Shown here in pieces: positions 1-64,000 of a stretch of DNA of 64,000 nt; positions within the stretch are counted from its first letter, which is position 1, and the number at the start of each line of letters is the position of its first letter. Made by a program: the position numbers and the translations under genes. Under the pieces are notes generated by a model that was not told the DNA's origin, made no database searches, and saw only the letters and a program-made list of their open reading frames with translations. Source of the stretch: Halovivax gelatinilyticus. GTDB taxonomy: Archaea; Halobacteriota; Halobacteria; Halobacteriales; Natrialbaceae. The stretch spans positions 695,992 through 759,991 of the forward strand of contig NZ_CP101322.1 of NCBI RefSeq assembly GCF_024300625.1, in the 5' to 3' direction.

Positions 1-1
1 G

Positions 2-115
2 GAGTGGGAGCCGGCCGGGCCCGGAACGTACACGATCGGGGCGTCGCTCAACGTGGAGTCACCCGAACGCTGGGGGCTCACGGCCGACACGACCGTCGAG
101 GTACGCAATCCGTAA
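2..115 (+). CDS. C-terminal end of a probable BsuPI-type (Ig-like) domain protein, partial
   Basis: The second frame is open from the window edge to a TAA at 113-115 and reads EWEPAGPGTYTIGASL followed by a short charged tail ending in RNP. The W-x-x-G-P-G-T-Y-T pattern resembles the closing strands of BsuPI-like proteinase-inhibitor or Ig-like domains, where a conserved Trp is followed by PPGTYTV. Only the last 37 residues are visible, so the full protein, its signal sequence and its role cannot be judged. The frame is preferred because its composition is protein-like, whereas the other frames are Arg-rich. Confidence 0.55.
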   Translation, partial: EWEPAGPGTYTIGASLNVESPERWGLTADTTVEVRNP

Positions 116-249
116 TCAGCCACACGACGCAAGCGATATCAGACGTGGCGACCGAGCCGACCGATCTGGATCACGACGGCCCCCGAGAGACGGCTCGCGG
201 ACGGACGAATGCCGTGAATTTATAGCCCGTCGCTTCGTGGCCGGCGATA

Positions 250-1311
250 ATGCGCGTGGCCGCCGTCTCGCTCCGGACCGCCCACCACGAGGAGACGGAC
301 GCGACCGGGCGGTTCCGGACGGTTCTCGAATTACTTCGCGACGGCGGCCACGACGTGCACGTCCTGTGTGCCCGCTGGTGGCCAGACGACCGAGACGTCG
401 TCGCCGACGACGGCATTACCTACCACGGACTGGTCCCGACCCGCGACGCCGGTCGCTCGTTCTGCTGGCGGCTGCCGATCGCGATCCGCCGGCTCGGCGC
501 GGACGTCGTTCACGTCGCCGCGGAACCGCCGGCGCAGGTGCTCGCCGCGCGGTGGGGAACGACGCTCTCGAACGTACCGCTCGTCGCCGAGTGGACCGGC
601 GCCAACGGCTCGAAAGAGACGCGCGACTACCGTCGAGCGGCCAGGCGAGCCGACGCCGTCGTCACCCCGTCCCGACTGGTCCGAACCTGGGTCCGCGAAC
701 TCGGCGTCGACGGCGAGGACGTCGCCGTCGTCCCGGATCCGATCGATCTCGACCGAATTCGGTCGATCGAGCCGGCCGATTCGACAGACGTCGTCTACGC
801 CCGTCGACTCGACGAGGGAGCGAACCTAGAGAGCGTCCTGCTCGGGCTGGCGGAACTGCGCACCAAGGACTGGACCGCGACCGTCGTCGGTGACGGCCCA
901 CGACGGGGCGCCTACCAGGAGATGGCCCGAGAGCTGCGAATCGACGACCGGATCGACTTCGTCGGCGCCGCCGACCGCGACGAGCGCATCGCCATCTACC
1001 GCGGCGGGCACGTCTTCGCCCAGACGGCCGAGTTCTGTCTCTACCCGACAGAGCTGGCCTGGGCGCTCGCCTGTGGTTGCGTCGGCGTCGTCGAGTACCA
1101 CGTCGACTCAGCCGGTCACGAACTCGTCGAGGGACGCGAACGCGGCTTCCGGACGACCAGCGAGACCGAACTTACCGACGCGATCGTCACCGCCGGTCAA
1201 CTCGAGCGAACGGACTTCGACGACTCGTTCGAGGCGCTCGATCGGCGGGCGGTTCGCAACCAGTACCTGAATCTCTACGAAACTCTCCAGGACGAAGCCG
1301 GACTGTTCTGA
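250..1311 (+). CDS. Glycosyltransferase, GT4-like
   Basis: A 353-residue protein with the two-Rossmann layout of GT-B glycosyltransferases. The N-terminal half contains the GGHDV turn typical of this fold (about residue 32). The C-terminal half has a nucleotide-sugar binding loop (VVGDGPRRG, about residue 212), a D-x-I-x-F-V-G-A segment (about 236) and a late acidic region (PTELAWALACG, about 268) in the place of the usual E-x7-E motif. It would transfer a sugar from an activated donor to a cell-surface lipid or glycan, probably at the cytoplasmic membrane; donor and acceptor are unknown. A TATA-like AATTTATAG at 217-225 lies 29 bases before the ATG, which supports this start and a leaderless message. 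The next gene points towards it. Confidence 0.85.
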   Translation: MRVAAVSLRTAHHEETDATGRFRTVLELLRDGGHDVHVLCARWWPDDRDVVADDGITYHGLVPTRDAGRSFCWRLPIAIRRLGADVVHVAAEPPAQVLAARWGTTLSNVPLVAEWTGANGSKETRDYRRAARRADAVVTPSRLVRTWVRELGVDGEDVAVVPDPIDLDRIRSIEPADSTDVVYARRLDEGANLESVLLGLAELRTKDWTATVVGDGPRRGAYQEMARELRIDDRIDFVGAADRDERIAIYRGGHVFAQTAEFCLYPTELAWALACGCVGVVEYHVDSAGHELVEGRERGFRTTSETELTDAIVTAGQLERTDFDDSFEALDRRAVRNQYLNLYETLQDEAGLF

Positions 1312-1358
1312 ATCGATCGTCACACGGAGAATTCACTGCGCTGAGCACGGACGGTACC

Positions 1359-1408
1359 GACACCCGGACGAGAACGCGTCATCGACACCCGGACGAGAAC
1401 GCGTCATC
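1359..1408. repeat. Perfect 25-bp tandem duplication
   Basis: The 25-mer beginning GACACCCGGACGAGAACGCG occurs twice back to back, at 1359-1383 and 1384-1408, with no mismatch. The second copy contains the stop codon of the methyltransferase gene (1404-1406 on the minus strand). The duplication sits between two convergent genes and looks recent. Confidence 0.9.
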
Positions 1409-2066
1409 GGCACCGGGCGAGGACGTACCGCCACTGTCCCCCGCCGAGTTCGTCATCGAGCGTCCACTCGTTCTCGACGGAAAATCCCGCCGCGTCGAGT
1501 GCGTCTTTCGACCGGTCGATGTCGTGGAAACTCCAGGACATTTCGGCACCGCCGTCGAGCCAATCCGGGTTGGATCCCTCCCACGCGCCCTCTCCGAGCG
1601 TGACGAGGAGCCAGCCGTTCGGGCGGAGCACGCGTTCGAACTCGGCGAAGACCGTCTCGTGCTCGTCGCGGGGAACGTGGATCACCGAGTGGAAGGCACA
1701 GACCGCGTCGAACGTCTCCGGTTCGAACGGCAACGCGGTGAGATCGCCCTGTGCGAGCGTCGCGGCCGCACCGCCCCCACGACTCGCCAGTTCGAGTTGG
1801 GCGCGCGAGACGTCGAGACCGACGACGTCCGCCCCCGCCTCGGCGAGCGGCCGCGTCGCGGCCGTGCCATCGCCACAGCCGGCGTCGAGGACGGTCGGTT
1901 CGGCGTCGTCGATCCGATCGAGTAGCTCCCGCAGAAGCTGGCGTTCTCCCTCGTCCTGATCGCGTTCTGCGGCGTAGGTCTCCGCGAGGTGGTCGTAACC
2001 GTCGCGGACGAGACGCCGCCGGTCGACGTTCGATTGGGCGAGCGAGTCCGCGTCCGAGTCGGTCAC
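1404..2066 (-). CDS. SAM-dependent class I methyltransferase
   Basis: The 220-residue product has the class I methyltransferase motifs: LDAGCGDGTAA (motif I, about residue 60), VVGLDVS (motif II, acidic residue for the SAM ribose), GDLTALPFEPETFDAVCAF (motifs III-IV, about 105) and VLRPNGWLLVTLGEG. It resembles UbiE/Methyltransf_11 enzymes of unknown acceptor. A longer upstream open frame exists but is Arg-rich and antisense-like. The chosen GTG (2064-2066) overlaps the TGA of the folate gene by four bases (GTGA), so translation is probably coupled and the two genes form an operon. Whether it acts in folate metabolism is only a guess from position. Confidence 0.85.
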   Translation of the reverse strand: MTDSDADSLAQSNVDRRRLVRDGYDHLAETYAAERDQDEGERQLLRELLDRIDDAEPTVLDAGCGDGTAATRPLAEAGADVVGLDVSRAQLELASRGGGAAATLAQGDLTALPFEPETFDAVCAFHSVIHVPRDEHETVFAEFERVLRPNGWLLVTLGEGAWEGSNPDWLDGGAEMSWSFHDIDRSKDALDAAGFSVENEWTLDDELGGGQWRYVLARCR

Positions 2067-4606
2067 TGCGACCCCTCCCGACGCTCGTCGTACGCGGGCG
2101 GATCCCGCGTCGCTAGCGCCGTCTTCACGGCCGCGACGTTCTCGGGCACGTCGTGGACGCGGACGACGTCGGCGCCGCGGTCGACCGCCAGCGCCGTCGC
2201 GGCGACGGTGGCCGCCCGCCGCTCGCCCGCCGGCTGGTCGACCCACTCGTACATCGACTTCTGGGAGTGGCCGACGAGAACGGGACAGCCGAGCGCGCGA
2301 AAGTCGCCGAGTCGCGAGAGGAGTTCGAACTCCTCGGGCTTCGATTTTCCGAACCCGAGGCCGGGGTCGACGACGATCCGGTCGCGATCGAGCCCGGCGC
2401 GCTCGGCCAGCAAGACCGTCTCCGAGAGATCCGCCAGCACGTCCGTGACGACGTCGTCGTAGGTGACCTCGCGGTCGGGATCGACCGGCGCGTCGAGGCT
2501 GTGCATCACGATCAGCGTCGCGTCGTGGTCGGCCGCGACGAATCGCATCTCCGGGTCGGAAAGTCCGGAGACGTCGTTGACGATCTCCGCCCCCGCGTCG
2601 AGCGCCGCCTCGGCGACGGCTGCCTTTCGCGTGTCGATCGAAAGGGCCGCGTCGAGTTCGGCGATCCGCTCGATAACGGGAACGACTCGATCGATCTCCT
2701 CCTCGACCGACACCGGCTCCGCGCCCGGTCGGGTCGACTCGCCGCCGACGTCGACGATCGACGCTCCCGCTTCGACCATCGCCTCCGCTCGCTCGACGGC
2801 GGCGTCGACGGTGTCGTACCGTCCGCCGTCGTGGAAGCTGTCGGGCGTGACGTTCAAGATGCCCATGACGGCAGGCGACTCGCCCCACGGCGGAGGCGTC
2901 GGTTCCGTCGGTGGCGCCTCGCCGTCGATGCGAATCCCGAGCGCTCCCTGGAGTGCTGTGCCAACCTGTGAGAGACCGTACGGCTGGGCGTCTAGCTTCT
3001 GAATCAACCGGCGAAATTGCGAGAGCGTTCCCATGCAGACCGCCTCGACGAGCTGTTCTTCGCGCTGGAGTCCCGAAATGGCGCACTCGCCGCCGAGACT
3101 CAACAGTTCCTGCTTGAGGTAGGCCGACTGACGCTCCTGGAGTCGCAACGAGACGGTGCGGTGGACGGCCTTCCCGCGCATCCGCCAGACGCCCTCGTCC
3201 GTCACGTTCGCCCGCTCTAAGGCCGCCCTGGCGTCGGCTACGTCTCGAACGCGAGTGGGGATCGGCGCCGTCGTGTACCGCGTTCGCGCTTCGGCGACGG
3301 CGTACAGCGACCCGGCGACCACGACGGCGTCGTCCGGTCCCGCCGAGTCCAGTGCGTGTTCGAACGCGTCCCGGACCGCCGAGATCGTTCGGACTTCGTC
3401 GACGCCCTCACGCTCGAACACCCGCGCCAGCACGGCCGGGTCGACCGCTCTGTCGGTGGTCGGGCGACAGGCGACGACCGCGTCGGGCGTCGGCAGCGCC
3501 GCGGCCATCTCGGCGTACTCCTTGTCGTGCATCGCCCCGACGATGAGGTGGAGGGCGTCGTACTCGAACGTCGAGAGCGTCCGGGCGAGCTGGTCGCAGG
3601 CGTCCGGGTTGTGCGCGCCGTCGAGCACCACCAGCGGGTCGGTGTCCATCACTTCGAACCGACCCGGCCAGTGGGCGTTCCGCAGTCCGCGCGTGAGTTC
3701 GGTCTCGGTGGGATCGACGAGCTGGCACGCGAGCGCGACGGCGACGCCAGCGTTCTCGGCCTGGTGAGCCCCGATGGCCGCCGTTCGACCCTCGACCACC
3801 CCGTCGAGCGAACAACCGAGAGTTGGACCGATATCGATCCTGACGGACGCCTCGTCGTGAGAGACGCGCCCCTCGTAGGTGACGCGGACGTCGGGGCTGT
3901 GCTGAGCTGAATCGCCTGCCGGTCCCGTGGCGTCGTGGGCCTCCGCGGCGTCGATCCCGTCGGCGACGGTCACGACGTCGCCCGCGACGTCGCGGATCGC
4001 CGCGAGCGCCTCGCCGTCGGTCGCCGTCACGAGCGGCTGGTCGCCGGCGACGTGGGCCTTATCGCGCGCGATTTCCTCGACAGTGTCGCCGAGGATTCCG
4101 GTGTGTTCTAACGTCACGCTCGTCACCGCGCTCGCGATCGGGTCGACGACGCTCGTCGCGTCGAGCTTGCCGCCGATTCCAACCTCGAGAACCGCGAAGT
4201 CGACGTCTTCGCGCGCGAAGTGCCACAGCGCCATCGCGGTCGAGACTTCGAAGAACGTCGGCGATTCGCCGTCGGCACCGCGCTCGGTGAGATACTCGTC
4301 GCAGGCGTCGACGAACTCGGTGATGGCCGATTTGGGAATCTTGCGACCGTCGACTCGAATCCGCTCGCGCATGTCCTCGAGATGGGGCGACGTGTACAGC
4401 CCCACCGTGTATCCCGCCTCGCGAAGGATCGATTCGACCATCCGGGCCGTCGACCCCTTCCCGTTCGATCCGGCGATCTGGACCGCGTCGACCGACTCGT
4501 GCGGGTCGCCGAGGTGGGCGAGCACGTCGGCCGTCGACGCCGTCCCCGGCCGGATCCCGAACCGGCCCAGATCGAAGAGCCGGTTCGCCGCGTCGTGATA
4601 CTCCAT
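2063..4606 (-). CDS. folP: Fused folylpolyglutamate synthase / dihydropteroate synthase
   Basis: 847 residues combining two folate enzymes. Residues 1 to about 430 are a Mur-ligase-type FolC (P-loop GSNGKGSTA near 48, then YTSPHLEDMRERI). Residues about 440-560 form a linker region with CAISGLQREEQLV. Residues about 575-840 are dihydropteroate synthase (MGILNVTPDSFHDGG, VDVGGESTRPGA, SIDTRK, VVDPGLGFGK). It would join pABA to the pterin pyrophosphate and ligate glutamate; such FolC-FolP fusions are known in haloarchaea. The ATG at 4604-4606 is preferred over a GTG six codons upstream because a TATA-like ATCTAAA (4632-4638) lies about 29 bases before it. The C-terminal stop overlaps the methyltransferase start. 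Confidence 0.92.
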   Translation of the reverse strand: MEYHDAANRLFDLGRFGIRPGTASTADVLAHLGDPHESVDAVQIAGSNGKGSTARMVESILREAGYTVGLYTSPHLEDMRERIRVDGRKIPKSAITEFVDACDEYLTERGADGESPTFFEVSTAMALWHFAREDVDFAVLEVGIGGKLDATSVVDPIASAVTSVTLEHTGILGDTVEEIARDKAHVAGDQPLVTATDGEALAAIRDVAGDVVTVADGIDAAEAHDATGPAGDSAQHSPDVRVTYEGRVSHDEASVRIDIGPTLGCSLDGVVEGRTAAIGAHQAENAGVAVALACQLVDPTETELTRGLRNAHWPGRFEVMDTDPLVVLDGAHNPDACDQLARTLSTFEYDALHLIVGAMHDKEYAEMAAALPTPDAVVACRPTTDRAVDPAVLARVFEREGVDEVRTISAVRDAFEHALDSAGPDDAVVVAGSLYAVAEARTRYTTAPIPTRVRDVADARAALERANVTDEGVWRMRGKAVHRTVSLRLQERQSAYLKQELLSLGGECAISGLQREEQLVEAVCMGTLSQFRRLIQKLDAQPYGLSQVGTALQGALGIRIDGEAPPTEPTPPPWGESPAVMGILNVTPDSFHDGGRYDTVDAAVERAEAMVEAGASIVDVGGESTRPGAEPVSVEEEIDRVVPVIERIAELDAALSIDTRKAAVAEAALDAGAEIVNDVSGLSDPEMRFVAADHDATLIVMHSLDAPVDPDREVTYDDVVTDVLADLSETVLLAERAGLDRDRIVVDPGLGFGKSKPEEFELLSRLGDFRALGCPVLVGHSQKSMYEWVDQPAGERRAATVAATALAVDRGADVVRVHDVPENVAAVKTALATRDPPAYDERREGSQ

Positions 4607-4766
4607 GTGCCGACATCGGCGCACGGTCGCTTTAGATTGTTGGAGTGGAGTCGCGCCGGGCGGCGAACGTGAGTGCGACGGACGCTACGATTCCGAATCG
4701 ATACAATTGACGCGACTGCTCACCCTGTCGGGCTGGACAAGAGCGGGTTGTGTCCGTCGTTACAGG

Positions 4767-5072
4767 TCATCGACTTCCGACGTCACGTTTCAGTTGGGAC
4801 CGAACGTCGCGTGCCTTCTCTGCGGCGTGGGTTCCCTGCCAGAGCCCCGCCCCCGCACGAATCTGCTCACAGCGTTCGTCGACGAGTCGCGTGAGGAGGT
4901 CGTCGAACGTCCCGTCGTCGCCTTTCAGCGCCGCGTACGTGTCTTCTTCGACCCGAATACGCTGCTCATAGTGGTTGTACACGTTCCCGTATTCAATCGT
5001 GTTTCGCCGGTTGTACCGAAGATGTCGGACGTAACGAACGGAACCGACGAAAAAGGCGAACTCGACGATCAC
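4767..5072 (-). CDS. VapB-like antitoxin, apparently without a toxin
   Basis: The product is 101 residues from a GTG at 5072 (GTGA overlap with the upstream gene), or 71 residues from a GTG at 4982. The core RIRVEEDTYAALK followed by TFDDLLTRLVDE is the ribbon-helix-helix-like start of archaeal VapB/DUF7557-type antitoxins. The tail, with GAGLW and AAEKARDVRSQLKRDV, also fits that family, in which the C-terminus wraps the PIN toxin. No PIN-domain gene follows: downstream is a 160-base gap and then folP. The N-terminal 30 residues are not antitoxin-like, so the shorter start is possible. It may bind DNA, neutralise a remote toxin or serve the adjoining membrane protein. Confidence 0.6.
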   Translation of the reverse strand: MIVEFAFFVGSVRYVRHLRYNRRNTIEYGNVYNHYEQRIRVEEDTYAALKGDDGTFDDLLTRLVDERCEQIRAGAGLWQGTHAAEKARDVRSQLKRDVGSR

Positions 5073-5299
5073 ACGCCCTGCATTCCGCTGGGCGGGCGTA
5101 GAAAGAGCCCGTCGAATAGGGCGAGAAGGCCGATCAGACTCGCGGCGAGCATTCCTCGTTCGAGTGGAATTCCGAGCGCCTGCGTGAGTAGCGTTCCTCC
5201 CGCAAACGCGAGCGGGATGGATGCCAGCAACAGGTCGTACCGACTGATCTTCGAACGGATTCGACGGAGCGTCTCGTGCGCACGGATGACTCTCTTCAT
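5069..5299 (-). CDS. Small two-helix membrane protein
   Basis: 76 residues from the ATG at 5297-5299 (a GTG four codons earlier is also open). A basic N-terminus rich in Arg and His is followed by two hydrophobic segments, about residues 24-44 (LLLASIPLAFAGGTLL) and 50-68 (LAASLIGLLALFDGLFL). No catalytic motif is visible and no family is recognised. It overlaps the VapB-like gene by four bases, so the two are probably translated together. That makes a membrane-protein/antitoxin pair an open possibility, although nothing in the sequence demonstrates toxicity. Confidence 0.6.
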   Translation of the reverse strand: MKRVIRAHETLRRIRSKISRYDLLLASIPLAFAGGTLLTQALGIPLERGMLAASLIGLLALFDGLFLRPPSGMQGV

Positions 5300-5432
5300 G
5301 TCGATGCCCACCTCCGGGAACGGGTAGGCTATTGGGCAGAAAATTTTTCGGTTACGCCCGGAGAGTGTTCGGGAGTGTATATAATCGCCGTAAATTTATT
5401 CGTTTCAGTGCTTGTTCGGCACTGGTCGACCG

Positions 5433-6668
5433 TCATCGAGCGGGCACCCGGTCGATCGCAGAGGCCATCGCTTCCGGGTCCTTCACGTAGCGGATCCGTT
5501 CGAGGGGTACGTCCCAGTGGTGGTGATCGACGGGCGGTCCGCCCCCGCGGTACTCGATCCTGACGGCCCGTCCACAAAACGGCGTGAGAAGGGTGAAGAC
5601 GCTGTGTGTGACCGAGACGGAGTCGATCGCCTCGAGGGGGACGCGCCACTGAACGGCGCGCAGACGGGTATCGTAGGCGACGAGGGTGTCGTCGTAGACC
5701 CGAAACTCGAGGTCACCGTACTCGATCCACACGACAAGGAAGGTGACGCCGTAAACGAACACGAACGTGGCCGTGATCACACCGATCCAGCCCCACAACC
5801 CGCTGTCGAGTCCGACGAGCGTGTGCGTTACCCCGGCCAAGGAGCCGAACACGACCAGTCCGAAAAACAGGGAGAACGGGAGGATTGTTAGCACGGTTGC
5901 CGCTGCTGACACCGCCTGCCGGTTAGTACGGAAGACGGTACGTGGACTGGCGGTCGGCAGTGGTATCTCCTCAACTTCCCAGTCACAGGTGGGATCGAAC
6001 GTGAGGGAGGAGGGGCCGATACCGGCCTCGCGCAGGTCGAAAAGGAACTTCGGGACGATCACAATGGCCACGATCGTGGCGAGGATCTCGGCGGGCATCG
6101 CGAGAACTGATCCGGCCGCGAAGAGGCCGACGAGCGTCGCGTACAATCGCTCCCGAGGTCGGATGCTCTCGACGGACGCTCGCTCGTAGACGCTGTCAAC
6201 CGCCCACGCGGCGACGATGGTGACGTGTTTGGCGACGAGCAACGCAAGGATTAATGCGAGCGAGGGGTCGAGACTCCCGATATCGGGTCGGGTGCCCGGT
6301 GACTCGCCCAGGTAGTAGAAGGCGAAAAACAACGTTCCGAGGCTGGCCACATTGATTAGTGAACGGTACACGTACGCAAGATTTCGTGGGTAGACGTAAA
6401 CGGGGACGAATGGCAACCGGTAGTAGCCACGCTTGTCGATTAAATGTCTATTAATAAATACAAAGCTGTCATGATGAAGAGCGGTCTTGTCTGGGGGGTG
6501 TCCGACGAACGCCTTTTCTGCCATCGTCCGGGTGGTGGCGAGAGCCGTGTCGAGCACGAAGATGACCGCGACGACAGCCGGACTCCACCCAAAGAGGAAA
6601 GTACCGGCGAGTATCGACACGTTTGCCACCACCACGATCAGGAGTAGCATTGCTTGAGTTCGTTCCAT
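5433..6668 (-). CDS. Polytopic membrane protein with C-terminal PH-like domain (DUF6498-like)
   Basis: 411 residues with about seven hydrophobic stretches: residues 8-45, 108-125, 135-155, 180-210, 258-285 and 295-320 approximately. A soluble tail of about 90 residues (from LEFRVYDDTLVAYDTRL) has the alternating strand pattern of bacterial PH-like domains. The middle contains an amphipathic loop with SFVFINRHLIDKRGYY. From memory this is closest to the DUF6498 family; its function is unknown. It lies 140 bases downstream of, and on the same strand as, the halocin C8-like gene, so it is a candidate immunity, export or stress-related partner. An AT-rich run with AATATAATATT directly precedes the ATG. 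Confidence 0.7.
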   Translation of the reverse strand: MERTQAMLLLIVVVANVSILAGTFLFGWSPAVVAVIFVLDTALATTRTMAEKAFVGHPPDKTALHHDSFVFINRHLIDKRGYYRLPFVPVYVYPRNLAYVYRSLINVASLGTLFFAFYYLGESPGTRPDIGSLDPSLALILALLVAKHVTIVAAWAVDSVYERASVESIRPRERLYATLVGLFAAGSVLAMPAEILATIVAIVIVPKFLFDLREAGIGPSSLTFDPTCDWEVEEIPLPTASPRTVFRTNRQAVSAAATVLTILPFSLFFGLVVFGSLAGVTHTLVGLDSGLWGWIGVITATFVFVYGVTFLVVWIEYGDLEFRVYDDTLVAYDTRLRAVQWRVPLEAIDSVSVTHSVFTLLTPFCGRAVRIEYRGGGPPVDHHHWDVPLERIRYVKDPEAMASAIDRVPAR

Positions 6669-6725
6669 AATATTATATTTTCAAAATGTGAATGTTGTTC
6701 AGGTTCTAGAACAGCACATAGTGTA

Positions 6726-6815
6726 TCACAAACTTTTTTTATTAGATAGTTCTTCTAAATCAGGTCCATAACCATCAGGTACATAATTGTGTGTATCTAT
6801 ATATTTGATTAGCAA
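6726..6815 (-). other. Possible 29-codon ORF overlapping the end of the halocin-like gene
   Basis: In another frame, a TTG at 6813-6815 that overlaps the stop codon of the preceding gene opens 29 codons, including NYVPDGYGPDLEELSNKKS, before a TGA at 6726-6728. The composition is plausible for a small acidic protein, but there is no ATG and no family match. It could equally be noncoding 3' sequence of this AT-rich patch. Confidence 0.15.
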
Positions 6816-8686
6816 CGGCCAGCGACTTCCTCGCAGAAGCTTTCCGCTCCCCACTGACTGAATCCTGCAGTATTATCGAGAAAGCTCAGAAGTTCAGCAA
6901 AGAAAAAACCGCATGAAGCCGCGAAAATGAACGACGATATCATTGCAAGACAAATAGCTGACGACGTAGCAGTAATCGCCACTGCCGCTGTGAGGAGAAT
7001 GATGGCGAGACAACCGGCACATCCGAAATTGTTGTCCGCGAGTTCGTCGAACACACCAGCATCACCGAGATCAAGTACAGTACCCGCGAAGTTGGGGGTT
7101 ACCTTCCGCATAAAATCCCAGAATCGACTCCGTGGGAGCTGATCCTGAGCAGCAGCAACGAGTTCGATCAACAGCTCCTGAGAATCCACGATCATGGAAA
7201 GACCCTGGATTGCCAGATCCTCTGCAGCGTCCGAGATCCGCTCTTCGGCCGCTGCGATCGCATCCGACGTGATTTCGGCGACTGTGCCTTTGGCTATTCC
7301 AATCTCCGAGGCCAGCGAGTCCAGCGCACTCCCGAAATAGTCGATAATATCTCCCGGACTCGGAAGGCTCGGGAGTGAGATCCATTGGGGCGAGCTGTCC
7401 GCGTCGTAATTGATCTCGTCGTGGCCGTCAAACAGATTGACGGTTTTTCCCGAGTTCGCATTCATCTGCGCCTCCGATAGTTGTGCTCCGCGTTCGAAGG
7501 TTCGCGTTTCGAACGTATTCGCCGTTTCGATCCCGTCTGTGGCGCTCCCAAGGAGAGATAGTTCGATCGCTTCGGGGTGACCGTCGTCTGCTTCCCAGAT
7601 CAACTCGTATCCAGCATTGGTTACGTCCCACGTCTCGTCTGATCGGGCCAGATTGACCAGGCCGTGGTCTCCTCTCTCGGTATCCGTAATCTGAAAGATA
7701 ACGAGGGTTTTGGCTCCCCCACCGGCCGTCGACCTGTAGTACAGACTTGTCGCATCGTGACGGATTCGGCCATCGACGTCTGCAGCGATCGTCTCGTACT
7801 CCTCAGTTCGTTCGAATACGGCTGCGTTCTGCAGTTTCGAAGACGCGATCGCATCCTTGTGAGCGTCAGCGTCGATCGACAGATCGACTCCAGCGATCGC
7901 CACGCTGGTGACGTCGCCGTAGTATTTGATCTGCTTGGACTCTCCCCCTTCGACCGAAACCGTCGTTTCGGAATTCCTGGTTCGGTCGTGTACGACCCCA
8001 CCGGTTGCTTCGGCGCCGAATTCAACGGTCTCCCCCTCGGGAGCGGAACAGACGATTCGCATATTCTCCGGAACGAACTCGATGGTGGCGCCGGACTCGT
8101 GAGCGATTTCTTTGATATTCCCGTCGAACCGAGCGAGGACGTCGGTACCGCCGGGCCGTACGGAGATCGCACCGTCTTCGTTAGTCTCCGAAGTTCCTTC
8201 AACGACCTTGATGTCGGCTGATGTTCGAACCGTCACCTCATCGCGTTCACCGCTGATTCGAAGGTCTCCAGGAAGTCCAGAAGGGAGGATTTCGTCGACC
8301 GAGATTCGGTCACCATTCTTCCGGACGCTTCGTACTTCACTCGTCGATTCGAAGTACGTAATCTCACCCGCGTACTCGAACGTCGTCCGCCCCGAAATTT
8401 CGCCGGTTATTCTTCGGGAGTTGATTCGAGTTATCCCTTCACCACCGTCGGCTGGATTGATCCGTCCGCTCGCAGAGATGTCGATCTCCGTCCCCGATGG
8501 GGCAGCGACCGTTATCGAATTGTGAGGGAAGGAAGCCACATCAAAGGGCTCACCGTCCACGGAAACTTCAACGTCACCGTCAACGTCGAATTCCGTGAAC
8601 TCCCCACTGAACTCGAATGTGTGCGTGTCGTTTTCGATGGACGACTGGACAGTCCCGTTAGTGACGATTTGAGCTGGTACGCTCAC
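6809..8686 (-). CDS. Large surface-type protein with halocin C8-like cysteine-rich C-terminus
   Basis: The open frame encodes about 625 residues. Residues 1-440 are Thr/Ser/Asp-rich beta-type sequence with THTFEFSGEFTEFDVDGDV, the pattern of haloarchaeal Tat-exported surface proteins. The last ~75 residues are strongly hydrophobic with six cysteines: GCAGC, then AIC, ASC, and a terminal SFC-EEV-AGRC. That arrangement resembles mature halocin C8 (GCSAC at the start, EACNRAGLC at the end), whose precursor is also Tat-exported and whose N-terminal part acts as immunity protein. The GTG start (8684-8686) overlaps the stop of a separate Tat-leader ORF, so the protein as read lacks a signal peptide. 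Either the gene is frameshifted or the two ORFs are coupled. Composition is AT-richer than the flanks. Confidence 0.7.
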   Translation of the reverse strand: MSVPAQIVTNGTVQSSIENDTHTFEFSGEFTEFDVDGDVEVSVDGEPFDVASFPHNSITVAAPSGTEIDISASGRINPADGGEGITRINSRRITGEISGRTTFEYAGEITYFESTSEVRSVRKNGDRISVDEILPSGLPGDLRISGERDEVTVRTSADIKVVEGTSETNEDGAISVRPGGTDVLARFDGNIKEIAHESGATIEFVPENMRIVCSAPEGETVEFGAEATGGVVHDRTRNSETTVSVEGGESKQIKYYGDVTSVAIAGVDLSIDADAHKDAIASSKLQNAAVFERTEEYETIAADVDGRIRHDATSLYYRSTAGGGAKTLVIFQITDTERGDHGLVNLARSDETWDVTNAGYELIWEADDGHPEAIELSLLGSATDGIETANTFETRTFERGAQLSEAQMNANSGKTVNLFDGHDEINYDADSSPQWISLPSLPSPGDIIDYFGSALDSLASEIGIAKGTVAEITSDAIAAAEERISDAAEDLAIQGLSMIVDSQELLIELVAAAQDQLPRSRFWDFMRKVTPNFAGTVLDLGDAGVFDELADNNFGCAGCLAIILLTAAVAITATSSAICLAMISSFIFAASCGFFFAELLSFLDNTAGFSQWGAESFCEEVAGRC

Positions 8687-8913
8687 GCTGTTGAGCGCAC
8701 CCGAACGGAGAAGAGATACTCTGCATCTCCCGTTCCACGGATTGAAACCGTTCGTTCCATGTCACCCGATGACAATCCGGGATCACCTCGCTCCGTCACG
8801 TTGACCAGTCCGCGTTCGCTCCTGGCTCCTGTGACGGCGGATGACAGGGCAAGTCCGCCGGCTGCACCCACCGACCGTAGTACGTTTCTCCTCGACAGAG
8901 AACCCCCTATCAT
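8683..8913 (-). CDS. Tat signal-peptide ORF, probable 5' part of the halocin C8-like gene
   Basis: 76 residues from the ATG at 8911-8913. It starts SLSRRNVLRSVGAAGGLALSS, a clear twin-arginine leader, and continues to SIRGTGDAEYLFSVRV before a TGA at 8683-8685. In intact haloarchaeal relatives the G-T-G-x-x-x-Y-x-F-x-V strand runs straight into a Ser/Thr-rich linker and then YTFSGE-type sequence, which here is found in the next frame. The simplest reading is one gene with a one-base slip near 8690-8710. Coupled translation through GTGA, or a sequencing error, are alternatives. A TATA-like TTTAAATT (8954-8961) lies about 44 bases before the ATG. Confidence 0.7.
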   Translation of the reverse strand: MIGGSLSRRNVLRSVGAAGGLALSSAVTGARSERGLVNVTERGDPGLSSGDMERTVSIRGTGDAEYLFSVRVRSTA

Positions 8914-9540
8914 TTCGTTGATTAGTCATACGTTCACCAAATAGTCGCAAACAATTTAAATCTTACTGATTAGTGATATTAAAAAATGTGGAATGAATTC
9001 TTGGAAAGTAAGCCTTTATAGGATATAGGTGTTAGAAAGTAGCTTAAATGATGTGTTATAGCTATATTTGCTCGGTCTAGGAATCCCACCGGAACTAATG
9101 GTGAGAGAGTTCATTGAATTTCTCTCGAACCGGACACCGCGAAGCACTCAGTGTATATCTATTGAAATATGCGAATCAGGGGAAATCAGCGTACGTGACA
9201 GATGTAATTCACCCGGCAGAGGTGCACCCAACAATATATGCCGATCGACAGTACTGATTCCTCGTTATCGACAGTGAGAAGGCATCTACGCAGGTGAACT
9301 TTATCTGGATAGTCGAAACGCGACCGGGTGAAATGGTGAACAAAGCTTTAGTTCGCCGAAACGGAGAAGAGATTCATAGGCAAAATCCACCACAATCCAC
9401 TATAGGAGTGAGTGACGGAAAAAGAAGGAGAGTCCGCCTAGATAAACACAACAAGTTCGCCCTCGAACCGGATCTGGAGTATCCCACCCGATTCAGTATC
9501 TAGGACTAAGGCCGACGAAACGGAACGAACCGACGCCAGC
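8914..9540. other. AT-rich intergenic region without a recognisable gene
   Basis: About 630 bases between the Tat-leader gene and the end of carB. Apart from the TATA-like box near 8954, two short plus-strand frames exist (9068-9277, 69 codons; 9294-9503, 69 codons, GTG start) with no recognisable domain and an unremarkable composition. No transposase, terminal inverted repeat or RNA gene was identified. Low GC compared with carB marks it as part of the same accessory patch as 4.7-8.9 kb. Confidence 0.4.
8954..8961 (-). promoter_or_regulatory. TATA-like box of the Tat-leader/halocin-like unit
   Basis: On the minus strand this reads ATTTAAATTG, about 44 bases before the ATG at 8913, predicting a start of transcription near 8930 and a short leader. 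It is embedded in an AT-rich stretch, so chance occurrence is possible. Confidence 0.4.
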
Positions 9541-12500
9541 CTATTCGCCCTTCGGCTGGCCCCAGTACTCGTCGCGCTGCGGGCGATCGCTGACCGCCTG
9601 GACGTCGATCGGCTCGCCGCGGTGCTCGCGGGCCTCCAGGGCGGCCGAGGCCGCCTCGTAGGTCGAGAAGTACGGAATCTCCTCTTCGACGGCGACCGAT
9701 AGCAGGTCGCGCTTGCCCGAGACGATCAGGTCGATCTCGCCGCGGCGGGCGGCGTCGATCAGGTCGACCGCGTCGGAGAAGTCGTAGTACGTACTGAAGC
9801 CGTCGGCGAGTTCCTCGCCGGCCTCGCTGTCCGGTTCTGGGAACGCGTCATCGGCCAGGTCCAGAACCATCGTTCCCGACTCGGGGATGGCGTTACCCGC
9901 CGCGGACTGGGCCTTCTCGTAGGCCTTGCCGAACGTGTCGGCGGTGCCCATGACCTCGCCCGTCGACTTCATCTCCGGGCCGAGTCGCGGGTCGCTTCCG
10001 GGCAGTCGGTCGAACGGGAGGACGACCTCCTTGATCGACGTCTGGGCCGGCACCTGCTCGGTGACGTCGAGGTCAGCCAGCGAGTTACCGGCCATCACCT
10101 GCGCGGCGATCTTCGCGATCGGGACGCCCGTCGCCTTCGAGATGAACGGGACGGTTCGCGACGAGCGCGGGTTCGCCTCCAGGACGTACACCTCGCCGTC
10201 TTTGACCGCGAGCTGGACGTTCAGCAGTCCGACGGTATCCAGCGCGCGGGCGATCTCTTCGGCCACCTCGCGCACCCGGCGGTTGACGTCGCGGCCGAGC
10301 GATCGCGGCGGGATCATACACGCCGAGTCGCCGGAGTGAACGCCCGCGCTCTCGACGTGTTCCATGATTCCGCCGATGAGGACGTCCTCGCCGTCGGCGA
10401 CGGCGTCGACGTCGAGTTCGACGGCATCCTCCAGGAATTCGTCGACCAGGATCGGCTTGTCCGGACTCACTCGGACCGCCTCTTCGATGTACGTCTCGAG
10501 TTCGGCGTCGTCGTGAACGATCTCCATCGCGCGGCCGCCGAGGACGTAGGAGGGCCGGACGAGCACGGGGTAGCCGATATCGTGAGCGAGATCGAGCGCC
10601 TCTTCTTTGGAGACGGCCGTTCCGCCCTCCGGCTGGGCGATGCCGAGCTCGTCCATGAGGGCGTTGAAGCGGTCGCGGTCTTCTGCTAGGTCCATCGCCT
10701 CGACGGAGGTACCGAGCACCGCACAGTCGAGACCGCGGCGTTCGAGTTCGGCTTCGAGCGGTTCGCCGACGTTGACGGAGGTCTGACCGCCGAACTGGAC
10801 CATCACGCCGTCGGCGCCGGTCGCCTCCGCGGCGTCGGCGACTTCCTCGGCCGTGATCGGCTCGAAGAAGAGCCCGTCGGAGGTGTCGTAGTCCGTCGAG
10901 ACCGTCTCGGGATTGTTGTTCACGACGTGCGCGTCGATCCCCAGTTCGCGAAGCGCCTGCACGGCGTGGACCGCGCAGTAGTCGAACTCGACGCCCTGGC
11001 CGATCCGGATCGGACCACCGCCGACGACGATCACGCTCTCGACGTCGGGGTCGATCTCCAGTTCGCTCGCCGCCCGCGAGACGCGTTCGGTCGGGGCGCC
11101 GTCGTCGGTCGCGCCTCCCCCGGCGGTCCCGGGGATGGCCGTACCGGCGAGCGCAGATTGCCGGGCTGAGTAGTAGTACGGCGTCTGGGCTTCGAACTCG
11201 CCCGCACAGGTGTCGACCTGTTTGTACGTTCGCTCGGGGACGGCCGATTCGACCGACTCGACGTCGGTGTCTGCCAGTTCGGCGACGGCCGCGTTCGTCC
11301 GGCCGGCGGCGGCCGCCTCGGTCACCTCGCCCTCCCGGGCGGCGCTGTCGGCCGTCGCGATCCGTTCGAACCGCTCGACGTACCACTCGTGGATGCCGGT
11401 CAGCTCACAGAGGTCGGAGACGGTGTAGCCGCGGTCGAACGCCTCGAGCATCGCGTACGGACGATCCGGCGTCGGTTTCTCGAGGAAGTCGGTCTCGAGG
11501 TCCCCGTCCGAGACGTCCGCGAAGTCGGCGCTCGGATCGTACTCGGTCGAGCGAAGCGCTTTGAGCAGGCTCTCCTCGAACGTCCGGCCGATCGCCATCG
11601 CCTCGCCGGTCGACTTCATCGCCGTCGTCAGCTCGAAGTCGACGTCGTCGAACTTGTCCTTGGGCCACCGGGGCACCTTCGTGACCACGTAGTCGATCGC
11701 CGGCTCGAACGCGGCGGTCGTCTCGCCGGTGATCTCGTTTTCGATCTCGTGGAGGCGCTTGCCGAGAGCCACCTTCGCGGTGACGCGTGCGATCGGGTAG
11801 CCGGTCGCCTTCGAGGCGAGCGCCGACGAGCGCGAGACGCGCGGGTTGACCTCGACGACGCGGTACTCGCCGCCGGGGGTGCCGTCGTCGCGCCAGGCGA
11901 ACTGGATGTTACAGCCGCCCTGGATGCCGAGTTCGCGGATGACGTCGAGCGCCGCGGTGCGCATCTCCTGGTGGCCGGGGTCGGGAATGACCTGACTGGG
12001 CGTGACGACCGTCGACTCGCCCGTGTGGATCCCCATCGGATCGAGATTCTCCATGTTGCAGATGATGATACAGGAGTCGTCGGCGTCGCGCATCACCTCG
12101 TACTCGAGTTCGATCCAGCCGGCGATCGACTCGGTGATCAACACCTCGTTGTTCCGAGAGAGGCGCAGTCCCTTCCGGACGCGCTCGATCAACTCGTCCA
12201 TCTCGGAGACGACGCCGGAACCGGAGCCACCGAGCGTGTAGGTCGTCCGGGCGATGACCGGTAATCCGCCGACGTCGTCGACGGCGCCCTCGACGCGCTC
12301 GCGCAGGTCGGTTTCGTTCAGTTCGGCGACGGACTCGCCCTCGTCTAGGGTGATCGTCGTCGAGCGCGGGACCGGCTGGCCGATCGACTCCATCCGCTGG
12401 CGAAAGAGGTCACGATCTTCGGTCGCGTAGATGGTGTCGAGCGGCGTCCCCATGATCTCGACGTCGTGTTCGTCGAGGACGCCCTCCTCTGCGAGTTCGG

Positions 12501-12819
12501 CGGTGACGTTCAATCCGGTCTGTCCGCCGAGGCCGGCGATGACGCCGTCAGGTGATTCCGTCTCGATGATCTCGCTGATCGCCTCGGTGGTGATCGGTTC
12601 GATGTAGACTCGGTCTGCCATCTCCGGATCGGTCATGATCGTCGCGGGATTCGAATTGACGAGCACGACGCGGGCGCCTTCCTCCTGCAGCGCCCGGCAG
12701 GCCTGTGCGCCGGAGTAATCGAACTCCGCCGCCTGGCCGATCTGAATCGGGCCGCTCCCGATGAGCAATATCGTGCGCCCGTCCGGTTCGTCCCCGGCTC
12801 GATGGTGCGCGGAAGCCAT
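9541..12819 (-). CDS. carB: Carbamoyl-phosphate synthase large subunit
   Basis: 1092 residues, full length for CarB. It has two homologous ATP-grasp halves: the first begins ILLIGSGPIQIGQAAEFDYSG, the second VIVVGGGPIRIGQGVEFDY (about residue 600). An MGS-like allosteric domain closes the protein (about residues 940-1070). It makes carbamoyl phosphate from ammonia delivered by CarA, bicarbonate and two ATP, for arginine and pyrimidine synthesis. No carA gene is next to it or elsewhere in this window, which is unusual because carA and carB are commonly adjacent. A TATA-like CTTATTA (about 12846-12853, minus strand) lies about 30 bases before the ATG, and an inverted repeat sits just upstream. 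Confidence 0.97.
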   Translation of the reverse strand: MASAHHRAGDEPDGRTILLIGSGPIQIGQAAEFDYSGAQACRALQEEGARVVLVNSNPATIMTDPEMADRVYIEPITTEAISEIIETESPDGVIAGLGGQTGLNVTAELAEEGVLDEHDVEIMGTPLDTIYATEDRDLFRQRMESIGQPVPRSTTITLDEGESVAELNETDLRERVEGAVDDVGGLPVIARTTYTLGGSGSGVVSEMDELIERVRKGLRLSRNNEVLITESIAGWIELEYEVMRDADDSCIIICNMENLDPMGIHTGESTVVTPSQVIPDPGHQEMRTAALDVIRELGIQGGCNIQFAWRDDGTPGGEYRVVEVNPRVSRSSALASKATGYPIARVTAKVALGKRLHEIENEITGETTAAFEPAIDYVVTKVPRWPKDKFDDVDFELTTAMKSTGEAMAIGRTFEESLLKALRSTEYDPSADFADVSDGDLETDFLEKPTPDRPYAMLEAFDRGYTVSDLCELTGIHEWYVERFERIATADSAAREGEVTEAAAAGRTNAAVAELADTDVESVESAVPERTYKQVDTCAGEFEAQTPYYYSARQSALAGTAIPGTAGGGATDDGAPTERVSRAASELEIDPDVESVIVVGGGPIRIGQGVEFDYCAVHAVQALRELGIDAHVVNNNPETVSTDYDTSDGLFFEPITAEEVADAAEATGADGVMVQFGGQTSVNVGEPLEAELERRGLDCAVLGTSVEAMDLAEDRDRFNALMDELGIAQPEGGTAVSKEEALDLAHDIGYPVLVRPSYVLGGRAMEIVHDDAELETYIEEAVRVSPDKPILVDEFLEDAVELDVDAVADGEDVLIGGIMEHVESAGVHSGDSACMIPPRSLGRDVNRRVREVAEEIARALDTVGLLNVQLAVKDGEVYVLEANPRSSRTVPFISKATGVPIAKIAAQVMAGNSLADLDVTEQVPAQTSIKEVVLPFDRLPGSDPRLGPEMKSTGEVMGTADTFGKAYEKAQSAAGNAIPESGTMVLDLADDAFPEPDSEAGEELADGFSTYYDFSDAVDLIDAARRGEIDLIVSGKRDLLSVAVEEEIPYFSTYEAASAALEAREHRGEPIDVQAVSDRPQRDEYWGQPKGE

Positions 12820-12863
12820 TGGTCGTCCGTTCGAAGTTCGTACATCGTAATAAGCCCCACGAT

Positions 12864-12884
12864 ACGTTACGAAACCCGTAACGT
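12864..12884. promoter_or_regulatory. Perfect inverted repeat upstream of the carB promoter
   Basis: ACGTTACG-AAACC-CGTAACGT: two perfect 8-base arms around a 5-base spacer, about 15 bases upstream of the carB TATA-like box. Placement next to the BRE/TATA region is typical for an archaeal repressor or activator site. The binding protein is unknown. It is also within 210 bases of the start of the divergent histidine kinase gene. Confidence 0.55.
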
Positions 12885-13087
12885 GGTTTCGATATTCGTA
12901 TGCTAACCGGCGACAGGTCCGTCCGCCGTCCCCGCGTCAACTCCCACGGGTAGCCATCGACGGAATGGCGGCGACACGTACCATTTATTCAGTGACAAGT
13001 TGTGGCTGTTCGTGGTGGATATGCGTTATAGAAGCGTCGAGACGGCCAATTTCCTTAAGAGTGTTCCGAGTGTGGAGCCGTGTATTG

Positions 13088-15832
13088 ATGCAGAACGTGG
13101 AGACGCGTGACGACGTTGAATCCGTATCCGTCGTCTACGTCCACGGAAATACGTCGGTACGCACGTCCGTCTCGTCGGCGCTCGAACGAGGCCTCGACGC
13201 GAGCGTTCGCGAGGCCGACTGCGCAGAGCGGGCGCGCTCCATGCTGAGCACGACCGGTGCCGATTGCGTCGTCACCGCGTACGAGCTGCCCGATACCGAC
13301 GGTATTTCGCTCCAGACGGCTCTCAGGGACGCCGGCTGTTCGACCCCGGTCGTCATCCACGCGGCGAACGGTTCGGAAACGGCGGCGGCGAACGCGCTCG
13401 CGGCCGATGTTGCGGCGTACGTCCCAGTCGACGATCCGGCGGACGATCACGAATCGCTCGTCGAAGCGGTCGACGACGTCGTGTCGCGGGGCGACTCGAT
13501 CGAAACGCTCAGGCGTCGGTGGCAAACCGTCGAATCGTTACACGACGTCGCCCTCGAATTCGAACACTGCCGGTCACCCGAGGAGACCTATCAGTTCGCC
13601 GTCGACGCCATGTCGCAGGTCCTCCCGGTCTACGCCTGCGTCATCTACGTCGCCGAAGATAACCTCCTCGTTCCGAAAGCGACGGTCGGAGACGTTCCCG
13701 GAGGCTGGCAGCCGTACGGGATCGACGAGGGAGTCGCGGGACGGACCTATCAGGACGGCTCGTCGAGTCGAACGGATCACATCCCGTCGAGTAGAGAGGC
13801 GTCGCCCGTCGGCGCGGAATTGCGATCGGGAATCAGCGTTCCGGTCGGTTCGTTCGGCGTGTTGCAGGCAGTTTCGACGCAACCGGCCGCCTACGACGAA
13901 CACGATCAGAAACTCGCCGAGTTGCTCTCGGCGCACGTCTCGGCGGCGGTCTCGCGAATCCAATCGGAAGAAGCCGTCAAAGCCGAGCGGGATCGATTCG
14001 CCACGCTCTTCGAGCACGTGCCGGACGCCGTCGCGATCACCCGAGGCGAGGCGCGCGAAGTCGTCGAGATGAACCCAGCATTCGAGTCCATCTTCGGCTT
14101 CGACCGTACCGAGTTACTCGGAGAACCGATCGACGAGTACATCATTCCGGAAGACGGCGACGCGATCAACGTCATCGAGGAGGCTGGAACGGACGAGGTG
14201 GTCCGGGACGAGGTCAGACGCCAGGGTGCCGACGAAACGCGAGAGTTTCTCTTCAAAGGATTCGCGATCGAAGACGGCACCGACTTTCGCGAGTACGCGA
14301 TCTACACCGACATTACAGAACGAAAGAACCGCGAGCGGGCGCTTAGACGCTACAAGCGACTGGTCCAGGCGGTCGGCGATCCGATGTACGTCCTGACAGC
14401 CGACGGCCGGGTCGAGATGATCAACGCCGCGATGGCAGAGGTGCTCGGCCGCTCCGCCGACGAGGTGCGTGGACTGCCCGCCGACGCGTACATGCCCGCT
14501 ACCGACGTCGAAACCGGAACGAAGCTCCTCGCGGAACTGATCGACGACGATCGGCGCGACTGGGAGACGTTCGAGATGACGGTCGAACCGGTCGACGGAG
14601 ACTCGTTCGTCGCCGAGACGAAGGTGTCGCCACTGATAAATGACGGCGAGTTTACCGGAAGCGTCGGCGTTATTCGTGACATAAGCCGGCGGAAAGAGCG
14701 TGAACGACGCATTCGCGAATTGCACGAAGGGACCCGCCTGCTCATGGCGGCTGAAGGGGCGGAGGCGGTCGCAGAGGTCGCGTCGACGGTCGCCGCCGAA
14801 GCGCTCGGCCTCGAGATCAACGGGGTCCACCTGTACGACGACGAGGTAGACGGTCTCGTGCCAGTCGCAAATTCCAAATGCGCACTCGAGTTGCTCGGGG
14901 GTGATCCACCCGTCATCGAAACGGGCGGCGGTCTCATGTGGGACGCCTACGAGGCCGGCGAGCCGATCGCCCACGGAGACGTTCGGAGCGCAGCTGACGT
15001 CAGAAATCCGGACACGCCGATCCGCAGCGAGGCGTACATTCCGATCGGCGAGCACGGACTCCTCGTCGTCAGTTCGACCGAAGTCGCAGACTTCGACGAG
15101 GAGGCGCTCACCCTGGCCAAAATCTTGAGTTCGAACGTCGAGGCTGCCCTCGAGCGCGCAGAGCGCGAGAGCACCCTCGCGGATCGAACCAGGGAGCTCG
15201 AACGGCAGAACGAACGTCTCGACGAATTCGCCGGAACCGTCAGTCACGACCTTCGTAATCCGCTCACGCTCGCGAACGGCCACCTGGACGTCGCCCGGGA
15301 GACGGCAGACGAGGACACGGACCGCCACCTGTCAGAGGTCGACTGGGCGCTCTCGCGAATGGACGACCTCATCGCCGACGTCCTGGAACTGGCCCGAAGC
15401 GGCCGTCAGCTCACCTCGACCGAGCCGGTCTCGCTCGACGCCGTCGTCTCGCAGGCTCACCGAACCGTCGACCCAGACCTCGACGTCGCCGTAGACGGCC
15501 CGCTCGACACCGTCGAGGGGAGCGCCCAGCGACTGCTTGCGCTGTTCGAAAACTGCGTGCGAAACGCCCGCGAGCACGTCGGCGAGGACGTCACGGTCAC
15601 CGTCCGCACCACCCCCGACGGATTCGCGATCGACGACGACGGGCCGGGAATTCCCCCGGACGAACGGCGGTCGGTACTCGAAACCGGCTACACGACCGCG
15701 GAGACGGGAACCGGATTCGGTCTCTCGATCGTCGCGGACGTCGCCGAGGCCCACGGCTGGTCGATCGATATCGAGGAGAGTCCCGACGGCGGCGCACGAA
15801 TCCATATCCGAACCGACGAGGGCAGCGCGTAA
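13088..15832 (+). CDS. Hybrid sensor histidine kinase: receiver-like, GAF, PAS, PAS, GAF, HisKA, HATPase
   Basis: 914 residues from the ATG at 13088, chosen because a TATA-like CCTTAAG (about 13053-13059) lies some 32 bases upstream; the 41 residues before it in the open frame are not protein-like. Order: receiver-like domain (about 10-125), GAF (150-290), PAS (300-410) ending in the DITERK signature, a second PAS (415-530), GAF (540-690), HisKA with SHDLRNP (phospho-His about 720), HATPase with N box ENCVRNAREH, G1 DDGPGIP and G2 GTGFGLSI. The receiver lacks the phospho-accepting Asp: DCVVTAYELP has Ala at that position. No transmembrane segment is seen, so it should sense an intracellular cue. 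No response regulator is adjacent. Confidence 0.88.
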   Translation: MQNVETRDDVESVSVVYVHGNTSVRTSVSSALERGLDASVREADCAERARSMLSTTGADCVVTAYELPDTDGISLQTALRDAGCSTPVVIHAANGSETAAANALAADVAAYVPVDDPADDHESLVEAVDDVVSRGDSIETLRRRWQTVESLHDVALEFEHCRSPEETYQFAVDAMSQVLPVYACVIYVAEDNLLVPKATVGDVPGGWQPYGIDEGVAGRTYQDGSSSRTDHIPSSREASPVGAELRSGISVPVGSFGVLQAVSTQPAAYDEHDQKLAELLSAHVSAAVSRIQSEEAVKAERDRFATLFEHVPDAVAITRGEAREVVEMNPAFESIFGFDRTELLGEPIDEYIIPEDGDAINVIEEAGTDEVVRDEVRRQGADETREFLFKGFAIEDGTDFREYAIYTDITERKNRERALRRYKRLVQAVGDPMYVLTADGRVEMINAAMAEVLGRSADEVRGLPADAYMPATDVETGTKLLAELIDDDRRDWETFEMTVEPVDGDSFVAETKVSPLINDGEFTGSVGVIRDISRRKERERRIRELHEGTRLLMAAEGAEAVAEVASTVAAEALGLEINGVHLYDDEVDGLVPVANSKCALELLGGDPPVIETGGGLMWDAYEAGEPIAHGDVRSAADVRNPDTPIRSEAYIPIGEHGLLVVSSTEVADFDEEALTLAKILSSNVEAALERAERESTLADRTRELERQNERLDEFAGTVSHDLRNPLTLANGHLDVARETADEDTDRHLSEVDWALSRMDDLIADVLELARSGRQLTSTEPVSLDAVVSQAHRTVDPDLDVAVDGPLDTVEGSAQRLLALFENCVRNAREHVGEDVTVTVRTTPDGFAIDDDGPGIPPDERRSVLETGYTTAETGTGFGLSIVADVAEAHGWSIDIEESPDGGARIHIRTDEGSA

Positions 15833-15844
15833 CTCCAAGCGGCG

Positions 15845-16384
15845 TTAGACCGGCCGGTCGTGGGGCGAATCGACGTCTCTCACCCGACGATACTCCTCGA
15901 CGAATGCCTCGACGTCGAACCGTTCGAGCTGTGATTCGAATTCGGAGATTGCCGACTCGTCTTCGGCGTGACTCACCGCGTGGTCCATCAGCTCGACGAC
16001 GAGTTCGACGACGATCTCGTGGAGTCTGCGCGAATCGAAGTCACACACCCACAACAGCGCGTAACCGACGGTTCCGTCGCCCTCCGCGTTGTGCACGACG
16101 ACGGCCTCCGGAAACTCCTCTAGGACGATGCCGAGAACGTGTGGCGTCCCGAACGTCTCAAAGTCGTCCGCGGTCTCGATCAGTTCGCGAAGTACCTCGA
16201 CGAACGACTCCGGAAAGAACCGAGACGGCGGGTGGACGTCCTGGACGACGGCGTGCGCCTCGCCGCACGAACAGCGGTACTCGCGCATGCCGAGGTCGAT
16301 CGACCGCGGATCGAGCGACTCGCCACAAGGTAGTTCGAGCCGCTCCGGGCCTGCGCCCTCGCCGGGAATGCGCGGTTCGGTCAT
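15845..16384 (-). CDS. Haloarchaeal conserved protein, DUF5815-like
   Basis: 179 residues from the ATG at 16382-16384, 25 bases after a TATA-like TCTTATTGG (16405-16412). The N-terminus has LELPCGES and REYRCSCGEAHAVV, a C-x-C pair and a separate Cys that could form a small metal site. The rest is acidic and helical with many Glu/Asp. It matches from memory the haloarchaeal family DUF5815, whose function is unknown. It is convergent with the histidine kinase gene, with only 12 bases between them. Confidence 0.75.
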   Translation of the reverse strand: MTEPRIPGEGAGPERLELPCGESLDPRSIDLGMREYRCSCGEAHAVVQDVHPPSRFFPESFVEVLRELIETADDFETFGTPHVLGIVLEEFPEAVVVHNAEGDGTVGYALLWVCDFDSRRLHEIVVELVVELMDHAVSHAEDESAISEFESQLERFDVEAFVEEYRRVRDVDSPHDRPV

Positions 16385-16520
16385 CGAGACCACTATGTCG
16401 GCCGACCCAATAAGACCGGCGTCTCGGGGTCGAACCGTTGTGCGTCGTGATCAGGCCGGACCGACGTATATCGAACCGTCACATCTCGTATACCGCACAC
16501 AGCAGACCTCAGACGGGAAA

Positions 16521-16940
16521 TTAGGGCCAGTCGTCTCGTTTCTCGCCGGCTTCCGTCTCGTCGACGTCGTCGTCTTCGACCGTCGCCGCGATCACCCAGT
16601 CGGCCGCCTCCGCCGCCTCCTCGACGGGAAGGTACTCCCATCCCACCTCGTCTGCGAGGGCCTCGTCCTCGTCGGTCGTCCCGATGAACACCTGCCGTTC
16701 GGTGGCGAACTGATCCTTGACGCTCTCTAAGCTCTCTTTCTTCCCGCGCGGGCCGGAGAAGAAATCCTGCCGAATGCGGTTTTTCCGCGTGAAATTCGTC
16801 ACGACGTAGGTCGGTTTTTCGGAGACGACGCCCACGTACGTACTCCAGGTCCGTGCGTCCTCGAACACGCGTTCGGGGTAGGCCAGTTCCTCGAGTGCGG
16901 CCAGCTCGAACGCGAGGGTCATGTCGGTGCCGCCGTTCAT
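16521..16940 (-). CDS. Haloarchaeal conserved protein, DUF7124-like
   Basis: 139 residues. The conserved-looking core is YVGVVSEKPTYVVTNFTRK followed by RIRQDFFSGPRGKKESL, then an acidic C-terminus. No catalytic motif or transmembrane segment is evident. A TATA-like GGTTTTGCG is centred about 28 bases before the ATG at 16938-16940, which favours this start over the Met seven codons later. It resembles from memory a haloarchaea-specific family of unknown function (DUF7124). Confidence 0.75.
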   Translation of the reverse strand: MNGGTDMTLAFELAALEELAYPERVFEDARTWSTYVGVVSEKPTYVVTNFTRKNRIRQDFFSGPRGKKESLESVKDQFATERQVFIGTTDEDEALADEVGWEYLPVEEAAEAADWVIAATVEDDDVDETEAGEKRDDWP

Positions 16941-17034
16941 ACGTACGCGTTCGCCGGCCGACGCAAAACCGTGTCGATACGGCCGACCGCTGAGAGACGG
17001 ACCGCATCGAACGCCGTCGTCTCGGACGGTCGCG

Positions 17035-18270
17035 TTATTGCTCCTGTGCGGGGGCGAACGCGTCGACGTCGATGTCGTCTTCGAGCAGGAGGTCGGTCTG
17101 ACCGCTCACGTCGCGCTGTTCGCGCATCAACTGCTTCAACGGCCGTTGTGCGGCCAGGTTACCGATCAGGACGCCGCCGACGACCCGCCCGTCCTGCAGG
17201 GCGACGCGGCGCCACTCGGTCTCACTGTAGCGCTTCTCGACGTGGTCGTCGCCCAGCGTCGGGTGACCGAACGAGAGAAACGGGAAGTCGAAGTGGGTGA
17301 TCGAGTACGACGAGACCCACTCGAACGGTTCGGATTCGGCGTCGACCATGTTGATCGCCGCGATTCGACCCTGTTCCTTCGCCGAGCCCCAGGAGCCGTT
17401 CTGTGCGCGCTCTCCGATGAGCAGGTCGTGAAATCGGGTGATGTCGCCGGCCGCGAAGACGTCGTCGGCCGACGTCCGCATGAACTCGTCGACGATGATG
17501 CCGTTCTCTTCGTCGATATCCGCACCGCGCAGAAACTCCGTGTTGAACGTCAGCCCGATGGCGACGCCGGCCCAGTCACACTCGAAGCGCTCGCCGTTCG
17601 GATCGACGGCGGCCGTCACGTGCCCGTCGTCGTCCACCTCGAAGTGATCGACGCCGCTGTCGAAGACCGGGTCGACGCCGACCTCCCGCATCCCGTCGTG
17701 CATGATCTCCGCGCCGTCAGCCGAGAGGGCGTAGCGCCACCAGCGGTCACCGCGCATGAGGTATTTCCCTTCGACGCCCTGAGAGCCACAGACCGCAGCG
17801 AAGTCGATACCGAGGAGTCCGGCCCCGACGATGACGGCACGTTCGCCGGCCTCGGCGCTCTCGCGGATTCGACGGGCGTCCTGGAAGGTCCAGAAGTGGT
17901 GAATGCCGTCTGCGTCGCTGTTTGGAACCGGAAGCTGGGTCGGCGTCCCGCCCGTCGCGACGAGCAATTTGTCGTAGGAGATTTCGTCGCCCTCGTGGGT
18001 GGAGATCACGTTCTCGTCGGTGTCGACGCCGGTGACGTGCGTGTTCAACGAGAGCGTGATGTCACGGTCTTCGTACCAGGATTCGTCGTGAATAGAGATA
18101 GGTGCCTCGGGGAGCTTCCCTTTGGCGTGTTCTTTGATCAGAATGCGATTGTACAGCGGCTCCCCCTCGTCTGTGATAACTGTTATCGAGGAGTCGGGAG
18201 CCTCCTCTCGCAGGGTCTCGGCGGCGGAACTGCCCGCGATACCGTCGCCGATAATGACGTACTCGCTCAT
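17035..18270 (-). CDS. FAD-dependent pyridine nucleotide oxidoreductase
   Basis: 411 residues with two dinucleotide folds: FAD (YVIIGDGIAGSSAAETL at the N-terminus) and NAD(P)H (AVIVGAGLLGIDFAA, about residue 165), plus the second FAD signature DVFAAGDITRF (about 285). It belongs to the NirB/rubredoxin-reductase/nitrite-reductase-like branch. The C-terminal FGHPTLGD and VVGGVLIGN segment fits the small reductase domain. No CxxC disulfide is seen. The electron acceptor is unknown; a ferredoxin or rubredoxin-like partner is not encoded nearby. TATA-like ACTTTAACC is centred 26 bases before the ATG. Confidence 0.85.
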   Translation of the reverse strand: MSEYVIIGDGIAGSSAAETLREEAPDSSITVITDEGEPLYNRILIKEHAKGKLPEAPISIHDESWYEDRDITLSLNTHVTGVDTDENVISTHEGDEISYDKLLVATGGTPTQLPVPNSDADGIHHFWTFQDARRIRESAEAGERAVIVGAGLLGIDFAAVCGSQGVEGKYLMRGDRWWRYALSADGAEIMHDGMREVGVDPVFDSGVDHFEVDDDGHVTAAVDPNGERFECDWAGVAIGLTFNTEFLRGADIDEENGIIVDEFMRTSADDVFAAGDITRFHDLLIGERAQNGSWGSAKEQGRIAAINMVDAESEPFEWVSSYSITHFDFPFLSFGHPTLGDDHVEKRYSETEWRRVALQDGRVVGGVLIGNLAAQRPLKQLMREQRDVSGQTDLLLEDDIDVDAFAPAQEQ

Positions 18271-18476
18271 GTGGGAAGATTTCGGAAGCGGGGTTAAAGT
18301 GGGTTGCTATCTGGAAGTCGACGGAGAGGTTCGTGACGGACCGGACGATTGTCCGGGTTCCGGGCTCGTTCGGGTGAACATGTTCGAAAGCGGTGATTCG
18401 CACCACGTACTACCGGCCGTCGAATCCACCACTGACACTCGAATTGCTGATGTATCTCGCACGCGTACGCCCACCT

Positions 18477-19088
18477 ATGAAACTCCGTCAGAACGCCCGC
18501 CACTTCGCCTCGCAGAAAGCCCTGGAGACGCCGGTGGTCCGGTCGGTCGCCCGAACCGGACTCGTCAGGCTCCACACGCGAATATTTCTCGGCAAAGCCG
18601 ATCCGGCGCACGCAGACGAGCGGAGAGACCACCTCGACGACCTCTTCGAGTACACGGTCGACAGCTATCTCGCCGCCCTGCAAGAAGGCTACAGCGAGGC
18701 CGAAGCGCGGGAAATTACCCACATTCAGGCCAACTTCGACTTCTACAACCACGGCTGGACCGAGATGATGGAGATTCCGACCGACGAACTCGAAGCCCAC
18801 TACGACCGGTACGCGGACTTCTTCGAGGAGTGGGGGATCACGATCGCCGATCCGCTCGGCGACTTCGCGGACGGGCCGGTGGCCGCCGCGCCGTCGACGC
18901 CCGAACGACTCGACGACCCCGTCCACCCCCACGCGGAGGGCGGCTTCGCCGACGACGTCTACGTCGAGAGAGCGGACGGCGAACTGGTCGTCGGCGGACG
19001 AGACGAGCCCGAGTCGGTCTCGCTCACCGACGCGGTCGGCGTCGACGAATCGACGGCCGACGCGGACGAATCGCCATCGGAGTCGTGA
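18477..19088 (+). CDS. Haloarchaeal conserved protein, DUF6149-like
   Basis: 203 residues from the ATG at 18477 (KLRQNARHFASQKALETPVV); an upstream extension is open but Pro/Arg-rich and unlikely. The N-terminal half is helical with THIQANFDFYNHGWTEMM. The C-terminal ~60 residues are acidic and low-complexity (DESTADADESPSES). It resembles the haloarchaeal DUF6149 family from memory. No enzymatic motif or membrane segment; function unknown. Diverges from the oxidoreductase gene across a 206-base gap. Confidence 0.75.
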   Translation: MKLRQNARHFASQKALETPVVRSVARTGLVRLHTRIFLGKADPAHADERRDHLDDLFEYTVDSYLAALQEGYSEAEAREITHIQANFDFYNHGWTEMMEIPTDELEAHYDRYADFFEEWGITIADPLGDFADGPVAAAPSTPERLDDPVHPHAEGGFADDVYVERADGELVVGGRDEPESVSLTDAVGVDESTADADESPSES

Positions 19089-19232
19089 CCTGTCCGGAAG
19101 TCGAACGAACGGACGACACCGGAAAAACCGACGCGGCTTCGAAACGGCCGACGATCGACGAGCCGGCCACTCGGTGGCAGACCTGGAGCCGGTCACCGTC
19201 GAACCGCGACACTGACGCGTCGAACAGCGGCC

Positions 19233-19472
19233 TCAACAGTGAACGTCGACCTTCCACGTCGTACTCGACGAGTAGCCCCACTTTTCGATTTCGACGTCGT
19301 AGTCGCCCTGCTGGATCGACGTGATGTTCGAACCGACCTCCTTCGCGGTCATGCCGAGTTCCTGCCCGATCAGCCGCGACTTGAAGTAGGTCTTGGTCTT
19401 GCCGTGTTCGCGCAAGTACTCGAGGATATCGTGTTGCTTACTCGAGAGGTTTGTCGCCATTGCGGAACTCAT
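19233..19472 (-). CDS. Small winged-helix-like protein, DUF7123-type
   Basis: 79 residues from the ATG at 19470-19472. The sequence SSKQHDILEYLREHGKTKTYF, with an LIGQELGMTAKEVGSNI helix-turn-helix, looks like a winged helix. The C-terminal EKWGYSSSTTWKVDVHC forms the predicted wing. A longer upstream frame is noncoding-like. This small family is widespread in haloarchaea (DUF7123 from memory) and is likely a DNA-binding regulator of unknown target. A Met at codon 5 is an alternative start. Confidence 0.75.
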   Translation of the reverse strand: MSSAMATNLSSKQHDILEYLREHGKTKTYFKSRLIGQELGMTAKEVGSNITSIQQGDYDVEIEKWGYSSSTTWKVDVHC

Positions 19473-20134
19473 ACCTACCAAAAGTACAACGACGGTCTTG
19501 AGGGGTTTGGTACGTGTGGTTAATCGGCCGCCCTCTTGCGATTGTAGCCACATATTACCCCGGGTTCGGTCGAGTAGTAACCTATTACCGGTCACGCCGG
19601 CGTGGTTGGTACGACCGGGTAATTCATACTTGCTCGAGAGAGTAACGAATCTCGACCGGTGTAGGAACCGCGAGCCGGCTGTGGGCGCTCTCGATCCCCG
19701 GCAGATCGATGGACGGCACTCGTCGACCACGTCGTTCGATCCGTCGTTGCGGACCAGATGCCGACACCACACGGTCGGGGAGGGCATTCAGGGGCGTCGA
19801 CAACCCACGAATTTTCATACTTCATGTTTAATAATTCATCAATTGAAGACAGTTTAGGTACGTATACAGTGCGCCATAAGTTCCAGGCCGTTTCGAAATA
19901 GACAAACCAGTAACCATCCGTGTGAACCGGTCTGCGTGCGTATCGGCGACACGCCGGGAGAGGGACAGATAATTGGATAAAAATGTTTTGGTTTTCGATT
20001 GTGTTTCCCGCGAAATTCACCGCGTTCGGCCTCGTCGCCATGCGATACCGAAATACTTAACCCTCGGGTGTCTGAACAGGGGTAGCAACGACTCTGGCCA
20101 GTCACTGTTCGCCCGGTCAGACTACACATCCCGC
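19473..20134. other. Long intergenic region ahead of the TFB gene
   Basis: About 660 bases with no convincing gene. The central part (19820-20000) is AT-rich. A TATA-like ATACTTAAC at about 20053-20061 is the best TFB promoter candidate and predicts a leader of roughly 50 bases. Open frames here are short and Arg/Cys-rich shadows. Long upstream regions in front of TFB genes may carry regulation, but no repeat or palindrome stood out. Confidence 0.5.
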
Positions 20135-21112
20135 ATGACGAACGTTACACAAACCAGCCGAGTACGACGTGCTGAGGAACAGGAAGACGAACACGAGAAG
20201 AACACCCACGATCGAGTCAGCTGCCCCGAGTGTACGGGCCGCCTCGTCGCCGACAGCGAGCACGGCGAGACCGTCTGTGCCGACTGTGGGCTGGTCGTCG
20301 CCGAAGACTCCGTCGACCGTGGCCCGGAGTGGCGCGCGTTCGACGCCAGCGAGAAGAACGAAAAGTCCCGCGTGGGCGCGCCCACGACGAACACGATGCA
20401 CGACAAGGGGCTGTCGACCAACATCGACTGGCGTAACAAGGACGCCTACGGCAACTCGCTCGGCTCCAGACAGCGCGAGAAGATGCAGCGGCTTCGCAAG
20501 TGGAACGAGCGATTTCGAACGCGCGACTCGAAGGAACGCAACCTGAAACAGGCGCTCGGCGAGATCGACCGGATGGCCAGCGCCGTCGGCCTCCCGACGA
20601 ACGTTCGCGAGACCGCCTCCGTCATCTACCGTCGCGCTCTCGAAGAGGACCTCCTGCCGGGACGCTCGATCGAGGGCGTCTCGACGGCCTGCGTCTACGC
20701 CGCGGCACGTCAGGCCGGCGTTCCCCGCTCGCTCGACGAGATCGCCGACGTCAGCCGCGTCGAAAAGAACGAGATCGCACGCACCTACCGGTACGTCGTC
20801 CGCGAACTCGGTCTCGAGGTCCAGCCCGCAGACCCCGAGAGCTACGTCCCGCGCTTCGCCTCGGGACTCGACCTCTCCGACGAGTCGGAACACCGCGCCC
20901 GCTCGCTGCTGAAAAACGCCAAGGAGAAGGGTGTCCACTCCGGTAAATCGCCGGTCGGGCTCGCCGCGGCCGCCGTCTACGCCGCCGCCTTGCTCACCAA
21001 CGAGAAGACGACACAGGCGGCGGTCAGCGAGGTCGCCGACATCTCGGAAGTGACGATCAGAAACCGCTACCACGAACTGCTCGAAGCCGAAGACACGGTC
21101 GGCATGGCCTGA
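20135..21112 (+). CDS. tfb: Transcription initiation factor TFB
   Basis: 325 residues. N-terminal zinc ribbon with CPEC near residue 31 and CADCG near 48, then the B-finger/linker (GPEWRAFDASEKNEKSRVG), then two cyclin folds (RQREKMQRLRKWNERFR onward and ARSLLKNAKEKGVHSGKSP onward). It recruits RNA polymerase to TBP-bound promoters and reads the BRE. Haloarchaea carry several TFBs that specialise by promoter or condition; this window has a second one at 62.8-63.8 kb that differs clearly. The start is the ATG at 20135; an upstream in-frame extension is not TFB-like. Confidence 0.95.
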   Translation: MTNVTQTSRVRRAEEQEDEHEKNTHDRVSCPECTGRLVADSEHGETVCADCGLVVAEDSVDRGPEWRAFDASEKNEKSRVGAPTTNTMHDKGLSTNIDWRNKDAYGNSLGSRQREKMQRLRKWNERFRTRDSKERNLKQALGEIDRMASAVGLPTNVRETASVIYRRALEEDLLPGRSIEGVSTACVYAAARQAGVPRSLDEIADVSRVEKNEIARTYRYVVRELGLEVQPADPESYVPRFASGLDLSDESEHRARSLLKNAKEKGVHSGKSPVGLAAAAVYAAALLTNEKTTQAAVSEVADISEVTIRNRYHELLEAEDTVGMA

Positions 21113-21180
21113 TTCAGGTCGACGAACGGCGAACGACACCGTTTTTTCTCGACCCCACCGACTCTCGATATAGCGATACC

Positions 21181-21870
21181 ATGGCCGAGACTCTCGATTT
21201 CGACTCGTTCGTGCTCGCAGCGTCGACGGCGAACATAACCGACGAGCCAGCGGCACGCGAGCACGCGGACGCGATCGAGTTCCGGCTCGACCTCGCCGAC
21301 GAGCCGCTGTCCGCGCTCGCCGACTACGACGGCGAACTGCCGATCATCGCGACGAATCGGGCGTCGTGGGAAGGCGGCGAGTGGACGGGGACCGACGAAG
21401 CCCGACTCGACGCGCTCGAATCGGCGACCGAATTCGAGCGGGTCCGGGCCATCGACGTCGAACTCGCATCCGTCGACGGCGGCGCCGATCGGCTCGTCGA
21501 AACGGCACGCGAACGCGACGTCGCGGTGATCGTCTCCGTCCACGACTTCGAGACCACCCCGCCGCCCTCGGAGATGGTTCGGACGCTCGCCGACGCGAGC
21601 GAACACGGCGACGTCGCGAAGCTCGCCGTCACGGCGAACGCGCCGGCAGACGCGCTCGCGTTGCTTTCGGCGACAGAACGCTGTTGGACTCGGGGCCACC
21701 GGGTCGCGACGATGGCCATGGGCGAGGTCGGTCGTCACACCCGCGCGGTGGCACCGATCTACGGCTCCGTACTCGGTTACGCCCCCGTCCAACCCGACGA
21801 CGCGACGGCACCGGGACAGTACGACCTGGAAACGCTTTCGGCGTTAATCGAATCGCTTCGGGAAGCGTGA
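21181..21870 (+). CDS. aroD: 3-dehydroquinate dehydratase, type I
   Basis: 229 residues, normal for archaeal AroD. The Schiff-base lysine is in VAKLAVTAN (about residue 147) and the general-base histidine in VIVSVHDFE (about 121). An early EFRLDLAD segment carries the substrate-contacting Glu-x-Arg pair. It converts 3-dehydroquinate to 3-dehydroshikimate, the step directly after AroB', whose gene lies 550 bases downstream on the other strand. Together they mark an aromatic amino-acid cluster. Confidence 0.95.
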   Translation: MAETLDFDSFVLAASTANITDEPAAREHADAIEFRLDLADEPLSALADYDGELPIIATNRASWEGGEWTGTDEARLDALESATEFERVRAIDVELASVDGGADRLVETARERDVAVIVSVHDFETTPPPSEMVRTLADASEHGDVAKLAVTANAPADALALLSATERCWTRGHRVATMAMGEVGRHTRAVAPIYGSVLGYAPVQPDDATAPGQYDLETLSALIESLREA

Positions 21871-21909
21871 GGATTAACCCCGTCCAGTCGAAAGACTCAG
21901 ACACTGTCG

Positions 21910-22362
21910 ATGAACTGGATACGTGCGGTGGCGGCGGCCGGACTCTCGCTCGTCTTTCCGGGCACCGGCCACGCGCTCCTTCGCGACTGGGTGCAGGCGT
22001 TTCTCTTTGGAACACTCTTTATCGCCTCTATCTTCCTCCTGCTGCCGGTCGAACAGCTGTGGGACGTCGCAAGCGAGACGTCCGCGACGAGCGTGAGCGG
22101 CTTCCGGGAGATCTCAGCCGAAACGTCCGCCATCATCGACGAGGAGACGGGAACGATCGAGCGGTTTACTATGTCGTTTCTCGTTCTGTTCGCCGCCCTG
22201 CACGCGGGCATCCAGGGACTCGGGATCACCGATCAGCCCGGCGAGCACGACGACGTCCCGGCCTGTCCGCACTGTCGCAAACCGCTCGACGACGACCTGA
22301 CGTTCTGTCACTGGTGTACCACGCGCCTCGAAGAGGAAGAAGACCAGCAGCCCGCGGTGTAA
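21910..22362 (+). CDS. Membrane protein with C-terminal zinc ribbon
   Basis: 150 residues. Two or three hydrophobic segments (about 5-22, 30-48 and 88-106) precede a cytoplasmic double-CxxC zinc ribbon (PACPHCRKPLDDD then TFCHWCTTRL, about 118-138). The acidic tail is low-complexity. No family with known function is recognised, although haloarchaea have many such small ribbon-membrane proteins. It follows aroD by 39 bases on the same strand, so co-transcription is possible. Confidence 0.75.
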   Translation: MNWIRAVAAAGLSLVFPGTGHALLRDWVQAFLFGTLFIASIFLLLPVEQLWDVASETSATSVSGFREISAETSAIIDEETGTIERFTMSFLVLFAALHAGIQGLGITDQPGEHDDVPACPHCRKPLDDDLTFCHWCTTRLEEEEDQQPAV

Positions 22363-22420
22363 CGAGAGACCGTGACGTCGCACGATCCACCGCTACTCGA
22401 AACGCCGATCGGTCCGTTCG

Positions 22421-23599
22421 TCACTTCTCGATGATCTGCTCGTCTACGGGCTCGCCGAAGTGTCGGGCCGTCTCCTCGTGGTAGAGCAGTAGTTCGTCAC
22501 CGACCGCGAGCTCCGTGACCGCGGTTCGGCCGTCCCGCGTCGCGACGGAGACGGTCTCCGCGTTCTGCAGCAAGGTTTCGATCCGGTCGCCCCCCTCGGT
22601 CTCGACGGCGACCCGGAACATGGGTCTCCGCTCGATTTTGACCCGTCCCACGATAGACTCGCGGGTCTTTCCGGATCGGTCGACCACTTGCACTTGGTCG
22701 CCGCTTTGCAGTTCGGAGAGATACTTCGTCCGTCCGCCGGGCGTGCGGACGTAGGCGTGTACGGCCCCGGCGTTCACGCGAAACGGCCGGGATTCGACGT
22801 ACGGAGAGTCGGCCGTCTCGGCGTGGACGAAAACGAGCCCGCGGGACATCGAGCCGACGAGCATCCCCTCGTCGTCGCCGAACAGACTGCCGGTGTCGAC
22901 GCAGACGCGATCGGCCGAGCCGATCTGCTCGACCGAGGTCACCGTCGCCCACTCCAGGTCGAGCGATTCGCGGTCGCTCTCGTCTCTGATCTCGACGGTT
23001 CGTCTGATCTCCGTCGGGTCGTCGCTATCTATTAACACCGCGTCGGCGCCGAGTTCGAGCGTTTCGAACGCGGTTCGGGCGTCCGCGGCGCTCGTCACGC
23101 CGGCGATCAGATCGGTCTCCTCGCCGATCCGGGCGATCAGGTTCTCGAGGGGGATGATCGTCCAGTCCTCGCCGATCACGATCGTGTACTCGCCGTCTCT
23201 CGCTGCGGCTTCGGCGAACGCCTCGTAGCCTTCGTCGAGGATTCGAACGTAGGCCCCGCCCGCGACGGGGCGGTCACGGCGTAGCGTCGACAGGTCGGCC
23301 GAGCCGGAGAAATCGCCGGGGAGATCGACCGTGCCGTCGCCCTCGCCGTTCTTGCCGACGATCGCGGCGTCGGGGCGTGCCGTCTGACTCTCGTCTTCGG
23401 CGTCGTCGATCAGCGAGACGTCGCCGTCGGTTCGAAACGCCGCGACGTTGATCTCGCCCAGTTCGCGCACTCGCTCTACGTCGGCTTCGTCTACGAGCAC
23501 CCAGTCCGCCCCGGCTTCGAGGGCGGCCGTCACTCGATCGCGCCGGGCCTCCCAGTCGCCGACGCTGTCGTCGGCTTTGACCCAGACTGCTCTCGTCAT
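22421..23599 (-). CDS. aroB': 3-dehydroquinate synthase II (archaeal AroB')
   Basis: 392 residues. The start TRAVWVKADDSVGDWEARRD and the conserved DWTIIPLENLIA, DTGSLFGDDEGMLVGSMSRG and RPFRVNAGAVHAYV segments identify the archaeal DHQ synthase II family. It oxidatively deaminates and cyclises 2-amino-3,7-dideoxy-D-threo-hept-6-ulosonate (ADH) to 3-dehydroquinate with NAD, replacing the DAHP/AroB route. Its substrate is made by ADH synthase, whose gene at 28.7-29.0 kb is a pseudogene. The ATG at 23597-23599 matches the family start; an upstream extension is not conserved. Confidence 0.93.
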   Translation of the reverse strand: MTRAVWVKADDSVGDWEARRDRVTAALEAGADWVLVDEADVERVRELGEINVAAFRTDGDVSLIDDAEDESQTARPDAAIVGKNGEGDGTVDLPGDFSGSADLSTLRRDRPVAGGAYVRILDEGYEAFAEAAARDGEYTIVIGEDWTIIPLENLIARIGEETDLIAGVTSAADARTAFETLELGADAVLIDSDDPTEIRRTVEIRDESDRESLDLEWATVTSVEQIGSADRVCVDTGSLFGDDEGMLVGSMSRGLVFVHAETADSPYVESRPFRVNAGAVHAYVRTPGGRTKYLSELQSGDQVQVVDRSGKTRESIVGRVKIERRPMFRVAVETEGGDRIETLLQNAETVSVATRDGRTAVTELAVGDELLLYHEETARHFGEPVDEQIIEK

Positions 23600-23744
23600 A
23601 CGTCGACCGACGCGCGGAACCGGCTTGAACGTGGCGAAACGACGGACTGTTGCCCGACCCCGACCGGACGGGACCACGCGAGATACTCACACGCCACCGA
23701 CTGTCACAGAACGGTTAGATGTGCGGCCACCATACATCCGACCC

Positions 23745-24422
23745 ATGTCGTACGAGGCCGTCTGTTTCGATCTCGATCGAACGCTGTGCGTTTCGACCCA
23801 GGACGCCCAGCGCGTCCTCGAGGCGGCGTTCGAATCGGTCGGGTGTTCACCGTTTTGCACCCACGAACAGCTCTCGGCGCTCGTTCCGGAAACGCCCGAT
23901 GCGTTCACCGATCTGGAGTTTCACGAGAACCTCTTCGAACTCGCCGCGACGCGAGCGGGCGCCGACGCGTCGGTCGCCGGCGCGCTCGCCGACTCCTATC
24001 TCGACGTCTACGACCCGACCGCCGTCCGCTTTCGCGACGGCGCGGAAACCGTTCTCGAACACGCGCGCGATCGAACCGACGCCGTCGCGCTCATCACCAA
24101 CGGGAGCCGTCCCACGCAATCGCAGAAACTCGACGCGCTCGGGGTCGCCGACGCGTTCGACGCGACCGTCTTCGTCGACCCGGCCGACGGCGTCCCACCG
24201 AAGCCCGATCCCGTCCCGTTCGAACGAGCGCTCTCGGCGCTGGGAACCGATCCCGGCCGAGCGATCCACGTCGGCGACGCGCTCTACGCCGACGTCGCCG
24301 GGGCGAACGCCGTCGGCATGGACTCGGCCTGGCTGGCGACGGCGTCCTCGGAGGGCGACGAACCGATCCACCGGCCGACCTACGAACTCTCCTCGCTCGA
24401 CGGGCTCTCGGCGGTGCTCTGA
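23745..24422 (+). CDS. HAD-superfamily hydrolase
   Basis: 225 residues. Motif I CFDLDRTLC (nucleophile Asp near residue 9), motif II VALITNGS (about 122), motif III Lys in PPKPDPVPF (about 154) and motif IV HVGDALYADVAGA (about 180) make a complete HAD phosphatase, with a helical C1-type cap between motifs I and II. The substrate is unknown; phosphoglycolate or sugar phosphatase activity is typical. TATA-like GGTTAGAT (23713-23720) lies 29 bases before the ATG. Its 3' end overlaps the convergent gene by 43 bases. Confidence 0.88.
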   Translation: MSYEAVCFDLDRTLCVSTQDAQRVLEAAFESVGCSPFCTHEQLSALVPETPDAFTDLEFHENLFELAATRAGADASVAGALADSYLDVYDPTAVRFRDGAETVLEHARDRTDAVALITNGSRPTQSQKLDALGVADAFDATVFVDPADGVPPKPDPVPFERALSALGTDPGRAIHVGDALYADVAGANAVGMDSAWLATASSEGDEPIHRPTYELSSLDGLSAVL

Positions 24423-24964
24423 GGCTCGACCGACGGGACGCGATCGCGGTGGATCACGACGCGGTTTTCCGGCCGATCGGTCGCCCCCTTCACTCTGACG
24501 AGCAACGACGCGACGGTCTCGAACGTGTCGGGGAGGGCAAATTCGTCCGCAGCGTTCTCGTCTCGCTTCCGGCAAGTGTCGACGTACGCGGCGAGATCAC
24601 CCGAGAGACCGAGCGGCAGGTAGACGACGTCCGGATCGTCGGCGGCCAGCTCGCTCCAGGTCTCGTAGATTGCTTCGGCGGATCGGCGGGGGCGCTGGAT
24701 CCGCTCGACGATTGCGTCAGTCTCGTTCGCCTCGCCGTCGAGGGCGGATCCGAGCGCTGTCGACAGCGTCTCCGTTCGATCGCCCGCCGCGTCCTCCGCA
24801 TCGAGCAGCGCTCCGAGCGCCTCGCGTTCCGCTCGCGAAACCGCCACCGCGTAGGCGATCGTGTGCGTCTCGGCCGAAACGGTGAATATCACGTCGTCCG
24901 GTTCGTAGTAGAGCTTACAGACGCCCGCCTCCGAGTCCCCGCGGAATCGGTCTAACAGTCCCAT
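24380..24964 (-). CDS. Conserved haloarchaeal protein of unknown function
   Basis: 194 residues from the ATG at 24962-24964, 27 bases after a TATA-like GTTTATCAG (24988-24995). It begins GLLDRFRGDSEAGVCKLYYEPDDV. The rest is acidic, mixed alpha/beta, without cysteine motifs or membrane segments. The start resembles other short haloarchaeal proteins in which GLLDRF precedes a globular domain, but I cannot assign a family. It overlaps the end of the HAD gene, tail to tail. Confidence 0.65.
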   Translation of the reverse strand: MGLLDRFRGDSEAGVCKLYYEPDDVIFTVSAETHTIAYAVAVSRAEREALGALLDAEDAAGDRTETLSTALGSALDGEANETDAIVERIQRPRRSAEAIYETWSELAADDPDVVYLPLGLSGDLAAYVDTCRKRDENAADEFALPDTFETVASLLVRVKGATDRPENRVVIHRDRVPSVEPQSTAESPSSEESS

Positions 24965-25053
24965 ACCCGTCGTTCCGAGCGGAATCTGATAAACTCCCGT
25001 GTTGGCGACGACGAGCCGCGTACGAAGGGGCCGACCAACCTTGCCAGACCCCG

Positions 25054-25674
25054 CTACCAGTCGTCGCCGAGCGCCGATCGCGCGCCGCCGTAGCCGGCCG
25101 ACGTCGTCCAGGTGCGTCCGGAATCGGCGTGTTCGACGGTCAGATCGGCTCCACACTCGCCGCAGCGATACCGCTCCGGCGTCTTCACCGGCTTCGAAGC
25201 CCGATGGCGAGCGAGCGACCAGTCGCACGCCTCGCGCCGACAGCGGAGCCGGTAGCGCGGCTCGGTGAACGACTCACAGCGAATCGGCACGTCGAACGCC
25301 TCGGCACGCTCGCGAAACCGGCTGCCGTGGTCCGACTCGCCGAACGTCTGGTACTCCCAGGCGTGGATGAGTTCGTGGCGGACGATGGCCTCGAAGTCCG
25401 CTCGATCGTAGCGCTCGTAGGCCCGCCGCGAGAGCACGATCGTCGCCGTCTCGTCCGTCGCGTTCCACCGGCACGCGCCCGCCCGGCGCTTCGCGCGCGG
25501 TGAAACATCCCACTCGAGCCCGTCGAGGTCGACCCCGATCTCGTCGGCGACCGACCTCGCGTGCACCCGCGCGTGTGCGAGGATCTCCTCGTCGGTCGCC
25601 GTCGAACCGACGCGGGAATTCGAACCGGTTCGGGTCCGTGACACGTTCGCGACGACGAAGGCGACCCCCGTCAC
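25054..25674 (-). CDS. SprT-like zinc metalloprotease-type protein
   Basis: 206 residues from a GTG at 25674 (an internal GTG at 25644 is an alternative). The centre has a zincin motif VRHELIHAWEYQTFG (HExxH, about residue 95) followed by a distal HGSRFRERA that could supply the third ligand, as in SprT/Spartan. The C-terminus has two Cys pairs (CRREACDW and CGECGADL) forming a zinc ribbon. Spartan-type proteins cleave DNA-protein crosslinks; haloarchaeal members are unstudied as far as I know. It diverges from the nucleoside permease gene. Confidence 0.8.
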   Translation of the reverse strand: MTGVAFVVANVSRTRTGSNSRVGSTATDEEILAHARVHARSVADEIGVDLDGLEWDVSPRAKRRAGACRWNATDETATIVLSRRAYERYDRADFEAIVRHELIHAWEYQTFGESDHGSRFRERAEAFDVPIRCESFTEPRYRLRCRREACDWSLARHRASKPVKTPERYRCGECGADLTVEHADSGRTWTTSAGYGGARSALGDDW

Positions 25675-25738
25675 CGTTTCGGTCGTCGATCGCGACCGTC
25701 ACCCTTTCGAACGCGCGACGAGTCCAGATGGGTGAACA

Positions 25739-26653
25739 ATGTCAGCCGAGTTCCCGACGCACGAACCGCTGTCGCCGGCCGACGAAGTGCGACCGGCCGT
25801 GGTCGTCCTCCCCGCCGTGGCCTTCGAACCGCCGTTCGACGAGCGCCGGCGCTGGCTCGACGGCCGATCGATCGAGACAGCGTACGTCGTTCCCGGCGCC
25901 GACAGCCCCCTGTATCTCGCCGACGACGGCGTGGCGATCACCACGTCCGGGCTCGGAAAAGCGCCCGCGGCCGCCACGATCGCCTCGCTCTTCGGAAGTG
26001 CCGGGCTCGATCTCTCGGAGACGGTCTTTCTCTCCGCCGGCATCGCGGGCGCGCCGCCAGCGCGAGCGGCGCTCGGCTCGGTCTTCGTCGCCGACGCGAT
26101 CCTCGACTGGGATCGAAAGCACCGGTGGGATCCGACCGAAGTCGAACCGACGGACGGCGACGACTCCGCAGCCGTCGAACCGCTCGCCTACCTCCCGGAG
26201 GCGTCCCTTCACGAACCGAACTCCTCGCTCGTGGAGACGGCCCGCGACGCGCTCGAAAGCCTCGAACTCGCGTCCGACGACGCCGTCGCCGACTACCAGC
26301 GACGGTACCCGACCGCCCCGGATCGCGGTCCCCAGACCGGCGTCGGGCCGACGATCACCAGCGACGAGTTCTGGCACGGTTCGTCGGTCGCACGCGAGGT
26401 CGAGTCGCTCTGTGCGGCCTACGAGATCGATCCATACGTCACCACGCAGATGGAGGACGCGGCGACGGCCGCCGCGCTCGCCCGCGTCGACGCCGCCGAC
26501 CGCCACCTGAGTCTGCGCGCCGTCGCGAACTATGACCGCCCGGCACCGGGCGAAGCCGTCCACGACAGCTTCGAGGGAACGCAAGAGTCGGTCGACCTGG
26601 CGACGCGAAACGTGGTTCGCGCCGGCGAGGCGATCGTCGACTCGCTGGGGTAA
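25739..26653 (+). CDS. Purine nucleoside permease (NUP) family protein
   Basis: 304 residues. It starts with VVVLPAVAFEPPFD, contains PGADSPLYLADDGVAITTSGLGK cut by Ala-rich helices, and has GPTITSDEFWHGS and TTQMEDAATAAAL near the C-terminus. This is the pattern of NUP-family proteins, which carry a phosphorylase-like fold and are linked to purine nucleoside uptake. No signal peptide is visible here, so an intracellular role is as likely as transport. The ATG at 25739 lies about 33 bases after a TATA-like CCTTTCGA. Confidence 0.8.
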   Translation: MSAEFPTHEPLSPADEVRPAVVVLPAVAFEPPFDERRRWLDGRSIETAYVVPGADSPLYLADDGVAITTSGLGKAPAAATIASLFGSAGLDLSETVFLSAGIAGAPPARAALGSVFVADAILDWDRKHRWDPTEVEPTDGDDSAAVEPLAYLPEASLHEPNSSLVETARDALESLELASDDAVADYQRRYPTAPDRGPQTGVGPTITSDEFWHGSSVAREVESLCAAYEIDPYVTTQMEDAATAAALARVDAADRHLSLRAVANYDRPAPGEAVHDSFEGTQESVDLATRNVVRAGEAIVDSLG

Positions 26654-26781
26654 TGCAGAGGGTGTTGATCGGACGGCGCCCGCTGAAAGAGCGCAGGCCG
26701 ACACGATCGACCAATTCGAGACTATCGCAGTTGAATTACGTGTTAATACGTAGATATTGATAAGATTGGCACAGTTGTCGA

Positions 26782-26962
26782 TATGATCGAAACACAAGTG
26801 AGTTGCCTAACGCAATATCCGTGCGTGGCGTGACGAAGTGTTATGACGGCAATCCAATAGTGGATATGTATCGCTCAATATAAAACGGGGGAGAAGTATT
26901 CGGACTTCTCGGTCCAAACGGCGCTGGGAAGTCGACACGTCTGATATCAACCAATCACCAGT
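26782..26962 (+). pseudogene. ABC transporter ATPase, 5' remnant
   Basis: The plus strand encodes VRGVTKCYDGNPIVDM, then a stop (TAA), then GEVFGLLGPNGAGKST in the same frame, that is, the opening strand and Walker A loop of an ABC ATPase. After the Walker A the frame drifts and ends; Q-loop, signature and Walker B are absent. An ATG at 26782 is out of frame with the rest. It is a dead fragment. ABC ATPases of this type often serve drug or bacteriocin self-protection, but no partner permease remains here. Confidence 0.75.
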
Positions 26963-27070
26963 CATTCCGGTTACGAGACTACTCACGTGGCTCATCACGT
27001 GTATGATACGCTATTCAATGTTTTTCGAATTAAGTGAAGTACAATCGATATCTGGTTTTCGAAGTACTGT

Positions 27071-27779
27071 CTAGTTGTGCACCTCTTCGGCCTGCATACA
27101 GTTGTTCAGAGCCTGGTTCGGTCGATTCCAGTTACAGTAATAGACGAATCGGCTGATCCAGCATCTAGATCCGACTCCTGCGCCGATCCAGCTATATGAA
27201 AACGGTCGGACCGTATCTGCAGCGACTTTGACCACTTTTGATCAGGTTTCGCTCTCGCCGATCGAGGTGCCCGTTCAGGTCTAATCGGGCGAGCGCAGTC
27301 AGGTATCTGTAGACATCGACTACAAATTCGGTCTCAGAAACGTGGTAAACTTCGATGAGTTAATGGAGAAACGCAACTATTGGATCGATCTTGTCATCCG
27401 AATACGGCGGCACTGAGAATGAGTCGTGAGTCTACGACAATTGTAGCGTGCACCTACGAAATGTTGCCGTTAATTTTGACTGCAGTATCATCAACAACGA
27501 CCCGCGAGGGCTTCGCCCTTGTCGGGTCTGGCAAACTGTCACCAGCTGATGTACCCAGTGCCAGACGGCTTGATAAGAGTGTTTGACGCCGATCAGTCGG
27601 AGAATCGCTTGTGTCACTCTTAGCGAACAACCAGTTGCGTGGAGGCGGACGGCGAACACCCTGACGGGAGTCGCCGTCCGCTCTCGCTCCCAACATTCAT
27701 CAATTTCCCCGCCTAGACCTTGGTGAGCAGGTCTGAGAACATTGTTCCAAACTACCTCTACGACCAGCTCGCTTCTCAA
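27071..27779 (-). pseudogene. IS6-type transposase, degraded
   Basis: Reading the minus strand with frame changes recovers most of a DDE transposase: an N-terminus with QGLGGEIDECWERERTATPV, FAVRLHATGCSL, then (after a shift near 27540) PSRVVVDDTAVKING, then past a TAG (near 27450) VHATIVVDSRLILSAAVFG, then (after a shift) DDKIDPIVAFLH, VSETEFVVDVYRYLTALARL, RRERNLI, and finally NRPNQALNN before a TAG at 27071-27073. This is the layout of haloarchaeal IS6-family elements. At least three frame disruptions and two in-frame stops make it inactive. Clear terminal inverted repeats were not found. Confidence 0.75.
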
Positions 27780-27825
27780 ACCGGCCTAACTAGGCGGTGC
27801 CAATACAGAAAATAGTATAGCGCCC

Positions 27826-28065
27826 CTATATTCCCTCATCTACAATTGAGAATGCATATCCGTTGCAAAATAATATAGTGATTAATATTATACTAAATAA
27901 TATCAGTTCCACTGTTGTATTCGTGGTGAAATTTGGAATGGCAAAGAAGCGGATAAGTGTTGCAAGTGTAATACTTATCATCACACTAATCACTAGTAAG
28001 GAGGGATGATTCCATTCGTCCCACCACCTCCACATCGTTAACAACTTCCTTCTATGGTTACTCAT
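27826..28065 (-). CDS. Small two-helix membrane protein next to the bacteriocin-like ORF
   Basis: 79 residues. A basic start (SNHRRKLLTMW) precedes two hydrophobic segments, about 22-43 and 51-72 (ILFSIILITILFCNGYAF). The gene lies 29 bases after the bacteriocin-like ORF on the same strand and shares its low GC. Small membrane proteins encoded directly downstream of bacteriocin genes are often immunity proteins; that role is inferred from position only. No family recognised. Confidence 0.6.
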   Translation of the reverse strand: MSNHRRKLLTMWRWWDEWNHPSLLVISVMISITLATLIRFFAIPNFTTNTTVELILFSIILITILFCNGYAFSIVDEGI

Positions 28066-28094
28066 GCTTCGACTAGTTATAGAGGAGGTTGGTT

Positions 28095-28718
28095 CTACAC
28101 TGGGCTAAACGTATCGAAGTGAAGGCCCGAGATCCGCTCTCCTCGTTCCATATTCGCAGTTGTGGTGACAAACTCGTCTGAACCTCCGATGCATAGCGAC
28201 GCTTGATTGAACCACCCACCGTGACAATCCCAGAACCCGATTGACAAAAGGTTTCCATCCGTGTCGATAATGTCCGGAACAATGATCGTGCTTATAACAG
28301 CACAACCAACTGCACCAATCGCAATTCCAACAAGTCCACCAACGGCTCCAATTGCGGCACAGACCGCAGATGCTATTAAGGCATTTGAGAAATCACCCAG
28401 CGAGTCCCCGAATTCCATCGCGATCCCAGCCTCGTAATGGTTCGAGTAGACGTGTCCACCACAGTCACCGAGTCGTCGACCGAAACCTTGGTAGTCGGTG
28501 ATGATATCGTTGTGCCCACTCAGTGGTTCTACTGCGTCACTATTGACCTCCTCACGACCCACCGACGAACGGTATTGCTCGTGAGAGACTGTCTTCGCTT
28601 GTTTATCGACAATGAAGACGTCAGCGACTTTTTCATGGACGTGTTTGACGATGTATTCGTCACCCGAGTCTACCAACACCTCACCAATGTGAAACGAGAC
28701 GGCGTCCGCACCGACCAT
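28095..28718 (-). CDS. Bacteriocin-like ORF with hydrophobic Gly-zipper core, chimeric N-terminus
   Basis: 207 codons. The first ~11 ([11 protein letters not shown]) belong to the ADH synthase remnant; unrelated sequence follows ([21 protein letters not shown]). The C-terminal half has a 45-residue Ala/Gly/Ile-rich segment with [20 protein letters not shown] and [10 protein letters not shown], flanked by cysteines in GDCGGH, AVC, VGC, FWDC and SLCIGG. This resembles pore-forming class II or halocin-type peptides in precursor form. No Tat or Sec leader is visible, so the true N-terminus was probably lost at the junction. A low-GC small membrane protein gene follows. Expression could come from trp operon read-through. 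Confidence 0.5.
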
Positions 28719-29025
28719 GACGGCTTCCTCGACCGTGCCGGTCAGCCGTTTGTCCTGCTCGTCCGGACCGAGTGTCGTCGACGCGTTCAGGTGGACGACG
28801 TAGCCGGCGCCGTTTTGTGCGGGTGCACCCGCGGGGCGATTCCCTTCTGCGTCAGGACGGCGTCCGCGCCGCCGCGCGTGACGGCGTCGATCGTCGATCG
28901 ATATCTCTCAAACCGCGGACGGCACCAAGCGTGATACCGTGGTCCATCGGGACCATCAGGTAGCGATCGCCCGTACGAATGCGATCGAGGCGGGCGTCGC
29001 GTCCGGTTGTCCGTGCGTCGCTCAC
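28686..29025 (-). pseudogene. aroA': ADH synthase (archaeal class I aldolase-type), 5' fragment with frameshifts
   Basis: A GTG at 29023-29025 overlaps the trpA stop (GTGA) and begins [20 protein letters not shown], then [19 protein letters not shown], the start of 2-amino-3,7-dideoxy-D-threo-hept-6-ulosonate synthase. One base is missing near 28898, after which [19 protein letters not shown] and APRVHPH continue in a second frame. Another base is missing in the A-run complementary to 28813-28816, and [19 protein letters not shown], then [19 protein letters not shown], continue in a third. At about 28686 homology stops; the remaining ~160 codons, with the catalytic lysine region, are absent. 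The product cannot be functional. Position after trpCBA is where intact haloarchaeal genomes carry this gene, from memory. Confidence 0.9.
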
Positions 29026-29900
29026 GATCGATCACCCGGTACCGCTCGATCCGATTCGAGCGTCTCGGCGTCAGATTCTGTGACGCCCTCCTCGGCGCCC
29101 CGTTTCAACTCGGCGGCCGTCGACGCCAGGTCGGCCACCGGATCGTCGCTCGCCGCGGCCAGATCGACGAGCGCGCTGCCGACGATGACGCCGTCCGCGC
29201 CCGCCGCGACGATTTCGGCCGCGTGGCCCGGCTCGCTGACGCCGAATCCGACGGCCGCCGGGAGGTCGGCCCCGGCGACGCGTTCGACGCCCTCGTGGGT
29301 CGCCCGCGAGACGTCGGACCGGGCGCCGGTGGTTCCCAGCCGCGCCTGCACGTAGACGAATCCTCCCGACGTCGAGAGGAGCCGATCGAGGCGGTCTCCG
29401 GACGTCGTCGGCGCGACGATCGAGACGAGGTCGAGTCCGAACCGCGCACAGACCTCGCGCAACCGATCGGCCTCGGAGACGGGAAGATCGGGGACGATCA
29501 ACCCGGAAAGCCCGGCCTCGGCCGCGCGCTCGACGAACGGTCCGACGTCCGTCCCCGATTCCGACGGACCGTACTGCATGAGGAGGTTCGTGTAGGTCAT
29601 CACGAGCAACGGTGCGTCCGTATCGAGGCGCTCTATCAGTTCGAAGAAGGCCTCCGGCGTGGTTCCGGCGTCGAGCGCCCTGTTGATGGCCGCCTGGATG
29701 GTCGGCCCCTCGGCGATCGGCTCCGAAAACGGCAGTCCGAGTTCGATGACGTCCGCGCCGCCGCGATCGAGCGCTTCGACGTACTCCTTCGTCGCCGCCA
29801 GATCCGGATCACCCGCCGTGAGGTAGGTGATCAGCGCCGGGTGGTTCTCGCGGACGGCCGTCTCGATCCGGCTCTCGCGGGCGGTCGCGTTATCGGTCAC
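29022..29900 (-). CDS. trpA: Tryptophan synthase alpha subunit
   Basis: 292 residues. TrpA signatures are present: [11 protein letters not shown], the catalytic Glu in [12 protein letters not shown] (about residue 52), a counterpart of the catalytic Asp region ([10 protein letters not shown]), [12 protein letters not shown] and VGFGVSEP. It cleaves indole-3-glycerol phosphate to indole and G3P, channelling indole to TrpB. Both ends overlap neighbours by four bases (trpB stop, ADH synthase start), so the operon is tightly coupled. In place of the usual P-F-S-D-P motif this protein has P-F-S-E-P. Confidence 0.95.
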
Positions 29901-31228
29901 GCGTCGAACACCTCCACGTCCGGGGCGACGTCGAGATCGCGTCGATCGGTCTCCTCCAGGACCGTCTCCAGGTCCTTGTCGCCGCGTCCGGAGACCGTCA
30001 CGACGACGAGCTCACCGAGGGCGTCGCCGGGTTCGGCGTCCGGGCCGAAGGTCTCTTCCAGGTATCCGAGGGCGTGGGCGGACTCCAGCGCCGGGACGAT
30101 TCCCTCGAGCCGGGAGAGGCGATGAAACGCCGAAAGCGCCGCCTCGTCGTCGACCGATTCGGGGCGGACGCGACCCCGGTCGACGAGATCGGCGAGTTCC
30201 GGCCCGACGCCGGCGTAATCCAGGCCGGCGCTGATGCTGTGTGACTCGACGACCTGTCCGTCGTCGGTCTGGAGCAGCTTCGTCAGCGCCCCGTGGAGCA
30301 CGCCGTCCGTGCCCGTGCTAAGCGACGCCGAGTTCGGGGCGACGCCCGCGTCCTCGTCGACCCCGAGCGTCGATCCGCCCGCTTCGACCGCGACGAGGTC
30401 GACGTCGCCCGCTCGCTGACGTCGTCCGCTCGAATCGCTCTCGGCCCGTCTGTCCGAACCGCCATCGACGAACGCACCGAACGTCCCCATGGTGTTCGAT
30501 CCGCCGCCCGCACACGCGACGACGCTGTCGGGGAGCCGGCCGACCTCGTCGCGCATCTGGGCTCGGATTTCACGGCCGATCACCGACTGGAACTCGCCTA
30601 CAAGTGCGGGAAACGGGTGCGGCCCGACGACGGAGCCGACCGCGTAGTGGGTCGTCTCCACGCTTCCCGCCCAGTCGCGAAGCGTCTCGTTTATCGCCTC
30701 TTTGAGCGTGGCGCTGCCGGCGTCGACCGGCGTGACGGTCGCCCCGCTCATCCGCATCCGGTAGACGTTCGGCCGCTGGCGGTTGACGTCGGTGCGACCC
30801 ATGTAGATCTCGCAGGGGACGTCGAGGTGGGCGGCGGCCATCGCGGTCGCCGTCCCGTGCTGTCCGGCGCCGGTCTCGGCGATGACGCGCTCTTTGCCCA
30901 TGTACGTCGCGAGCAGGACCTGCCCGAGGGCGTTGTTCAGCTTGTGCGCACCGCCGTGAACGAGGTCCTCGCGCTTTAGGAAAATCTCGCGACCGTATCG
31001 CTCGCTCAGTCGGTCGGCCCGTTGGAGCGGCGTCGGTCTCCCGGCGAACGTCCGGAGGTGTGCTGACAATTCGTCTCTGAACCCCTCCTCGTTGTTCAGT
31101 ACGTATCGCTCGTAGGCCGATTCGAGTTCGTCCAGCGCCGGGACCAGCGCTTCGGGCACGTACTGTCCGCCGTACCGGCCGTACCGACCGATACGATCGA
31201 CCGATACGTTCGATCGACCGTCGGTCAC
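29897..31228 (-). CDS. trpB: Tryptophan synthase beta subunit
   Basis: 443 residues. The PLP lysine is Lys96 in [11 protein letters not shown]; phosphate-binding AGGGSNTMG follows near residue 243, and [11 protein letters not shown] near 117. It condenses indole with serine. The protein is longer than usual owing to an insertion of about 20 polar residues ([15 protein letters not shown]) after FGAFVD, a typical haloarchaeal surface-loop insertion. Four-base overlaps with trpC and trpA. Confidence 0.96.
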
Positions 31229-32076
31229 GCGGAATCGACCTCCGACCCGTCGTTCGCGGGAGCCGGTGAATCCGCGAGGCCGTCCGCGTCGACCAGTCGC
31301 CGGGTGTTTCGCTCGACGTCGCCGTCCATGATGGCACTCCCGACGAGGAGCGCATCTGCGCCGGCGACGCGCATCCGACGCACGTCGTCCGCCGTCGCGA
31401 TTCCGCTCTCGGCGATCACCGTCACACCCCGGAGTCGTCGGTCGAGCCGCCGATCCTCGGTATCGCCAGGACGATCGGTTCGCTCCGTTACGCGCTCGAA
31501 CGTCGAGAGATCGACCTCGAGCGAGGCGAGGTCCCGATTGTTGATCCCGACGAGTTCGGCCCCGGCGTCGAGCGCGCGGTGTAACTCTTCGCGCGTGTGA
31601 ACTTCGACGAGCGGCTGGAACCCGCGCGAGCGTGCGGCGTCGACCAATCGGGGAAGGTCGTCGACGAACCGGGCGATGAGCAAGACGAGGTCGGCGCGAA
31701 CGGCGTCCAGGTGGGCTTCAGAAAGCAGGAAGTCCTTCCGGAGCACCGGAACGTCGACGGCCGCACGAACCGCTTCGAGTGCCTCGAGCGACCCGCCGAA
31801 GTGTTCGGGCTCGGTCAGCACCGACAGCGCCGTCGCCCCGCCCGCGACCATTTCGCGAGCCAGCGCCGCCGGATCCGCCTCCCGGACGCCGTCGGTCGTC
31901 GGACTCGTCGGTTTCACCTCGGCGATCACCGGGACGCGTCCCTCACACGCTGCGCGCTCGATCGCGTCGGGAAGCGACCGGGGTGAGACGGACACCGTCC
32001 GATTCGCCGACGTCGATCGATTTCGAGCGGCCGCCAGGATCGATCGAACGGGCGGTGCGAGCTCTGTAGTAGTCAT
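31225..32076 (-). CDS. trpC: Indole-3-glycerol-phosphate synthase
   Basis: 283 residues with a TIM-barrel signature: [10 protein letters not shown] (catalytic Lys), [42 protein letters not shown] and VIAESGI. It closes the indole ring from CdRP. First gene of trpCBA; other trp genes (trpD, F, E, G) are not in the window, as in haloarchaea where they form a separate operon. The ATG at 32074-32076 sits 29 bases after the TATA-like box, so the message should be leaderless. Confidence 0.95.
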
Positions 32077-32080
32077 TAAC

Positions 32081-32110
32081 GTACATCAATGTACTGGTTT
32101 GTACATAAGC
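32081..32110 (-). promoter_or_regulatory. trpCBA promoter with TGTACA-like boxes
   Basis: The TATA-like GCTTATGTAC (minus strand, about 32101-32110) overlaps one GTACAT box (32101-32106, containing TGTACA with the base before it). Two more half-sites form the palindrome GTACAT-CA-ATGTAC at 32081-32094, over the predicted start of transcription. The archaeal tryptophan repressor TrpY of Methanothermobacter is known to bind TGTACA TRP boxes in such positions. A similar repressor acting here is an inference. Confidence 0.6.
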
Positions 32111-32225
32111 CTTCCGGAGGCCGTCGCTCGTTGCGGGTTTCGACCGATTCTCCCGCCTCACCCGTCGGTGAGCAGCCGCGCGGGACGGCCGAATATTCAA
32201 GACACTTGCCCCCTTCCGCCCCACC

Positions 32226-32687
32226 ATGGAAGACGCGGGAATTTACGCCGTCGAGTCGCCCTACCTCGAGCGGTTCGTCCAGGTGGGAATCGCCAGCGGA
32301 CGAGTCATCAGCGTCTCGTTCCCGCAACAACCGGCCGATGACGCCGACGACGACCACCCCGTCTTAGACCGGGTTCTCGAGTATCTGGACGGCGTCAACC
32401 CGGTCGAGTTTTCGGACGTCGAGGTCGCGCTCACCGTCCCGACCCACCAGCGCGCGGTCCTAGAGCGGGTGCGGTCGCTCGAGTACGGCACGCAGATCGA
32501 CGTTGCCGGACTCGCCGGCGTCACACCCGATCTCGACGCAAACGACGAGGACGATCTCATCGTGGTTCGGACGGCCCTCGACGAAAATCCCACGCCGCTT
32601 TTGATCCCCGATCACCGGGTGCGTGACGGACCGAGCGCCGCACCGCCACCGGTCGAACAGAAGCTTCGATCGCTCGAAGGGCTCTAA
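32226..32687 (+). CDS. MGMT-family alkyltransferase-like protein without the active cysteine
   Basis: 153 residues. The C-terminal domain follows the O6-alkylguanine-DNA alkyltransferase fold: the VRTALDENPTPLLIPDHRV stretch corresponds to the R-x-V-x-x-A-x-x-x-N-P...PCHRV active-site region. The acceptor Cys is replaced by Asp (PDHRV), so it should bind damaged DNA rather than repair it itself, like bacterial Atl proteins that hand lesions to nucleotide excision repair. TATA-like GAATATTCAAG (32191-32201) lies 29 bases before the ATG. Convergent with the next gene with a 4-base overlap. Confidence 0.8.
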   Translation: MEDAGIYAVESPYLERFVQVGIASGRVISVSFPQQPADDADDDHPVLDRVLEYLDGVNPVEFSDVEVALTVPTHQRAVLERVRSLEYGTQIDVAGLAGVTPDLDANDEDDLIVVRTALDENPTPLLIPDHRVRDGPSAAPPPVEQKLRSLEGL

Positions 32688-33046
32688 CGGGCGATCCAGA
32701 CGGCGTACACGTACGCCCCGATTCCGGCGAAGATGAACAGCGAGGCGAGCGAGTACGCGATCGGGACGGGAACCGGTGTAAACTGCGAGACGAGAAAGAC
32801 GAACTGCAAGACGCCGCCGATCATCAAGAAGACGCCGGCGGCGGTCAGCGCGTCTATCGACCGGGCCGATTGCACGTAGAGGATGGCGCCGATCGCGATC
32901 GCAATTATTCCGAAGAGTACCTCGCTCGCGAGAACGAGATATACCGAGTCGACCGAGAACGTGGCGATCCAGATGACGAAGTAGACGACGATACCCCCGA
33001 GAATGAGTCGCTGGGCCCAGTCGGGTGCCTCCTGAAGCGGTCGCAT
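32684..33046 (-). CDS. Four-helix membrane protein
   Basis: 120 residues from the ATG at 33044-33046, about 29 bases after a TATA-like TCTTTATGCC, which favours this start over a Met nine codons earlier. Four hydrophobic segments, about 16-35, 42-62, 70-92 and 96-116, nearly fill the protein. No motif or family recognised; similar small membrane proteins are common in haloarchaea. Confidence 0.7.
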   Translation of the reverse strand: MRPLQEAPDWAQRLILGGIVVYFVIWIATFSVDSVYLVLASEVLFGIIAIAIGAILYVQSARSIDALTAAGVFLMIGGVLQFVFLVSQFTPVPVPIAYSLASLFIFAGIGAYVYAVWIAR

Positions 33047-33106
33047 ACTCGCGGAGAGCGACCGAAAGGGCATAAAGACGCCCGTTTCCGGACCGGGCCA
33101 CGCGTG

Positions 33107-34117
33107 CTATCCAGACGACGGTGACGACCACTCGACGTCGAGCCCCTCGTGGACGGCGAACTCGCAGGCGTTTAGCACGTAGTGAGCGGTGACGACGACC
33201 AGCAGGTTCCCCGTCAGGACGAACAGAACCGCGAGTACGAATCCGATAACGCCGGTCACCACGATTCCAGCCGTTCCCTGAATCCCGTGACCGACCGCGA
33301 ACAGAACGGACGAACCGATCGCCAGCAGCCACGGCGAGACGTCGAATCCGGCCGAAAACGCGCCGATCAGCACCGCCCGAAAGAGTACCTCTTCGAAGAC
33401 GGCGATCAGCGGCAAGACGCCGACGTAGAGTCCGACCCACCCGCGCGCGCTCGACGGCGCGAGGCTCTCGCGCAACCACTCGTCGTGGTCGACGCCGAAC
33501 CGCCGGGCGAGAGCGCTTGCGGCCTCGCTCGCGACGTACAGGACCGAACCGGCGAGGAGTCCGACCCCGAGGCCGTACCCGATCCACCCGCTCGACCGTT
33601 CGATTCCGAGCGCGTCCACGGGGACACCAGTCACGAAAATCGCTCCGACGACGAGCGCGAGAAACAGTCCCTGCGTGGCGGCGACGTTCGCGAGGAGACC
33701 CCGTGAGGTGACCGGGTCGTCGCCGACGTACGCGACCACCCGATCGGCGGGGTCGGACTCGAACGGCATCGTCGCCCCATCTTCGTCGGACCGACCTGTG
33801 CGAGCCCCCTCGTCGGCGGAGCCGTCGAGTGATCGAACCGCCGGATCGGACGCTGGCGGTGACGTTCTCTCGACCGGCTGCCTCTCACCGACCTCCGCCT
33901 CGGGCGTCCGACCCGGGTCTCGGCGCGCAGACTGGTGGCCCGTGGCCGCCTCGCCCGATTTCGGATCGGCGTCAGCGTCGGTACTCGGAGCGTCGAGTTC
34001 ACTCGAATCCACCCGCTCGTTCGCCGGAACGACCGCTCGCTGGGTCAGAAACGAGAGAATCACCATCGCACCGGTCAACAGGGCGACGATCCCGGCGAAC
34101 GCCACCCACTGCGTCAT
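33107..34117 (-). CDS. CPBP-family intramembrane metalloprotease
   Basis: 336 residues. An N-terminal helix (about 5-25) is followed by a 110-residue low-complexity acidic linker, then about six membrane segments. The CPBP motifs are present: VFEEVLFRAVL (EExxxR, about residue 243), a second motif FAVGHG (His), and HYVLNACEF (His and Asn). Substrates are unknown; relatives act as Rce1-like proteases or in bacteriocin self-immunity. It starts three bases after the lonB stop, so it is likely co-transcribed with the membrane protease LonB. Confidence 0.85.
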   Translation of the reverse strand: MTQWVAFAGIVALLTGAMVILSFLTQRAVVPANERVDSSELDAPSTDADADPKSGEAATGHQSARRDPGRTPEAEVGERQPVERTSPPASDPAVRSLDGSADEGARTGRSDEDGATMPFESDPADRVVAYVGDDPVTSRGLLANVAATQGLFLALVVGAIFVTGVPVDALGIERSSGWIGYGLGVGLLAGSVLYVASEAASALARRFGVDHDEWLRESLAPSSARGWVGLYVGVLPLIAVFEEVLFRAVLIGAFSAGFDVSPWLLAIGSSVLFAVGHGIQGTAGIVVTGVIGFVLAVLFVLTGNLLVVVTAHYVLNACEFAVHEGLDVEWSSPSSG

Positions 34118-34120
34118 CGA

Positions 34121-36631
34121 TTACTGCGGACTCGGCGAGGAGCCGCTGTGGCCCACTTGCCCGTCGAACGCCGAGCCGGTGATGGACTTCAGGCGATCGA
34201 GTAGCGAATCCTTCTCGGGTTCGCCCATCAGCGCGACCTCGAGGACCTCGCTGATGTTCGAACACGGGACGATATCGACCATCTCCTCGTACTCGTCTTC
34301 GATCATCACGTCCTGCTCGTTGGCTTTCGGAATAATGACCGTCGTACAACCGGCCTTCGCTGCGGCCTCGATTTTGTGCGTGACGCCGCCGACGGGCAGG
34401 ACGTCCCCGCGGACCGAGAGCGAACCGGTCATCGCGACCGACTGATCCACTGGAATGTCCTCCAGCGCGGAGATGACGGCCGTCGCGACCGTGATCGAGG
34501 CGGAGTCGCCGTCGACGCCCTGCTGACCGGCCTGGACGAACTGGATGTGGACGTCCTTGCCGGCGAGCGAGGAGTCGGGATAATCGCTAGCGCCGTAACG
34601 ATCCTCGTCCCAGCCGGGAACGGTCGTCGAGATGTCCTCGTCGGAGAACTTCTTGATGATCGCCGAGACGTTCTGGACCGACTCCTGAGCCATCTCCTTC
34701 AACTGGCCGGTCGCGATCACGCGACCGGGACCCTGCGCCGGCGTCACTTCGGCCATGACCGGAAGCATGATGCCGCTGTCTTCGCCCATGACCGCCAGGC
34801 CGTTGACGCGCCCCTCGACGCCGCCCTCGCTCACCTGCAACTCGTAGTCCTTGCGCCGGTCGATGTAGTCGTCGGCGAGTTGCTGTTCGATCGAGCGCGA
34901 GCGCTGTTTCGCCTGCAAGACGTCTTCGCGCGTCGTAAACTCGCGGTCTTCGGCACGCGCGATGTCACCGGCGACGCGAACCAGACCGCCGAGGTTTCTG
35001 AAGTGAAGCGTCAGGTGGTCCTTGCGACCGGCCCGGCGCTTCGCCTCGAGCATGACCTCTTTGATCGCTTCGCGCTCGAAGTGTGGAAGTCGGCCGTCGC
35101 GTTCGACCTCCTGGGCGATGAAGCGGGCGTACTTCCGACGCATCTCTGGCGTGTCGTCGATGGTGTCCTCCATGTACACCTCGTAGCCGTAGCCCTTGAT
35201 CCGCGAGCGCAGCGCCGGATGCATGTTCTCCATCGCGTCCAGATTACCCGCCGCGATCATGACGAAGTCACAGGGGACCGGTTCGGTCTGGACCATGGCA
35301 CCCGAGGAGCGCTCGGACTGACCCGTAATCGCGAACTCGCCCTCCTGAATCGCCGTCATCAGCTTCTGCTGGGTGCGAACGTCGAGTGTGTTGATCTCGT
35401 CGACGAACAGCACACCCTTGTTCGACTTGTGGATGGAGCCGGGTTCGACGCGGTCGTGACTCGGCGTCTCCATGCCACCGGACTGGAAGGGGTCGTGACG
35501 AACGTCCCCCAGCAGGGCGCCGGCGTGTGCACCGGTCGCGTCCTCGAACGGCGCCGTGCGCTGTTCGCCGTTGTTGAGGATCATGTTCGGCACCATGGCA
35601 TCCATTCCGCGCGAGGTGTAGCGGAAGAACAGCCAGATGATCAACGCCGCGATGATCCCGAGCAAGAACTGCCCGGCGATGAACGCGTAGATCACGACGA
35701 TGGCGATGATGACCCACATCAGGATCGACCGCATTTGCTTTCGCTTGCGCGCTTCTTCCTTGTGTGCGTCGATGATCTGCTCGCCCTTGCCAGCCGGAAC
35801 CGTCCGGACCTTCGGCTCGTTGCCGTCGTCGGGGTTGTGATAGACGAGCACGTCCTGGAGGTCTTCTTTCGGCAAGAGCTGGCTCATCGCCTTCGCCAGC
35901 ATCGACTTGCCGGTCCCCGGCGAGCCGATCATCATCACGTGTCGGCGCTGCTTGGCCGCCTTGATGATGATGTCGCGGGCTTCGTCCTGGCCGATCACCT
36001 GATCGACGAGTCGGTCGGGAACCTGGATGTCCTCGGTCGAGTCGATCTGTAACCCGCCGAGGAGGTTGTCCACTTCGTCCTCGTCGACGTTCAGCTCCTC
36101 GTCGACTTCGACTTCGCTCCCGAGGTTGTCGATGGTCTCGACGGTCTCCAGCTCGTCGTCATCGCCTCCCGTTTCTCGCTCGCGACGGGGGTCGTCGGGC
36201 GAATCCGGAGACTCGGTCGGCTCCCGTTCGTGTTGTTCGATCTCGGCCCAGATGCTGTCCGGGACCGCCGCGGCGGGATCGGCCTCGTCCGACGCGTCGT
36301 CGACGCCTTCGTCGGACGGATCGGCGCCGTCACCACCGTCGACCGTCGCGCCATCCGTGGCAGACGTATCGTCATCGGACGAAGCGACAACCGAATCGGC
36401 CACCTTGATAGCGTCGCGGGCGGAGGGAGATTCCTCGTCCGACCCGGTCTCGGCCGACGGTGCGTCGGGTTGGTCATCGACCCGTTCGTTGTCGGTATCT
36501 TGTTCGTCGTTCGTCGACGTCTCTCCGTCCGGTTCGACGTCGGCGTCTGTTTCACCCGCCTCAGATCGTTCCTCGGCGAGTTCGTCTTCCTCCTCGTCGG
36601 GAGGAGTATCGACGTTCGTGTCGTTACTCAT
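34121..36631 (-). CDS. lon: Archaeal membrane-bound Lon protease (LonB)
   Basis: 836 residues from the ATG at 36629-36631. About 190 acidic low-complexity residues precede the AAA+ module: Walker [10 protein letters not shown] (about 240), then two transmembrane helices inserted in the AAA domain (about 300-335), Walker [12 protein letters not shown], and the LonB protease domain with Ser in GDSASITVA (about 710) and Lys in AAAKAGCTT (about 755). It is the ATP-dependent quality-control protease of the archaeal membrane; in Haloferax it is essential and affects carotenoids. No intein interrupts the Walker A. TATA-like AAGTATATC (minus strand, about 36672-36680) predicts a leader of ~20 bases. 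Confidence 0.96.
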
Positions 36632-36797
36632 GAGGGGTTGGTTGCTACGTGAATCGAAGGGATTCGGACTGATATACTTTCTCCCTCGCGTTCGGCCGTA
36701 CGGTGGCGATATAGAGCCTGAAACAGCTGATTTCGAATTCGAGCGAAAACGGTAGAATCTCGCCAGCCTTATGCGGGGACCGCCCGTCGGTTCATCC

Positions 36798-37319
36798 ATG
36801 AGGCGAGGCATCTACATCGGACGCTTCCAGCCGTTTCACGACGGTCACTACAGCGTCGTCGAGCGGATCGCCGCCGACGTCGACGAACTCGTGCTCGGCA
36901 TCGGCAGCGCCGACGCCTCGCACACGACGCGAAATCCGTTCACTGCGGGCGAACGCATCATGATGATCACCAAATCGCTCGCCGATATCGACCTCGTTAC
37001 CTACGCCGTTCCGATCGAAGACCTCGAACGAAACTCCGTCTGGGTGAGCCACGTCGAGAGCATGAGCCCCGACTTCGACGTCGCCTTCTCGAACAATCCG
37101 CTCGTCATCCAGCTCTTCAGAGAAGCCCACGTCGAGGTCCGTCAATCCCCGATGTACAACCGCGAACTCCTCGAGGGAAGCGAGGTCCGCGCGCGGATGA
37201 TCGAAGACCGCGACTGGGAATCGCTCGTCCCGGCCGCCGTCGCCGACGTCGTCGAAGAGATCGGCGGGATCGAACGCATCCAGATGGTCAGCGACACCGA
37301 CGCCAACGGCGATGCGTAA
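36798..37319 (+). CDS. Nicotinamide-nucleotide adenylyltransferase
   Basis: 173 residues, the usual archaeal length. The nucleotidyltransferase signature [14 protein letters not shown] (HxGH type) is at the N-terminus; [20 protein letters not shown] and SGS-like GSEVRARMI follow. It forms NAD from NMN and ATP. TATA-like CCTTATG (36767-36773) is 28 bases before the chosen ATG; an earlier in-frame Met at 36771 lies inside that box and is rejected. Divergent from lonB. Confidence 0.95.
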
Positions 37320-37344
37320 CTGAATCGGCCGACCGTCGAATCGC

Positions 37345-37887
37345 TCAGGGGTCCCCGAACTCGTCGATCGCTTCTACCACCTGGAGTGGTCCGGACGCCC
37401 GGAGGTGCGGCGGGTCGGATTCGATCTCCGCACGCGTGAAAAAGCGTGCGTCCGCAGCGTCGGAGCCGGCCACGACCTCGCCGTCGGTGGCCGAACGCGA
37501 AACCGCGTAGTTAATCGACACGAGCGAGTGGCCGTCGTCGAACGAGAGCGATCCCGTTCCCAACAGCGAGAGATCGTCCGGATTCGCGCACAATCCCGTC
37601 TCCTCGCGAAGCTCCCGCGCGGCGCCATCGGAGAGCGACTCGTTCGAATCGACGTATCCACCCGGAAGCACCCACGTCCCGCGGTCGACGCCGCGCGCCC
37701 GCTGGATGAGTAGGACCGAATCGGCGTCGACGACGGCCACGCGCGAAAGCGCCAGCGGGTTCTTGTAGATCGTTCGCTCGCATTCGCCACAAAACGGACG
37801 AGGCTCGCCCTCGACGTCGCGCACGCGTAACTCGACCCCGCAGTGCGGACAGTACCGGGGCGTCGATCCGCCGATCGTCCATACCAT
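37345..37887 (-). CDS. Nudix hydrolase with N-terminal zinc ribbon
   Basis: 180 residues. A zinc ribbon (YCPHCGVEL near 14 and FCGECERTI near 34) precedes a Nudix domain whose box G-x5-E-x7-R-E-x-x-E-E-T-G-L is visible as GGYVDSNESLSDGAARELREETG (residues about 75-98, given here in part). This zinc-ribbon/Nudix layout is common in haloarchaea; NADH pyrophosphatase-like or housekeeping hydrolysis of nucleotide diphosphates is likely. Convergent with the adenylyltransferase gene, a possible functional pairing in NAD metabolism. Confidence 0.88.
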   Translation of the reverse strand: MVWTIGGSTPRYCPHCGVELRVRDVEGEPRPFCGECERTIYKNPLALSRVAVVDADSVLLIQRARGVDRGTWVLPGGYVDSNESLSDGAARELREETGLCANPDDLSLLGTGSLSFDDGHSLVSINYAVSRSATDGEVVAGSDAADARFFTRAEIESDPPHLRASGPLQVVEAIDEFGDP

Positions 37888-37954
37888 CGAGCGGTGATTT
37901 TCACGTCCTCACCCGAAATGCTATCGATACCGAACAGCAGCGCCGATCGCTCAT

Positions 37955-37979
37955 CGGCGGACCCCGACGGGACAGCGCC
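37955..37979. repeat. Partial copy of the tRNA-Leu gene (25 bp)
   Basis: The 25 bases starting CGGCGGACCCC match 38123-38147 inside the tRNA-Leu gene with one mismatch (G for T). The matched part is the variable arm and part of the anticodon stem. The copies are direct and 168 bases apart. An 8-base TGCGTGGG at 38013-38020 also repeats the tRNA 3' end. Confidence 0.75.
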
Positions 37980-38024
37980 GGGGCTCACGAGTTTGGTTCG
38001 AGAGTAAGTTGGTGCGTGGGTGCA

Positions 38025-38101
38025 GTCCCAAGGGACTCCACCTGCATCGTGTTCGGCGACATCGTCGCCTTGCCAACCGTCGCCATCGGCGACGCATACG
38101 A

Positions 38102-38104
<3 letters not shown>
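38025..38104. other. Cluster of hairpins beside tRNA-Leu
   Basis: Within 80 bases lie AGTCCC-AA-GGGACT (about 38025-38038), GGCGAC-ATC-GTCGCC (38055-38069) and GTCGCC-ATC-GGCGAC (38079-38093). The last two are enclosed by a perfect 7-base pairing GCATCGT/ACGATGC (38044-38050 with 38098-38104), which touches the tRNA 3' end. This lies in the tRNA trailer and could be a structured RNA, a terminator or recombination debris. Confidence 0.45.
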
Positions 38105-38186
<82 letters not shown>

Positions 38187-38222
38187 TCGCGTGCTCTGAC
38201 TGCAACAGAAGGTACCCGTGGG

Positions 38223-38234
38223 TCGATATAAAAG
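38223..38234. promoter_or_regulatory. TATA-like box between tRNA-Leu and the MBF1 gene
   Basis: CGATATAAAAGC on the plus strand, CTTTTATATCG on the minus. It is about 42 bases upstream of the tRNA-Leu 5' end and 75 bases before the MBF1 start. It most likely drives the tRNA; use in both directions is possible. Confidence 0.55.
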
Positions 38235-38305
38235 CGTGTTCTTTTCGACCGCGGCGGGGCGGCCAGAGGCGGTCCATTCAAATGCTGGAGATGCGAACTA
38301 GTCCT

Positions 38306-38809
38306 ATGGCTAAATACTCGACCGGGTCCTCCCTTGGCGGCGGAGGGACCAGCTGCGAACTCTGCGGCGCCGAAAGCGACTCGCTCACCCAGGAGACCGT
38401 CGCCGGTGCGGAGCTCTCGGTCTGTCCCAGCTGTGCGACCCACGGCGACGGGAAGCAGTCGTCGAGCGGGGGCGCGAGTCACGACCAGGACGAGCAGCGC
38501 CGGAAGAAAAAGGCCGCCCAGAACGTGGCGAAAGCCAATCCCGTCTGGGACGGCGACTCCGAACACTGGGAGCGCGAGGGGACGAACTACGACGACGATC
38601 CGCTGCCCTACCTCGTCTCAGAGTACGGATCGGTGCTCGAGAGCGCCCGCCAGGACGCCGGTCTCACCAGAGCGGAACTCGCTGACGACCTCGACGTCCC
38701 GGAAGCCGACCTGCTGGCGATCGAACAGGATCGGGCGACCCAGGCCGGAATCGGCGGCGGGCTGATCGACGCCCTAGAAGCGCGTCTGGACGTCGAACTC
38801 GCCGAGTGA
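38306..38809 (+). CDS. Archaeal multiprotein bridging factor (aMBF1): zinc ribbon plus HTH
   Basis: 167 residues from the ATG at 38306. A zinc ribbon (CELCGAESDSL near 22 and VCPSCATHG near 45) is followed by a basic linker (DEQRRKKKAAQNVAKANP) and a Cro/C1-type helix-turn-helix (SARQDAGLTRAELADDLDV, about 113-150). This is the archaeal MBF1 layout; MBF1 bridges TBP to activators in eukaryotes and associates with the ribosome in archaea. The start is set by the MAKYSTG N-terminus, typical for the family. Confidence 0.88.
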   Translation: MAKYSTGSSLGGGGTSCELCGAESDSLTQETVAGAELSVCPSCATHGDGKQSSSGGASHDQDEQRRKKKAAQNVAKANPVWDGDSEHWEREGTNYDDDPLPYLVSEYGSVLESARQDAGLTRAELADDLDVPEADLLAIEQDRATQAGIGGGLIDALEARLDVELAE

Positions 38810-38886
38810 GCGGGCGGCGATCGTATCGGAAACGCGATCGGTCTCGGCGAGCAGATTTTTAGTCCCTCCGAACCGACGAGTAGGCG

Positions 38887-40116
38887 ATGAGCCCCCAACG
38901 CGCAGCCGAGGAACCGTACGGTACGCGGTTCGAGTCGGCGGTCGCAGCCGTCGACGGACGGCGCGTCTGGCTGGAGTCGACGCACTTTTTCGCAGAGAGC
39001 GGCGGCCAACCCGCAGACCACGGAACGATCGGCGACGTCCAGGTCGAAAACGTTCGGTACGAAGACGGCGACCACGTCCACCTGCTGGAGGACGAACCCC
39101 GGTTTCGCGCCGGACGGCGCGTGCTGTGTTCGATCGACTGGGAGACCCGAATGTACTGCATGCGATCACACACCGCGAGTCACGTCCTCTTCGGCGCGGC
39201 TCGGCGGGTGTTCGACGACGTGACGTACGCCGGCATGGAGATCGGCTCCGAGCGGGTCCGCCTCGACATCGAGACCGAGGATGGCGTCACCGACGACGCG
39301 CTCGTCTCGCTCGACGAGCTGGTAAACCGCGCCGTCTGGGAGTCTCGACCCGTCTCCTGGGATTCGATGCCGATCGCCGAAGCCCGAGAGGCGGACGAGA
39401 TCGTCCTGAACGACGCGATCGACGACACCGCGTTCGAGAAGGGACGCGTCCGCGTCGTCACGATCGGCGACGCGGATCGCGGCGGCGCGAACACCATCAA
39501 CGCCTCGAGCGAGGCGTGGGACGTCGCCGCCTGCAGCGGAACGCACGTCAGAAACACGAGAGAGATCGGGCCCGTCACCGTCCTCGGGGCGTCGGAACCG
39601 CGACCGGACCGCGTCGGTATCGAACTCGCGGTCGGCCCGCGAGCCATCGAACGTCGGGAAACAGAAAAGCGGGTGACGTTCGCCGCCAGTCGACAGCTCG
39701 GCGTTCCGCTCGGCGAGGCGACGGGCGAACTCTCTCGTCTCGAAGCCGAACGCGAGGAACTTGCAGACTCCGTCGGAACGTTGCAACGTGAACTCGTCAA
39801 GACTAGGATCGAAGGAGCCGAGCCGTTCTGCCGGAACGGCCGGACCTGGGTGGCGACGACCGCCGGCGTCGTCGACGCCGACGAGGCCGGTGACGTCGCG
39901 AGCGAAGTCGCCGGCGACGTGGCCGACGTCGTCGTTATCGCTGGCGAATCGGAGTCGCCGTTCGCGGTCGTCGCCGCGGGTGACGAGGCGAACGCCGTCG
40001 AAATCTTGCGAGAACTCACCGACGAGTTCGGCGGCGGTGGCGGCGGCTCGCCCGAACTCGCCTGGGGCGGTGACTTCGACGTCGAACCGGACGACGTCGT
40101 CACCGGCCTAGAGTGA
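38887..40116 (+). CDS. Alanyl-tRNA editing (AlaX-type) hydrolase
   Basis: 409 residues. The AlaRS editing domain is intact: metal ligands in RSHTASHVLF (HxxxH, about residue 94) and the C-x-x-x-H pair in CSGTHVRN (about 216), preceded by FFAESGGQPAD. The C-terminal ~170 residues include a coiled coil (ELSRLEAEREELADSVGTL) and a Gly-rich DHHA1-like end (FGGGGGGSPELAWGG), as in AlaX-L. It hydrolyses Ser- or Gly-tRNA-Ala made in error. TATA-like GATTTTTAG lies about 30 bases before the ATG. Confidence 0.93.
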   Translation: MSPQRAAEEPYGTRFESAVAAVDGRRVWLESTHFFAESGGQPADHGTIGDVQVENVRYEDGDHVHLLEDEPRFRAGRRVLCSIDWETRMYCMRSHTASHVLFGAARRVFDDVTYAGMEIGSERVRLDIETEDGVTDDALVSLDELVNRAVWESRPVSWDSMPIAEAREADEIVLNDAIDDTAFEKGRVRVVTIGDADRGGANTINASSEAWDVAACSGTHVRNTREIGPVTVLGASEPRPDRVGIELAVGPRAIERRETEKRVTFAASRQLGVPLGEATGELSRLEAEREELADSVGTLQRELVKTRIEGAEPFCRNGRTWVATTAGVVDADEAGDVASEVAGDVADVVVIAGESESPFAVVAAGDEANAVEILRELTDEFGGGGGGSPELAWGGDFDVEPDDVVTGLE

Positions 40117-40160
40117 ACGCGAGTCGGTTCGACCGGATCGAAGGCCCACCGGACGTGGGG

Positions 40161-40334
40161 CTACTCCGCGTCCGTTTCGTTCTCTTCGCGTCGCGGCGCG
40201 CTCTGGCTCCCGACCGCCTCGTCGTCGGCGTCGGCTTCCGCCGGATCGCGGTCGATTCGTTCGAGTTCGTCTTCGACTTCGGCCCGCCGTTCCGCCTCCA
40301 TCTCGTTGGCCCTGTCGGAGTTATCTTCGGCCAT
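40161..40334 (-). CDS. Small highly acidic protein
   Basis: 57 codons from an ATG at 40332-40334 to a TAG at 40161-40163. The sequence is helix-forming and very acidic (NEMEAERRAEVEDELERID, then ADADDEAVGSQ). It has haloarchaeal codon use, while both other frames on that strand are Arg-rich. No family is recognised. It could form a short coiled coil. Convergent with the AlaX gene. Confidence 0.5.
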   Translation of the reverse strand: MAEDNSDRANEMEAERRAEVEDELERIDRDPAEADADDEAVGSQSAPRREENETDAE

Positions 40335-40529
40335 ACTGAGGGGGCGGCCCCCGGACGGTTGGAGAAACGGCCGTCACGTGCAACGTCCGGGCGTGAATGT
40401 CGGTGCCACCTTCGAGAACGCCCGCTCTCGAGGAACACCAGACCGATCTGAATCGGGTCGGTTGGCCAGCCGTTCACTCGTCACCGACGGAAAGACAGAT
40501 AAAAGGGCACCCACGTTGTTTACTCACCT

Positions 40530-40703
40530 ATGAACGTACCCTACGATCTCACGTCGTACGTCCGCGTCCTGAAGATGGCGACGACGCCGACGAAAGAGGA
40601 GTTCTGGCAGGTCTCGAAGATCGCCGGAGCCGGCATCCTCCTCGTCGGCTTCCTCGGCTTCATCATCGGGGTCACGATGGGTCTGTTGACCGGTGGCCTC
40701 TGA
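40530..40703 (+). CDS. secE: Protein translocase subunit SecE (Sec61 gamma)
   Basis: 57 residues. A short amphipathic N-terminus with [19 protein letters not shown] precedes one transmembrane helix ([19 protein letters not shown], about 33-51), the standard archaeal SecE. It stabilises the SecY channel. TATA-like AGATAAAAG (40497-40505) is 29 bases before the ATG. The stop overlaps the spt5 start by one base (TGATG), the conserved secE-nusG pair. Confidence 0.93.
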
Positions 40704-41140
40704 TGGGAATCTTCGCCGTCAAAACCACGGCCAGCCAGGAGCAAACCGTCGCCGACATGATCATCAACCGGGAGGAACCGGAAATCCACGCGGCGCTCGC
40801 GCCCGACTCGCTCACCTCCTACGTGATGGTCGAAGCTGACGACGACAACATCCTCGAACTCGTGTTAGAGGATATTCCACACGCCAGAAGCATCGTCCCC
40901 GGAAACTCGGATATCTCCGAAGTCGAACACTTCCTCTCGCCGAAACCAGATGTCGAAGGGATCGCCGAAGGGGACATCGTCGAACTCATCGCCGGCCCGT
41001 TCAAAGGCGAGAAGGCCCAGGTTCAGCGGATCGACGAAGGCAAAGACCAGGTAACGGTCGAACTCTACGAAGCGACCGTCCCGATCCCGGTCACGGTGCG
41101 CGGAGACCAGATCCGGGTGCTCGACAGTGACGAACGATAG
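40703..41140 (+). CDS. spt5: Transcription elongation factor Spt5 (NusG-like)
   Basis: 145 residues: an NGN domain ([18 protein letters not shown] to about residue 85) and a KOW domain ([19 protein letters not shown], about 88-140). With Spt4 it clamps RNA polymerase for processivity and couples to the ribosome. It is translated from an ATG overlapping the secE stop. Confidence 0.95.
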
Positions 41141-41161
41141 TTCGTCGCGCTGAGATCGCGA

Positions 41162-41449
41162 TCATCGATCGAGCAGCCTGGCGAGTTCGTCCTGATCGAC
41201 GACTGCCGTGACGTCCTCAACGATCGACTCCCGTCGTCTGACGGCGTTCGAGTCGGCGCCGTACGCGCGGACGTACTCGGCGCGACTGTGTTCGGAGAAC
41301 GCGTGGTAGATCGCCAGGTAGCCGTCGGGTACGACGGTTCCACAGACCTTACACTCGCGTCGTTCGTGCTCGGTCGCCTGGTGGGCGATCGCGGCTTCGA
41401 CCTCGTCGAAGCACGCCCCGCACTCACCGATCCCGCACTCCCAGACCAT
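41162..41449 (-). CDS. Double C2H2-type zinc-finger small protein
   Basis: 95 residues. Two Cys2-His2-like units: CGACFDEVEAAIAHQATEH (about residues 10-28) and CKVCGTVVPDGYLAIYHAF followed by SEH (about 33-54). The tail is helical and acidic. From memory this is a haloarchaeal family (DUF7565-like). It may bind nucleic acid. Convergent with spt5, 21 bases apart. Confidence 0.7.
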   Translation of the reverse strand: MVWECGIGECGACFDEVEAAIAHQATEHERRECKVCGTVVPDGYLAIYHAFSEHSRAEYVRAYGADSNAVRRRESIVEDVTAVVDQDELARLLDR

Positions 41450-41613
41450 TCGACCATCGATTCACAGGCCCACCTAATGGACCTTTCGCCCGCGCGAGGT
41501 GATTGCATCGCTTCGAGACGACCCCTTGTCAAATCCAGGCCGACCGGTCACGCTTCCAATCTGACTCGATAGAAACGGAAACGCCTACCAAGGGGGACTG
41601 GGTACTGAGAGCC

Positions 41614-42369
41614 GTGTCCGACGAGTATCGCGTCGATCTTCACGTGAAGGTGCTAGACGAGCGGGTCGTCTCGCGAGCCAAGCGCGTCGGACTCGATGCA
41701 CTCGTCTACGCGCCCCACTTTACTCCCTTGCCCGAAATCGAAGCGACGGCCGAACGCTACGCCGACGACGAACTCGCCATCATTCCGGGCCGGGAGATTT
41801 TCACCGGTTCGTGGGGCGATCGCCAGCACGTTCTGGCGCTCGATCTAGACGAGCCGATCCCCGATTACATCTCGCTGGCGGGCGCGATGGACGAGTGTAC
41901 GCGTCAGGATGCCATCGTTCTCGTACCCCATCCGACGTTCGCGACGGTCAGCCTGGGCGAAGCGGAAATACGGGCCTATCGGGACGTAATCGACGCGATC
42001 GAAGTGTTCAATCCAAAGCATCTTCCGATACACAACCGGCGAGCCCAGCGGCTGGCCACAGAGATACCGATGCCGTCGTTCACTTCTTCGTACGCCCACC
42101 TCCGGCGAACGATCGGTGCGGCGGCGACCGTCTTCGACGGCGTGGCGTCGACGGCGGACCTCTTCGAGGCGCTTCGGTCTGGTGCACCGAGGACCGTAGA
42201 TCACAACTCCGGACGCGCGATGGTCGGAACGACTGCGATCGAACTCGCCCACCTCGGCTGGGAGAACACGTGGGAGAAGTTCGAGCGAGTCGTTCTCTCC
42301 GGGACGGAACCCACTCACCCGACGAATTCGCGATACGAGCGTCGGTTCGACGACGTTAGCGTCTACTGA
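41614..42369 (+). CDS. PHP-domain protein
   Basis: 251 residues from a GTG at 41614. PHP metal-binding motifs: YRVDLHVKV (D-L-H, the usual following T-H replaced by V-K), YAPHFTPLPEI, the GREIFTG acidic residue, LVPHPTFATVS and a late HNSGRA. It resembles archaeal PHP phosphoesterases related to the RNase P subunit p30/histidinol phosphatase superfamily. The altered first motif suggests a changed metal site. Substrate unknown. No strong promoter box was found. Confidence 0.75.
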   Translation: MSDEYRVDLHVKVLDERVVSRAKRVGLDALVYAPHFTPLPEIEATAERYADDELAIIPGREIFTGSWGDRQHVLALDLDEPIPDYISLAGAMDECTRQDAIVLVPHPTFATVSLGEAEIRAYRDVIDAIEVFNPKHLPIHNRRAQRLATEIPMPSFTSSYAHLRRTIGAAATVFDGVASTADLFEALRSGAPRTVDHNSGRAMVGTTAIELAHLGWENTWEKFERVVLSGTEPTHPTNSRYERRFDDVSVY

Positions 42370-42611
42370 CCGGAGTAACCTGATCGTACATCGATCGGTC
42401 GGCTGTACGACGCCGATACGTACGCCGACGGCTCGACTGATATTCGCCAGACGGCGGTCAGAAGCGTGGGCCTATCGACGCGTTAGCGGCGGCTCGATTC
42501 GATCGACGCTCGACCCACGACCACTCGCCGCCATAGTAGGATCTCAGTGACGCGAGAACGGCGAGATACAGGTGCTGATTAGTAAACTCCCATGACGGTC
42601 TCGCCACTCGT

Positions 42612-43229
42612 ATGGATCGACGCTCGGTCATCCTCGGAAGTGGTACTGCCCTCACGATCGCCATCGCCGGCTGCATGGGAGGTGACGACGACGGGGACGA
42701 CGATCCCGAAGACGTGCAGACGGGCGGCGGTAACGGCGACGACGACAACGGACACGACGATAACGGCGACAACGGCGACAACGGAGACGACCTCCCGGGA
42801 ATCGACCGCGACGACCTGGACGCGCTCGCAGAGTACATCTCGATCCGGTCGATCAAGATCGACGGGAAGACGCTCGTCATCAGCGCGGACGTCCACAGAG
42901 ACCACAAGAAAGAGGCGATGGTCGAGATGGGCCACGGATTGAAAACGGGCATCAAAGACCTGGAGGCCCTGCGCGCGCGAATCGACTGGATCGAGGTCCG
43001 CCTCTACGACGGCGGCGACCGGGTCGCCGACGGGAGAGTCAACGTCGACTGGCTCGAAGAACTCGTCGAAGGCCGAATCGACCCCGAGGTACTCGCAGAC
43101 CTCCTCGAGGAGCACTTCGACTATCACGACGACAAAGATCACAAGGACGACAAGGACAAGAAAGACGAGAAAGACGACAAAGATCACAAGGACGATAAAG
43201 ACAATAACGACGACAATCACAACGGCTAA
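42612..43229 (+). CDS. Tat-exported lipoprotein with charged low-complexity ends
   Basis: 205 residues. The leader has RRSVILGSGTALTIAIAGC, combining a twin arginine with a lipobox Cys (about residue 21), so the protein should be lipid-anchored outside the membrane. An Asp/Gly/Asn spacer (about 24-60) leads to a mixed alpha/beta domain of ~110 residues. The last 35 residues are a repeat-like Asp/Lys/His tail (HKDDKDKKDEKDDKDHK). Function unknown. TATA-like GATTAGTAAAC is centred about 31 bases before the ATG. Confidence 0.75.
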   Translation: MDRRSVILGSGTALTIAIAGCMGGDDDGDDDPEDVQTGGGNGDDDNGHDDNGDNGDNGDDLPGIDRDDLDALAEYISIRSIKIDGKTLVISADVHRDHKKEAMVEMGHGLKTGIKDLEALRARIDWIEVRLYDGGDRVADGRVNVDWLEELVEGRIDPEVLADLLEEHFDYHDDKDHKDDKDKKDEKDDKDHKDDKDNNDDNHNG

Positions 43230-43370
43230 ACCGTCGACCGGGCGTTCGCCCGAATCGAAGCTCGCGCGCTGGCCCGCTCGTTGACACGTATTTTTACCAG
43301 ACGGACCAGCAGATAGCGTGAGTAGTCACCTATCCAGTATGGGCCGGTTCGTCCGAACGAACGGGTTCGA

Positions 43371-45146
43371 TCAGTGGAGGAACGATTCTACGTCCGCTAT
43401 CGGCCAGGCGTTTAGCACGTCCGCGGGTTCGGCCCACCCACGTCGAGCGGTGTGGACGCCCCAGCGAACGTACTCGAGCGTCGCCGTCCGGTGAGCGTCG
43501 GTGTTGATCGCGATGGTCGCACCCTCGTCGATCGCCGCCTGGACGGCGCTTCCCCAGAGATCGAGCCGTCTCGGGTTTGCGTTCACCTCGAGGGCCGTCC
43601 CGTGTTCGGCCGCCGCCTCGCCGAGTGCACCCGCGTCGAGGGCGAGCCCCTCGCGCTCGTTCAACAATCGACCGCTTGGGTGGCCGAGCACGTCGACCGC
43701 CGGGTTTTCGATCGCCCGAATCAACCGCTCGCCCGCCGTCTCCGGATCCTGATCGAGCGCGCTGTGGGGCGAGGCGACGATCAGATCGAGGGCGTCGATC
43801 ACCGCGTCGTCGAGACCGATCTCCCCTTCTGCATCGACGTTGGCCTCGATACCGGCGAAGACCCGAACGTCGGACGACTCGTCGACCGCACGAATTTCTT
43901 CGATCTGGGCCAGGATTTCGTCGTCTGAAAGTCCCATCCCGCCCACGACGCCCGGCCCCTCCGCGTGATCGGCGATCGCGTAGTAGTCGTAGCCGCGCTC
44001 TTCGGCCGCGGTCACCATCTGCTCGATCGTGTTAGTGCCGTCGGACCACTCGGTGTGCGTGTGGAGGTCTCCCCTGATATCGGCGTGGCTCACGAGTTCG
44101 GGGAGTTCGCCCGCCTCAGCGGCGGCGATCTCGCCGCGATCTTCTCGCAGTTCCGGCGGAATCCACGGTAGGTCGAGCGCCGCGTACATCTCCGCTTCGG
44201 TCTCGCCGGCGACGCGCTCGCCCGCCCGCGGTCCGCCGCCGACGTGGGTCGGATCGTCGTCTTCGGACACCGCGAGATCCGAGACGTCGAACGCCCCGTA
44301 CTCGTTTAGCTTCAGTCCGCGCTCGATCGCGTAGTTGCGCAACCTGACGTTGTGGTCGCGGCTGCCGGTGAAGTACTGCAGGGCGGATCCGAACTCGTCG
44401 GGATCGACGACGCGCAGGTCGACGCGCACCTCGCCGACGCGCACGCTGGCCTTCGCGGGGCCGGATTCGATCTCGTCGTCGACCGACTCCCACGCGAGGA
44501 AGGCCTCGACGACCGCCTCGGGATCGGCAGTCGCGGCGAGCACGTCGACGTCGCCGATCGTCTCGCGCCAGCGACGGATCGAGCCGGCGACCTCACACTG
44601 GGAGACGGCCTCGACCGCTTCGAGGAAGGTGAGAACGTCGTCCGCGAGCGGTCGGGCCTCACCGAGGAGGTGGCGCTGGCCGACGGTACGAGCGAACTCG
44701 ACGTTGTCGAGGATGTTCTGCTCGGTCTTCGGGCCGAATCCCTTCACCTCGCGGATCTCACCAGCCTCGGCCGCCGCTTCGAGGTCGTCTAGCGTCTCGA
44801 TGCCGAGTTCGCGATAGAGCGATCCGACGGTCTTCGGGCCGACGCCTTCGACGCGGGTGAGGTCGGCGATGTCGACTGGCAGTTCCTCGCGAAGCTCCTC
44901 CAGCTCTTCGATCTCGCCGGTCTCGACGTACTCGATTATTTTCGAGGCGATGGCGTCGCCGACGCCTTCGATCTCGTCGATCTCGTCTTCGTTGCCCGTC
45001 CGGACGGCTTCGGCGAGGGGGACGGGATGGGCCAGGATGTTCTCGGCGGCGCGGCGGTAGGCGCGCGGCTTGTACTCGACGTCGTCCGCTTCGAGCAGGT
45101 CGGCGAACTCCTCGAAGCGCGCAGCCAGTTCGGCGTTCGTCGTCAT
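43371..45146 (-). CDS. polX: DNA polymerase/3'-5' exonuclease PolX
   Basis: 591 residues from the ATG at 45144-45146. Order: helix-hairpin-helix 8-kDa-like region (IEGVGDAIASKIIEY, VEGVGPKTVGSLY, VKGFGPKTEQNIL), polymerase X palm with GSIRRWRETIGDVDVL (catalytic Asp pair, about 195-205) and VDLRVVDPDEFGSAL, then a PHP domain from about 345 (DIRGDLHTHTEWSDG, DYYAIADHAEG, GIEANVDAEG, NTDAHRT). It fills short gaps in base-excision repair; the PHP part gives exonuclease activity. Full length for the family. Confidence 0.95.
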   Translation of the reverse strand: MTTNAELAARFEEFADLLEADDVEYKPRAYRRAAENILAHPVPLAEAVRTGNEDEIDEIEGVGDAIASKIIEYVETGEIEELEELREELPVDIADLTRVEGVGPKTVGSLYRELGIETLDDLEAAAEAGEIREVKGFGPKTEQNILDNVEFARTVGQRHLLGEARPLADDVLTFLEAVEAVSQCEVAGSIRRWRETIGDVDVLAATADPEAVVEAFLAWESVDDEIESGPAKASVRVGEVRVDLRVVDPDEFGSALQYFTGSRDHNVRLRNYAIERGLKLNEYGAFDVSDLAVSEDDDPTHVGGGPRAGERVAGETEAEMYAALDLPWIPPELREDRGEIAAAEAGELPELVSHADIRGDLHTHTEWSDGTNTIEQMVTAAEERGYDYYAIADHAEGPGVVGGMGLSDDEILAQIEEIRAVDESSDVRVFAGIEANVDAEGEIGLDDAVIDALDLIVASPHSALDQDPETAGERLIRAIENPAVDVLGHPSGRLLNEREGLALDAGALGEAAAEHGTALEVNANPRRLDLWGSAVQAAIDEGATIAINTDAHRTATLEYVRWGVHTARRGWAEPADVLNAWPIADVESFLH

Positions 45147-45280
45147 CGGTACCACCGCCGGGCGGGCGAATCGAACGCGTGAGTCATCGGTACTCGATTC
45201 TCTCGCGGGCAGCTACTTAGAACATCGTCCGCGTGAGTCAGCGCCCGCTCGTACGATCTCCGAATTACCGAATCTCGGTC

Positions 45281-45721
45281 TCAGCGACCGCGCCTCGACG
45301 ACGCGTCGTCCGTCCGGCCGAGCGCCTTCTTCAGGAACGACATCCAGCGCTTTTTATCGGCGACGTCCTGGGCCTGTTGCGCTCGTTCGAGGTCGGTCGG
45401 ACCCAGACTCTCCAGGGCGTTCAGCGCCCGGTCGATGCCGATGATCGCCTGGGCGAGGTCCTCGCCCTCGGCGAAGTCAACTTCGCCGTCCTCGATCAGG
45501 TCCACGCGTTCGCGGCGCTCGCGCCTGAGGTTTCGTTTCGCCTGTTCGACCCGCTCGCGCTCGCCCGGCGGGACGGTCTCTCTGCGCTTGATCTCGAAGA
45601 CGAACTCCCGGAGGTCGATCTCCTCGCCCTGGACCTCGATGCGCTCCGGGATGTCCGCCCCGACCGTCGCCCCGTCGCGGTCGATGCGTTCGAGCAGCTG
45701 GGCGCGCTCGTATGGTTGCAC
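45281..45721 (-). CDS. Haloarchaeal conserved protein, DUF5788-like
   Basis: 146 residues from a GTG at 45719-45721 (QPYERAQLLERIDRDGAT), with TATA-like GTACTTTTTGC about 30 bases upstream. Longer upstream frames are not conserved. A short beta segment with RIEVQGEEIDLREF is followed by long charged helices (RERVEQAKRNLRRERRERV) and WMSFLKKALG. It matches from memory DUF5788; function unknown. Divergent from the rhomboid gene. Confidence 0.8.
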   Translation of the reverse strand: MQPYERAQLLERIDRDGATVGADIPERIEVQGEEIDLREFVFEIKRRETVPPGERERVEQAKRNLRRERRERVDLIEDGEVDFAEGEDLAQAIIGIDRALNALESLGPTDLERAQQAQDVADKKRWMSFLKKALGRTDDASSRRGR

Positions 45722-45849
45722 GCCAGAGCGTCCGGGTTCCGCAAGCAAAAAGTACCCGGCGGCGGCCGACGCGCCGGGCGACGTCCCCTCTCGCCGGAAA
45801 TCGACGAAAACCCCAAACCCCATAGCAATCCGTCGCATACCCCAGCGCA

Positions 45850-46806
45850 ATGGCGAAGTGTGACGTGTGTGGGGCGGCGGTAAGCATGCCGTACAACTGC
45901 AGACACTGCGGTGGGACCCACTGCTCGCAACACCGCTTGCCGGAGAATCACAGCTGCTCCGGGTTGCACCAGTGGAACGACCCGAAAGGCGTCTTCGACA
46001 GCGGGTTCGACTCGTCGGCTGACAACGCGGAGACGTCGAGTACGGACCGAATTCTCGCGAAGCTGCCGATCGACACGGGCCCGGGCGGACCGCTCGCCTA
46101 CTTCCGTGGTAACGTTACCTACACCATCTTGCTCTTCATGTGGGTTACGTTCCTCTTACAGCAGGTCGCCTCGCTCGGACTGGCGCCGAGAGGGTCGCTG
46201 GAAATGTACCCCAGCGCCTACGAGACCTATCGATCGATCTTCGTGCTCACCCCACAGAATCCAGAGTACGCCTGGACGTGGGTGACGTCCATCTTCGCGC
46301 ACGGAGGACTCATTCACATCGCGTTCAACAGCATTGTGATATTCTTCTTCGGGCCGCTACTGGCCAGATATCTTCGGGATCGGCAGTTCTGGGCGCTCTT
46401 TCTCGGGGCCGGGATACTGGCCGGCCTCGCACAGATAATGATCCAGATCAGCGAAGGTGGCTACGGCCTTCTGGGCGGTGGCGTCGTCGGAGCCTCCGGT
46501 GGCGCGCTCGCGATTCTGGGCGTCATTACGGTACTCCACCCGCAACTGCGCGTCTACTTCATGTTCTTCATCCCGATGCCGCTGTGGATCCTGACCGTCG
46601 GTTTCGCGGCCATCAGTCTGTTGCTGGTCGGCGGCGGGGGTGCCGGTGCCGGCGGAATCGCCCACGCAGCCCACCTCGTCGGGCTGGTCGTCGGGTTCGC
46701 CGTCGGCGAGTACATCAAGCGAACCCAGAACGTCCGCGGGCCGAACCAGTTCCAGCTCGGTCCCGGTGGACCGGGCGGCCCCGGTGGCGGTCGCGGCCCG
46801 TTCTAA
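45850..46806 (+). CDS. AN1-type zinc finger fused to rhomboid protease
   Basis: 318 residues. N-terminal AN1-like finger (CDVCGAAVSMPYNCRHCGG, then HCSQHRLPENH, residues 4-35). About six transmembrane helices follow from residue 88. Rhomboid catalytic residues are present: Ser in VVGASGGALA (about 218) and His in AHAAHLVGLV (about 277); the HGGLIHIAFN loop is the conserved L1/H2 region. It cleaves membrane-spanning substrates. The C-terminus is Gly/Pro-rich. The AN1-rhomboid fusion is a known haloarchaeal layout, from memory. Confidence 0.9.
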   Translation: MAKCDVCGAAVSMPYNCRHCGGTHCSQHRLPENHSCSGLHQWNDPKGVFDSGFDSSADNAETSSTDRILAKLPIDTGPGGPLAYFRGNVTYTILLFMWVTFLLQQVASLGLAPRGSLEMYPSAYETYRSIFVLTPQNPEYAWTWVTSIFAHGGLIHIAFNSIVIFFFGPLLARYLRDRQFWALFLGAGILAGLAQIMIQISEGGYGLLGGGVVGASGGALAILGVITVLHPQLRVYFMFFIPMPLWILTVGFAAISLLLVGGGGAGAGGIAHAAHLVGLVVGFAVGEYIKRTQNVRGPNQFQLGPGGPGGPGGGRGPF

Positions 46807-46833
46807 CTCCGTCGAAGTGGTACTCCACCGACC

Positions 46834-47658
46834 ATGACGCCCGATCCCCGTCCGGACCTCGCACCCGACTCGTCCCTCTCGCGCGAGGAGATGGAAGCGC
46901 TTCAGCGCGAGATCGCCCGGAGCGCCGTCTTCGCGGACGATTTCGGATTCGATCCGACGACGCTCGACGCCCCGCGGGATCCGGTGGACCCGACCAGCGT
47001 CGAATCGGCGCAGACGACGTTCGCGGACGACGAGACGCCGCTGGTCGCCGGCGTCGACCAGTCGTTCCTGATAGAGCAGGACCGCGCCGTGAGCGCCATC
47101 GTCGTCGTGCAGCCGACAGGATCGTCGTGGTCCGTCGTCGAACGCGTTCACGCCGTCACGCCGCTCGAGATACCGTACATTCCCGGCCTGCTCTCGTTTC
47201 GCGAGGGTGGGCCGATCCTGGCGGCCGTCGAGCAGCTGACGGTAGAGCCCGACGTCTACCTGTTCGACGGCAGCGGTCGCATCCACTTCCGGCAGGCGGG
47301 GATCGCGACCCACATCGGGGTCGTCCTCGACCGGCCGAGCGTCGGCGTCGCCAAGAGCCTCCTCTGTGGCGAGCCGGTCGCCCCGACCGAGGGACTCGCG
47401 GCCGGCGAGCGCGTGGCAATCGAAGCGAACGAGCGCGTCGACGCCCCCGACGGAACCACGATCGGCTACGCGGTCCAGACCAAACAGTACGACTCGTCGA
47501 ACAGACACGTCAATCCGCTCTACGTCAGTCCCGGCCACCGGGTGTGCGCGGAGACGGCGGCCGATCTCGTGCTCGGTCTGTCGGCCGGCTACAAGCTTCC
47601 CAAGCCGACCCGTCTCGCAGACGCCCACGCGGACGAGGTGAAAGGGGAGTACGTGTGA
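46834..47658 (+). CDS. nfi: Endonuclease V
   Basis: 274 residues. An N-terminal helical extension (~70 residues) precedes the nuclease core: GVDQSFL (first catalytic Asp), EIPYIPGLLSFREG (catalytic Glu), FDGSGRIHFRQAGIATHIGV (second Asp; bacterial enzymes have DGHGIAHPRR-type sequence here), and SVGVAKSLL. It nicks DNA 3' to deaminated purines (hypoxanthine). Starts 27 bases after the rhomboid stop. Confidence 0.9.
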   Translation: MTPDPRPDLAPDSSLSREEMEALQREIARSAVFADDFGFDPTTLDAPRDPVDPTSVESAQTTFADDETPLVAGVDQSFLIEQDRAVSAIVVVQPTGSSWSVVERVHAVTPLEIPYIPGLLSFREGGPILAAVEQLTVEPDVYLFDGSGRIHFRQAGIATHIGVVLDRPSVGVAKSLLCGEPVAPTEGLAAGERVAIEANERVDAPDGTTIGYAVQTKQYDSSNRHVNPLYVSPGHRVCAETAADLVLGLSAGYKLPKPTRLADAHADEVKGEYV

Positions 47659-47845
47659 CCCGCCACGGGTAGGTGAGTCGATCGAGACGGGCACGCATCA
47701 CCGTGTGAGATCGACGTACCGCGCGATCCGAGAGTAGAAGGATCGATCGAGTACGAGTCGTTCGCCCCCACGCTGCTCTCGAGGAATCAGGTCACGTCGA
47801 CGAGAAGGTCTCACCCTTCTCCGCGGAACGGGGCCAATTCAATTA

Positions 47846-47880
47846 CCAATATATTGGGTAAAGGCCCAACCTATATGTTG
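47846..47880 (+). promoter_or_regulatory. Palindrome and TATA box ahead of the winged-helix gene
   Basis: CCAATATATTGG (47846-47857) is a perfect 12-base palindrome, extended on both sides to TACC...GGGTA with one extra G. The TATA-like CTATATG (47871-47877) follows 14 bases later and lies 28 bases before the ATG at 47902. The palindrome sits in the BRE-proximal position where an autoregulator could act. Confidence 0.55.
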
Positions 47881-47901
47881 TTAGTGATCGAAAATATGTG
47901 C

Positions 47902-48420
47902 ATGGACGAGTGGACCGAGGTGACGACTGCCCGAGAGCGGGTGGAGACGATCGCTACCACGCTGTCACAGCCGCGAACGGCGAACTGGGTCGCCGAACAG
48001 GCTGAGGTGAAGTGGGATACGGCGAAGAAGTATCTCGACGAACTCGTCGACGGCGGTGAGCTCCTCGTAACCGATTCAGGCGCGTACGTTCCCGACCCGA
48101 CGCGGGCGTACTTCGATCAGCTTCGGGAACTCATCCTGACGAACGATCGGGAATCGCTCCGCGGCGAACTCGAAGCGATCGCTGAACGAATCGAGGGGTG
48201 GAAAGAAGAGTACAGTGTCGAATCCCGATCCCAACTGGAACAGACGCTCGCCGAAGACCTCGGTCCAGCGGAGATTCGGGACCGACGACGCGTCCTCCGA
48301 CGGTGGGAGACGAGCGTCCGGACCAGAGACCGTATCACCGGTGCCCTCGCGATTTACGACGACGTCGCCGCCCTCGCGAACGACGTTCCCGGTTCGAAGA
48401 CGATCGGAACGACGGGGTGA
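47902..48420 (+). CDS. Winged-helix transcriptional regulator (TrmB/DUF7342-like)
   Basis: 172 residues from the ATG at 47902, set by the TATA-like box 28 bases upstream; two earlier Mets fall in or near that box. The N-terminal ~70 residues form a winged helix (ARERVETIATTLSQPRTANWV, AEVKWDTAKKYLDELVDGG). A helical region of ~90 residues, probably a dimerising coiled coil, follows. It resembles haloarchaeal DUF7342/sugar-specific TrmB-type regulators. A palindrome just upstream suggests autoregulation. The next gene begins five bases after its stop. Confidence 0.8.
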   Translation: MDEWTEVTTARERVETIATTLSQPRTANWVAEQAEVKWDTAKKYLDELVDGGELLVTDSGAYVPDPTRAYFDQLRELILTNDRESLRGELEAIAERIEGWKEEYSVESRSQLEQTLAEDLGPAEIRDRRRVLRRWETSVRTRDRITGALAIYDDVAALANDVPGSKTIGTTG

Positions 48421-48425
48421 GACCA

Positions 48426-48872
48426 GTGGTGGCAATTTTCGGGGTCTGGACGCCCGTCGAACGGAAACTGTTAGAGCGCGTTCACGACCGACTGGCCGGA
48501 ACGGGAGGCTGTACATCCGTACGGTACGCTCCATCCCGCATCGACGCGAACGAAGTGTTGGCCGACGTCGATCCCGTCGTCTTTCTCGGGCGGGACTACG
48601 GCGCGGACGCTAGAATCCGAGTCGAGTTCGATCTGTCCGGGGACAGCCCTCACTACTGGATTCAGTGGTGGGAACCCGAACGCGAACGGGGGTTCGGCTG
48701 GCACTGCGACGAGACCGAACCCGAGTACGGACCGGTTCACTTCCAGGTGGAGTATCCCGACAGGCCGACCGAACGCGAGAAGGCGGCGTACATCGAAGAT
48801 GAACACCCATACCGGACGTTCGAGCGCCACTTCGCTTCGATCGAATCCACTATCGACGAGCTGTCGTGGTAG
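48426..48872 (+). CDS. Small protein co-transcribed with the winged-helix regulator
   Basis: 148 residues from a GTG at 48426, five bases after the regulator stop. It starts VAIFGVWTPVERKLLERV and contains PVVFLGRDYGADARIRVEF, then several Trp (HYWIQWWEPERERGFGW). No cysteine motif or membrane segment. Such proteins regularly follow DUF7342-type regulators in haloarchaea, from memory, but the function is unknown; a ligand-sensing or partner role is a guess from the tight linkage. Confidence 0.7.
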   Translation: MVAIFGVWTPVERKLLERVHDRLAGTGGCTSVRYAPSRIDANEVLADVDPVVFLGRDYGADARIRVEFDLSGDSPHYWIQWWEPERERGFGWHCDETEPEYGPVHFQVEYPDRPTEREKAAYIEDEHPYRTFERHFASIESTIDELSW

Positions 48873-48922
48873 CGACGAGAAAACCGACGGGACTTACATA
48901 TCGTCGCGTGAACCAGTAGGGT

Positions 48923-49885
48923 ATGACAGGCGATGCGGCCGCCGCGGACCACGGCACAGAGGCCGACTCTGGCGCCGACGGGGACGCAGAAACCGACGGA
49001 GGAACCGCACACATGGCACGTCAGGACCGTGACGGAGCGCACGGTACGCCGGACGAGAACCTCACGCGAAAGAAGAGCGTCCTGATCACCGGCTGCTCGT
49101 CCGGGATCGGTCGGGCGACGGCGCTCGCGTTCCTCGACGAAGACTGGCGGGTGTTCGCCACCGCGCGCAACCTAGAGGACGTGACCGACCTGGCCGAAGC
49201 GGGCTGTGAAACGCTCGCGCTCGACGTCACGGACCCGGGGCAGGTCGCAAGCGCCGTCGAGTACGTCGTAGACGAGTCGGGAGCGATCGACTGCGTCGTC
49301 AACAACGCCGGTTACGCCCAGCTGGGGCCGCTCGAAGACGTCTCGACGGCCGAACTGGAGCGCCAGTTCGACACCAACGTCTTCGGCCCACAGCGGCTCA
49401 CCCGGGCCGCCCTGCCCCACATGCGCGCGCAGGGAACGGGACGGATCATTAACGTCTCGAGCATCATCGGTCGCGTCTCCATCGCGGGGATGGGCGCCTA
49501 CGCCGGATCGAAGCACGCGCTGGAGGCGATGAGCGACGCGCTCCGAACGGAGGTCGAGCCGTTCGACGTCGACGTCGTGGTCGTCGAACCCGGCGCGGTC
49601 GAGACGACGTTCCCCGACCGCGTCGACGAGGAACTCCCCGACGAGCGGACCCCCGATTACGACGACCTCTACGCGATCATCGAGGACACGAAGCTCGTCG
49701 GCGGCAGCGGACCGCTGGCGCTCGACCCGTCTGAGGTCGCGGCGGCGATCGTTCACGCCGCGACCTGCGCCGATCCGCCGGCGCGCTATCCCGTCGGACC
49801 CGTCGCCCAGTACGGCTCCTACGCCAGATTCCTTCCGGATCAGGTTCGCGACGCGCTGTTCGGCGTCGTTCGAAAATTCGTCTGA
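48923..49885 (+). CDS. Short-chain dehydrogenase/reductase
   Basis: 320 residues. A 47-residue acidic N-terminal extension precedes the Rossmann fold: VLITGCSSGIGRATAL (TGxxxGIG), VVNNAGYAQ, catalytic Ser in INVSSIIGRV and Tyr/Lys in AYAGSKHALE (Y-x-x-x-K). The ATRN after the second strand suggests NADP preference. Substrate unknown. TATA-like CTTACAT (48893-48899) is 27 bases before the ATG, supporting the long N-terminus. Glycerate kinase follows after 27 bases. Confidence 0.88.
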   Translation: MTGDAAAADHGTEADSGADGDAETDGGTAHMARQDRDGAHGTPDENLTRKKSVLITGCSSGIGRATALAFLDEDWRVFATARNLEDVTDLAEAGCETLALDVTDPGQVASAVEYVVDESGAIDCVVNNAGYAQLGPLEDVSTAELERQFDTNVFGPQRLTRAALPHMRAQGTGRIINVSSIIGRVSIAGMGAYAGSKHALEAMSDALRTEVEPFDVDVVVVEPGAVETTFPDRVDEELPDERTPDYDDLYAIIEDTKLVGGSGPLALDPSEVAAAIVHAATCADPPARYPVGPVAQYGSYARFLPDQVRDALFGVVRKFV

Positions 49886-49912
49886 GCCGACGATCGACGG
49901 AGACGACACGGC

Positions 49913-51349
49913 ATGTTCGACGATCGAGATCGACACGCGAGGACGCCCGCCCGCGAGGTCGCCCTCTCGTGTCTCCAAGCGGGGATCGAAGCCGCCCAAC
50001 CCGCGGCCCTCGTCGCGGAGACGGTCGACGTCGACGGTGACGTGCTCCGGATCGCCGACCGTTCGTACAACCTCGGCGCGTTCGACCGCGTAATCCTCCT
50101 CGGCGGCGGAAAGGCGGCGGACGGATTGGCTCGAGCGTTGCTGGCCGAACTCGACACGACGAGCGACGATGGAATCGTCGTGACTACCGAGCCAGCCCGT
50201 TCGCCCGAGGGAAGTGGGACACATTCCGATCGAACGAACGTCGCTCCCTCCGACGTCGATGTCCGATACGGCGACCACCCCGTTCCGACCGAGCGGAACG
50301 TCGAGGCGACCGAGCGCCTGCTTCGGCTGGCCGATTCGGCCGGATCGGGGACGCTGGTGCTCTTCGTCGTTACCGGCGGGGCGAGCGCGCTTCTCGCCGC
50401 GCCGGCGCCCGGCCTCTCGCTAGCCGACGTTCGCCGGACGACGAGCGTGCTGCTCGAATCGGGCGCGACGATCGACGAACTCAACGCGGTCAGAAAGCAC
50501 TGTTCGGCGATCAAGGGCGGCCGACTCACCGGGCGAGCGTCGCCGGCGACCGTCCTCACGCTCGCGATCAGCGACGTCGTCGGCGACGACCCGTCAGTCG
50601 TCGGGAGCGGGCCGACCGTCCCCGACCCCACGACGTACGACGACTCGCTCGACGTGATCGACCGGTACGGGGAAACCGAGGCGATCCCGGAACCCGTCGT
50701 CGATCACCTGCGCGACGGCGTCGCCGGACGGATTGACGAGACGCCCGCGGCGGACGAGCTGACGAATGAGGGCGGCGGTTGGCACACGCTGGGTTCCGGT
50801 CGGACCGCGATCGAGGCGGCCCGCGCGGTCGCGCGCGAGGACGGATTCGATTCACTCGTCCTCTCGAGTCAAATCGAAGGCGAGGCGTGCGACGTCGGTC
50901 GCGTTCACGCCGCCATCGGCCTGGAGTGTCTCGAACGCGGCGACCCCGTCGAACCACCCGCGGTAATCCTCTCCGGCGGCGAGGTGACGGTCACCGTGAC
51001 CGGCACGGGGACGGGCGGACCCAATCAAGAGTTGGCGCTCGCCGCCGCGGTCGAGCTGGCCGAAGCAACCGGGGAGCGTGCGTCCGACGAGATGGCGACG
51101 GGCGGAGAGGTCGTCCTCGCGAGCGTCGACACCGACGGCGTCGACGGGCCGACAGACGCGGCGGGTGCGATCGTCGATACGGCGACCGTAGCCGGTGATC
51201 GCGGCGGTGCCCGCGACGCCCTCGCGGCAACCGACGCGGGGACGTATCTCCATCGGCGCGGTGGGCTGCTCCGGACCGGCGAGACGGGCACGAACGTGAA
51301 CGACATCCGCGCGGTCGTGGTGACCGAGCGCTCCGGCCGGTCAGCGTGA
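49913..51349 (+). CDS. Glycerate 2-kinase (DUF4147 plus MOFRL)
   Basis: 478 residues. N-terminal DUF4147 domain with VILLGGGKAADGLARALL, VRYGDHPVPTERNVEAT, VVTGGASALLAAP and KHCSAIKGGRL. C-terminal MOFRL domain with VILSGGEVTVTV, GGPNQELALA and ASVDTDGVDGPTDAAGA. It phosphorylates glycerate, probably to 2-phosphoglycerate, in glycerate or sugar breakdown. Likely co-transcribed with the SDR gene, which might make or use a related hydroxyacid; that link is inference. Tail overlaps the convergent gene by nine bases. Confidence 0.92.
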   Translation: MFDDRDRHARTPAREVALSCLQAGIEAAQPAALVAETVDVDGDVLRIADRSYNLGAFDRVILLGGGKAADGLARALLAELDTTSDDGIVVTTEPARSPEGSGTHSDRTNVAPSDVDVRYGDHPVPTERNVEATERLLRLADSAGSGTLVLFVVTGGASALLAAPAPGLSLADVRRTTSVLLESGATIDELNAVRKHCSAIKGGRLTGRASPATVLTLAISDVVGDDPSVVGSGPTVPDPTTYDDSLDVIDRYGETEAIPEPVVDHLRDGVAGRIDETPAADELTNEGGGWHTLGSGRTAIEAARAVAREDGFDSLVLSSQIEGEACDVGRVHAAIGLECLERGDPVEPPAVILSGGEVTVTVTGTGTGGPNQELALAAAVELAEATGERASDEMATGGEVVLASVDTDGVDGPTDAAGAIVDTATVAGDRGGARDALAATDAGTYLHRRGGLLRTGETGTNVNDIRAVVVTERSGRSA

Positions 51350-52123
51350 GTCGTCCGATCGATCCCAGCCGTGGCCAGATCGATCCTCGTCCCACGTCGA
51401 TTCGCCGAGCCGCTCGTCGTCCGCCGCGGACGCAGGGCCGTCGTCTGCGGGATCGTCGGCGTGATACATCTCATCGTCGTCGCGATTTTCCAGGTAGACT
51501 CGCGCGTAGGCCAGTTCGACGAGCGGCTGGAGGATCGCCGTCGCGACCGCCGAGGCGAGGACGACGACGGCGAAGAACGTCGCCTCGTCGCCGAACGGGA
51601 CGGCGACGGCGACCGCGAACAGGGCCGCCGCCGAGTAGGCGAGAAGCGCCAGCACGGAGATGCCGAGGAGTTTGAGCAAGTTTCCGTGCGCGACGTCCCA
51701 GCTCGTCGAGAGGCTCTCGAACGCGTTCTGGTCGTCGATGACGCAGGCGGGAAACGCGAGCGAGAGGCGCAACAACAGGTAGATTCCCGGAACGATGAAC
51801 GCCAGCAGACCGACGAAGACGAGGACGACGTAGACGAGTACAATCCCGATCAGCGACACCAGCCGACCGAGAACGCGACTCGACGCCTCGCCGAGATCGG
51901 GAGTCGTTCCGCCCAGTTCGTCGCGGGCGAACAGGTGGGCGATTCCGCCGAAGTACAGCGTGAGTACCACGGCCAGCAGCGACAACAGCGGTTCGGCTTC
52001 GCCGGCCGCGTCGATCACGCCGAGGATGAAAAAGAGGACGACCAGTACGGGATTACGTTTGACCCACCCGAACGCCTCTCCGAACGTCTCGAGTGCGGTC
52101 TTTCGGGGAATCGATCCGACCAT
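51341..52123 (-). CDS. Polytopic membrane protein, DUF7847-like
   Basis: 260 residues from the ATG at 52121-52123. About five to six hydrophobic segments (about 25-40, 48-65, 95-125, 155-185, 190-210) are followed by a soluble acidic tail (DDDEMYHADDPADDGPAS). The N-terminal KTALETFGEAFGWVKRNPV resembles membrane proteins of the YciC/glycerophosphoryl-phosphodiesterase membrane-domain type, called DUF7847 in haloarchaea from memory. Function unknown. Confidence 0.75.
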   Translation of the reverse strand: MVGSIPRKTALETFGEAFGWVKRNPVLVVLFFILGVIDAAGEAEPLLSLLAVVLTLYFGGIAHLFARDELGGTTPDLGEASSRVLGRLVSLIGIVLVYVVLVFVGLLAFIVPGIYLLLRLSLAFPACVIDDQNAFESLSTSWDVAHGNLLKLLGISVLALLAYSAAALFAVAVAVPFGDEATFFAVVVLASAVATAILQPLVELAYARVYLENRDDDEMYHADDPADDGPASAADDERLGESTWDEDRSGHGWDRSDDSR

Positions 52124-52200
52124 AGCTGACGGTGTACCCCGCACGACGGGCGTACGTAGTTACGGACACATTTCCGACATCCGTCGACCGCCAACCGCCG

Positions 52201-53496
52201 CTACCGCAGACACGCGGCGACGACGCCGAGCATCTCCTCGCCGCGAACCTCGTCGGCGAAGAGCGGGACGCGCTTTACGTCCGTTCCTCGGAAGAGGTCC
52301 TGGGCCGCGCCGAGGGCGTTCTGCTGGACGTCCCATCGGCGCTGGCAGAAGGCACAGTCGTCGAGATTCGGGCTGAGAAACGCACCGTCTACTGCGTCGG
52401 TGACGGCCGCGAGCGGCTCCATCACGCGGTTGACGACCAGCGTTCCGACTGGAATCCCCGACGACTGCAGTTGCTCGCGCAATCGCTCGGACTCCATCAC
52501 GCTCATTTCCTCGGGGACCATCACGATGCGAAAGTCCGTCCGGTCGGGATCTCGCAAGGCCGCCCTGAGTCGCTCGATGCGATCGCTCAACTCACGCAGG
52601 TCGTCGACGTCGAAGGCGTCTTCGGCCTCGGTCCCCGCCCCGAACAGTCCCTTGAGTCCCTCGAACATGCTCCCGATTCGTTGACGGATGGTCAGCATAC
52701 GTCCGACCATCGAGTCGAGCAGTTCGGGCAGTTCGAGCAGCCGGAGCGTGTGGCCCGTTGGTGCGGTGTCCACCACGACGCGGTCGAACCGATCGTCGTC
52801 CAGATACTCGAGTAAGAGCTGGACGGCCGCCGCCTCGTCCGCGCCGGGCATCGTCCCGCCGAGCAGGCCCTCCATCGGATTTTCGCCGCCCATCGCCGTC
52901 GCGATGCCACCGAGTCCGTCCTCGCCGAACGGCCCCTCACCACCCTCGGCAAACGGGTTCGACTCACCGCCGGCGAACGGGCCCTCCTCGCCGCCAGCGA
53001 ACGGGCCCTCCTCGCCGCCAGCGAACGGGCCGGTACCGTCGCTGCCGGTCGCGTCGGTTCCCGACTCGAACCCACCGCCAGCGGTAAACGGCGTCTCGCC
53101 GGCTTCCATTGCGGCCTCCGGGTCGATCTCGACGCCATAAAGTGGAACGTCCTCGCGCAACCGTTCCGGGCTGGACGGGACATCCGTCTCCAGGGCATCC
53201 GAGAGCGAGTGAGCCGGGTCGGTGGAGACGACGAGCGTGCTGCGGCCGTCGCGGGCGCTGTCGAGCGCCGTCGCGGCCGCCATCGTCGTCTTACCGACGC
53301 CGCCCTTTCCGCCGTAGAGAACGTACGACGGGCCGTCAACCGGCTCGTCAGGGCCGGAGACGTCGACGTCGATCCGGCTGGCGTCGTCCGACGTCTCGAC
53401 GTCGATTCCGTCGTCGACCGACTCGGTCGGCGTCACCTCGATCTCGTAGTCGGCCGCTTCGTCCTCGTCGGCCGGTCCGACGTCGAGTCCGCTCAT
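52201..53496 (-). CDS. ArsA/Get3-type ATPase with Gly-Phe-rich repeats
   Basis: 431 residues from the ATG at 53494-53496. An acidic 55-residue N-terminus precedes the deviant Walker A YGGKGGVGKTTMA (about 61-73). Switch motifs follow: VVSTDPAHSLSDAL and VVDTAPTGHTLRLL; the late FLSPNLDDCAFCQRRW carries a C-x-x-C pair. Between about 140 and 215 lies a low-complexity insert with repeated GPFAGGEE units. It belongs to the Get3/ArsA family, which handles tail-anchored proteins or arsenite; there is no arsenite-type Cys triad visible, so a Get3-like chaperone is favoured. Confidence 0.88.
   Translation of the reverse strand: MSGLDVGPADEDEAADYEIEVTPTESVDDGIDVETSDDASRIDVDVSGPDEPVDGPSYVLYGGKGGVGKTTMAAATALDSARDGRSTLVVSTDPAHSLSDALETDVPSSPERLREDVPLYGVEIDPEAAMEAGETPFTAGGGFESGTDATGSDGTGPFAGGEEGPFAGGEEGPFAGGESNPFAEGGEGPFGEDGLGGIATAMGGENPMEGLLGGTMPGADEAAAVQLLLEYLDDDRFDRVVVDTAPTGHTLRLLELPELLDSMVGRMLTIRQRIGSMFEGLKGLFGAGTEAEDAFDVDDLRELSDRIERLRAALRDPDRTDFRIVMVPEEMSVMESERLREQLQSSGIPVGTLVVNRVMEPLAAVTDAVDGAFLSPNLDDCAFCQRRWDVQQNALGAAQDLFRGTDVKRVPLFADEVRGEEMLGVVAACLR
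52917..53040 (-). repeat. In-frame tandem repeats coding GPFAGGEE
   Basis: Within the Get3-like gene, 24-base units (reading GAACGGGCCCTCCTCGCCGC on the plus strand) repeat about three times nearly perfectly, with two weaker neighbours, giving GPFAGGEE, GPFAGGEE, GPFAGGES, NPFAEGGE and GPFGEDG. Confidence 0.8.
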
Positions 53497-53550
53497 GCGC
53501 GACGGTTGCGCGTCGAGACACGAGTATGCGTCGGTCGACACCGACGAGTC

Positions 53551-54651
53551 CTACGCGAAGTACGCGGCCAGGCGATCGGCCGCCTCCTCGGCTCGCGGCG
53601 TGACGAGCGCGAATCGGAGCCAGGGTTCGCACGTCTCGCCGAACGCGGCGCCCGGCATCCCCGCGACGCCCGCCTCGTCGATCAACCGCTCGACGTTCTC
53701 GAGCGTTCCCGGGTAGCCGTCGAACCGAGCGAGGACGTAGAACGCCCCGTCGGGGCGGGTATAGGCCGCGCCGGCCCGATCGAGCGCGTCGGTGAACGAG
53801 TCGACGCGCTCGCGAAGCAACTCGCGATTGGCCTCGTAGTAGGACGGTTCGGTCTCTCGTAACGCGCACAACACGGCGTACTGTGCCGGGCGGCTCCCGG
53901 CGACGTTGACGAGCATGTGGCGGCTCTTGGCGTCCTCGACGAGGTGGGGCGGGAAGATCCCGTATCCCACGCGAAAGCCGGTGATCGCGAGCGACTTCGA
54001 GAACGCGTTTGTGACGATTCGGTGGTCGGAGTCGACCGAGAGGGCGCTCGAAAACGTCCCCGAAAGATCGTAGTGATCGTAGACCTCGTCGGCGACGAGG
54101 ATCGCATCGTGGGCTTCGGCGATCGCGACGAGTTCGCGCACCGTCGACTCGGGATAGACGGCCCCCGTCGGATTGTTCGGCGTGTTGACGACGATCGCCG
54201 CGGTCTCGTCGCTCGCGAGTGCTCGCACGTCCGCCGGGTCTAGCTGACCGTCAGTGCCGGCCGAAACGTACCGCGGCGTTCCGCCGAGCATCGTCGCCTT
54301 TCCCGGATAGTACGAGTAGACCGGATCGGTCAGGATCACCTCGGAGCCCGCGTCGCGTTCTAACGCCCTGGCCATCGCGAGGTAGTTCGCTTCGCCCGCC
54401 CCGTTGGTCACGACGACCCGCTCGACGTCGACGCCCCGACGGGCCGCTATCTCGGCGCGAAGCTCGCGGATCCCCTCGCTCGGCGGGTACTGGAATCGAT
54501 CCGCGTCGAAATCGGCGTACTCCCTGAGTCCCTGGCGGAGCGCTTCGGGCGGCTCCCAGTCCGGGTTGCCGCTCACCATGTCGACGACGTCCCGATCGGC
54601 CTCGGCCGCGTAGGCCATCACGTGAAAGAAAAGCGGCGTCTCGTACTCCAT
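53551..54651 (-). CDS. PLP-dependent aminotransferase, class I/II
   Basis: 366 residues from the ATG at 54649-54651; a long upstream frame is rejected as Arg-rich. Fold-type I features: VVTNGAGEANYLAMA, NTPNNPTGAVY, VADEVYDHYDL (Asp binding the pyridine N), PLP lysine in NAFSKSLAITGFRVGY (about 228), and the C-terminal Arg in LRFALV. The substrate could be an aromatic, branched or aspartate-type amino acid. It lies 54 bases from the Get3-like gene on the same strand. Confidence 0.9.
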   Translation of the reverse strand: MEYETPLFFHVMAYAAEADRDVVDMVSGNPDWEPPEALRQGLREYADFDADRFQYPPSEGIRELRAEIAARRGVDVERVVVTNGAGEANYLAMARALERDAGSEVILTDPVYSYYPGKATMLGGTPRYVSAGTDGQLDPADVRALASDETAAIVVNTPNNPTGAVYPESTVRELVAIAEAHDAILVADEVYDHYDLSGTFSSALSVDSDHRIVTNAFSKSLAITGFRVGYGIFPPHLVEDAKSRHMLVNVAGSRPAQYAVLCALRETEPSYYEANRELLRERVDSFTDALDRAGAAYTRPDGAFYVLARFDGYPGTLENVERLIDEAGVAGMPGAAFGETCEPWLRFALVTPRAEEAADRLAAYFA

Positions 54652-54785
54652 GCCTGCCACCACGGGCGGCGGGGTCGTGGTTCTTTCGTCGCGGGCAGCG
54701 AGACGCGAGGTCAGCCCCACGACAAAAGGTGACACGAGCCGTGGGAAAGAATAACAGTCGTTCCCGTCGTCACCTCGATTCGGGT

Positions 54786-55163
54786 ATGACCGCCGCCGAC
54801 ACGATCGACGACGTCGATCCGATCGACCGACTCCGCACCTACTACGACCGAGTCGACGACGGAGACGTAGACGGCCTGCTCTCGCTGTTCGCCGAGGACG
54901 TCCGTTACGACCGTCCGGGCCGAGAACCGATCGAGGGAATCGATGCACTCCGGCGGTTCTACGAGCGGGATCGGCCGCTCGACGACGGTACTCACGACGT
55001 TCACCACGTCGTCGTCGACGGACCGTTCGCCGCCGTTCGCGGCGAGTTCACCGGACGACTCGACGGGAAACCGGTTTCGTTCGGCTTCGCCGACCACCAC
55101 GAGTTCGACGACGATGGACTGATCGCGACTCGATACACCTACACGGACCGCGACGCCGTCTGA
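54786..55163 (+). CDS. NTF2/SnoaL-like domain protein
   Basis: 125 residues with the cone-shaped NTF2-like pattern: IDRLRTYYDRVDDGDVDGLL, FAEDVRYDRPG, GIDALRRFYERDR and strands with AAVRGEFTG and GFADHHEFDDDG. Members act as small-molecule isomerases or binding domains. No catalytic assignment is possible. Divergent from the aminotransferase gene. Confidence 0.8.
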   Translation: MTAADTIDDVDPIDRLRTYYDRVDDGDVDGLLSLFAEDVRYDRPGREPIEGIDALRRFYERDRPLDDGTHDVHHVVVDGPFAAVRGEFTGRLDGKPVSFGFADHHEFDDDGLIATRYTYTDRDAV

Positions 55164-55242
55164 GCGCACCGTTCGTGGACCGCCCCGAACCCCAGTCCCG
55201 CCGATCGCCGGTTTGACTACCGCGGCCGACGTCACGCCGGAT

Positions 55243-55761
55243 ATGAACGACGACATCGATCGCGACCTTCCGATGCGGGTCGCCGACGCCCTCCGCGAGG
55301 CGAACGAGACGCTGGCGGTCGCCGAGTCGTGTACCGGCGGACTGCTCGGCGCCGCGCTGACGTCAATCCCCGGCGCGAGCGACTTCTTCGAGGCGGGACT
55401 GACGACCTACGCCTACGGGGCGAAGCGTCGCCACCTCGGCGTCACGCGCGAGGCGCTCGACCAACACGGCGCCGTCTCCGAGCCGGTCGCGAGACAGATG
55501 GCCCGCGGCGTCCGCGACGTCTGCGACGTCACCTGGGGACTCTCGATCACCGGCGTCGCCGGTCCGACCGGCGGCACCGAGGACAAACCCGTCGGAACTG
55601 TCTACATCGGTATCGCCTACGCCGGCCCGTGGGGGAGCGAATCATCGTTCGCGGAGGTGAGACGACACGCCTTCGACGGCGACCGAGCCGCCGTCCGCGC
55701 GGCGACGGTCGAGCGGGCGCTCGAAACGATCGTCGAGGCGGCTGAACGGACCGACCGGTAA
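55243..55761 (+). CDS. CinA C-terminal domain protein (NMN deamidase-like)
   Basis: 172 residues, a stand-alone CinA C-terminal domain: VAESCTGGLLGAALTSIPGA (active-site region), GLTTYAYGAKRRHLGV, SITGVAGPTGGTEDKPVGTV. Homologues remove ammonia from nicotinamide mononucleotide (PncC). TATA-like GGTTTGACTA is centred 29 bases before the ATG at 55243, supporting this start over an upstream Met at 55213. Confidence 0.9.
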   Translation: MNDDIDRDLPMRVADALREANETLAVAESCTGGLLGAALTSIPGASDFFEAGLTTYAYGAKRRHLGVTREALDQHGAVSEPVARQMARGVRDVCDVTWGLSITGVAGPTGGTEDKPVGTVYIGIAYAGPWGSESSFAEVRRHAFDGDRAAVRAATVERALETIVEAAERTDR

Positions 55762-55817
55762 CCCTATCGGAAATCGGGAGTCGACCGAACAGGTGACGAC
55801 TTTCGGCTGTAGATTCT

Positions 55818-55831
55818 GCGGCATATGCCGC
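55818..55831. promoter_or_regulatory. Perfect 14-bp palindrome GCGGCATATGCCGC
   Basis: A perfect palindrome in the gap between the CinA-domain gene and the DUF457-like gene, 57 bases after the former's stop. It could be an operator or part of a terminator. No T-run follows directly. Confidence 0.3.
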
Positions 55832-55893
55832 GAGCACGTCACCAATTCTAACGGTAGGCCCCGATTATAGCCAAGTTTTTGAAATGAGTGTCG

Positions 55894-55908
55894 TTTCGGT
55901 TTCCGAAA
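55894..55908. promoter_or_regulatory. Inverted repeat TTTCGG-TTT-CCGAAA
   Basis: Perfect 6-base arms with a 3-base loop, about 15 bases upstream of the TATA-like AAAGGTATTC (55921-55930) that precedes the DUF457-like gene. Position suits an operator. Confidence 0.35.
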
Positions 55909-55957
55909 AAGGCCAGAGGGAAAGGTATTCGTCGGTCGCGAAGTTCCTCTCGTGTGT

Positions 55958-56443
55958 ATGAACAAACGAGACCACGTCATGAACGCCGTCCTCCTGGGCG
56001 TGGGACTCGGCGCGCTGATCGAACCGAGCGGGGGCGAGGAGACCGCGCGGGCGATTCTCACCATCGGCGTCCCCGTCCTGCTCGGCGCGCTCGTCCCCGA
56101 CATCGACACCGTGATGGGGCGCCACCGAAAGACCCTCCACAACCTCCCGGTCCTCGTCGGCTTTCTCGCCTTCCCCTACGCGTTCGGTAACCTGGCGTAC
56201 GTCTGGATCGGCGTGTTGACTCACTACGTTCTGGACGTCGCGGGTAACACGCGCGGCATCGCGCTCTTTTACCCACTACTCGGCCGCGAGTACGGCCTCC
56301 CCGTCGGCGTGCCGGCCAACAGCCGATCCGCGGACATCGTCACGCTCGTGATCACCGCCGTCCAGCTCGCGGTCGCCGCGGTCGCCATCTACGGCATCGA
56401 CGAAGGCTGGATCGAGGCGGCACGGCCGGTGCTCGGGATCTAA
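55958..56443 (+). CDS. YdjM/DUF457-type membrane metal-dependent hydrolase-like protein
   Basis: 161 residues. It starts with the RDHVMNAVLLGVGLGAL pattern (His), has LGALVPDIDTVMGRHRKTLHN (D-x-D and two His) and THYVLDVAGN (H-x-x-x-D), the putative metal ligands of this membrane family. Four to five hydrophobic segments. The family is widespread and its activity is unproven. Confidence 0.85.
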   Translation: MNKRDHVMNAVLLGVGLGALIEPSGGEETARAILTIGVPVLLGALVPDIDTVMGRHRKTLHNLPVLVGFLAFPYAFGNLAYVWIGVLTHYVLDVAGNTRGIALFYPLLGREYGLPVGVPANSRSADIVTLVITAVQLAVAAVAIYGIDEGWIEAARPVLGI

Positions 56444-56462
56444 GTTGGAACGAAGGAGACGC

Positions 56463-57377
56463 TCACCGGTTGGCTTCCCACGCCTCACAGGGGTCCATGT
56501 CGTCCATTCGCTCGCCGTCGTATCGACAGTACGGGACCATTCCGGACGAGCCGCGCTGGTACTCGAAGTGGTGACAGTTTCCACAGTACTGATCGGCGGG
56601 TTCGGCGGGCGTCGTGCGGTCGCGCGGTGAATCCATCGGTGAGCTGATCTCCCGGGCGTCCGTTCCGCCGTCGCTCGTCGGCCGCGGACCGCCGCCGAGG
56701 CCGCTGGACGGGCCGGTCGCGACGTCTCGAGCGGCCGAAGCGACCGACGATGCGGCGTCCGAGACGCGCGAGGAGGGCGACTCGTCCGGCCGATTCGTCT
56801 GCGTCTCGACGTCGCCGTCCGGTGTGGCGCCCATCAGTCCGACGCCGCCCATCCCGCGGTCGCGTTCGACCTCGACGATTTTCGTCTCGCCGCGTCTGGT
56901 GACGTTCATCTCCAGGGCGCCGCCGGGGTCGTTTCGCATTTTGAAGTTAACGACGACGGTGAAGAGACACCAGACGGCGCTGAAGAGGCCGACGAGGTAA
57001 ACGACCGAGACGAAGAACGTCAGGTCCTGGCCGTGGCCGTCCCAGTGGTGCGGGTAGGCGTACGAGAAGAGCGCGACCCCGAGCAGACAGATGCTCGCAC
57101 TGATCGCGGCCGCCGCTTGCGCCCGTCGTCCGGCTGGCAGCACCGTAAACACGCCGACGAGAACGGCTGGGACGGCGAGTCCGCCGAGAATACCAGCGAT
57201 CTTGCGCGCGGCGTAGACGTCGCTCGCGACGAACGAGAAGAGGTCCGTCGTGACGACGAGAACCGCAACGATTCCGAGCACCGCGCTAGAGAGGACCAGC
57301 GCCGTTCCGGCGTAGAGCCGCTCGGGGCTCGTCACCTCCCGTTCCTTTCGTTCGTATACCTCCGAGAGGCTCGTCAT
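56463..57377 (-). CDS. Membrane protein with C-terminal cysteine motif
   Basis: 304 residues from the ATG at 57375-57377, 27 bases after a TATA-like AGTGTTTTGG. Four transmembrane helices lie in the first 150 residues (about 24-44, 60-80, 87-105, 122-145). A long Ser/Asp/Gly linker (190-260) follows, then a compact Cys-rich end: QYCGNCHHFEYQR, PYCRYDGERM and DPCEAWE, which may bind zinc or an Fe-S cluster. Family not certain (DUF7139-like from memory). Function unknown. Confidence 0.75.
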   Translation of the reverse strand: MTSLSEVYERKEREVTSPERLYAGTALVLSSAVLGIVAVLVVTTDLFSFVASDVYAARKIAGILGGLAVPAVLVGVFTVLPAGRRAQAAAAISASICLLGVALFSYAYPHHWDGHGQDLTFFVSVVYLVGLFSAVWCLFTVVVNFKMRNDPGGALEMNVTRRGETKIVEVERDRGMGGVGLMGATPDGDVETQTNRPDESPSSRVSDAASSVASAARDVATGPSSGLGGGPRPTSDGGTDAREISSPMDSPRDRTTPAEPADQYCGNCHHFEYQRGSSGMVPYCRYDGERMDDMDPCEAWEANR

Positions 57378-57510
57378 AACCGGGGCTTCGCACTCGCGAC
57401 CCAAAACACTACGTCAGACGCGCGTCACACGACACCGGCACGCGGCGACCGCGTCGGGCCGCATTCGAGGAAACGAAACCTTGAATCGACGGGCGCGAGA
57501 AGCCGTAACC

Positions 57511-57792
57511 ATGAGCGACGACGAGGATTCGGAACACCCGATCGAACTGGGCGAGCACACCCCCGTCGAAGGGGCTCCGCTGGCCCGGGTAGCGTCCCGG
57601 CTCCACTGGCCCATACAGGCGAGCGAGGTCGACCGCCTCGAGGGAGAGACCGTCCTCCGAACGCCCGACGGGCCGGTTAGGCTCGAAGACCTGCTCTCTG
57701 AAGTCGACGAGACCTACTTCGCAACGCGCCGGGAGTTTACGCGACACGTCCGCGACGTGATGGGAGACGGCCCCGTCCGGACCGCGGAGTAA
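57511..57792 (+). CDS. Small conserved protein, DUF5789-like
   Basis: 93 residues from the ATG at 57511, 30 bases after a TATA-like CCTTGAATC. It contains PLARVASRLHWPIQASEVDR and ETVLRTPDGPVRLEDLL. It matches from memory the haloarchaeal DUF5789 family. Function unknown. The next gene starts six bases after its stop, so they form an operon. Confidence 0.8.
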   Translation: MSDDEDSEHPIELGEHTPVEGAPLARVASRLHWPIQASEVDRLEGETVLRTPDGPVRLEDLLSEVDETYFATRREFTRHVRDVMGDGPVRTAE

Positions 57793-57798
57793 GCACCC

Positions 57799-58497
57799 GT
57801 GGCAGCCGACACGAAACGCTCAGCGTTCGACGTCGTCGGCGATCGACTCCCGACGCTCACCTGGGTGCAAAAGTCGCTGCTAACGGGGGCGGTGTTGACG
57901 ATCGCCTGGATGGCGTACGTACCATCTGACGTGGAGCGACGCGTCGTCTTCGATAGCGTCGTGCTGATCGGCGGGCCGCTGGCGCTCGGACTCACACACG
58001 GGAGACGGATCGGCTGGCGGGTAAATCGGCTGGCGGTCAGAAACGCGGTCTTGCTCTCGCTGTTCGTTCTCCCGTTTTACCTCATCGGGTCGACGCTGCC
58101 GACGATCCGGGAGTTCTACCCGATCTGGCGAACCGGCCCGGCGATAAACGAATTTCTCCCCCACGCCGTCCAGCTGTTCGTACTCGCGCTCGCCGCGGAG
58201 ACGTACTACCGCGGATTGCTCTGCGTCGGCGTCAAAGACATCGGCTTCAAAGCCGTCTTCATCAGCCCGCTTTTGTACATGTTCCACCACTGGGGGAAAC
58301 CGCCGATCGAATTCTTGCTCTCCGGTCCGACGGACGTCCTCTTCGGAGCGGTCGACTACAAGTCGAACTCCATCCTCCCGTCGGTGATCGCCCACGGCGT
58401 GGGGCTAGTGCTGCTGGACTGGCTCGTCCTCCACGACCCGCTGTTCGATCCCGAACCGGCGCTCGACGTACTCGAGTGGCTCCCCGTCGCGCTGTGA
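57799..58497 (+). CDS. CPBP-like membrane protein
   Basis: 232 residues from a GTG at 57799. About six hydrophobic segments. The segment LAAETYYRGLLCVGV aligns with the EExxxR motif of CPBP proteases but has Ala-Glu in place of Glu-Glu; FHHWGKPP and VIAHGVGLVL supply the two histidine motifs. It may be an active Rce1-like protease with a variant first motif or an inactive relative. Six bases downstream of the DUF5789-like gene. Confidence 0.75.
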   Translation: MAADTKRSAFDVVGDRLPTLTWVQKSLLTGAVLTIAWMAYVPSDVERRVVFDSVVLIGGPLALGLTHGRRIGWRVNRLAVRNAVLLSLFVLPFYLIGSTLPTIREFYPIWRTGPAINEFLPHAVQLFVLALAAETYYRGLLCVGVKDIGFKAVFISPLLYMFHHWGKPPIEFLLSGPTDVLFGAVDYKSNSILPSVIAHGVGLVLLDWLVLHDPLFDPEPALDVLEWLPVAL

Positions 58498-58543
58498 GGC
58501 GCCGACGACGAGGGGTTTTATTCTGCCATCGCGTGGGACACGT

Positions 58544-59011
58544 ATGGCCCTGCCATTCGATCCGGCCGACCTCGATCCGGCCGACTACGGCGAGAAACAG
58601 GCGATCATGGAGATGGATCACGAGGAGGCGATCGAACACGTCCGCACGGTGTGTACCGACTGCGGGTTCGGGATCCCCGTCGAGTTCTCCCCCTCGGAAC
58701 TGCTAAACGAGAAGGTGGATGCCGACCGGGATCCCTACTACGTCCTCGGAGCGTGTAACCCCGCGATCGCGAACGAGGCGTTAGACGAGACGATGCGCAT
58801 CGGCGGGCTCTTTCCGTGCAACGTGATCGTCTGGGAGGAAGCCCCGGGCCGCCAGCGCGTCTACCACGTGTCGATCATGAAAATCGCCCGCCTCCTCGGG
58901 ATGACACCGGATTCCGACGCCTGGGACGACATCGTCGACCGGACGGGCGAACTCGTCGAGGAAGTGTTCGACCGGCTCGATACGGTCGACGAGTCCGGGA
59001 CGGTTGCGTAA
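58544..59011 (+). CDS. DUF302-domain protein
   Basis: 155 residues. DUF302 features: DHEEAIEHVRTVCTDCGFGIPVEF, YYVLGACNPAIANEALDE given in part, and GLFPCNVIVWEE. Cysteines at about 37, 40, 67 and 88 may bind metal or form disulfides. The family is linked to thiol or metal handling without a proven reaction. TATA-like GGTTTTATT is centred 27 bases before the ATG. Confidence 0.88.
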   Translation: MALPFDPADLDPADYGEKQAIMEMDHEEAIEHVRTVCTDCGFGIPVEFSPSELLNEKVDADRDPYYVLGACNPAIANEALDETMRIGGLFPCNVIVWEEAPGRQRVYHVSIMKIARLLGMTPDSDAWDDIVDRTGELVEEVFDRLDTVDESGTVA

Positions 59012-59126
59012 CGGTCGGAACACCTCACCGATCCGTCGTCGACCGACGCGTCCGCGAGGGGTTCGGACGACACGTTCGCGCCGCGCGAACGTGAAAGCTT
59101 ATATGAACGTGACGACAGCCCGAACT

Positions 59127-60200
59127 ATGGACGTTCGGACCGGATTCTTCGCCGTGCTCGTGGTCGGTCTCGGCGTCGTCGGCTATCTGATGGTCGCGCC
59201 GTTTCTCCAGTACGTGCTCGGGGCCGCGCTGCTCGCGTTCGTCCTCTACCCGGTCCACAGACGGCTCGCCCCGCGCGTCGGCCCGCGCGTCTCCGCGATC
59301 ACGCTGACCGCCGCGGCGTTCGTGGTCGCGATCGTGCCGATGATCGTCTTCTCGCTCATCATCCTCTCGACGGCGCTCGAGTACGTAGACCGCATCGAAG
59401 AGGGCGATATCGAGGCGATTCACGAGTCCGCGCGCACCGTCATGATCGAACAGCTCGGACTGTCACCCCACGACGTCGCGGAGATCGAATCGACGATTCA
59501 GGGCGCCATCGAGGACGTCGGCTACACCGCCTCGGAGTTCGTCCTCTCGGAGCTCGTCGGCGTGATCAACACGACCATCCACACCAGCTTCGGGTTGATG
59601 ATCCTCGCGTTCTTGCTCTATTACTTCCTCGTCGACGGTCGCGAGTTCGTCGGCTGGATCCGGCAGGTGACGCCGCTTCGAAAACCGGTACAGAAGGAAC
59701 TCGAAGGCGAAATCTCGAACGTCACCTGGGCGGTGATCCACAGCCACCTGCTCGTCGCGATCGTCGAAGGGGTCCTCGGCGGAATCGGCCTCTACCTCGT
59801 CGGCGTCTCGAACGTCGCGTTCTGGACGGTCGTGATGATCGTCGTCTCGATCATGCCCGTCATCGGCGTCTGGCTCGTCTGGGCGCCGGCGGTCGGCTAC
59901 CTCCTGCTCACCGGCGACGTCGTCGGCGGCCTGCTGTTGCTCGCCTACGGGGTGGCCGTCCTTTCCGTCGTCGACAACTACCTCCGGGCCATCTTCGTCG
60001 ATAGAGGCTCCGGCCTCCATCCCGCCGTCGTCCTGGTCGGCGTCATCGGCGGAATCTACCTCCTCGGCATCCTCGGGCTCTTTCTCGGCCCGGTCCTGCT
60101 CGCCGTCTTCAAGGCGAGTCTCACCGTCTTCAGCGAGAACTGGACCGAGCTAGCGAGTCCGGAATCGGAGCCGACACCGACGCCCCAGCGGGCCGAGTAG
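59127..60200 (+). CDS. AI-2E family transporter-like membrane protein
   Basis: 357 residues from the ATG at 59127, 27 bases after the TATA-like AAGCTTATATG (59095-59105); an earlier Met at 59103 lies inside that box. About eight hydrophobic segments, with a soluble helical region between residues 85 and 140, and late motifs VSIMPVIGVWLVWAPA and NYLRAIFVDRGSGLHP. These are typical of the AI-2E/UPF0118 family, which includes autoinducer exporters and Na+/H+ antiporter-like proteins. The substrate here is unknown. Confidence 0.9.
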   Translation: MDVRTGFFAVLVVGLGVVGYLMVAPFLQYVLGAALLAFVLYPVHRRLAPRVGPRVSAITLTAAAFVVAIVPMIVFSLIILSTALEYVDRIEEGDIEAIHESARTVMIEQLGLSPHDVAEIESTIQGAIEDVGYTASEFVLSELVGVINTTIHTSFGLMILAFLLYYFLVDGREFVGWIRQVTPLRKPVQKELEGEISNVTWAVIHSHLLVAIVEGVLGGIGLYLVGVSNVAFWTVVMIVVSIMPVIGVWLVWAPAVGYLLLTGDVVGGLLLLAYGVAVLSVVDNYLRAIFVDRGSGLHPAVVLVGVIGGIYLLGILGLFLGPVLLAVFKASLTVFSENWTELASPESEPTPTPQRAE

Positions 60201-60206
60201 GCGACC

Positions 60207-60398
60207 TCAGGTCTCCGAGTCGTCCTCACCGTCTTCGGCAACCGCGTCGGTCGGCGACTCTCGCTCGCCCGCCTCGGCCATCGCTTCGAGGTCGCGTTCT
60301 GCGTTCTCTCTGACCCACGCCGCCATCCCGGCGAGTATCGACACCACCAGTACCGGGACCCCGATCAGGATCACGATGAGTAAGAGGAGTTCGAGCAC
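60207..60398 (-). CDS. Single-helix small membrane protein
   Basis: 63 residues from a GTG at 60396-60398, about 29 bases after a TATA-like GATTTTTACCC. One transmembrane helix (LLLLIVILIGVPVLVVSIL, about 3-23) and an acidic cytoplasmic-type tail. Function unknown. Convergent with the AI-2E gene. Confidence 0.65.
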   Translation of the reverse strand: MLELLLLIVILIGVPVLVVSILAGMAAWVRENAERDLEAMAEAGERESPTDAVAEDGEDDSET

Positions 60399-60456
60399 GG
60401 ATACTCAGACGGACGGTACGGGTAAAAATCCGTTCGCTTCGCGCGTCGTTCGGCGG

Positions 60457-60500
60457 TGGATCGGTTCGTAGAGCCAGCGACTGGATCGGTTCGTAGAGCC
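60457..60500. repeat. 19-bp direct repeat
   Basis: TGGATCGGTTCGTAGAGCC occurs at 60457-60475 and 60482-60500, period 25, between the small membrane protein gene and the 3' end of nreA. Two copies only. Confidence 0.85.
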
Positions 60501-60513
60501 GACGTTGTCGATC

Positions 60514-61818
60514 TCAGTCGTCTCGTGCGGCGAACGCGGAGAGGTTCGACTGGAGACCGGCGGCCAGTTCCGATTTGCGCCGCAATCGCGCGAGCGAGAC
60601 CGGCAACTGCGTGGCGACGGTCGAGACGGCCTCGTGGAACGTCTGGGCGGTCCCGCACTCGCCGTCGAACGCGTTTCGGACGCTCTCTCTGACCTGCCAG
60701 ACGCCGACCGGCGCCCAGTACTCGTCTGAAACCTCTCGAAGGACCAGACACTTCGCCTGTCGACCGATCGACTGGAGGTGTTCGAGCACGCCGAGCCGTG
60801 AGGCGTAGTAGGCGCCGGCGGTCTCCTCGACGTAGCCGGACCGGCCCGCGTACCCCTCGCTCGCGGCGCCCATCCAGATATTCCCGCCGGATTCCGGGTT
60901 CCAGACGCTGCCGGGGGCTTTCATCTCGACGAGTTCGAACTCCCAGGTTCCCGGCGCGAGGATCACCCAGTAGCGGTTGCCGACGTACTCGTTCATCCAG
61001 ACTTCGACCTCGTCGACGCTCGGGTTGTTCTTGATCCGCCCGCGGAGGAACTCGCCGACGGCGTCGTCGACGGCCGTGATCGACCAGCGGGTCGGGACGA
61101 GGCGACGATTTTCCGCCTTACCGAGTGCCCCAGCCGAGAGGATCGAGTTGATCTCGTAGACGTCGAACCCTCGTCGGTAGAGGTAGGCCATCGCTCCCTG
61201 GGCCTGCCAGTCGTCGTCCTCTAAGGTCTTTTCGACCTGCCGGGGGACGTGCGGATTCTCCCGCAGTTCCGCGTCGCGGGCCGTCGCGCGCGGGCCCCGG
61301 GGCGTCGCGACGTCGGTCCCCACGTCCAGGCCGAGGTCCGGTTTGCCGTCGAGACCGATCTCGATGTCGACCGGTCGGTCGGCGATCGCCACTTCGCGCT
61401 GGACGCCGACGAACCCGTCCCAGACGTCGTGTACCGACGGGGCCAGACGCGACGCCACGCTCGGGGCGTCGACGTTCGCCCGCTTGCTGGAGTTCAACAG
61501 CCCCGTGCGCCGTTGAAGCACGTCGTCGATGCCGTAGCCCTCGCGGTACCACTCGCCGCTGGTGACGTACTCGGTCGCGCGGGTCTCGTCGCCGACCGGC
61601 GAGAGCAGGCCGACGGGGACGTCGGGGTACGTCGATCGTCCGACGAAGATCGAGGGGGCGGTCGAGCCGACGATGGCGTCGCCGCTGATCGCGTCGTCGA
61701 AGCGGCGCTCGACGTCGCTCACGTAGTCGGTGATCGCGTAGGACTTCTCCTTTGCGAGCTGGCGACGTCTCGCCTCCTCGTCGGGTTCTAGGTCCTCGAT
61801 GTACTCGTCGAGGCGCAT
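60514..61818 (-). CDS. nreA: DNA repair protein NreA
   Basis: 434 residues. The archaeal NreA pattern is clear: IVGSTAPSIFVGRSTYPDV, VTSGEWYREGYGIDDVL, TGLLNSSKRANVD, VQREVAIADRPVDIEIGL, and a C-terminal half with VEVWMNEYVGNRYWVILAP. The extreme C-terminus, LQSNLSAFAARDD, has the spacing of a PCNA-interacting PIP box (Q-x-x-L-x-x-F-A), consistent with NreA binding PCNA. It acts in mitomycin-C-type damage repair in Haloferax, from memory. The N-terminal zinc finger found in other Nre proteins is not visible. Confidence 0.92.
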   Translation of the reverse strand: MRLDEYIEDLEPDEEARRRQLAKEKSYAITDYVSDVERRFDDAISGDAIVGSTAPSIFVGRSTYPDVPVGLLSPVGDETRATEYVTSGEWYREGYGIDDVLQRRTGLLNSSKRANVDAPSVASRLAPSVHDVWDGFVGVQREVAIADRPVDIEIGLDGKPDLGLDVGTDVATPRGPRATARDAELRENPHVPRQVEKTLEDDDWQAQGAMAYLYRRGFDVYEINSILSAGALGKAENRRLVPTRWSITAVDDAVGEFLRGRIKNNPSVDEVEVWMNEYVGNRYWVILAPGTWEFELVEMKAPGSVWNPESGGNIWMGAASEGYAGRSGYVEETAGAYYASRLGVLEHLQSIGRQAKCLVLREVSDEYWAPVGVWQVRESVRNAFDGECGTAQTFHEAVSTVATQLPVSLARLRRKSELAAGLQSNLSAFAARDD

Positions 61819-61964
61819 TGACGCCGGATACGTCTCGCGTGGTGTTGAATGTTGAGTTCGCGGGCCGCTAGAGTTTGCGGATCATCGAGGATGGCACGGC
61901 TCGATGCCGACGCGCGCATGTGCCCGCTCGTCACTTTAGGGCAGGTTCGGTGAAGGATTCCGTG

Positions 61965-62594
61965 ATGAACGACGTGACACGTCGAAGACTGCTCGCAGCA
62001 GGCGCATTGGGAAGCGTCGGCGTCGCGGCCGGGTGTCTGGACGGGGCCGGCCCAGCGGCCGACGATGAGACGGAACCTGACGACGCCGGCGACGATACAG
62101 ACCCGTCCGACGACGAGACGGCCGATCCGGTCACAGACGAGATCGATCACGAAGACCCGACCGGCAGCGTCGCGTTCGTCGAACCGGAAGACGGCGACAC
62201 CGTCGAGAGTCCGTTTACGGTCGAACTCGAAGTCACCGATTTCGACCTCGTCGCGACGGGAGACAACGGCGAACTGGCGGACGACACGGGCCATCACCAC
62301 ATCCTGATCGATCGCGAGCCAGTTGACCCGGGTGAACCCATCACGGATGGTCCCGGCTACCTGCACCTAGATGGCGGCGAAGAAGAGATGGAACTCGACC
62401 TCTCCGAAGGCGAGTACACCCTCATCGCCCAACCCGGAGACAGCGCCCACGTCGCGTTCGACATGACCGACGAGATCGCTATCAGCGTCGAGAACGGAAA
62501 CGGTGAACACGACCCCGACGACGAGGGTGCGTTCCCCGTCGACGATGCTGATGACGCTGCCGACGATGGAGACGACGACACCGATGACGAATAG
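61965..62594 (+). CDS. Tat lipoprotein with DUF4399 domain
   Basis: 209 residues from the ATG at 61965, 29 bases after a TATA-like CACTTTAGG. The leader TRRRLLAAGALGSVGVAAGC has the twin arginine and a lipobox Cys (about residue 25). An acidic spacer follows. The domain (about 65-180) has SVAFVEPEDGDTVESPF, DTGHHHILID and MELDLSEGEYTLI, the DUF4399 signature with a His-rich loop that may bind metal. The tail is a low-complexity Asp/Ala run. Function unknown; the histidine cluster suggests copper or zinc binding outside the cell. Confidence 0.85.
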   Translation: MNDVTRRRLLAAGALGSVGVAAGCLDGAGPAADDETEPDDAGDDTDPSDDETADPVTDEIDHEDPTGSVAFVEPEDGDTVESPFTVELEVTDFDLVATGDNGELADDTGHHHILIDREPVDPGEPITDGPGYLHLDGGEEEMELDLSEGEYTLIAQPGDSAHVAFDMTDEIAISVENGNGEHDPDDEGAFPVDDADDAADDGDDDTDDE

Positions 62595-62810
62595 ACGCCG
62601 ACCGACTATGAAAACGACGAGACGGACGGCAGTTGAAACGACGGCCGATGGCGCGCTCGGCTCGGACTGAACCGATACCGCGTGACGTCACTGGCTGGCG
62701 TCGGTGGTGAACCGTAAACTATCGAGACGGTGGGGCCGGGCGGAGAAAGCGATCTGTCGAACGCGCCGACGAACCGTCCACACCGTCGTCGGCGACCGAC
62801 TCGCGGCTGT

Positions 62811-63779
62811 TTAGCCGTGGATTCCCATCGCTTCGATCTGTTCTTGGTAGCGGTTCCGAATGGTCACTTCGGTGACCTGCGCGACGTCGGCGACTTCCCG
62901 CTGGGTCTTCTTTTCGTTACAGAGCAGCGACGCGGCGTAGATGGCCGCGGCGGCGTAGCCGGTGGGGGATTTACCCGAGAGCAGGCCCTCTTCGGCGGTC
63001 TTTTCGATGATTTCGTTAGCCTTGGTCTGGACCTCTTCGGAGAGTTCGAGTTCGGAGCAAAAGCGGGGGACGTACTTCTTCGGGTCGACGGGTTTCATCT
63101 CGAGGCCGAGTTCCTGGGAGATGTAGCGATACGTTCTGCCGATCTCCTTTCGCTCGACCCGCGAGACCTCGGAGATCTCTTCTAAGCTGCGCGGAATGCC
63201 CTCCTTCCGGCAGGCGGCGTAGAGTGCGGAGGTCGAAACGCCCTCGATCGACCGCCCACGGATGAGATCCTCTTTGAGCGCGCGACGATAGATGACCGAC
63301 GCGACCTCGCGAACCGAGCGGGGAACACCCAGCGCAGAGGCCATTCGGTCGATTTCCGATAGCGCGAACTGAAGGTTTCGCTCGCCGGCGTCTTTCGTTC
63401 GAATGCGCTCTTGCCACTTGCGCAGTCGGTGCATCTGGCTGCGCTTTTTCGACGAGATAGAGCGACCGTAGGCGTCTTTGTCCTTCCAGTCGATCGTCGT
63501 CGTCAGCCCCTTATCGTGCATCGTCTGGGTGGTCGGCGCACCCACGCGGGATTTCTCCTGGCGCTCCTGGTGGTTGAACGCTCGCCACTCGGGGCCCGGA
63601 TCGATCTTTTCTTCCTCCACAACGAGTCCGCAGTCCTCACAGATTAGTTCTCCTCGGTCGGAATCTTTTACCAGGTTATCGGATTCACACTCCGGACAGG
63701 CTCGTACCCCCTCTTGTTCATCGTCCTCGACCTCGACCGTCTCGCGCGTGCGCTCCCGCTGGCGGGTGGACCGTGTCAT
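62811..63779 (-). CDS. tfb: Transcription initiation factor TFB
   Basis: 322 residues. Zinc ribbon [13 protein letters not shown] and [11 protein letters not shown] (about residues 27-54), linker [19 protein letters not shown], then two cyclin repeats. Compared with the first TFB at 20.1 kb it keeps more of the canonical acidic linker ([13 protein letters not shown]) and [22 protein letters not shown]-like GGTTTATATG (about 63807-63817) lies some 32 bases before the ATG. It is probably a housekeeping TFB because it neighbours the probable rnhA, a conserved pairing from memory. Confidence 0.95.
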
Positions 63780-63939
63780 CGCACTTTTATAGTAGTATCT
63801 TTACCACATATAAACCTTTTGTTCGGTGCGTGGTCGTGATCCCGGATTTCGACGCTTGCTGGTATTTTGTGGCCGAATACGCCTGAAATTCAGCGAGAAA
63901 CCAGAAAGGTTTTATCCCCGATTCCACTCCAGTGGATCG

Positions 63940-64000
63940 ATGCCGGTCATCGAGTGTGACGTCGACGACGCGCGCGAGCGCCTTGAATCCGCTGGTGTGA
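63940..64000 (+). CDS. rnhA: Start of a probable ribonuclease HI gene, partial
   Basis: An ATG at 63940, 27 bases after a TATA-like AGGTTTTATCC (63907-63917), opens PVIECDVDDARERLESAGV up to the window edge. This resembles the N-terminal extension of haloarchaeal RNase HI proteins, often encoded beside a TFB gene. Only 20 codons are visible, so the assignment is tentative. Confidence 0.4.
   Translation, partial: MPVIECDVDDARERLESAGV

What the first reader, a model, noticed from the sequence alone, without database searches (positions are those of the whole stretch)
6809..8686. Large protein carrying a halocin C8-like cysteine-rich C-terminus
The last ~75 residues combine a hydrophobic core with GCAGC at the front and SFC...AGRC at the end, close to the arrangement in halocin C8, but attached to a ~550-residue surface-type region instead of the short halocin C8 immunity domain. 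This suggests a larger modular precursor in which a surface domain delivers or guards the toxic peptide.
Basis: partly seen in the sequence, partly recalled or inferred. Interest (0 to 1): 0.68.

Follow-up and report, generated by a model that had tools for sequence, protein, structure and literature searches.

The report
Large halocin C8-like toxin precursor cassette
In this salt-loving archaeon a horizontally acquired two-gene cassette encodes an oversized relative of the antimicrobial peptide precursor halocin C8 (here broken by a frameshift after its export signal) and an intact membrane protein that probably protects the producer, giving a testable toxin-immunity pair that the public domain models miss in this copy and score below cut-off in its relatives.

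Summary
The last 75 residues of the 625-aa ORF carry six cysteines that are the only invariant positions in 13 related sequences. Their spacing (CxxC-x19-C-x12-C-x25-C-x6-C) is that of halocin C8 minus four extra cysteines. Profile-profile comparison with halocin C8 domains gives P 5e-9; 200 permuted controls stay far below. Curated single-sequence models miss the window protein.

The interpretation needs changes. (1) The protein does contain a halocin C8-type N-terminal (HalI-like) domain at residues 277-405 (P 3.5e-10). It is not replaced; it is preceded by about 275 residues of a repeated beta module shared with secreted haloarchaeal hydrolases. (2) All ten intact relatives start with a Tat signal; in the window that signal lies in another frame, so this copy is frameshifted (or has a sequencing error). 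(3) A ~410-aa membrane protein (DUF6498 plus bacterial PH domain) follows immediately at 13 of 13 related loci. It stays intact where the precursor is broken and also occurs alone: the pattern of an immunity gene. (4) The pair sits in a low-GC, ~4.2 kb insertion absent from all four same-genus genomes.

Verdict: real; a new variant of the halocin C8 kind. Killing and immunity are inferred, not shown.

The parts
8683..8913 (-). 76-aa ORF with Tat signal peptide (MIGGSLSRRNVLRSVGAAGG...): the out-of-frame N-terminus of the precursor gene
   Evidence: Frame translation; aligns with the N-termini of intact relatives, all of which start with an RR-type Tat signal
6809..8686 (-). 625-aa open frame: body of the large halocin C8-like precursor
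7862..8686 (-). residues 1-275: repeats of a ~70-aa beta module, also found in secreted beta-helix proteins, a polysaccharide deacetylase and a subtilase/GH26 protein of haloarchaea
   Evidence: HMM hits, several copies per protein; Pfam of the carriers; beta strands at moderate confidence in the AlphaFold model
7472..7858 (-). residues 277-405: HalI-like (halocin C8 N-terminal) domain; helix-loop-helix predicted at residues 277-303
   Evidence: hhalign P 3.5e-10 with permutation controls; Pfam PF22862 in relatives, e.g. L085 359-451 E 2.2e-5
7037..7471 (-). residues 406-550: linker and helical segment before the C-terminal domain
   Evidence: model secondary structure (low confidence); alignment A3
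6812..7036 (-). residues 551-625: halocin C8-like hydrophobic six-cysteine C-terminal domain, predicted peptide about 7.3-7.8 kDa
   Evidence: relatives hit TIGR04449 below cut-off
5433..6668 (-). 411-aa multi-TM membrane protein (DUF6498 family plus C-terminal bacterial PH-like domain): candidate immunity partner
   Evidence: adjacent at all 13 related loci; Pfam DUF6498 in 14 of 17 and bPH_2 in 4 of 17 family members; model; PH/PTB-like Foldseek matches
5316..9544 (.). approximate extent of the low-GC insertion that carries both genes, absent from the same-genus genomes
   Evidence: composition; synteny with four sister genomes

Best explanation
The locus is a horizontally acquired two-gene antagonism cassette. 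The first gene is a large relative of the halocin C8 precursor: Tat signal, repeated beta (surface/matrix-binding type) modules, a HalI-like pro-domain, a helical linker and a C-terminal, hydrophobic, disulfide-type peptide of about 70-75 residues. As inferred from halocin C8, the folded precursor is exported by Tat, held inactive by its pro-domain, and cut outside the cell to release the C-terminal peptide, which attacks the membrane of related haloarchaea. The second gene, a DUF6498/PH membrane protein, protects the producer. In this window the precursor is shifted out of frame just after the signal region, so this strain probably no longer secretes it (or the base call is wrong), while the immunity candidate is intact. 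Shown here: homology of both halocin C8 domains, the architecture, the Tat signals of the relatives, linkage to the partner, the insertion and the frameshift. Inferred: export, cleavage, killing and immunity.
For: C-terminal homology to halocin C8 with controls; sub-cut-off TIGR04449 hits in 5 of 13 sequences, best 20.2 bits against a cut-off of 24; HalI-like domain, in the same order as in halocin C8. Ten intact relatives, all with Tat signals and mostly 6-8 C-terminal Cys. The partner follows on the same strand at all 10 intact and 3 truncated related loci. Four broken precursors (window, G047, G029, G019) all keep an intact partner, and partner homologues also stand alone. Cassette absent from all four same-genus genomes. 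Literature: the halocin C8 precursor is Tat-exported and split into HalI and a 76-aa peptide (PMC11509114); precursors activated by secreted proteases are known in haloarchaea (PMC12893001).
Against: The window protein itself hits neither TIGR04449 nor PF22862. It has six Cys rather than ten. No activity or cleavage has been shown, and the cleavage site is not predicted. The C-terminal half of the structure model is low confidence. Immunity is inferred from position and loss pattern only; the same pattern could suit an exporter or processing factor. The HalI-like domain might already give immunity.
Confidence: 0.72

Rival explanations
1. A secreted surface/matrix protein whose cysteine-rich C-terminus is a structural or membrane-attachment domain, with the neighbouring membrane protein as its anchor or export partner, and no toxin function.
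For: The N-terminal beta module is shared with secreted hydrolases and beta-helix proteins; one strong hydrophobic stretch lies at residues 554-572.
Against: Two separate halocin C8 domains in the right order; six invariant Cys rather than a simple TM segment plus basic tail; a relative shows no hydrophobic stretch that passes as a TM (L085); the partner persists where the precursor is destroyed and occurs alone, unlike a dedicated anchor.
Confidence: 0.14
2. As in the best explanation, but the partner is an exporter or maturation factor, and immunity rests in the HalI-like domain of the precursor as in halocin C8.
For: HalI gives immunity in halocin C8 (Sun 2005 and Mei 2008, cited in PMC11509114), and the helix-loop-helix region is kept.
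Against: Tat signals make a dedicated exporter unnecessary; the partner remains in four loci with broken precursors and occurs without any precursor; 18 classical halocin C8 loci have no such partner within 1.5 kb.
Confidence: 0.2
3. In this genome the cassette is simply a decaying remnant without present function (compatible with the best explanation for the relatives).
For: One-base frame shift between the signal and the body; low-GC insertion; no frame breaks in the neighbouring conserved genes, so a poor assembly is not obvious.
Against: The remaining 625 codons and the 411-codon partner are fully open; a single sequencing error cannot be excluded; genome completeness is 95.5% against 99% in sister genomes.
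Confidence: 0.45

Closest known systems
Halocin C8 (ProC8/HalI/HalC8; TIGR04449, Pfam PF22862)
   Same: Tat signal in the intact relatives, HalI-like N-terminal domain and C-terminal hydrophobic Cys-rich peptide of about 75 residues in the same order; matching spacing of six Cys
   Different: Precursor of 670-700 aa instead of about 283; extra beta-module region of about 275 aa before the HalI-like domain; 6-8 Cys instead of 10; dedicated downstream membrane gene; below curated cut-offs
Halocin H4 / HFX_0892 protease-activated precursors (PMC12893001)
   Same: Secreted latent precursor from which an antimicrobial piece would be cut outside the cell
   Different: Not compared by sequence here; HFX_0892 releases an N-terminal piece; no halocin C8 domain is reported for them there
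Bacterial polymorphic toxin systems (PMC3482391)
   Same: Modular exported protein with a C-terminal effector and an adjacent immunity gene; remnants of C-terminus plus immunity gene
   Different: No sign of exchange of C-termini: distances of module, effector and partner run in parallel
DUF6498 / bPH_2 membrane proteins
   Same: The partner belongs to this broad haloarchaeal family
   Different: Function of the family unknown; the precursor-linked members fall into several clades, most of them mixed with unlinked ones

Membership tests
Halocin C8-like domain (TIGR04449) | Score over the curated cut-off of 24 bits | tested here: not met
   Window: no hit. Relatives: 5 of 13 hit, best 20.2 bits
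Halocin C8-like domain (TIGR04449) | Homology of the C-terminal domain at profile level | tested here: met
   hhalign P 4.9e-9, score 49.2 against at most 16.0 for 200 permutations
Halocin C8-like domain (TIGR04449) | Ten-cysteine (five-disulfide) pattern | tested here: not met
   Six of the ten positions in the window, 6-8 Cys in the relatives
Halocin C8 precursor | HalI-type N-terminal domain (Pfam PF22862) | tested here: met
   Profile-profile P 3.5e-10 for window residues 277-405; PF22862 in 4 of 13 sequences, best 25.4 bits against a cut-off of 27. Not over the cut-off for the window protein itself
Halocin C8 precursor | Tat signal peptide at the N-terminus of the precursor | tested here: inconclusive
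   Present in all ten intact relatives; in the window present but in another frame
Halocin C8 precursor | One gene gives both peptide and immunity | not testable with these tools
   Needs knock-out and protection assays; the conserved partner suggests otherwise here
Halocin (antimicrobial of haloarchaea) | Growth inhibition by the released peptide | not testable with these tools
DUF6498 / bPH_2 membrane protein (partner) | Pfam PF20108 and PF03703 domains | tested here: inconclusive
   Family members: DUF6498 in 14 of 17 (best 6.3e-17), bPH_2 in 4 of 17; the window protein itself only E 0.2; PH-like C-terminal fold in the model
Polymorphic toxin system | Different C-terminal toxins on one kind of N-terminus | tested here: not met
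   All relatives carry the same C8-like C-terminus; module, effector and partner distances correlate at 0.88-0.95

The most novel reading that the evidence does not exclude
A distinct, mobile branch of archaeal antagonism: giant halocin C8-type precursors that carry surface/matrix-binding modules shared with secreted hydrolases, paired with dedicated DUF6498-PH membrane immunity proteins. Orphan copies of these proteins in strains without the toxin, and in strains with disarmed precursors, would make the DUF6498 family a previously unrecognised reservoir of halocin immunity.
Probability: 0.5. Interest if true: 0.68.

Novelty: new variant of a known kind. Interest (0 to 1): 0.56.

Why it matters
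Halocin C8 is described as the best characterised archaeal peptide antibiotic at the molecular level (PMC11509114), and its immunity is said to sit in its own precursor. A sister branch with a separate, conserved, multi-membrane-spanning partner would give a concrete candidate for a stand-alone immunity protein to this peptide class, and it would link an unannotated membrane family to antagonism. The extra binding-type modules suggest that such peptides may be held at or aimed to a surface rather than simply diffusing. All of this can be tested in cultivated strains that carry intact copies (Haloferax larsenii JCM 13917, Natrinema gari JCM 14663, Halorussus amylolyticus YC93).

Tried and rejected
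Ordinary C-terminal membrane anchor: rejected, because six Cys are invariant and aligned with halocin C8 and the similarity survives Cys masking. A cysteine-only chance match: rejected by shuffles and permutations. Programmed frameshifting in the window copy: no classical slippery site was seen and all intact relatives are in one frame; judged unlikely. Assembly with many indels as the cause of the frameshift: conserved genes in the first 20 kb show no split frames against four sister genomes, so there is no support, but a single error stays possible. Polymorphic toxin with exchanged C-termini: no evidence. Plasmid carriage: no hit with a relative in PLSDB. Structure search of the precursor model: no PDB match with E below 0.001 and a low-confidence model, so not used. 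Profile search of solved structures: nothing. The archaeal-toxin survey that I recall as having enlarged the halocin C8 family (Makarova 2019, mBio) is not in the library, so whether it already lists these large proteins could not be checked.

Full report
What is there. The 625-aa ORF at 6809-8686 (-) exists as described and has a single full match in its own genome, itself. Pfam and NCBIfam give nothing significant for it alone. Its open frame lacks an export signal, but just upstream, in another frame, an ATG at 8913 starts a 76-aa ORF with a Tat signal, MIGGSLSRRNVLRSVGAAGG. In intact relatives this stretch and the ORF are one protein. So the window copy is broken by a one-base frame shift near 8690-8700, or the base call is wrong. 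Conserved neighbouring genes show no broken frames against four sister genomes, which gives no support to a generally poor assembly, although completeness is 95.5% against 99% in the sister genomes.

Relatives. A profile of three sequences found intact homologues of 668-706 aa in ten other genomes among 391 sampled from the class, and no new one in 393 genomes drawn from the phylum. Named hosts are Natrinema gari JCM 14663, Halorussus amylolyticus YC93 and Haloferax larsenii JCM 13917. All ten begin with an RR Tat signal and end in the Cys-rich domain; nine are in alignment A3, the tenth (L157) is near-identical to L156. Three further loci hold only the C-terminal part: G047, where a gene that I read by eye as a transposase lies upstream (Pfam does not name it); G019, with an IS66 transposase; and G029, where a glycosyltransferase-type gene lies upstream.

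The C-terminal domain. In 13 sequences (window, nine intact, three remnants) the only invariant columns are six cysteines. Their spacing is that of halocin C8: CxxC, 19 residues, C, 12-13, C, about 25, C, 5-6, C. Halocin C8 itself turned up in L063, recognised from memory of its sequence and consistent with the 283-aa precursor in L064 and in the literature. hhalign between the two families gives probability 96%, P 4.9e-9, score 49.2. The best of 200 column permutations scored 16.0 and the reversed profile 13.6. With all Cys masked the score is 22.3 against at most 11.4. TIGR04449 hits five of the 13 sequences below its cut-off. The predicted peptide (7.3-7.8 kDa, pI about 4, GRAVY 1.0-1.2) resembles halocin C8 (7.4 kDa, pI 4.1, 0.9).

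The HalI-like domain. Residues 277-405 align with residues 50-185 of halocin C8 precursors, the N-terminal (HalI) part (P 3.5e-10, score 79; best permutation 22.4). Pfam PF22862, Hac8_like_N, hits four of 13 sequences below its cut-off, best E 2.2e-5 at 359-451 of the Natrinema protein. AlphaFold places two helices at 277-291 and 295-303 (modest to low confidence); a helix-loop-helix at the N-terminus of HalI is reported as essential for immunity (Mei 2008, known here only through its title in PMC11509114).

The N-terminal region. Residues 1-275 consist of repeats of a ~70-aa beta module. The same module recurs, in up to seven matches per protein, in other exported haloarchaeal proteins: with right-handed beta-helix domains and a polysaccharide deacetylase, and with a subtilase and a GH26 domain. 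This fits a binding or surface module; its ligand is unknown.

The partner. On the same strand, 50-175 bases downstream, lies a ~410-aa membrane protein at all ten intact relatives, and it is also next to the precursor remnant at the three truncated loci and in the window. Family members score with DUF6498 (14 of 17) and bacterial PH_2 (4 of 17). The model shows about eight long helices and a C-terminal PH/PTB-like beta domain. Eighteen classical halocin C8 loci in my set have no such neighbour within 1.5 kb; the one apparent exception, L077, is the G019 remnant of this family. In a tree of 41 such proteins the linked ones fall into several clades, most of them together with copies that have no precursor nearby (flanks inspected). 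Precursors are broken in four of 14 loci; the partner is intact in all 14. Toxins lost while immunity is kept is the usual pattern for such pairs; this is an inference, not a test.

Origin. GC drops to about 55% over the cassette against about 65% around it. In three same-genus genomes only about 100 bases lie between the flanking homologous stretches, and the fourth holds about 2.5 kb of unrelated genes there. The cassette is an insertion of about 4.2 kb between window positions 5315 and 9545. A relative found no match in the plasmid collection. The distances of C-terminus and partner correlate (r 0.88, Mantel p about 5e-5), as do those of the N-terminal module and the partner (0.95), so the cassette is inherited as a unit and I see no sign of exchanged C-termini.

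Mechanism, with what is shown and what is inferred. Shown: the architecture, homology of both halocin C8 domains, Tat signals in relatives, linkage, the insertion and the frame shift. Inferred from halocin C8 and from protease-activated haloarchaeal precursors (PMC12893001): export, extracellular cleavage, membrane attack, and immunity by the partner. In the window strain the weapon is probably disarmed and the shield kept.

Membership. Because the curated cut-off and the ten-Cys pattern are not met, I do not file it as a halocin C8 family member in the curated sense. It is homologous to it, very probably works like it, and is best called a new variant of that kind.

Noticed in passing
G000:C1:2075990-2076187 (L031:793-1719): The same genome carries a second, classical-length (308 aa) Tat-exported halocin C8-like protein over the TIGR04449 cut-off (25.9 bits), without a DUF6498 partner.
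   Followed up: partly
window 28095-28718 (-): A 207-aa ORF in another low-GC patch (GC about 0.51) holds a glycine-rich hydrophobic stretch with several Cys ([29 protein letters not shown]...[16 protein letters not shown]); it may be another peptide-toxin-like protein.
   Followed up: no
L168:8800-11354 (same-genus genome G001): The insertion site of the cassette holds, in this sister genome, two similar small exported, lipoprotein-like genes (141 aa each), so the spot next to carB may be an integration hot spot.
   Followed up: no
L094:2500-4032, L083:5171-6520, L105, L108, L100, L119: DUF6498/PH membrane homologues that group with the precursor-linked ones but have no precursor nearby: possible orphan immunity genes.
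   Followed up: partly
L006, L135, L136, L141, L143, L146 and others: A repeated ~70-aa beta module, not named by Pfam here, recurs in many haloarchaeal exported beta-helix, subtilase/GH26 and deacetylase proteins; a candidate binding domain worth a family model.
   Followed up: partly
L162:5051-5275 (G019): A 74-aa C-terminal remnant next to an IS66 element scores between this family and halocin C8 (TIGR04449 20.2 bits) and acts as a sequence bridge.
   Followed up: yes

Follow-up and report, generated by a model that had tools for sequence, protein, structure and literature searches.

Upstream of trpC in this haloarchaeal genome, three TGTACA-like boxes form an array phased to exactly one turn of DNA, which is very probably the putative switch of a TrpY-family regulator, judging by its distribution among the genomes compared. 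We consider it likely that the array is the operator of this haloarchaeal regulator at both trp operons and that it serves tryptophan-dependent repression, where binding, ligand, cooperativity and repression are what we infer from comparative sequence analysis.

The trpC promoter and its array

The window, i.e., the whole 64,000-nucleotide stretch of DNA that was analysed and to which positions refer, carries the trpCBA operon on the minus strand. A second operon, trpDFEG, lies approximately 110 kb from trpCBA. The genes and promoter elements in the window are as follows:

29022..29900, minus strand: trpA, tryptophan synthase alpha chain (PF00290, 1.6e-81)
29897..31228, minus strand: trpB, tryptophan synthase beta chain (PF00291, 3.4e-39), named from its place in the operon
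31225..32076, minus strand: trpC, indole-3-glycerol phosphate synthase (IGPS), first gene of trpCBA (PF00218, 4.7e-66)
32080..32085, minus strand: box -8, TGTACG, covering the predicted leaderless transcription start
32090..32095, minus strand: box -18, AGTACA, 10 bp from either neighbouring box
32100..32105, minus strand: box -28, TGTACA, overlapping the TATA-like element
32102..32109, minus strand: TATA-like element CTTATGTA; columns -33 to -26 are conserved in alignments
32111..32116, minus strand: BRE-like CGGAAG, presumed role; CGCAAG in most relatives

We take CTTATGTA to be the TATA box on the basis of the usual haloarchaeal promoter layout. An open reading frame of 153 residues (32226-32687), which had no Pfam match at E 0.001, lies divergent from trpC.

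Read on the plus strand, the promoter contains GTACAT (32081-86), ATGTAC (32089-94) and TGTACA/GTACAT (32100-106), with GTAC cores at 32081-84, 32091-94 and 32101-104, exactly 10 bp from centre to centre. Relative to the trpC start codon (32076, minus strand) the cores are placed at -8, -18 and -28, and the array thus placed spans the TATA box and the predicted leaderless transcription start. The initial annotation had described three GTACAT/ATGTAC half-sites over the TATA-like box and the predicted start, which is confirmed here; their exact 10-bp phasing had gone unnoted.

With 246 copies of the core GTAC in the window, the expected number of exact phased triples is 0.0036 per window, or approximately 0.2 per genome. 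The exact triple was found once in the whole 3.7 Mb genome, at the trpC promoter. With one seen against ∼0.2 expected, rarity alone is modest, even weak, evidence, and it is conservation that decides. The strict pattern TGTACNNNNNNGTNCRT had eight matches in the genome, six of which lay away from trpC and had no promoter-like appearance when their short flanks were read by eye; two sites found with GTACATN{0,10}GTACAT resembled coding sequence, also by eye. No Rfam family matched the trpC promoter. The hexamer TGTACA is present eight times in the window (4393, 4976, 18150, 32100, 35173, 37153, 48510 and 58274, with the trpC copy at 32100) against 2.63 expected, a number reached in 1 of 100 shuffles.

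Conservation of the array and extent of the regulon

Conservation was assessed in two sets of trpC loci that share species: a named set of 80 (the best 80 of 235 relatives) and a family set of 30 that counts the present genome among its members (the best 30 of 120 genomes matched). Each locus was scored at all its positions for TGTACA-like boxes at a given spacing. The best three-box site of the whole locus at 10 bp was the trpC promoter in 80/80 named loci (best 80 of 235) and 30/30 family loci (best 30 of 120), where chance would give 0.75 and 0.92, respectively. No other spacing in the range 7 to 14 exceeded 19.9/80 (best 80 of 235) or 21.2/30 (best 30 of 120). When the loci of both sets were aligned on the start codon, columns -40 to -4 were mostly conserved and those further upstream were not.

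Across the trpC loci the three positions, -28, -18 and -8, are retained, and the degeneracy of the boxes is limited. In the named set (best 80 of 235) and the family set (best 30 of 120), GTAC is kept in 47/80 and 24/30 loci at the -28 box, in 29/80 and 26/30 at the -18 box, and in 60/80 and 30/30 at the -8 box, the last tally including one locus (L010) with a misassigned start. Loci that depart from GTAC mostly have GAAC, GTGC or GTAT at -28 and GTGC or GTCC at -18, a box that is degenerate in many genera. The boxes were also present, with some degeneracy, in all four other members of the genus that were fetched (L090, L091, L114 and L115); the initial annotation had named their absence from the trp promoters of close relatives as a refutation, and their presence extends from these four to the Halobacteria examined.

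Boxes had likewise been anticipated at trpDFEG. The promoter of that operon in this genome has TGTACA, GGGCAT and GAACA in order, 10 bp apart, and in 30 family trpD loci, drawn from 39 genomes that matched, the best 10-bp array of the locus was the trpD promoter in 30/30, whether two or four boxes were scored. Other spacings gave at most 19.1/30 with two boxes and 10.4/30 with four; the value of 19.1/30, for two boxes at a spacing of 7, is fairly good and counts against the operator reading. The usual layout, from a tally in which 2/30 rows are anchored at the wrong place, is GTAC at 0, GNNC at +10, AGAC at +20 and GTAC at +30. The array at trpD begins downstream of the TATA box and extends across the start site and into the leader.

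A profile (R1) was built from trpC arrays only, with duplicate sequences collapsed (74 of 110 kept) and L010 excluded for its misassigned start. Its best match was at the trp genes in 26/26 whole genomes, some of which had fed the profile: directly upstream of trpC in 24, upstream of trpD in one and between trpC and trpB in one. Several second-best matches were trpD promoters. In the genome studied here, R1 matched trpC only, the trpD promoter being too divergent for the profile; a strict trpC-type pattern had no match there either. Ten weak R1 matches in other genomes were inspected, two at trpD promoters (L301, L304) and eight with no trp gene within their 3-kb stretch, which were set aside. 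As far as these searches reach, the two trp operons make up the recognisable regulon. At two loci (L182 and L187, from G130 and G128) the array stands between trpC and trpB, the latter read by eye, as if trpB had a controlled promoter of its own. In G128, a molybdopterin oxidoreductase gene is preceded by three exact GTAC cores spaced by 10 bp (L303, ∼1527-1553), probably through chance.

Outside Halobacteria, 40 trp loci (585,699 bases) were sampled elsewhere in the phylum, and here the haloarchaeal profile R1 gave 11 matches, 10 of them upstream of the aligned start of the trp operon. Counted without a profile, and with ties for the best three-box site included, the best 10-bp TGTACA array lay upstream of the trp operon in a weighted 28.2/40 loci against 1.7 expected. 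This count incorporates two corrections to an earlier value of 22.5/40, namely the replacement of L295 by L343 (one truncated locus) and the addition of stretches upstream of trpB2, made because the first count had shown trpB2 promoters to fall outside the tested interval. TGTACA ranked first among the 64 palindromic hexamers; TATATA came next with 18.4/40, a score that probably reflects AT-rich promoters. When spacings from 6 to 24 were scanned over the same 40 loci, 10 gave 28.2, 20 gave 24.8 and all others gave 8.7 or less. The array sits at the front of the operon whichever gene leads it, be it trpC, trpD, trpE or trpB2. Five loci (L194, L204, L279, L289 and L290) have a TrpB2-like enzyme leading the trp operon and a phased array before its gene, the call being made with TIGR01415 for L194 and by similarity to L194 for the others.

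The TrpY-family protein

The genome encodes one TrpY-family protein (174 residues, G000:C1:1427185-1427709, outside the window), located through a search of genomes for ACT domains. It scores 235.1 bits against NF053754 (TrpY_fam, NCBIfam), over the curated cut-off of 180, and thereby supplies the TrpY homologue for which the initial annotation had called. Matches to PF13840 and PF01842 in its C-terminus (residues 103-165) are weak and below their cut-offs; no Pfam helix-turn-helix model matched, and the presumed recognition helix was set by eye from alignments. A search for a solved structure of a TrpY relative found none (best E 0.39). NF053754 exceeded its cut-off in 144/146 genomes of the phylum, including 28/28 sampled from the order to which the window belongs. 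Among 14 control genomes, Haloferax volcanii and Methanosarcina acetivorans were over the cut-off, Lactococcus was below it and M. jannaschii had no match. Four of the 146 genomes (G159, G208, G217 and G242) have a TrpY-family match and no TrpE match at E 0.001, so that TrpY may serve other targets in these organisms or trpE was missed.

The gene is unlinked to the operons: trpCBA is approximately 700 kb away and trpDFEG 810 kb. TrpY was absent from the 142 trp loci checked and from ten chosen open reading frames near trp loci that were screened with Pfam; a 133-residue frame at L206 looked spurious. Over 34 trpY loci (33 distinct; Halobacteria, f15 and f21), own genome included, the trpY promoters showed no clear array, with best upstream scores of 7 to 11 of 18 and one lone TGTACA in L274. 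In one haloarchaeon (L270, family f12) trpY starts directly after a hisB-like frame, read by eye, hinting at co-transcription of the two. In two genomes of family f20, trpY adjoins the trp operon and is divergent from trpC; this gene opens a full trpC-D-F-E-G-B-A operon in L276, and in L277 the gene order agrees up to trpB, at which point the contig stops. This linkage ties the TrpY family to the trp genes, albeit in a branch without boxes: the trpY-trpC intergenic stretch has no GTAC and the TrpY there is of the DRK type, which suggests a different operator.

The types are named from D-R-R or D-R-K read in the presumed recognition helix. In genomes with a DRR-type TrpY, the best TGTACA array lay upstream of the trp operon in 31/31 loci, comprising 25 in which every tied best site was so placed and six in which part of the ties were. 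Such an array was found in 0/7 loci of genomes with a DRK-type TrpY (f17, f20) and in 0/2 loci of f22 genomes, which had no TrpY over the cut-off (one weak match). Before the corrections the count was 25/31 versus 0/7 (Fisher p = 1.4e-4). In an unrooted tree, flagged for long branches, the DRK type forms a single fully supported clade, and the association therefore rests on few events, one split plus one absence, and not on 40 independent observations. Loss of the array and change of the helix may be a single event, to which the TrpY-less f22 is added. With this reservation, the association supports the suggestion that TrpY-type control is conserved across distant archaea, which at the level of the family is very likely, given how the array tracks the DRR type among the sequences sampled.

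A proposed tryptophan switch

The proposed regulator is a protein of approximately 170 residues that presumably has a helix-turn-helix at its N-terminus and has an ACT-like domain at its C-terminus; its dimers, or a short oligomer, would bind two to four TGTACA-like boxes. Boxes one turn apart lie on the same face of the helix, suggesting dimers arranged side by side. At trpCBA, bound TrpY would cover the TATA box and the start site, and at trpDFEG it would extend from just past the TATA box via the start site into the leader. Tryptophan would bind the ACT-like domain, and the resulting complex would block TBP, TFB or RNA polymerase and switch both operons off. An array over the TATA box and start at trpC and over the start and leader at trpD suits a repressor in both cases. 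In the available text of PMC4162585, lack of aromatic amino acids induces trpCBA and trpD1FE1G1 of H. salinarum in early exponential growth, and expression is lower later. Regulation of the trpCBA promoter in Haloferax is said not to be tight (available portion of PMC13147458, citing Large 2007), which speaks against strict repression. Across the phylum, we lean on balance towards the phased TGTACA operator and DRR-type TrpY as an ancestral tryptophan switch, from methanogens to haloarchaea, that would have stayed with the trp genes as operons were split and reordered (trpC-, trpD-, trpE- and trpB2-first) and been lost or rewired once, with the DRK helix change.

An oligomer of the Lrp kind would also fit palindromic sites in phase; however, the array tracks the TrpY type in the phylum sample (31/31, 0/7, 0/2) and TGTACA is the hexamer of Methanothermobacter TrpY, which makes it quite unlikely that the array is bound by another regulator, such as the Lrp/AsnC-type LrpA2 (trh1) or a TrmB homologue, and that its association with TrpY is a phylogenetic coincidence. 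Such candidates have been put forward: withholding aromatic amino acids from H. salinarum induced LrpA2 14.9-fold, and the authors suggest that LrpA2 controls the synthesis of these amino acids (in the accessible part of PMC4162585), while the TrmB homologue HAH_0923 was proposed as a candidate for the trp operons of Haloarcula hispanica (in that of PMC10817205). It is very improbable that no dedicated regulator is involved and that the conserved bases are just the core promoter (BRE, TATA and initiator) of a leaderless gene. The -28 box does overlap the TATA box, all boxes lie less than 40 bp from the start codon, and TATATA arrays exceed background in AT-rich promoters (18.4/40), but the -18 and -8 boxes are conserved outside BRE and TATA, the trpD array begins downstream of the TATA box, and the signal for other spacings and palindromes is much weaker.

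TrpY might instead bind the array as an activator, or with chorismate or another aromatic amino acid as ligand. We judge this unlikely, since boxes over the TATA box and start site occupy the position of a repressor and the trp genes of H. salinarum rise when aromatic amino acids are withheld (PMC4162585, available text), even if, as far as the accessible texts go, the activator Tar acts on the same operons in T. kodakarensis and TrpY homologues vary in function (PMC6737238), and Haloarcula TrmB raises trp operon expression indirectly, with no binding near these operons (PMC10817205).

The TrpY operator proposed here is best compared with that of Methanothermobacter, where the TrpY consensus is TGTACA. 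The open papers searched did not yield this consensus printed together with TrpY, nor was a report of haloarchaeal TrpY operators recognised among them, most being covered by title and abstract. With TrpY/TRP-box control of trpEGCFBAD in M. thermautotrophicus, the present case shares a TrpY-family regulator (by NCBI model name), a TGTACA core over trp promoters (here those of trpC and trpD) and, likely, tryptophan-dependent repression, which we infer for this genome. It differs in that trpY is neither adjacent nor divergent to a trp operon and lacks clear boxes at its own promoter, and in that the array stands on two trp operons as strictly 10-bp-spaced boxes.

Within the available text of PMC6737238, Methanothermobacter TrpY also represses its own gene, and a published tree places the haloarchaeal homologues in a branch apart from it (MTH1654). 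"Same regulator" is therefore meant here in the sense of same family and not of orthologue. The same partial source describes TkTrpY (TK1227) of Thermococcus kodakarensis, a homologue 42% identical to Methanothermobacter TrpY that, unlike the proposed haloarchaeal TrpY, neither bound specifically to nor regulated its trp operon; homology alone is thus no proof of trp control. Tar (TK0271) of T. kodakarensis, like the proposed TrpY, regulates archaeal aromatic amino acid operons, but it is an activator with the site TGGACA-N8-TGTCCA and another distribution (PMC6737238, in the part available).

The accessible text of PMC6737238 regards TrpY branches including that of the haloarchaea as unexamined and their function as beyond estimation, and that of PMC10817205 allows that additional factors may control the trp promoters. 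A direct regulator of haloarchaeal trp genes is lacking in the cited papers; this analysis names a candidate protein and an exact operator, and with them a prediction of which archaea use that operator and which do not. The DRR and DRK types offer a two-clade natural experiment for recognition between operator and helix, and users of tryptophan-linked promoters and trpA markers in Haloferax may be helped. The kind of regulation is a known one; the operator, phased exactly and wider than expected, makes the role of the haloarchaeal TrpY branch directly testable.
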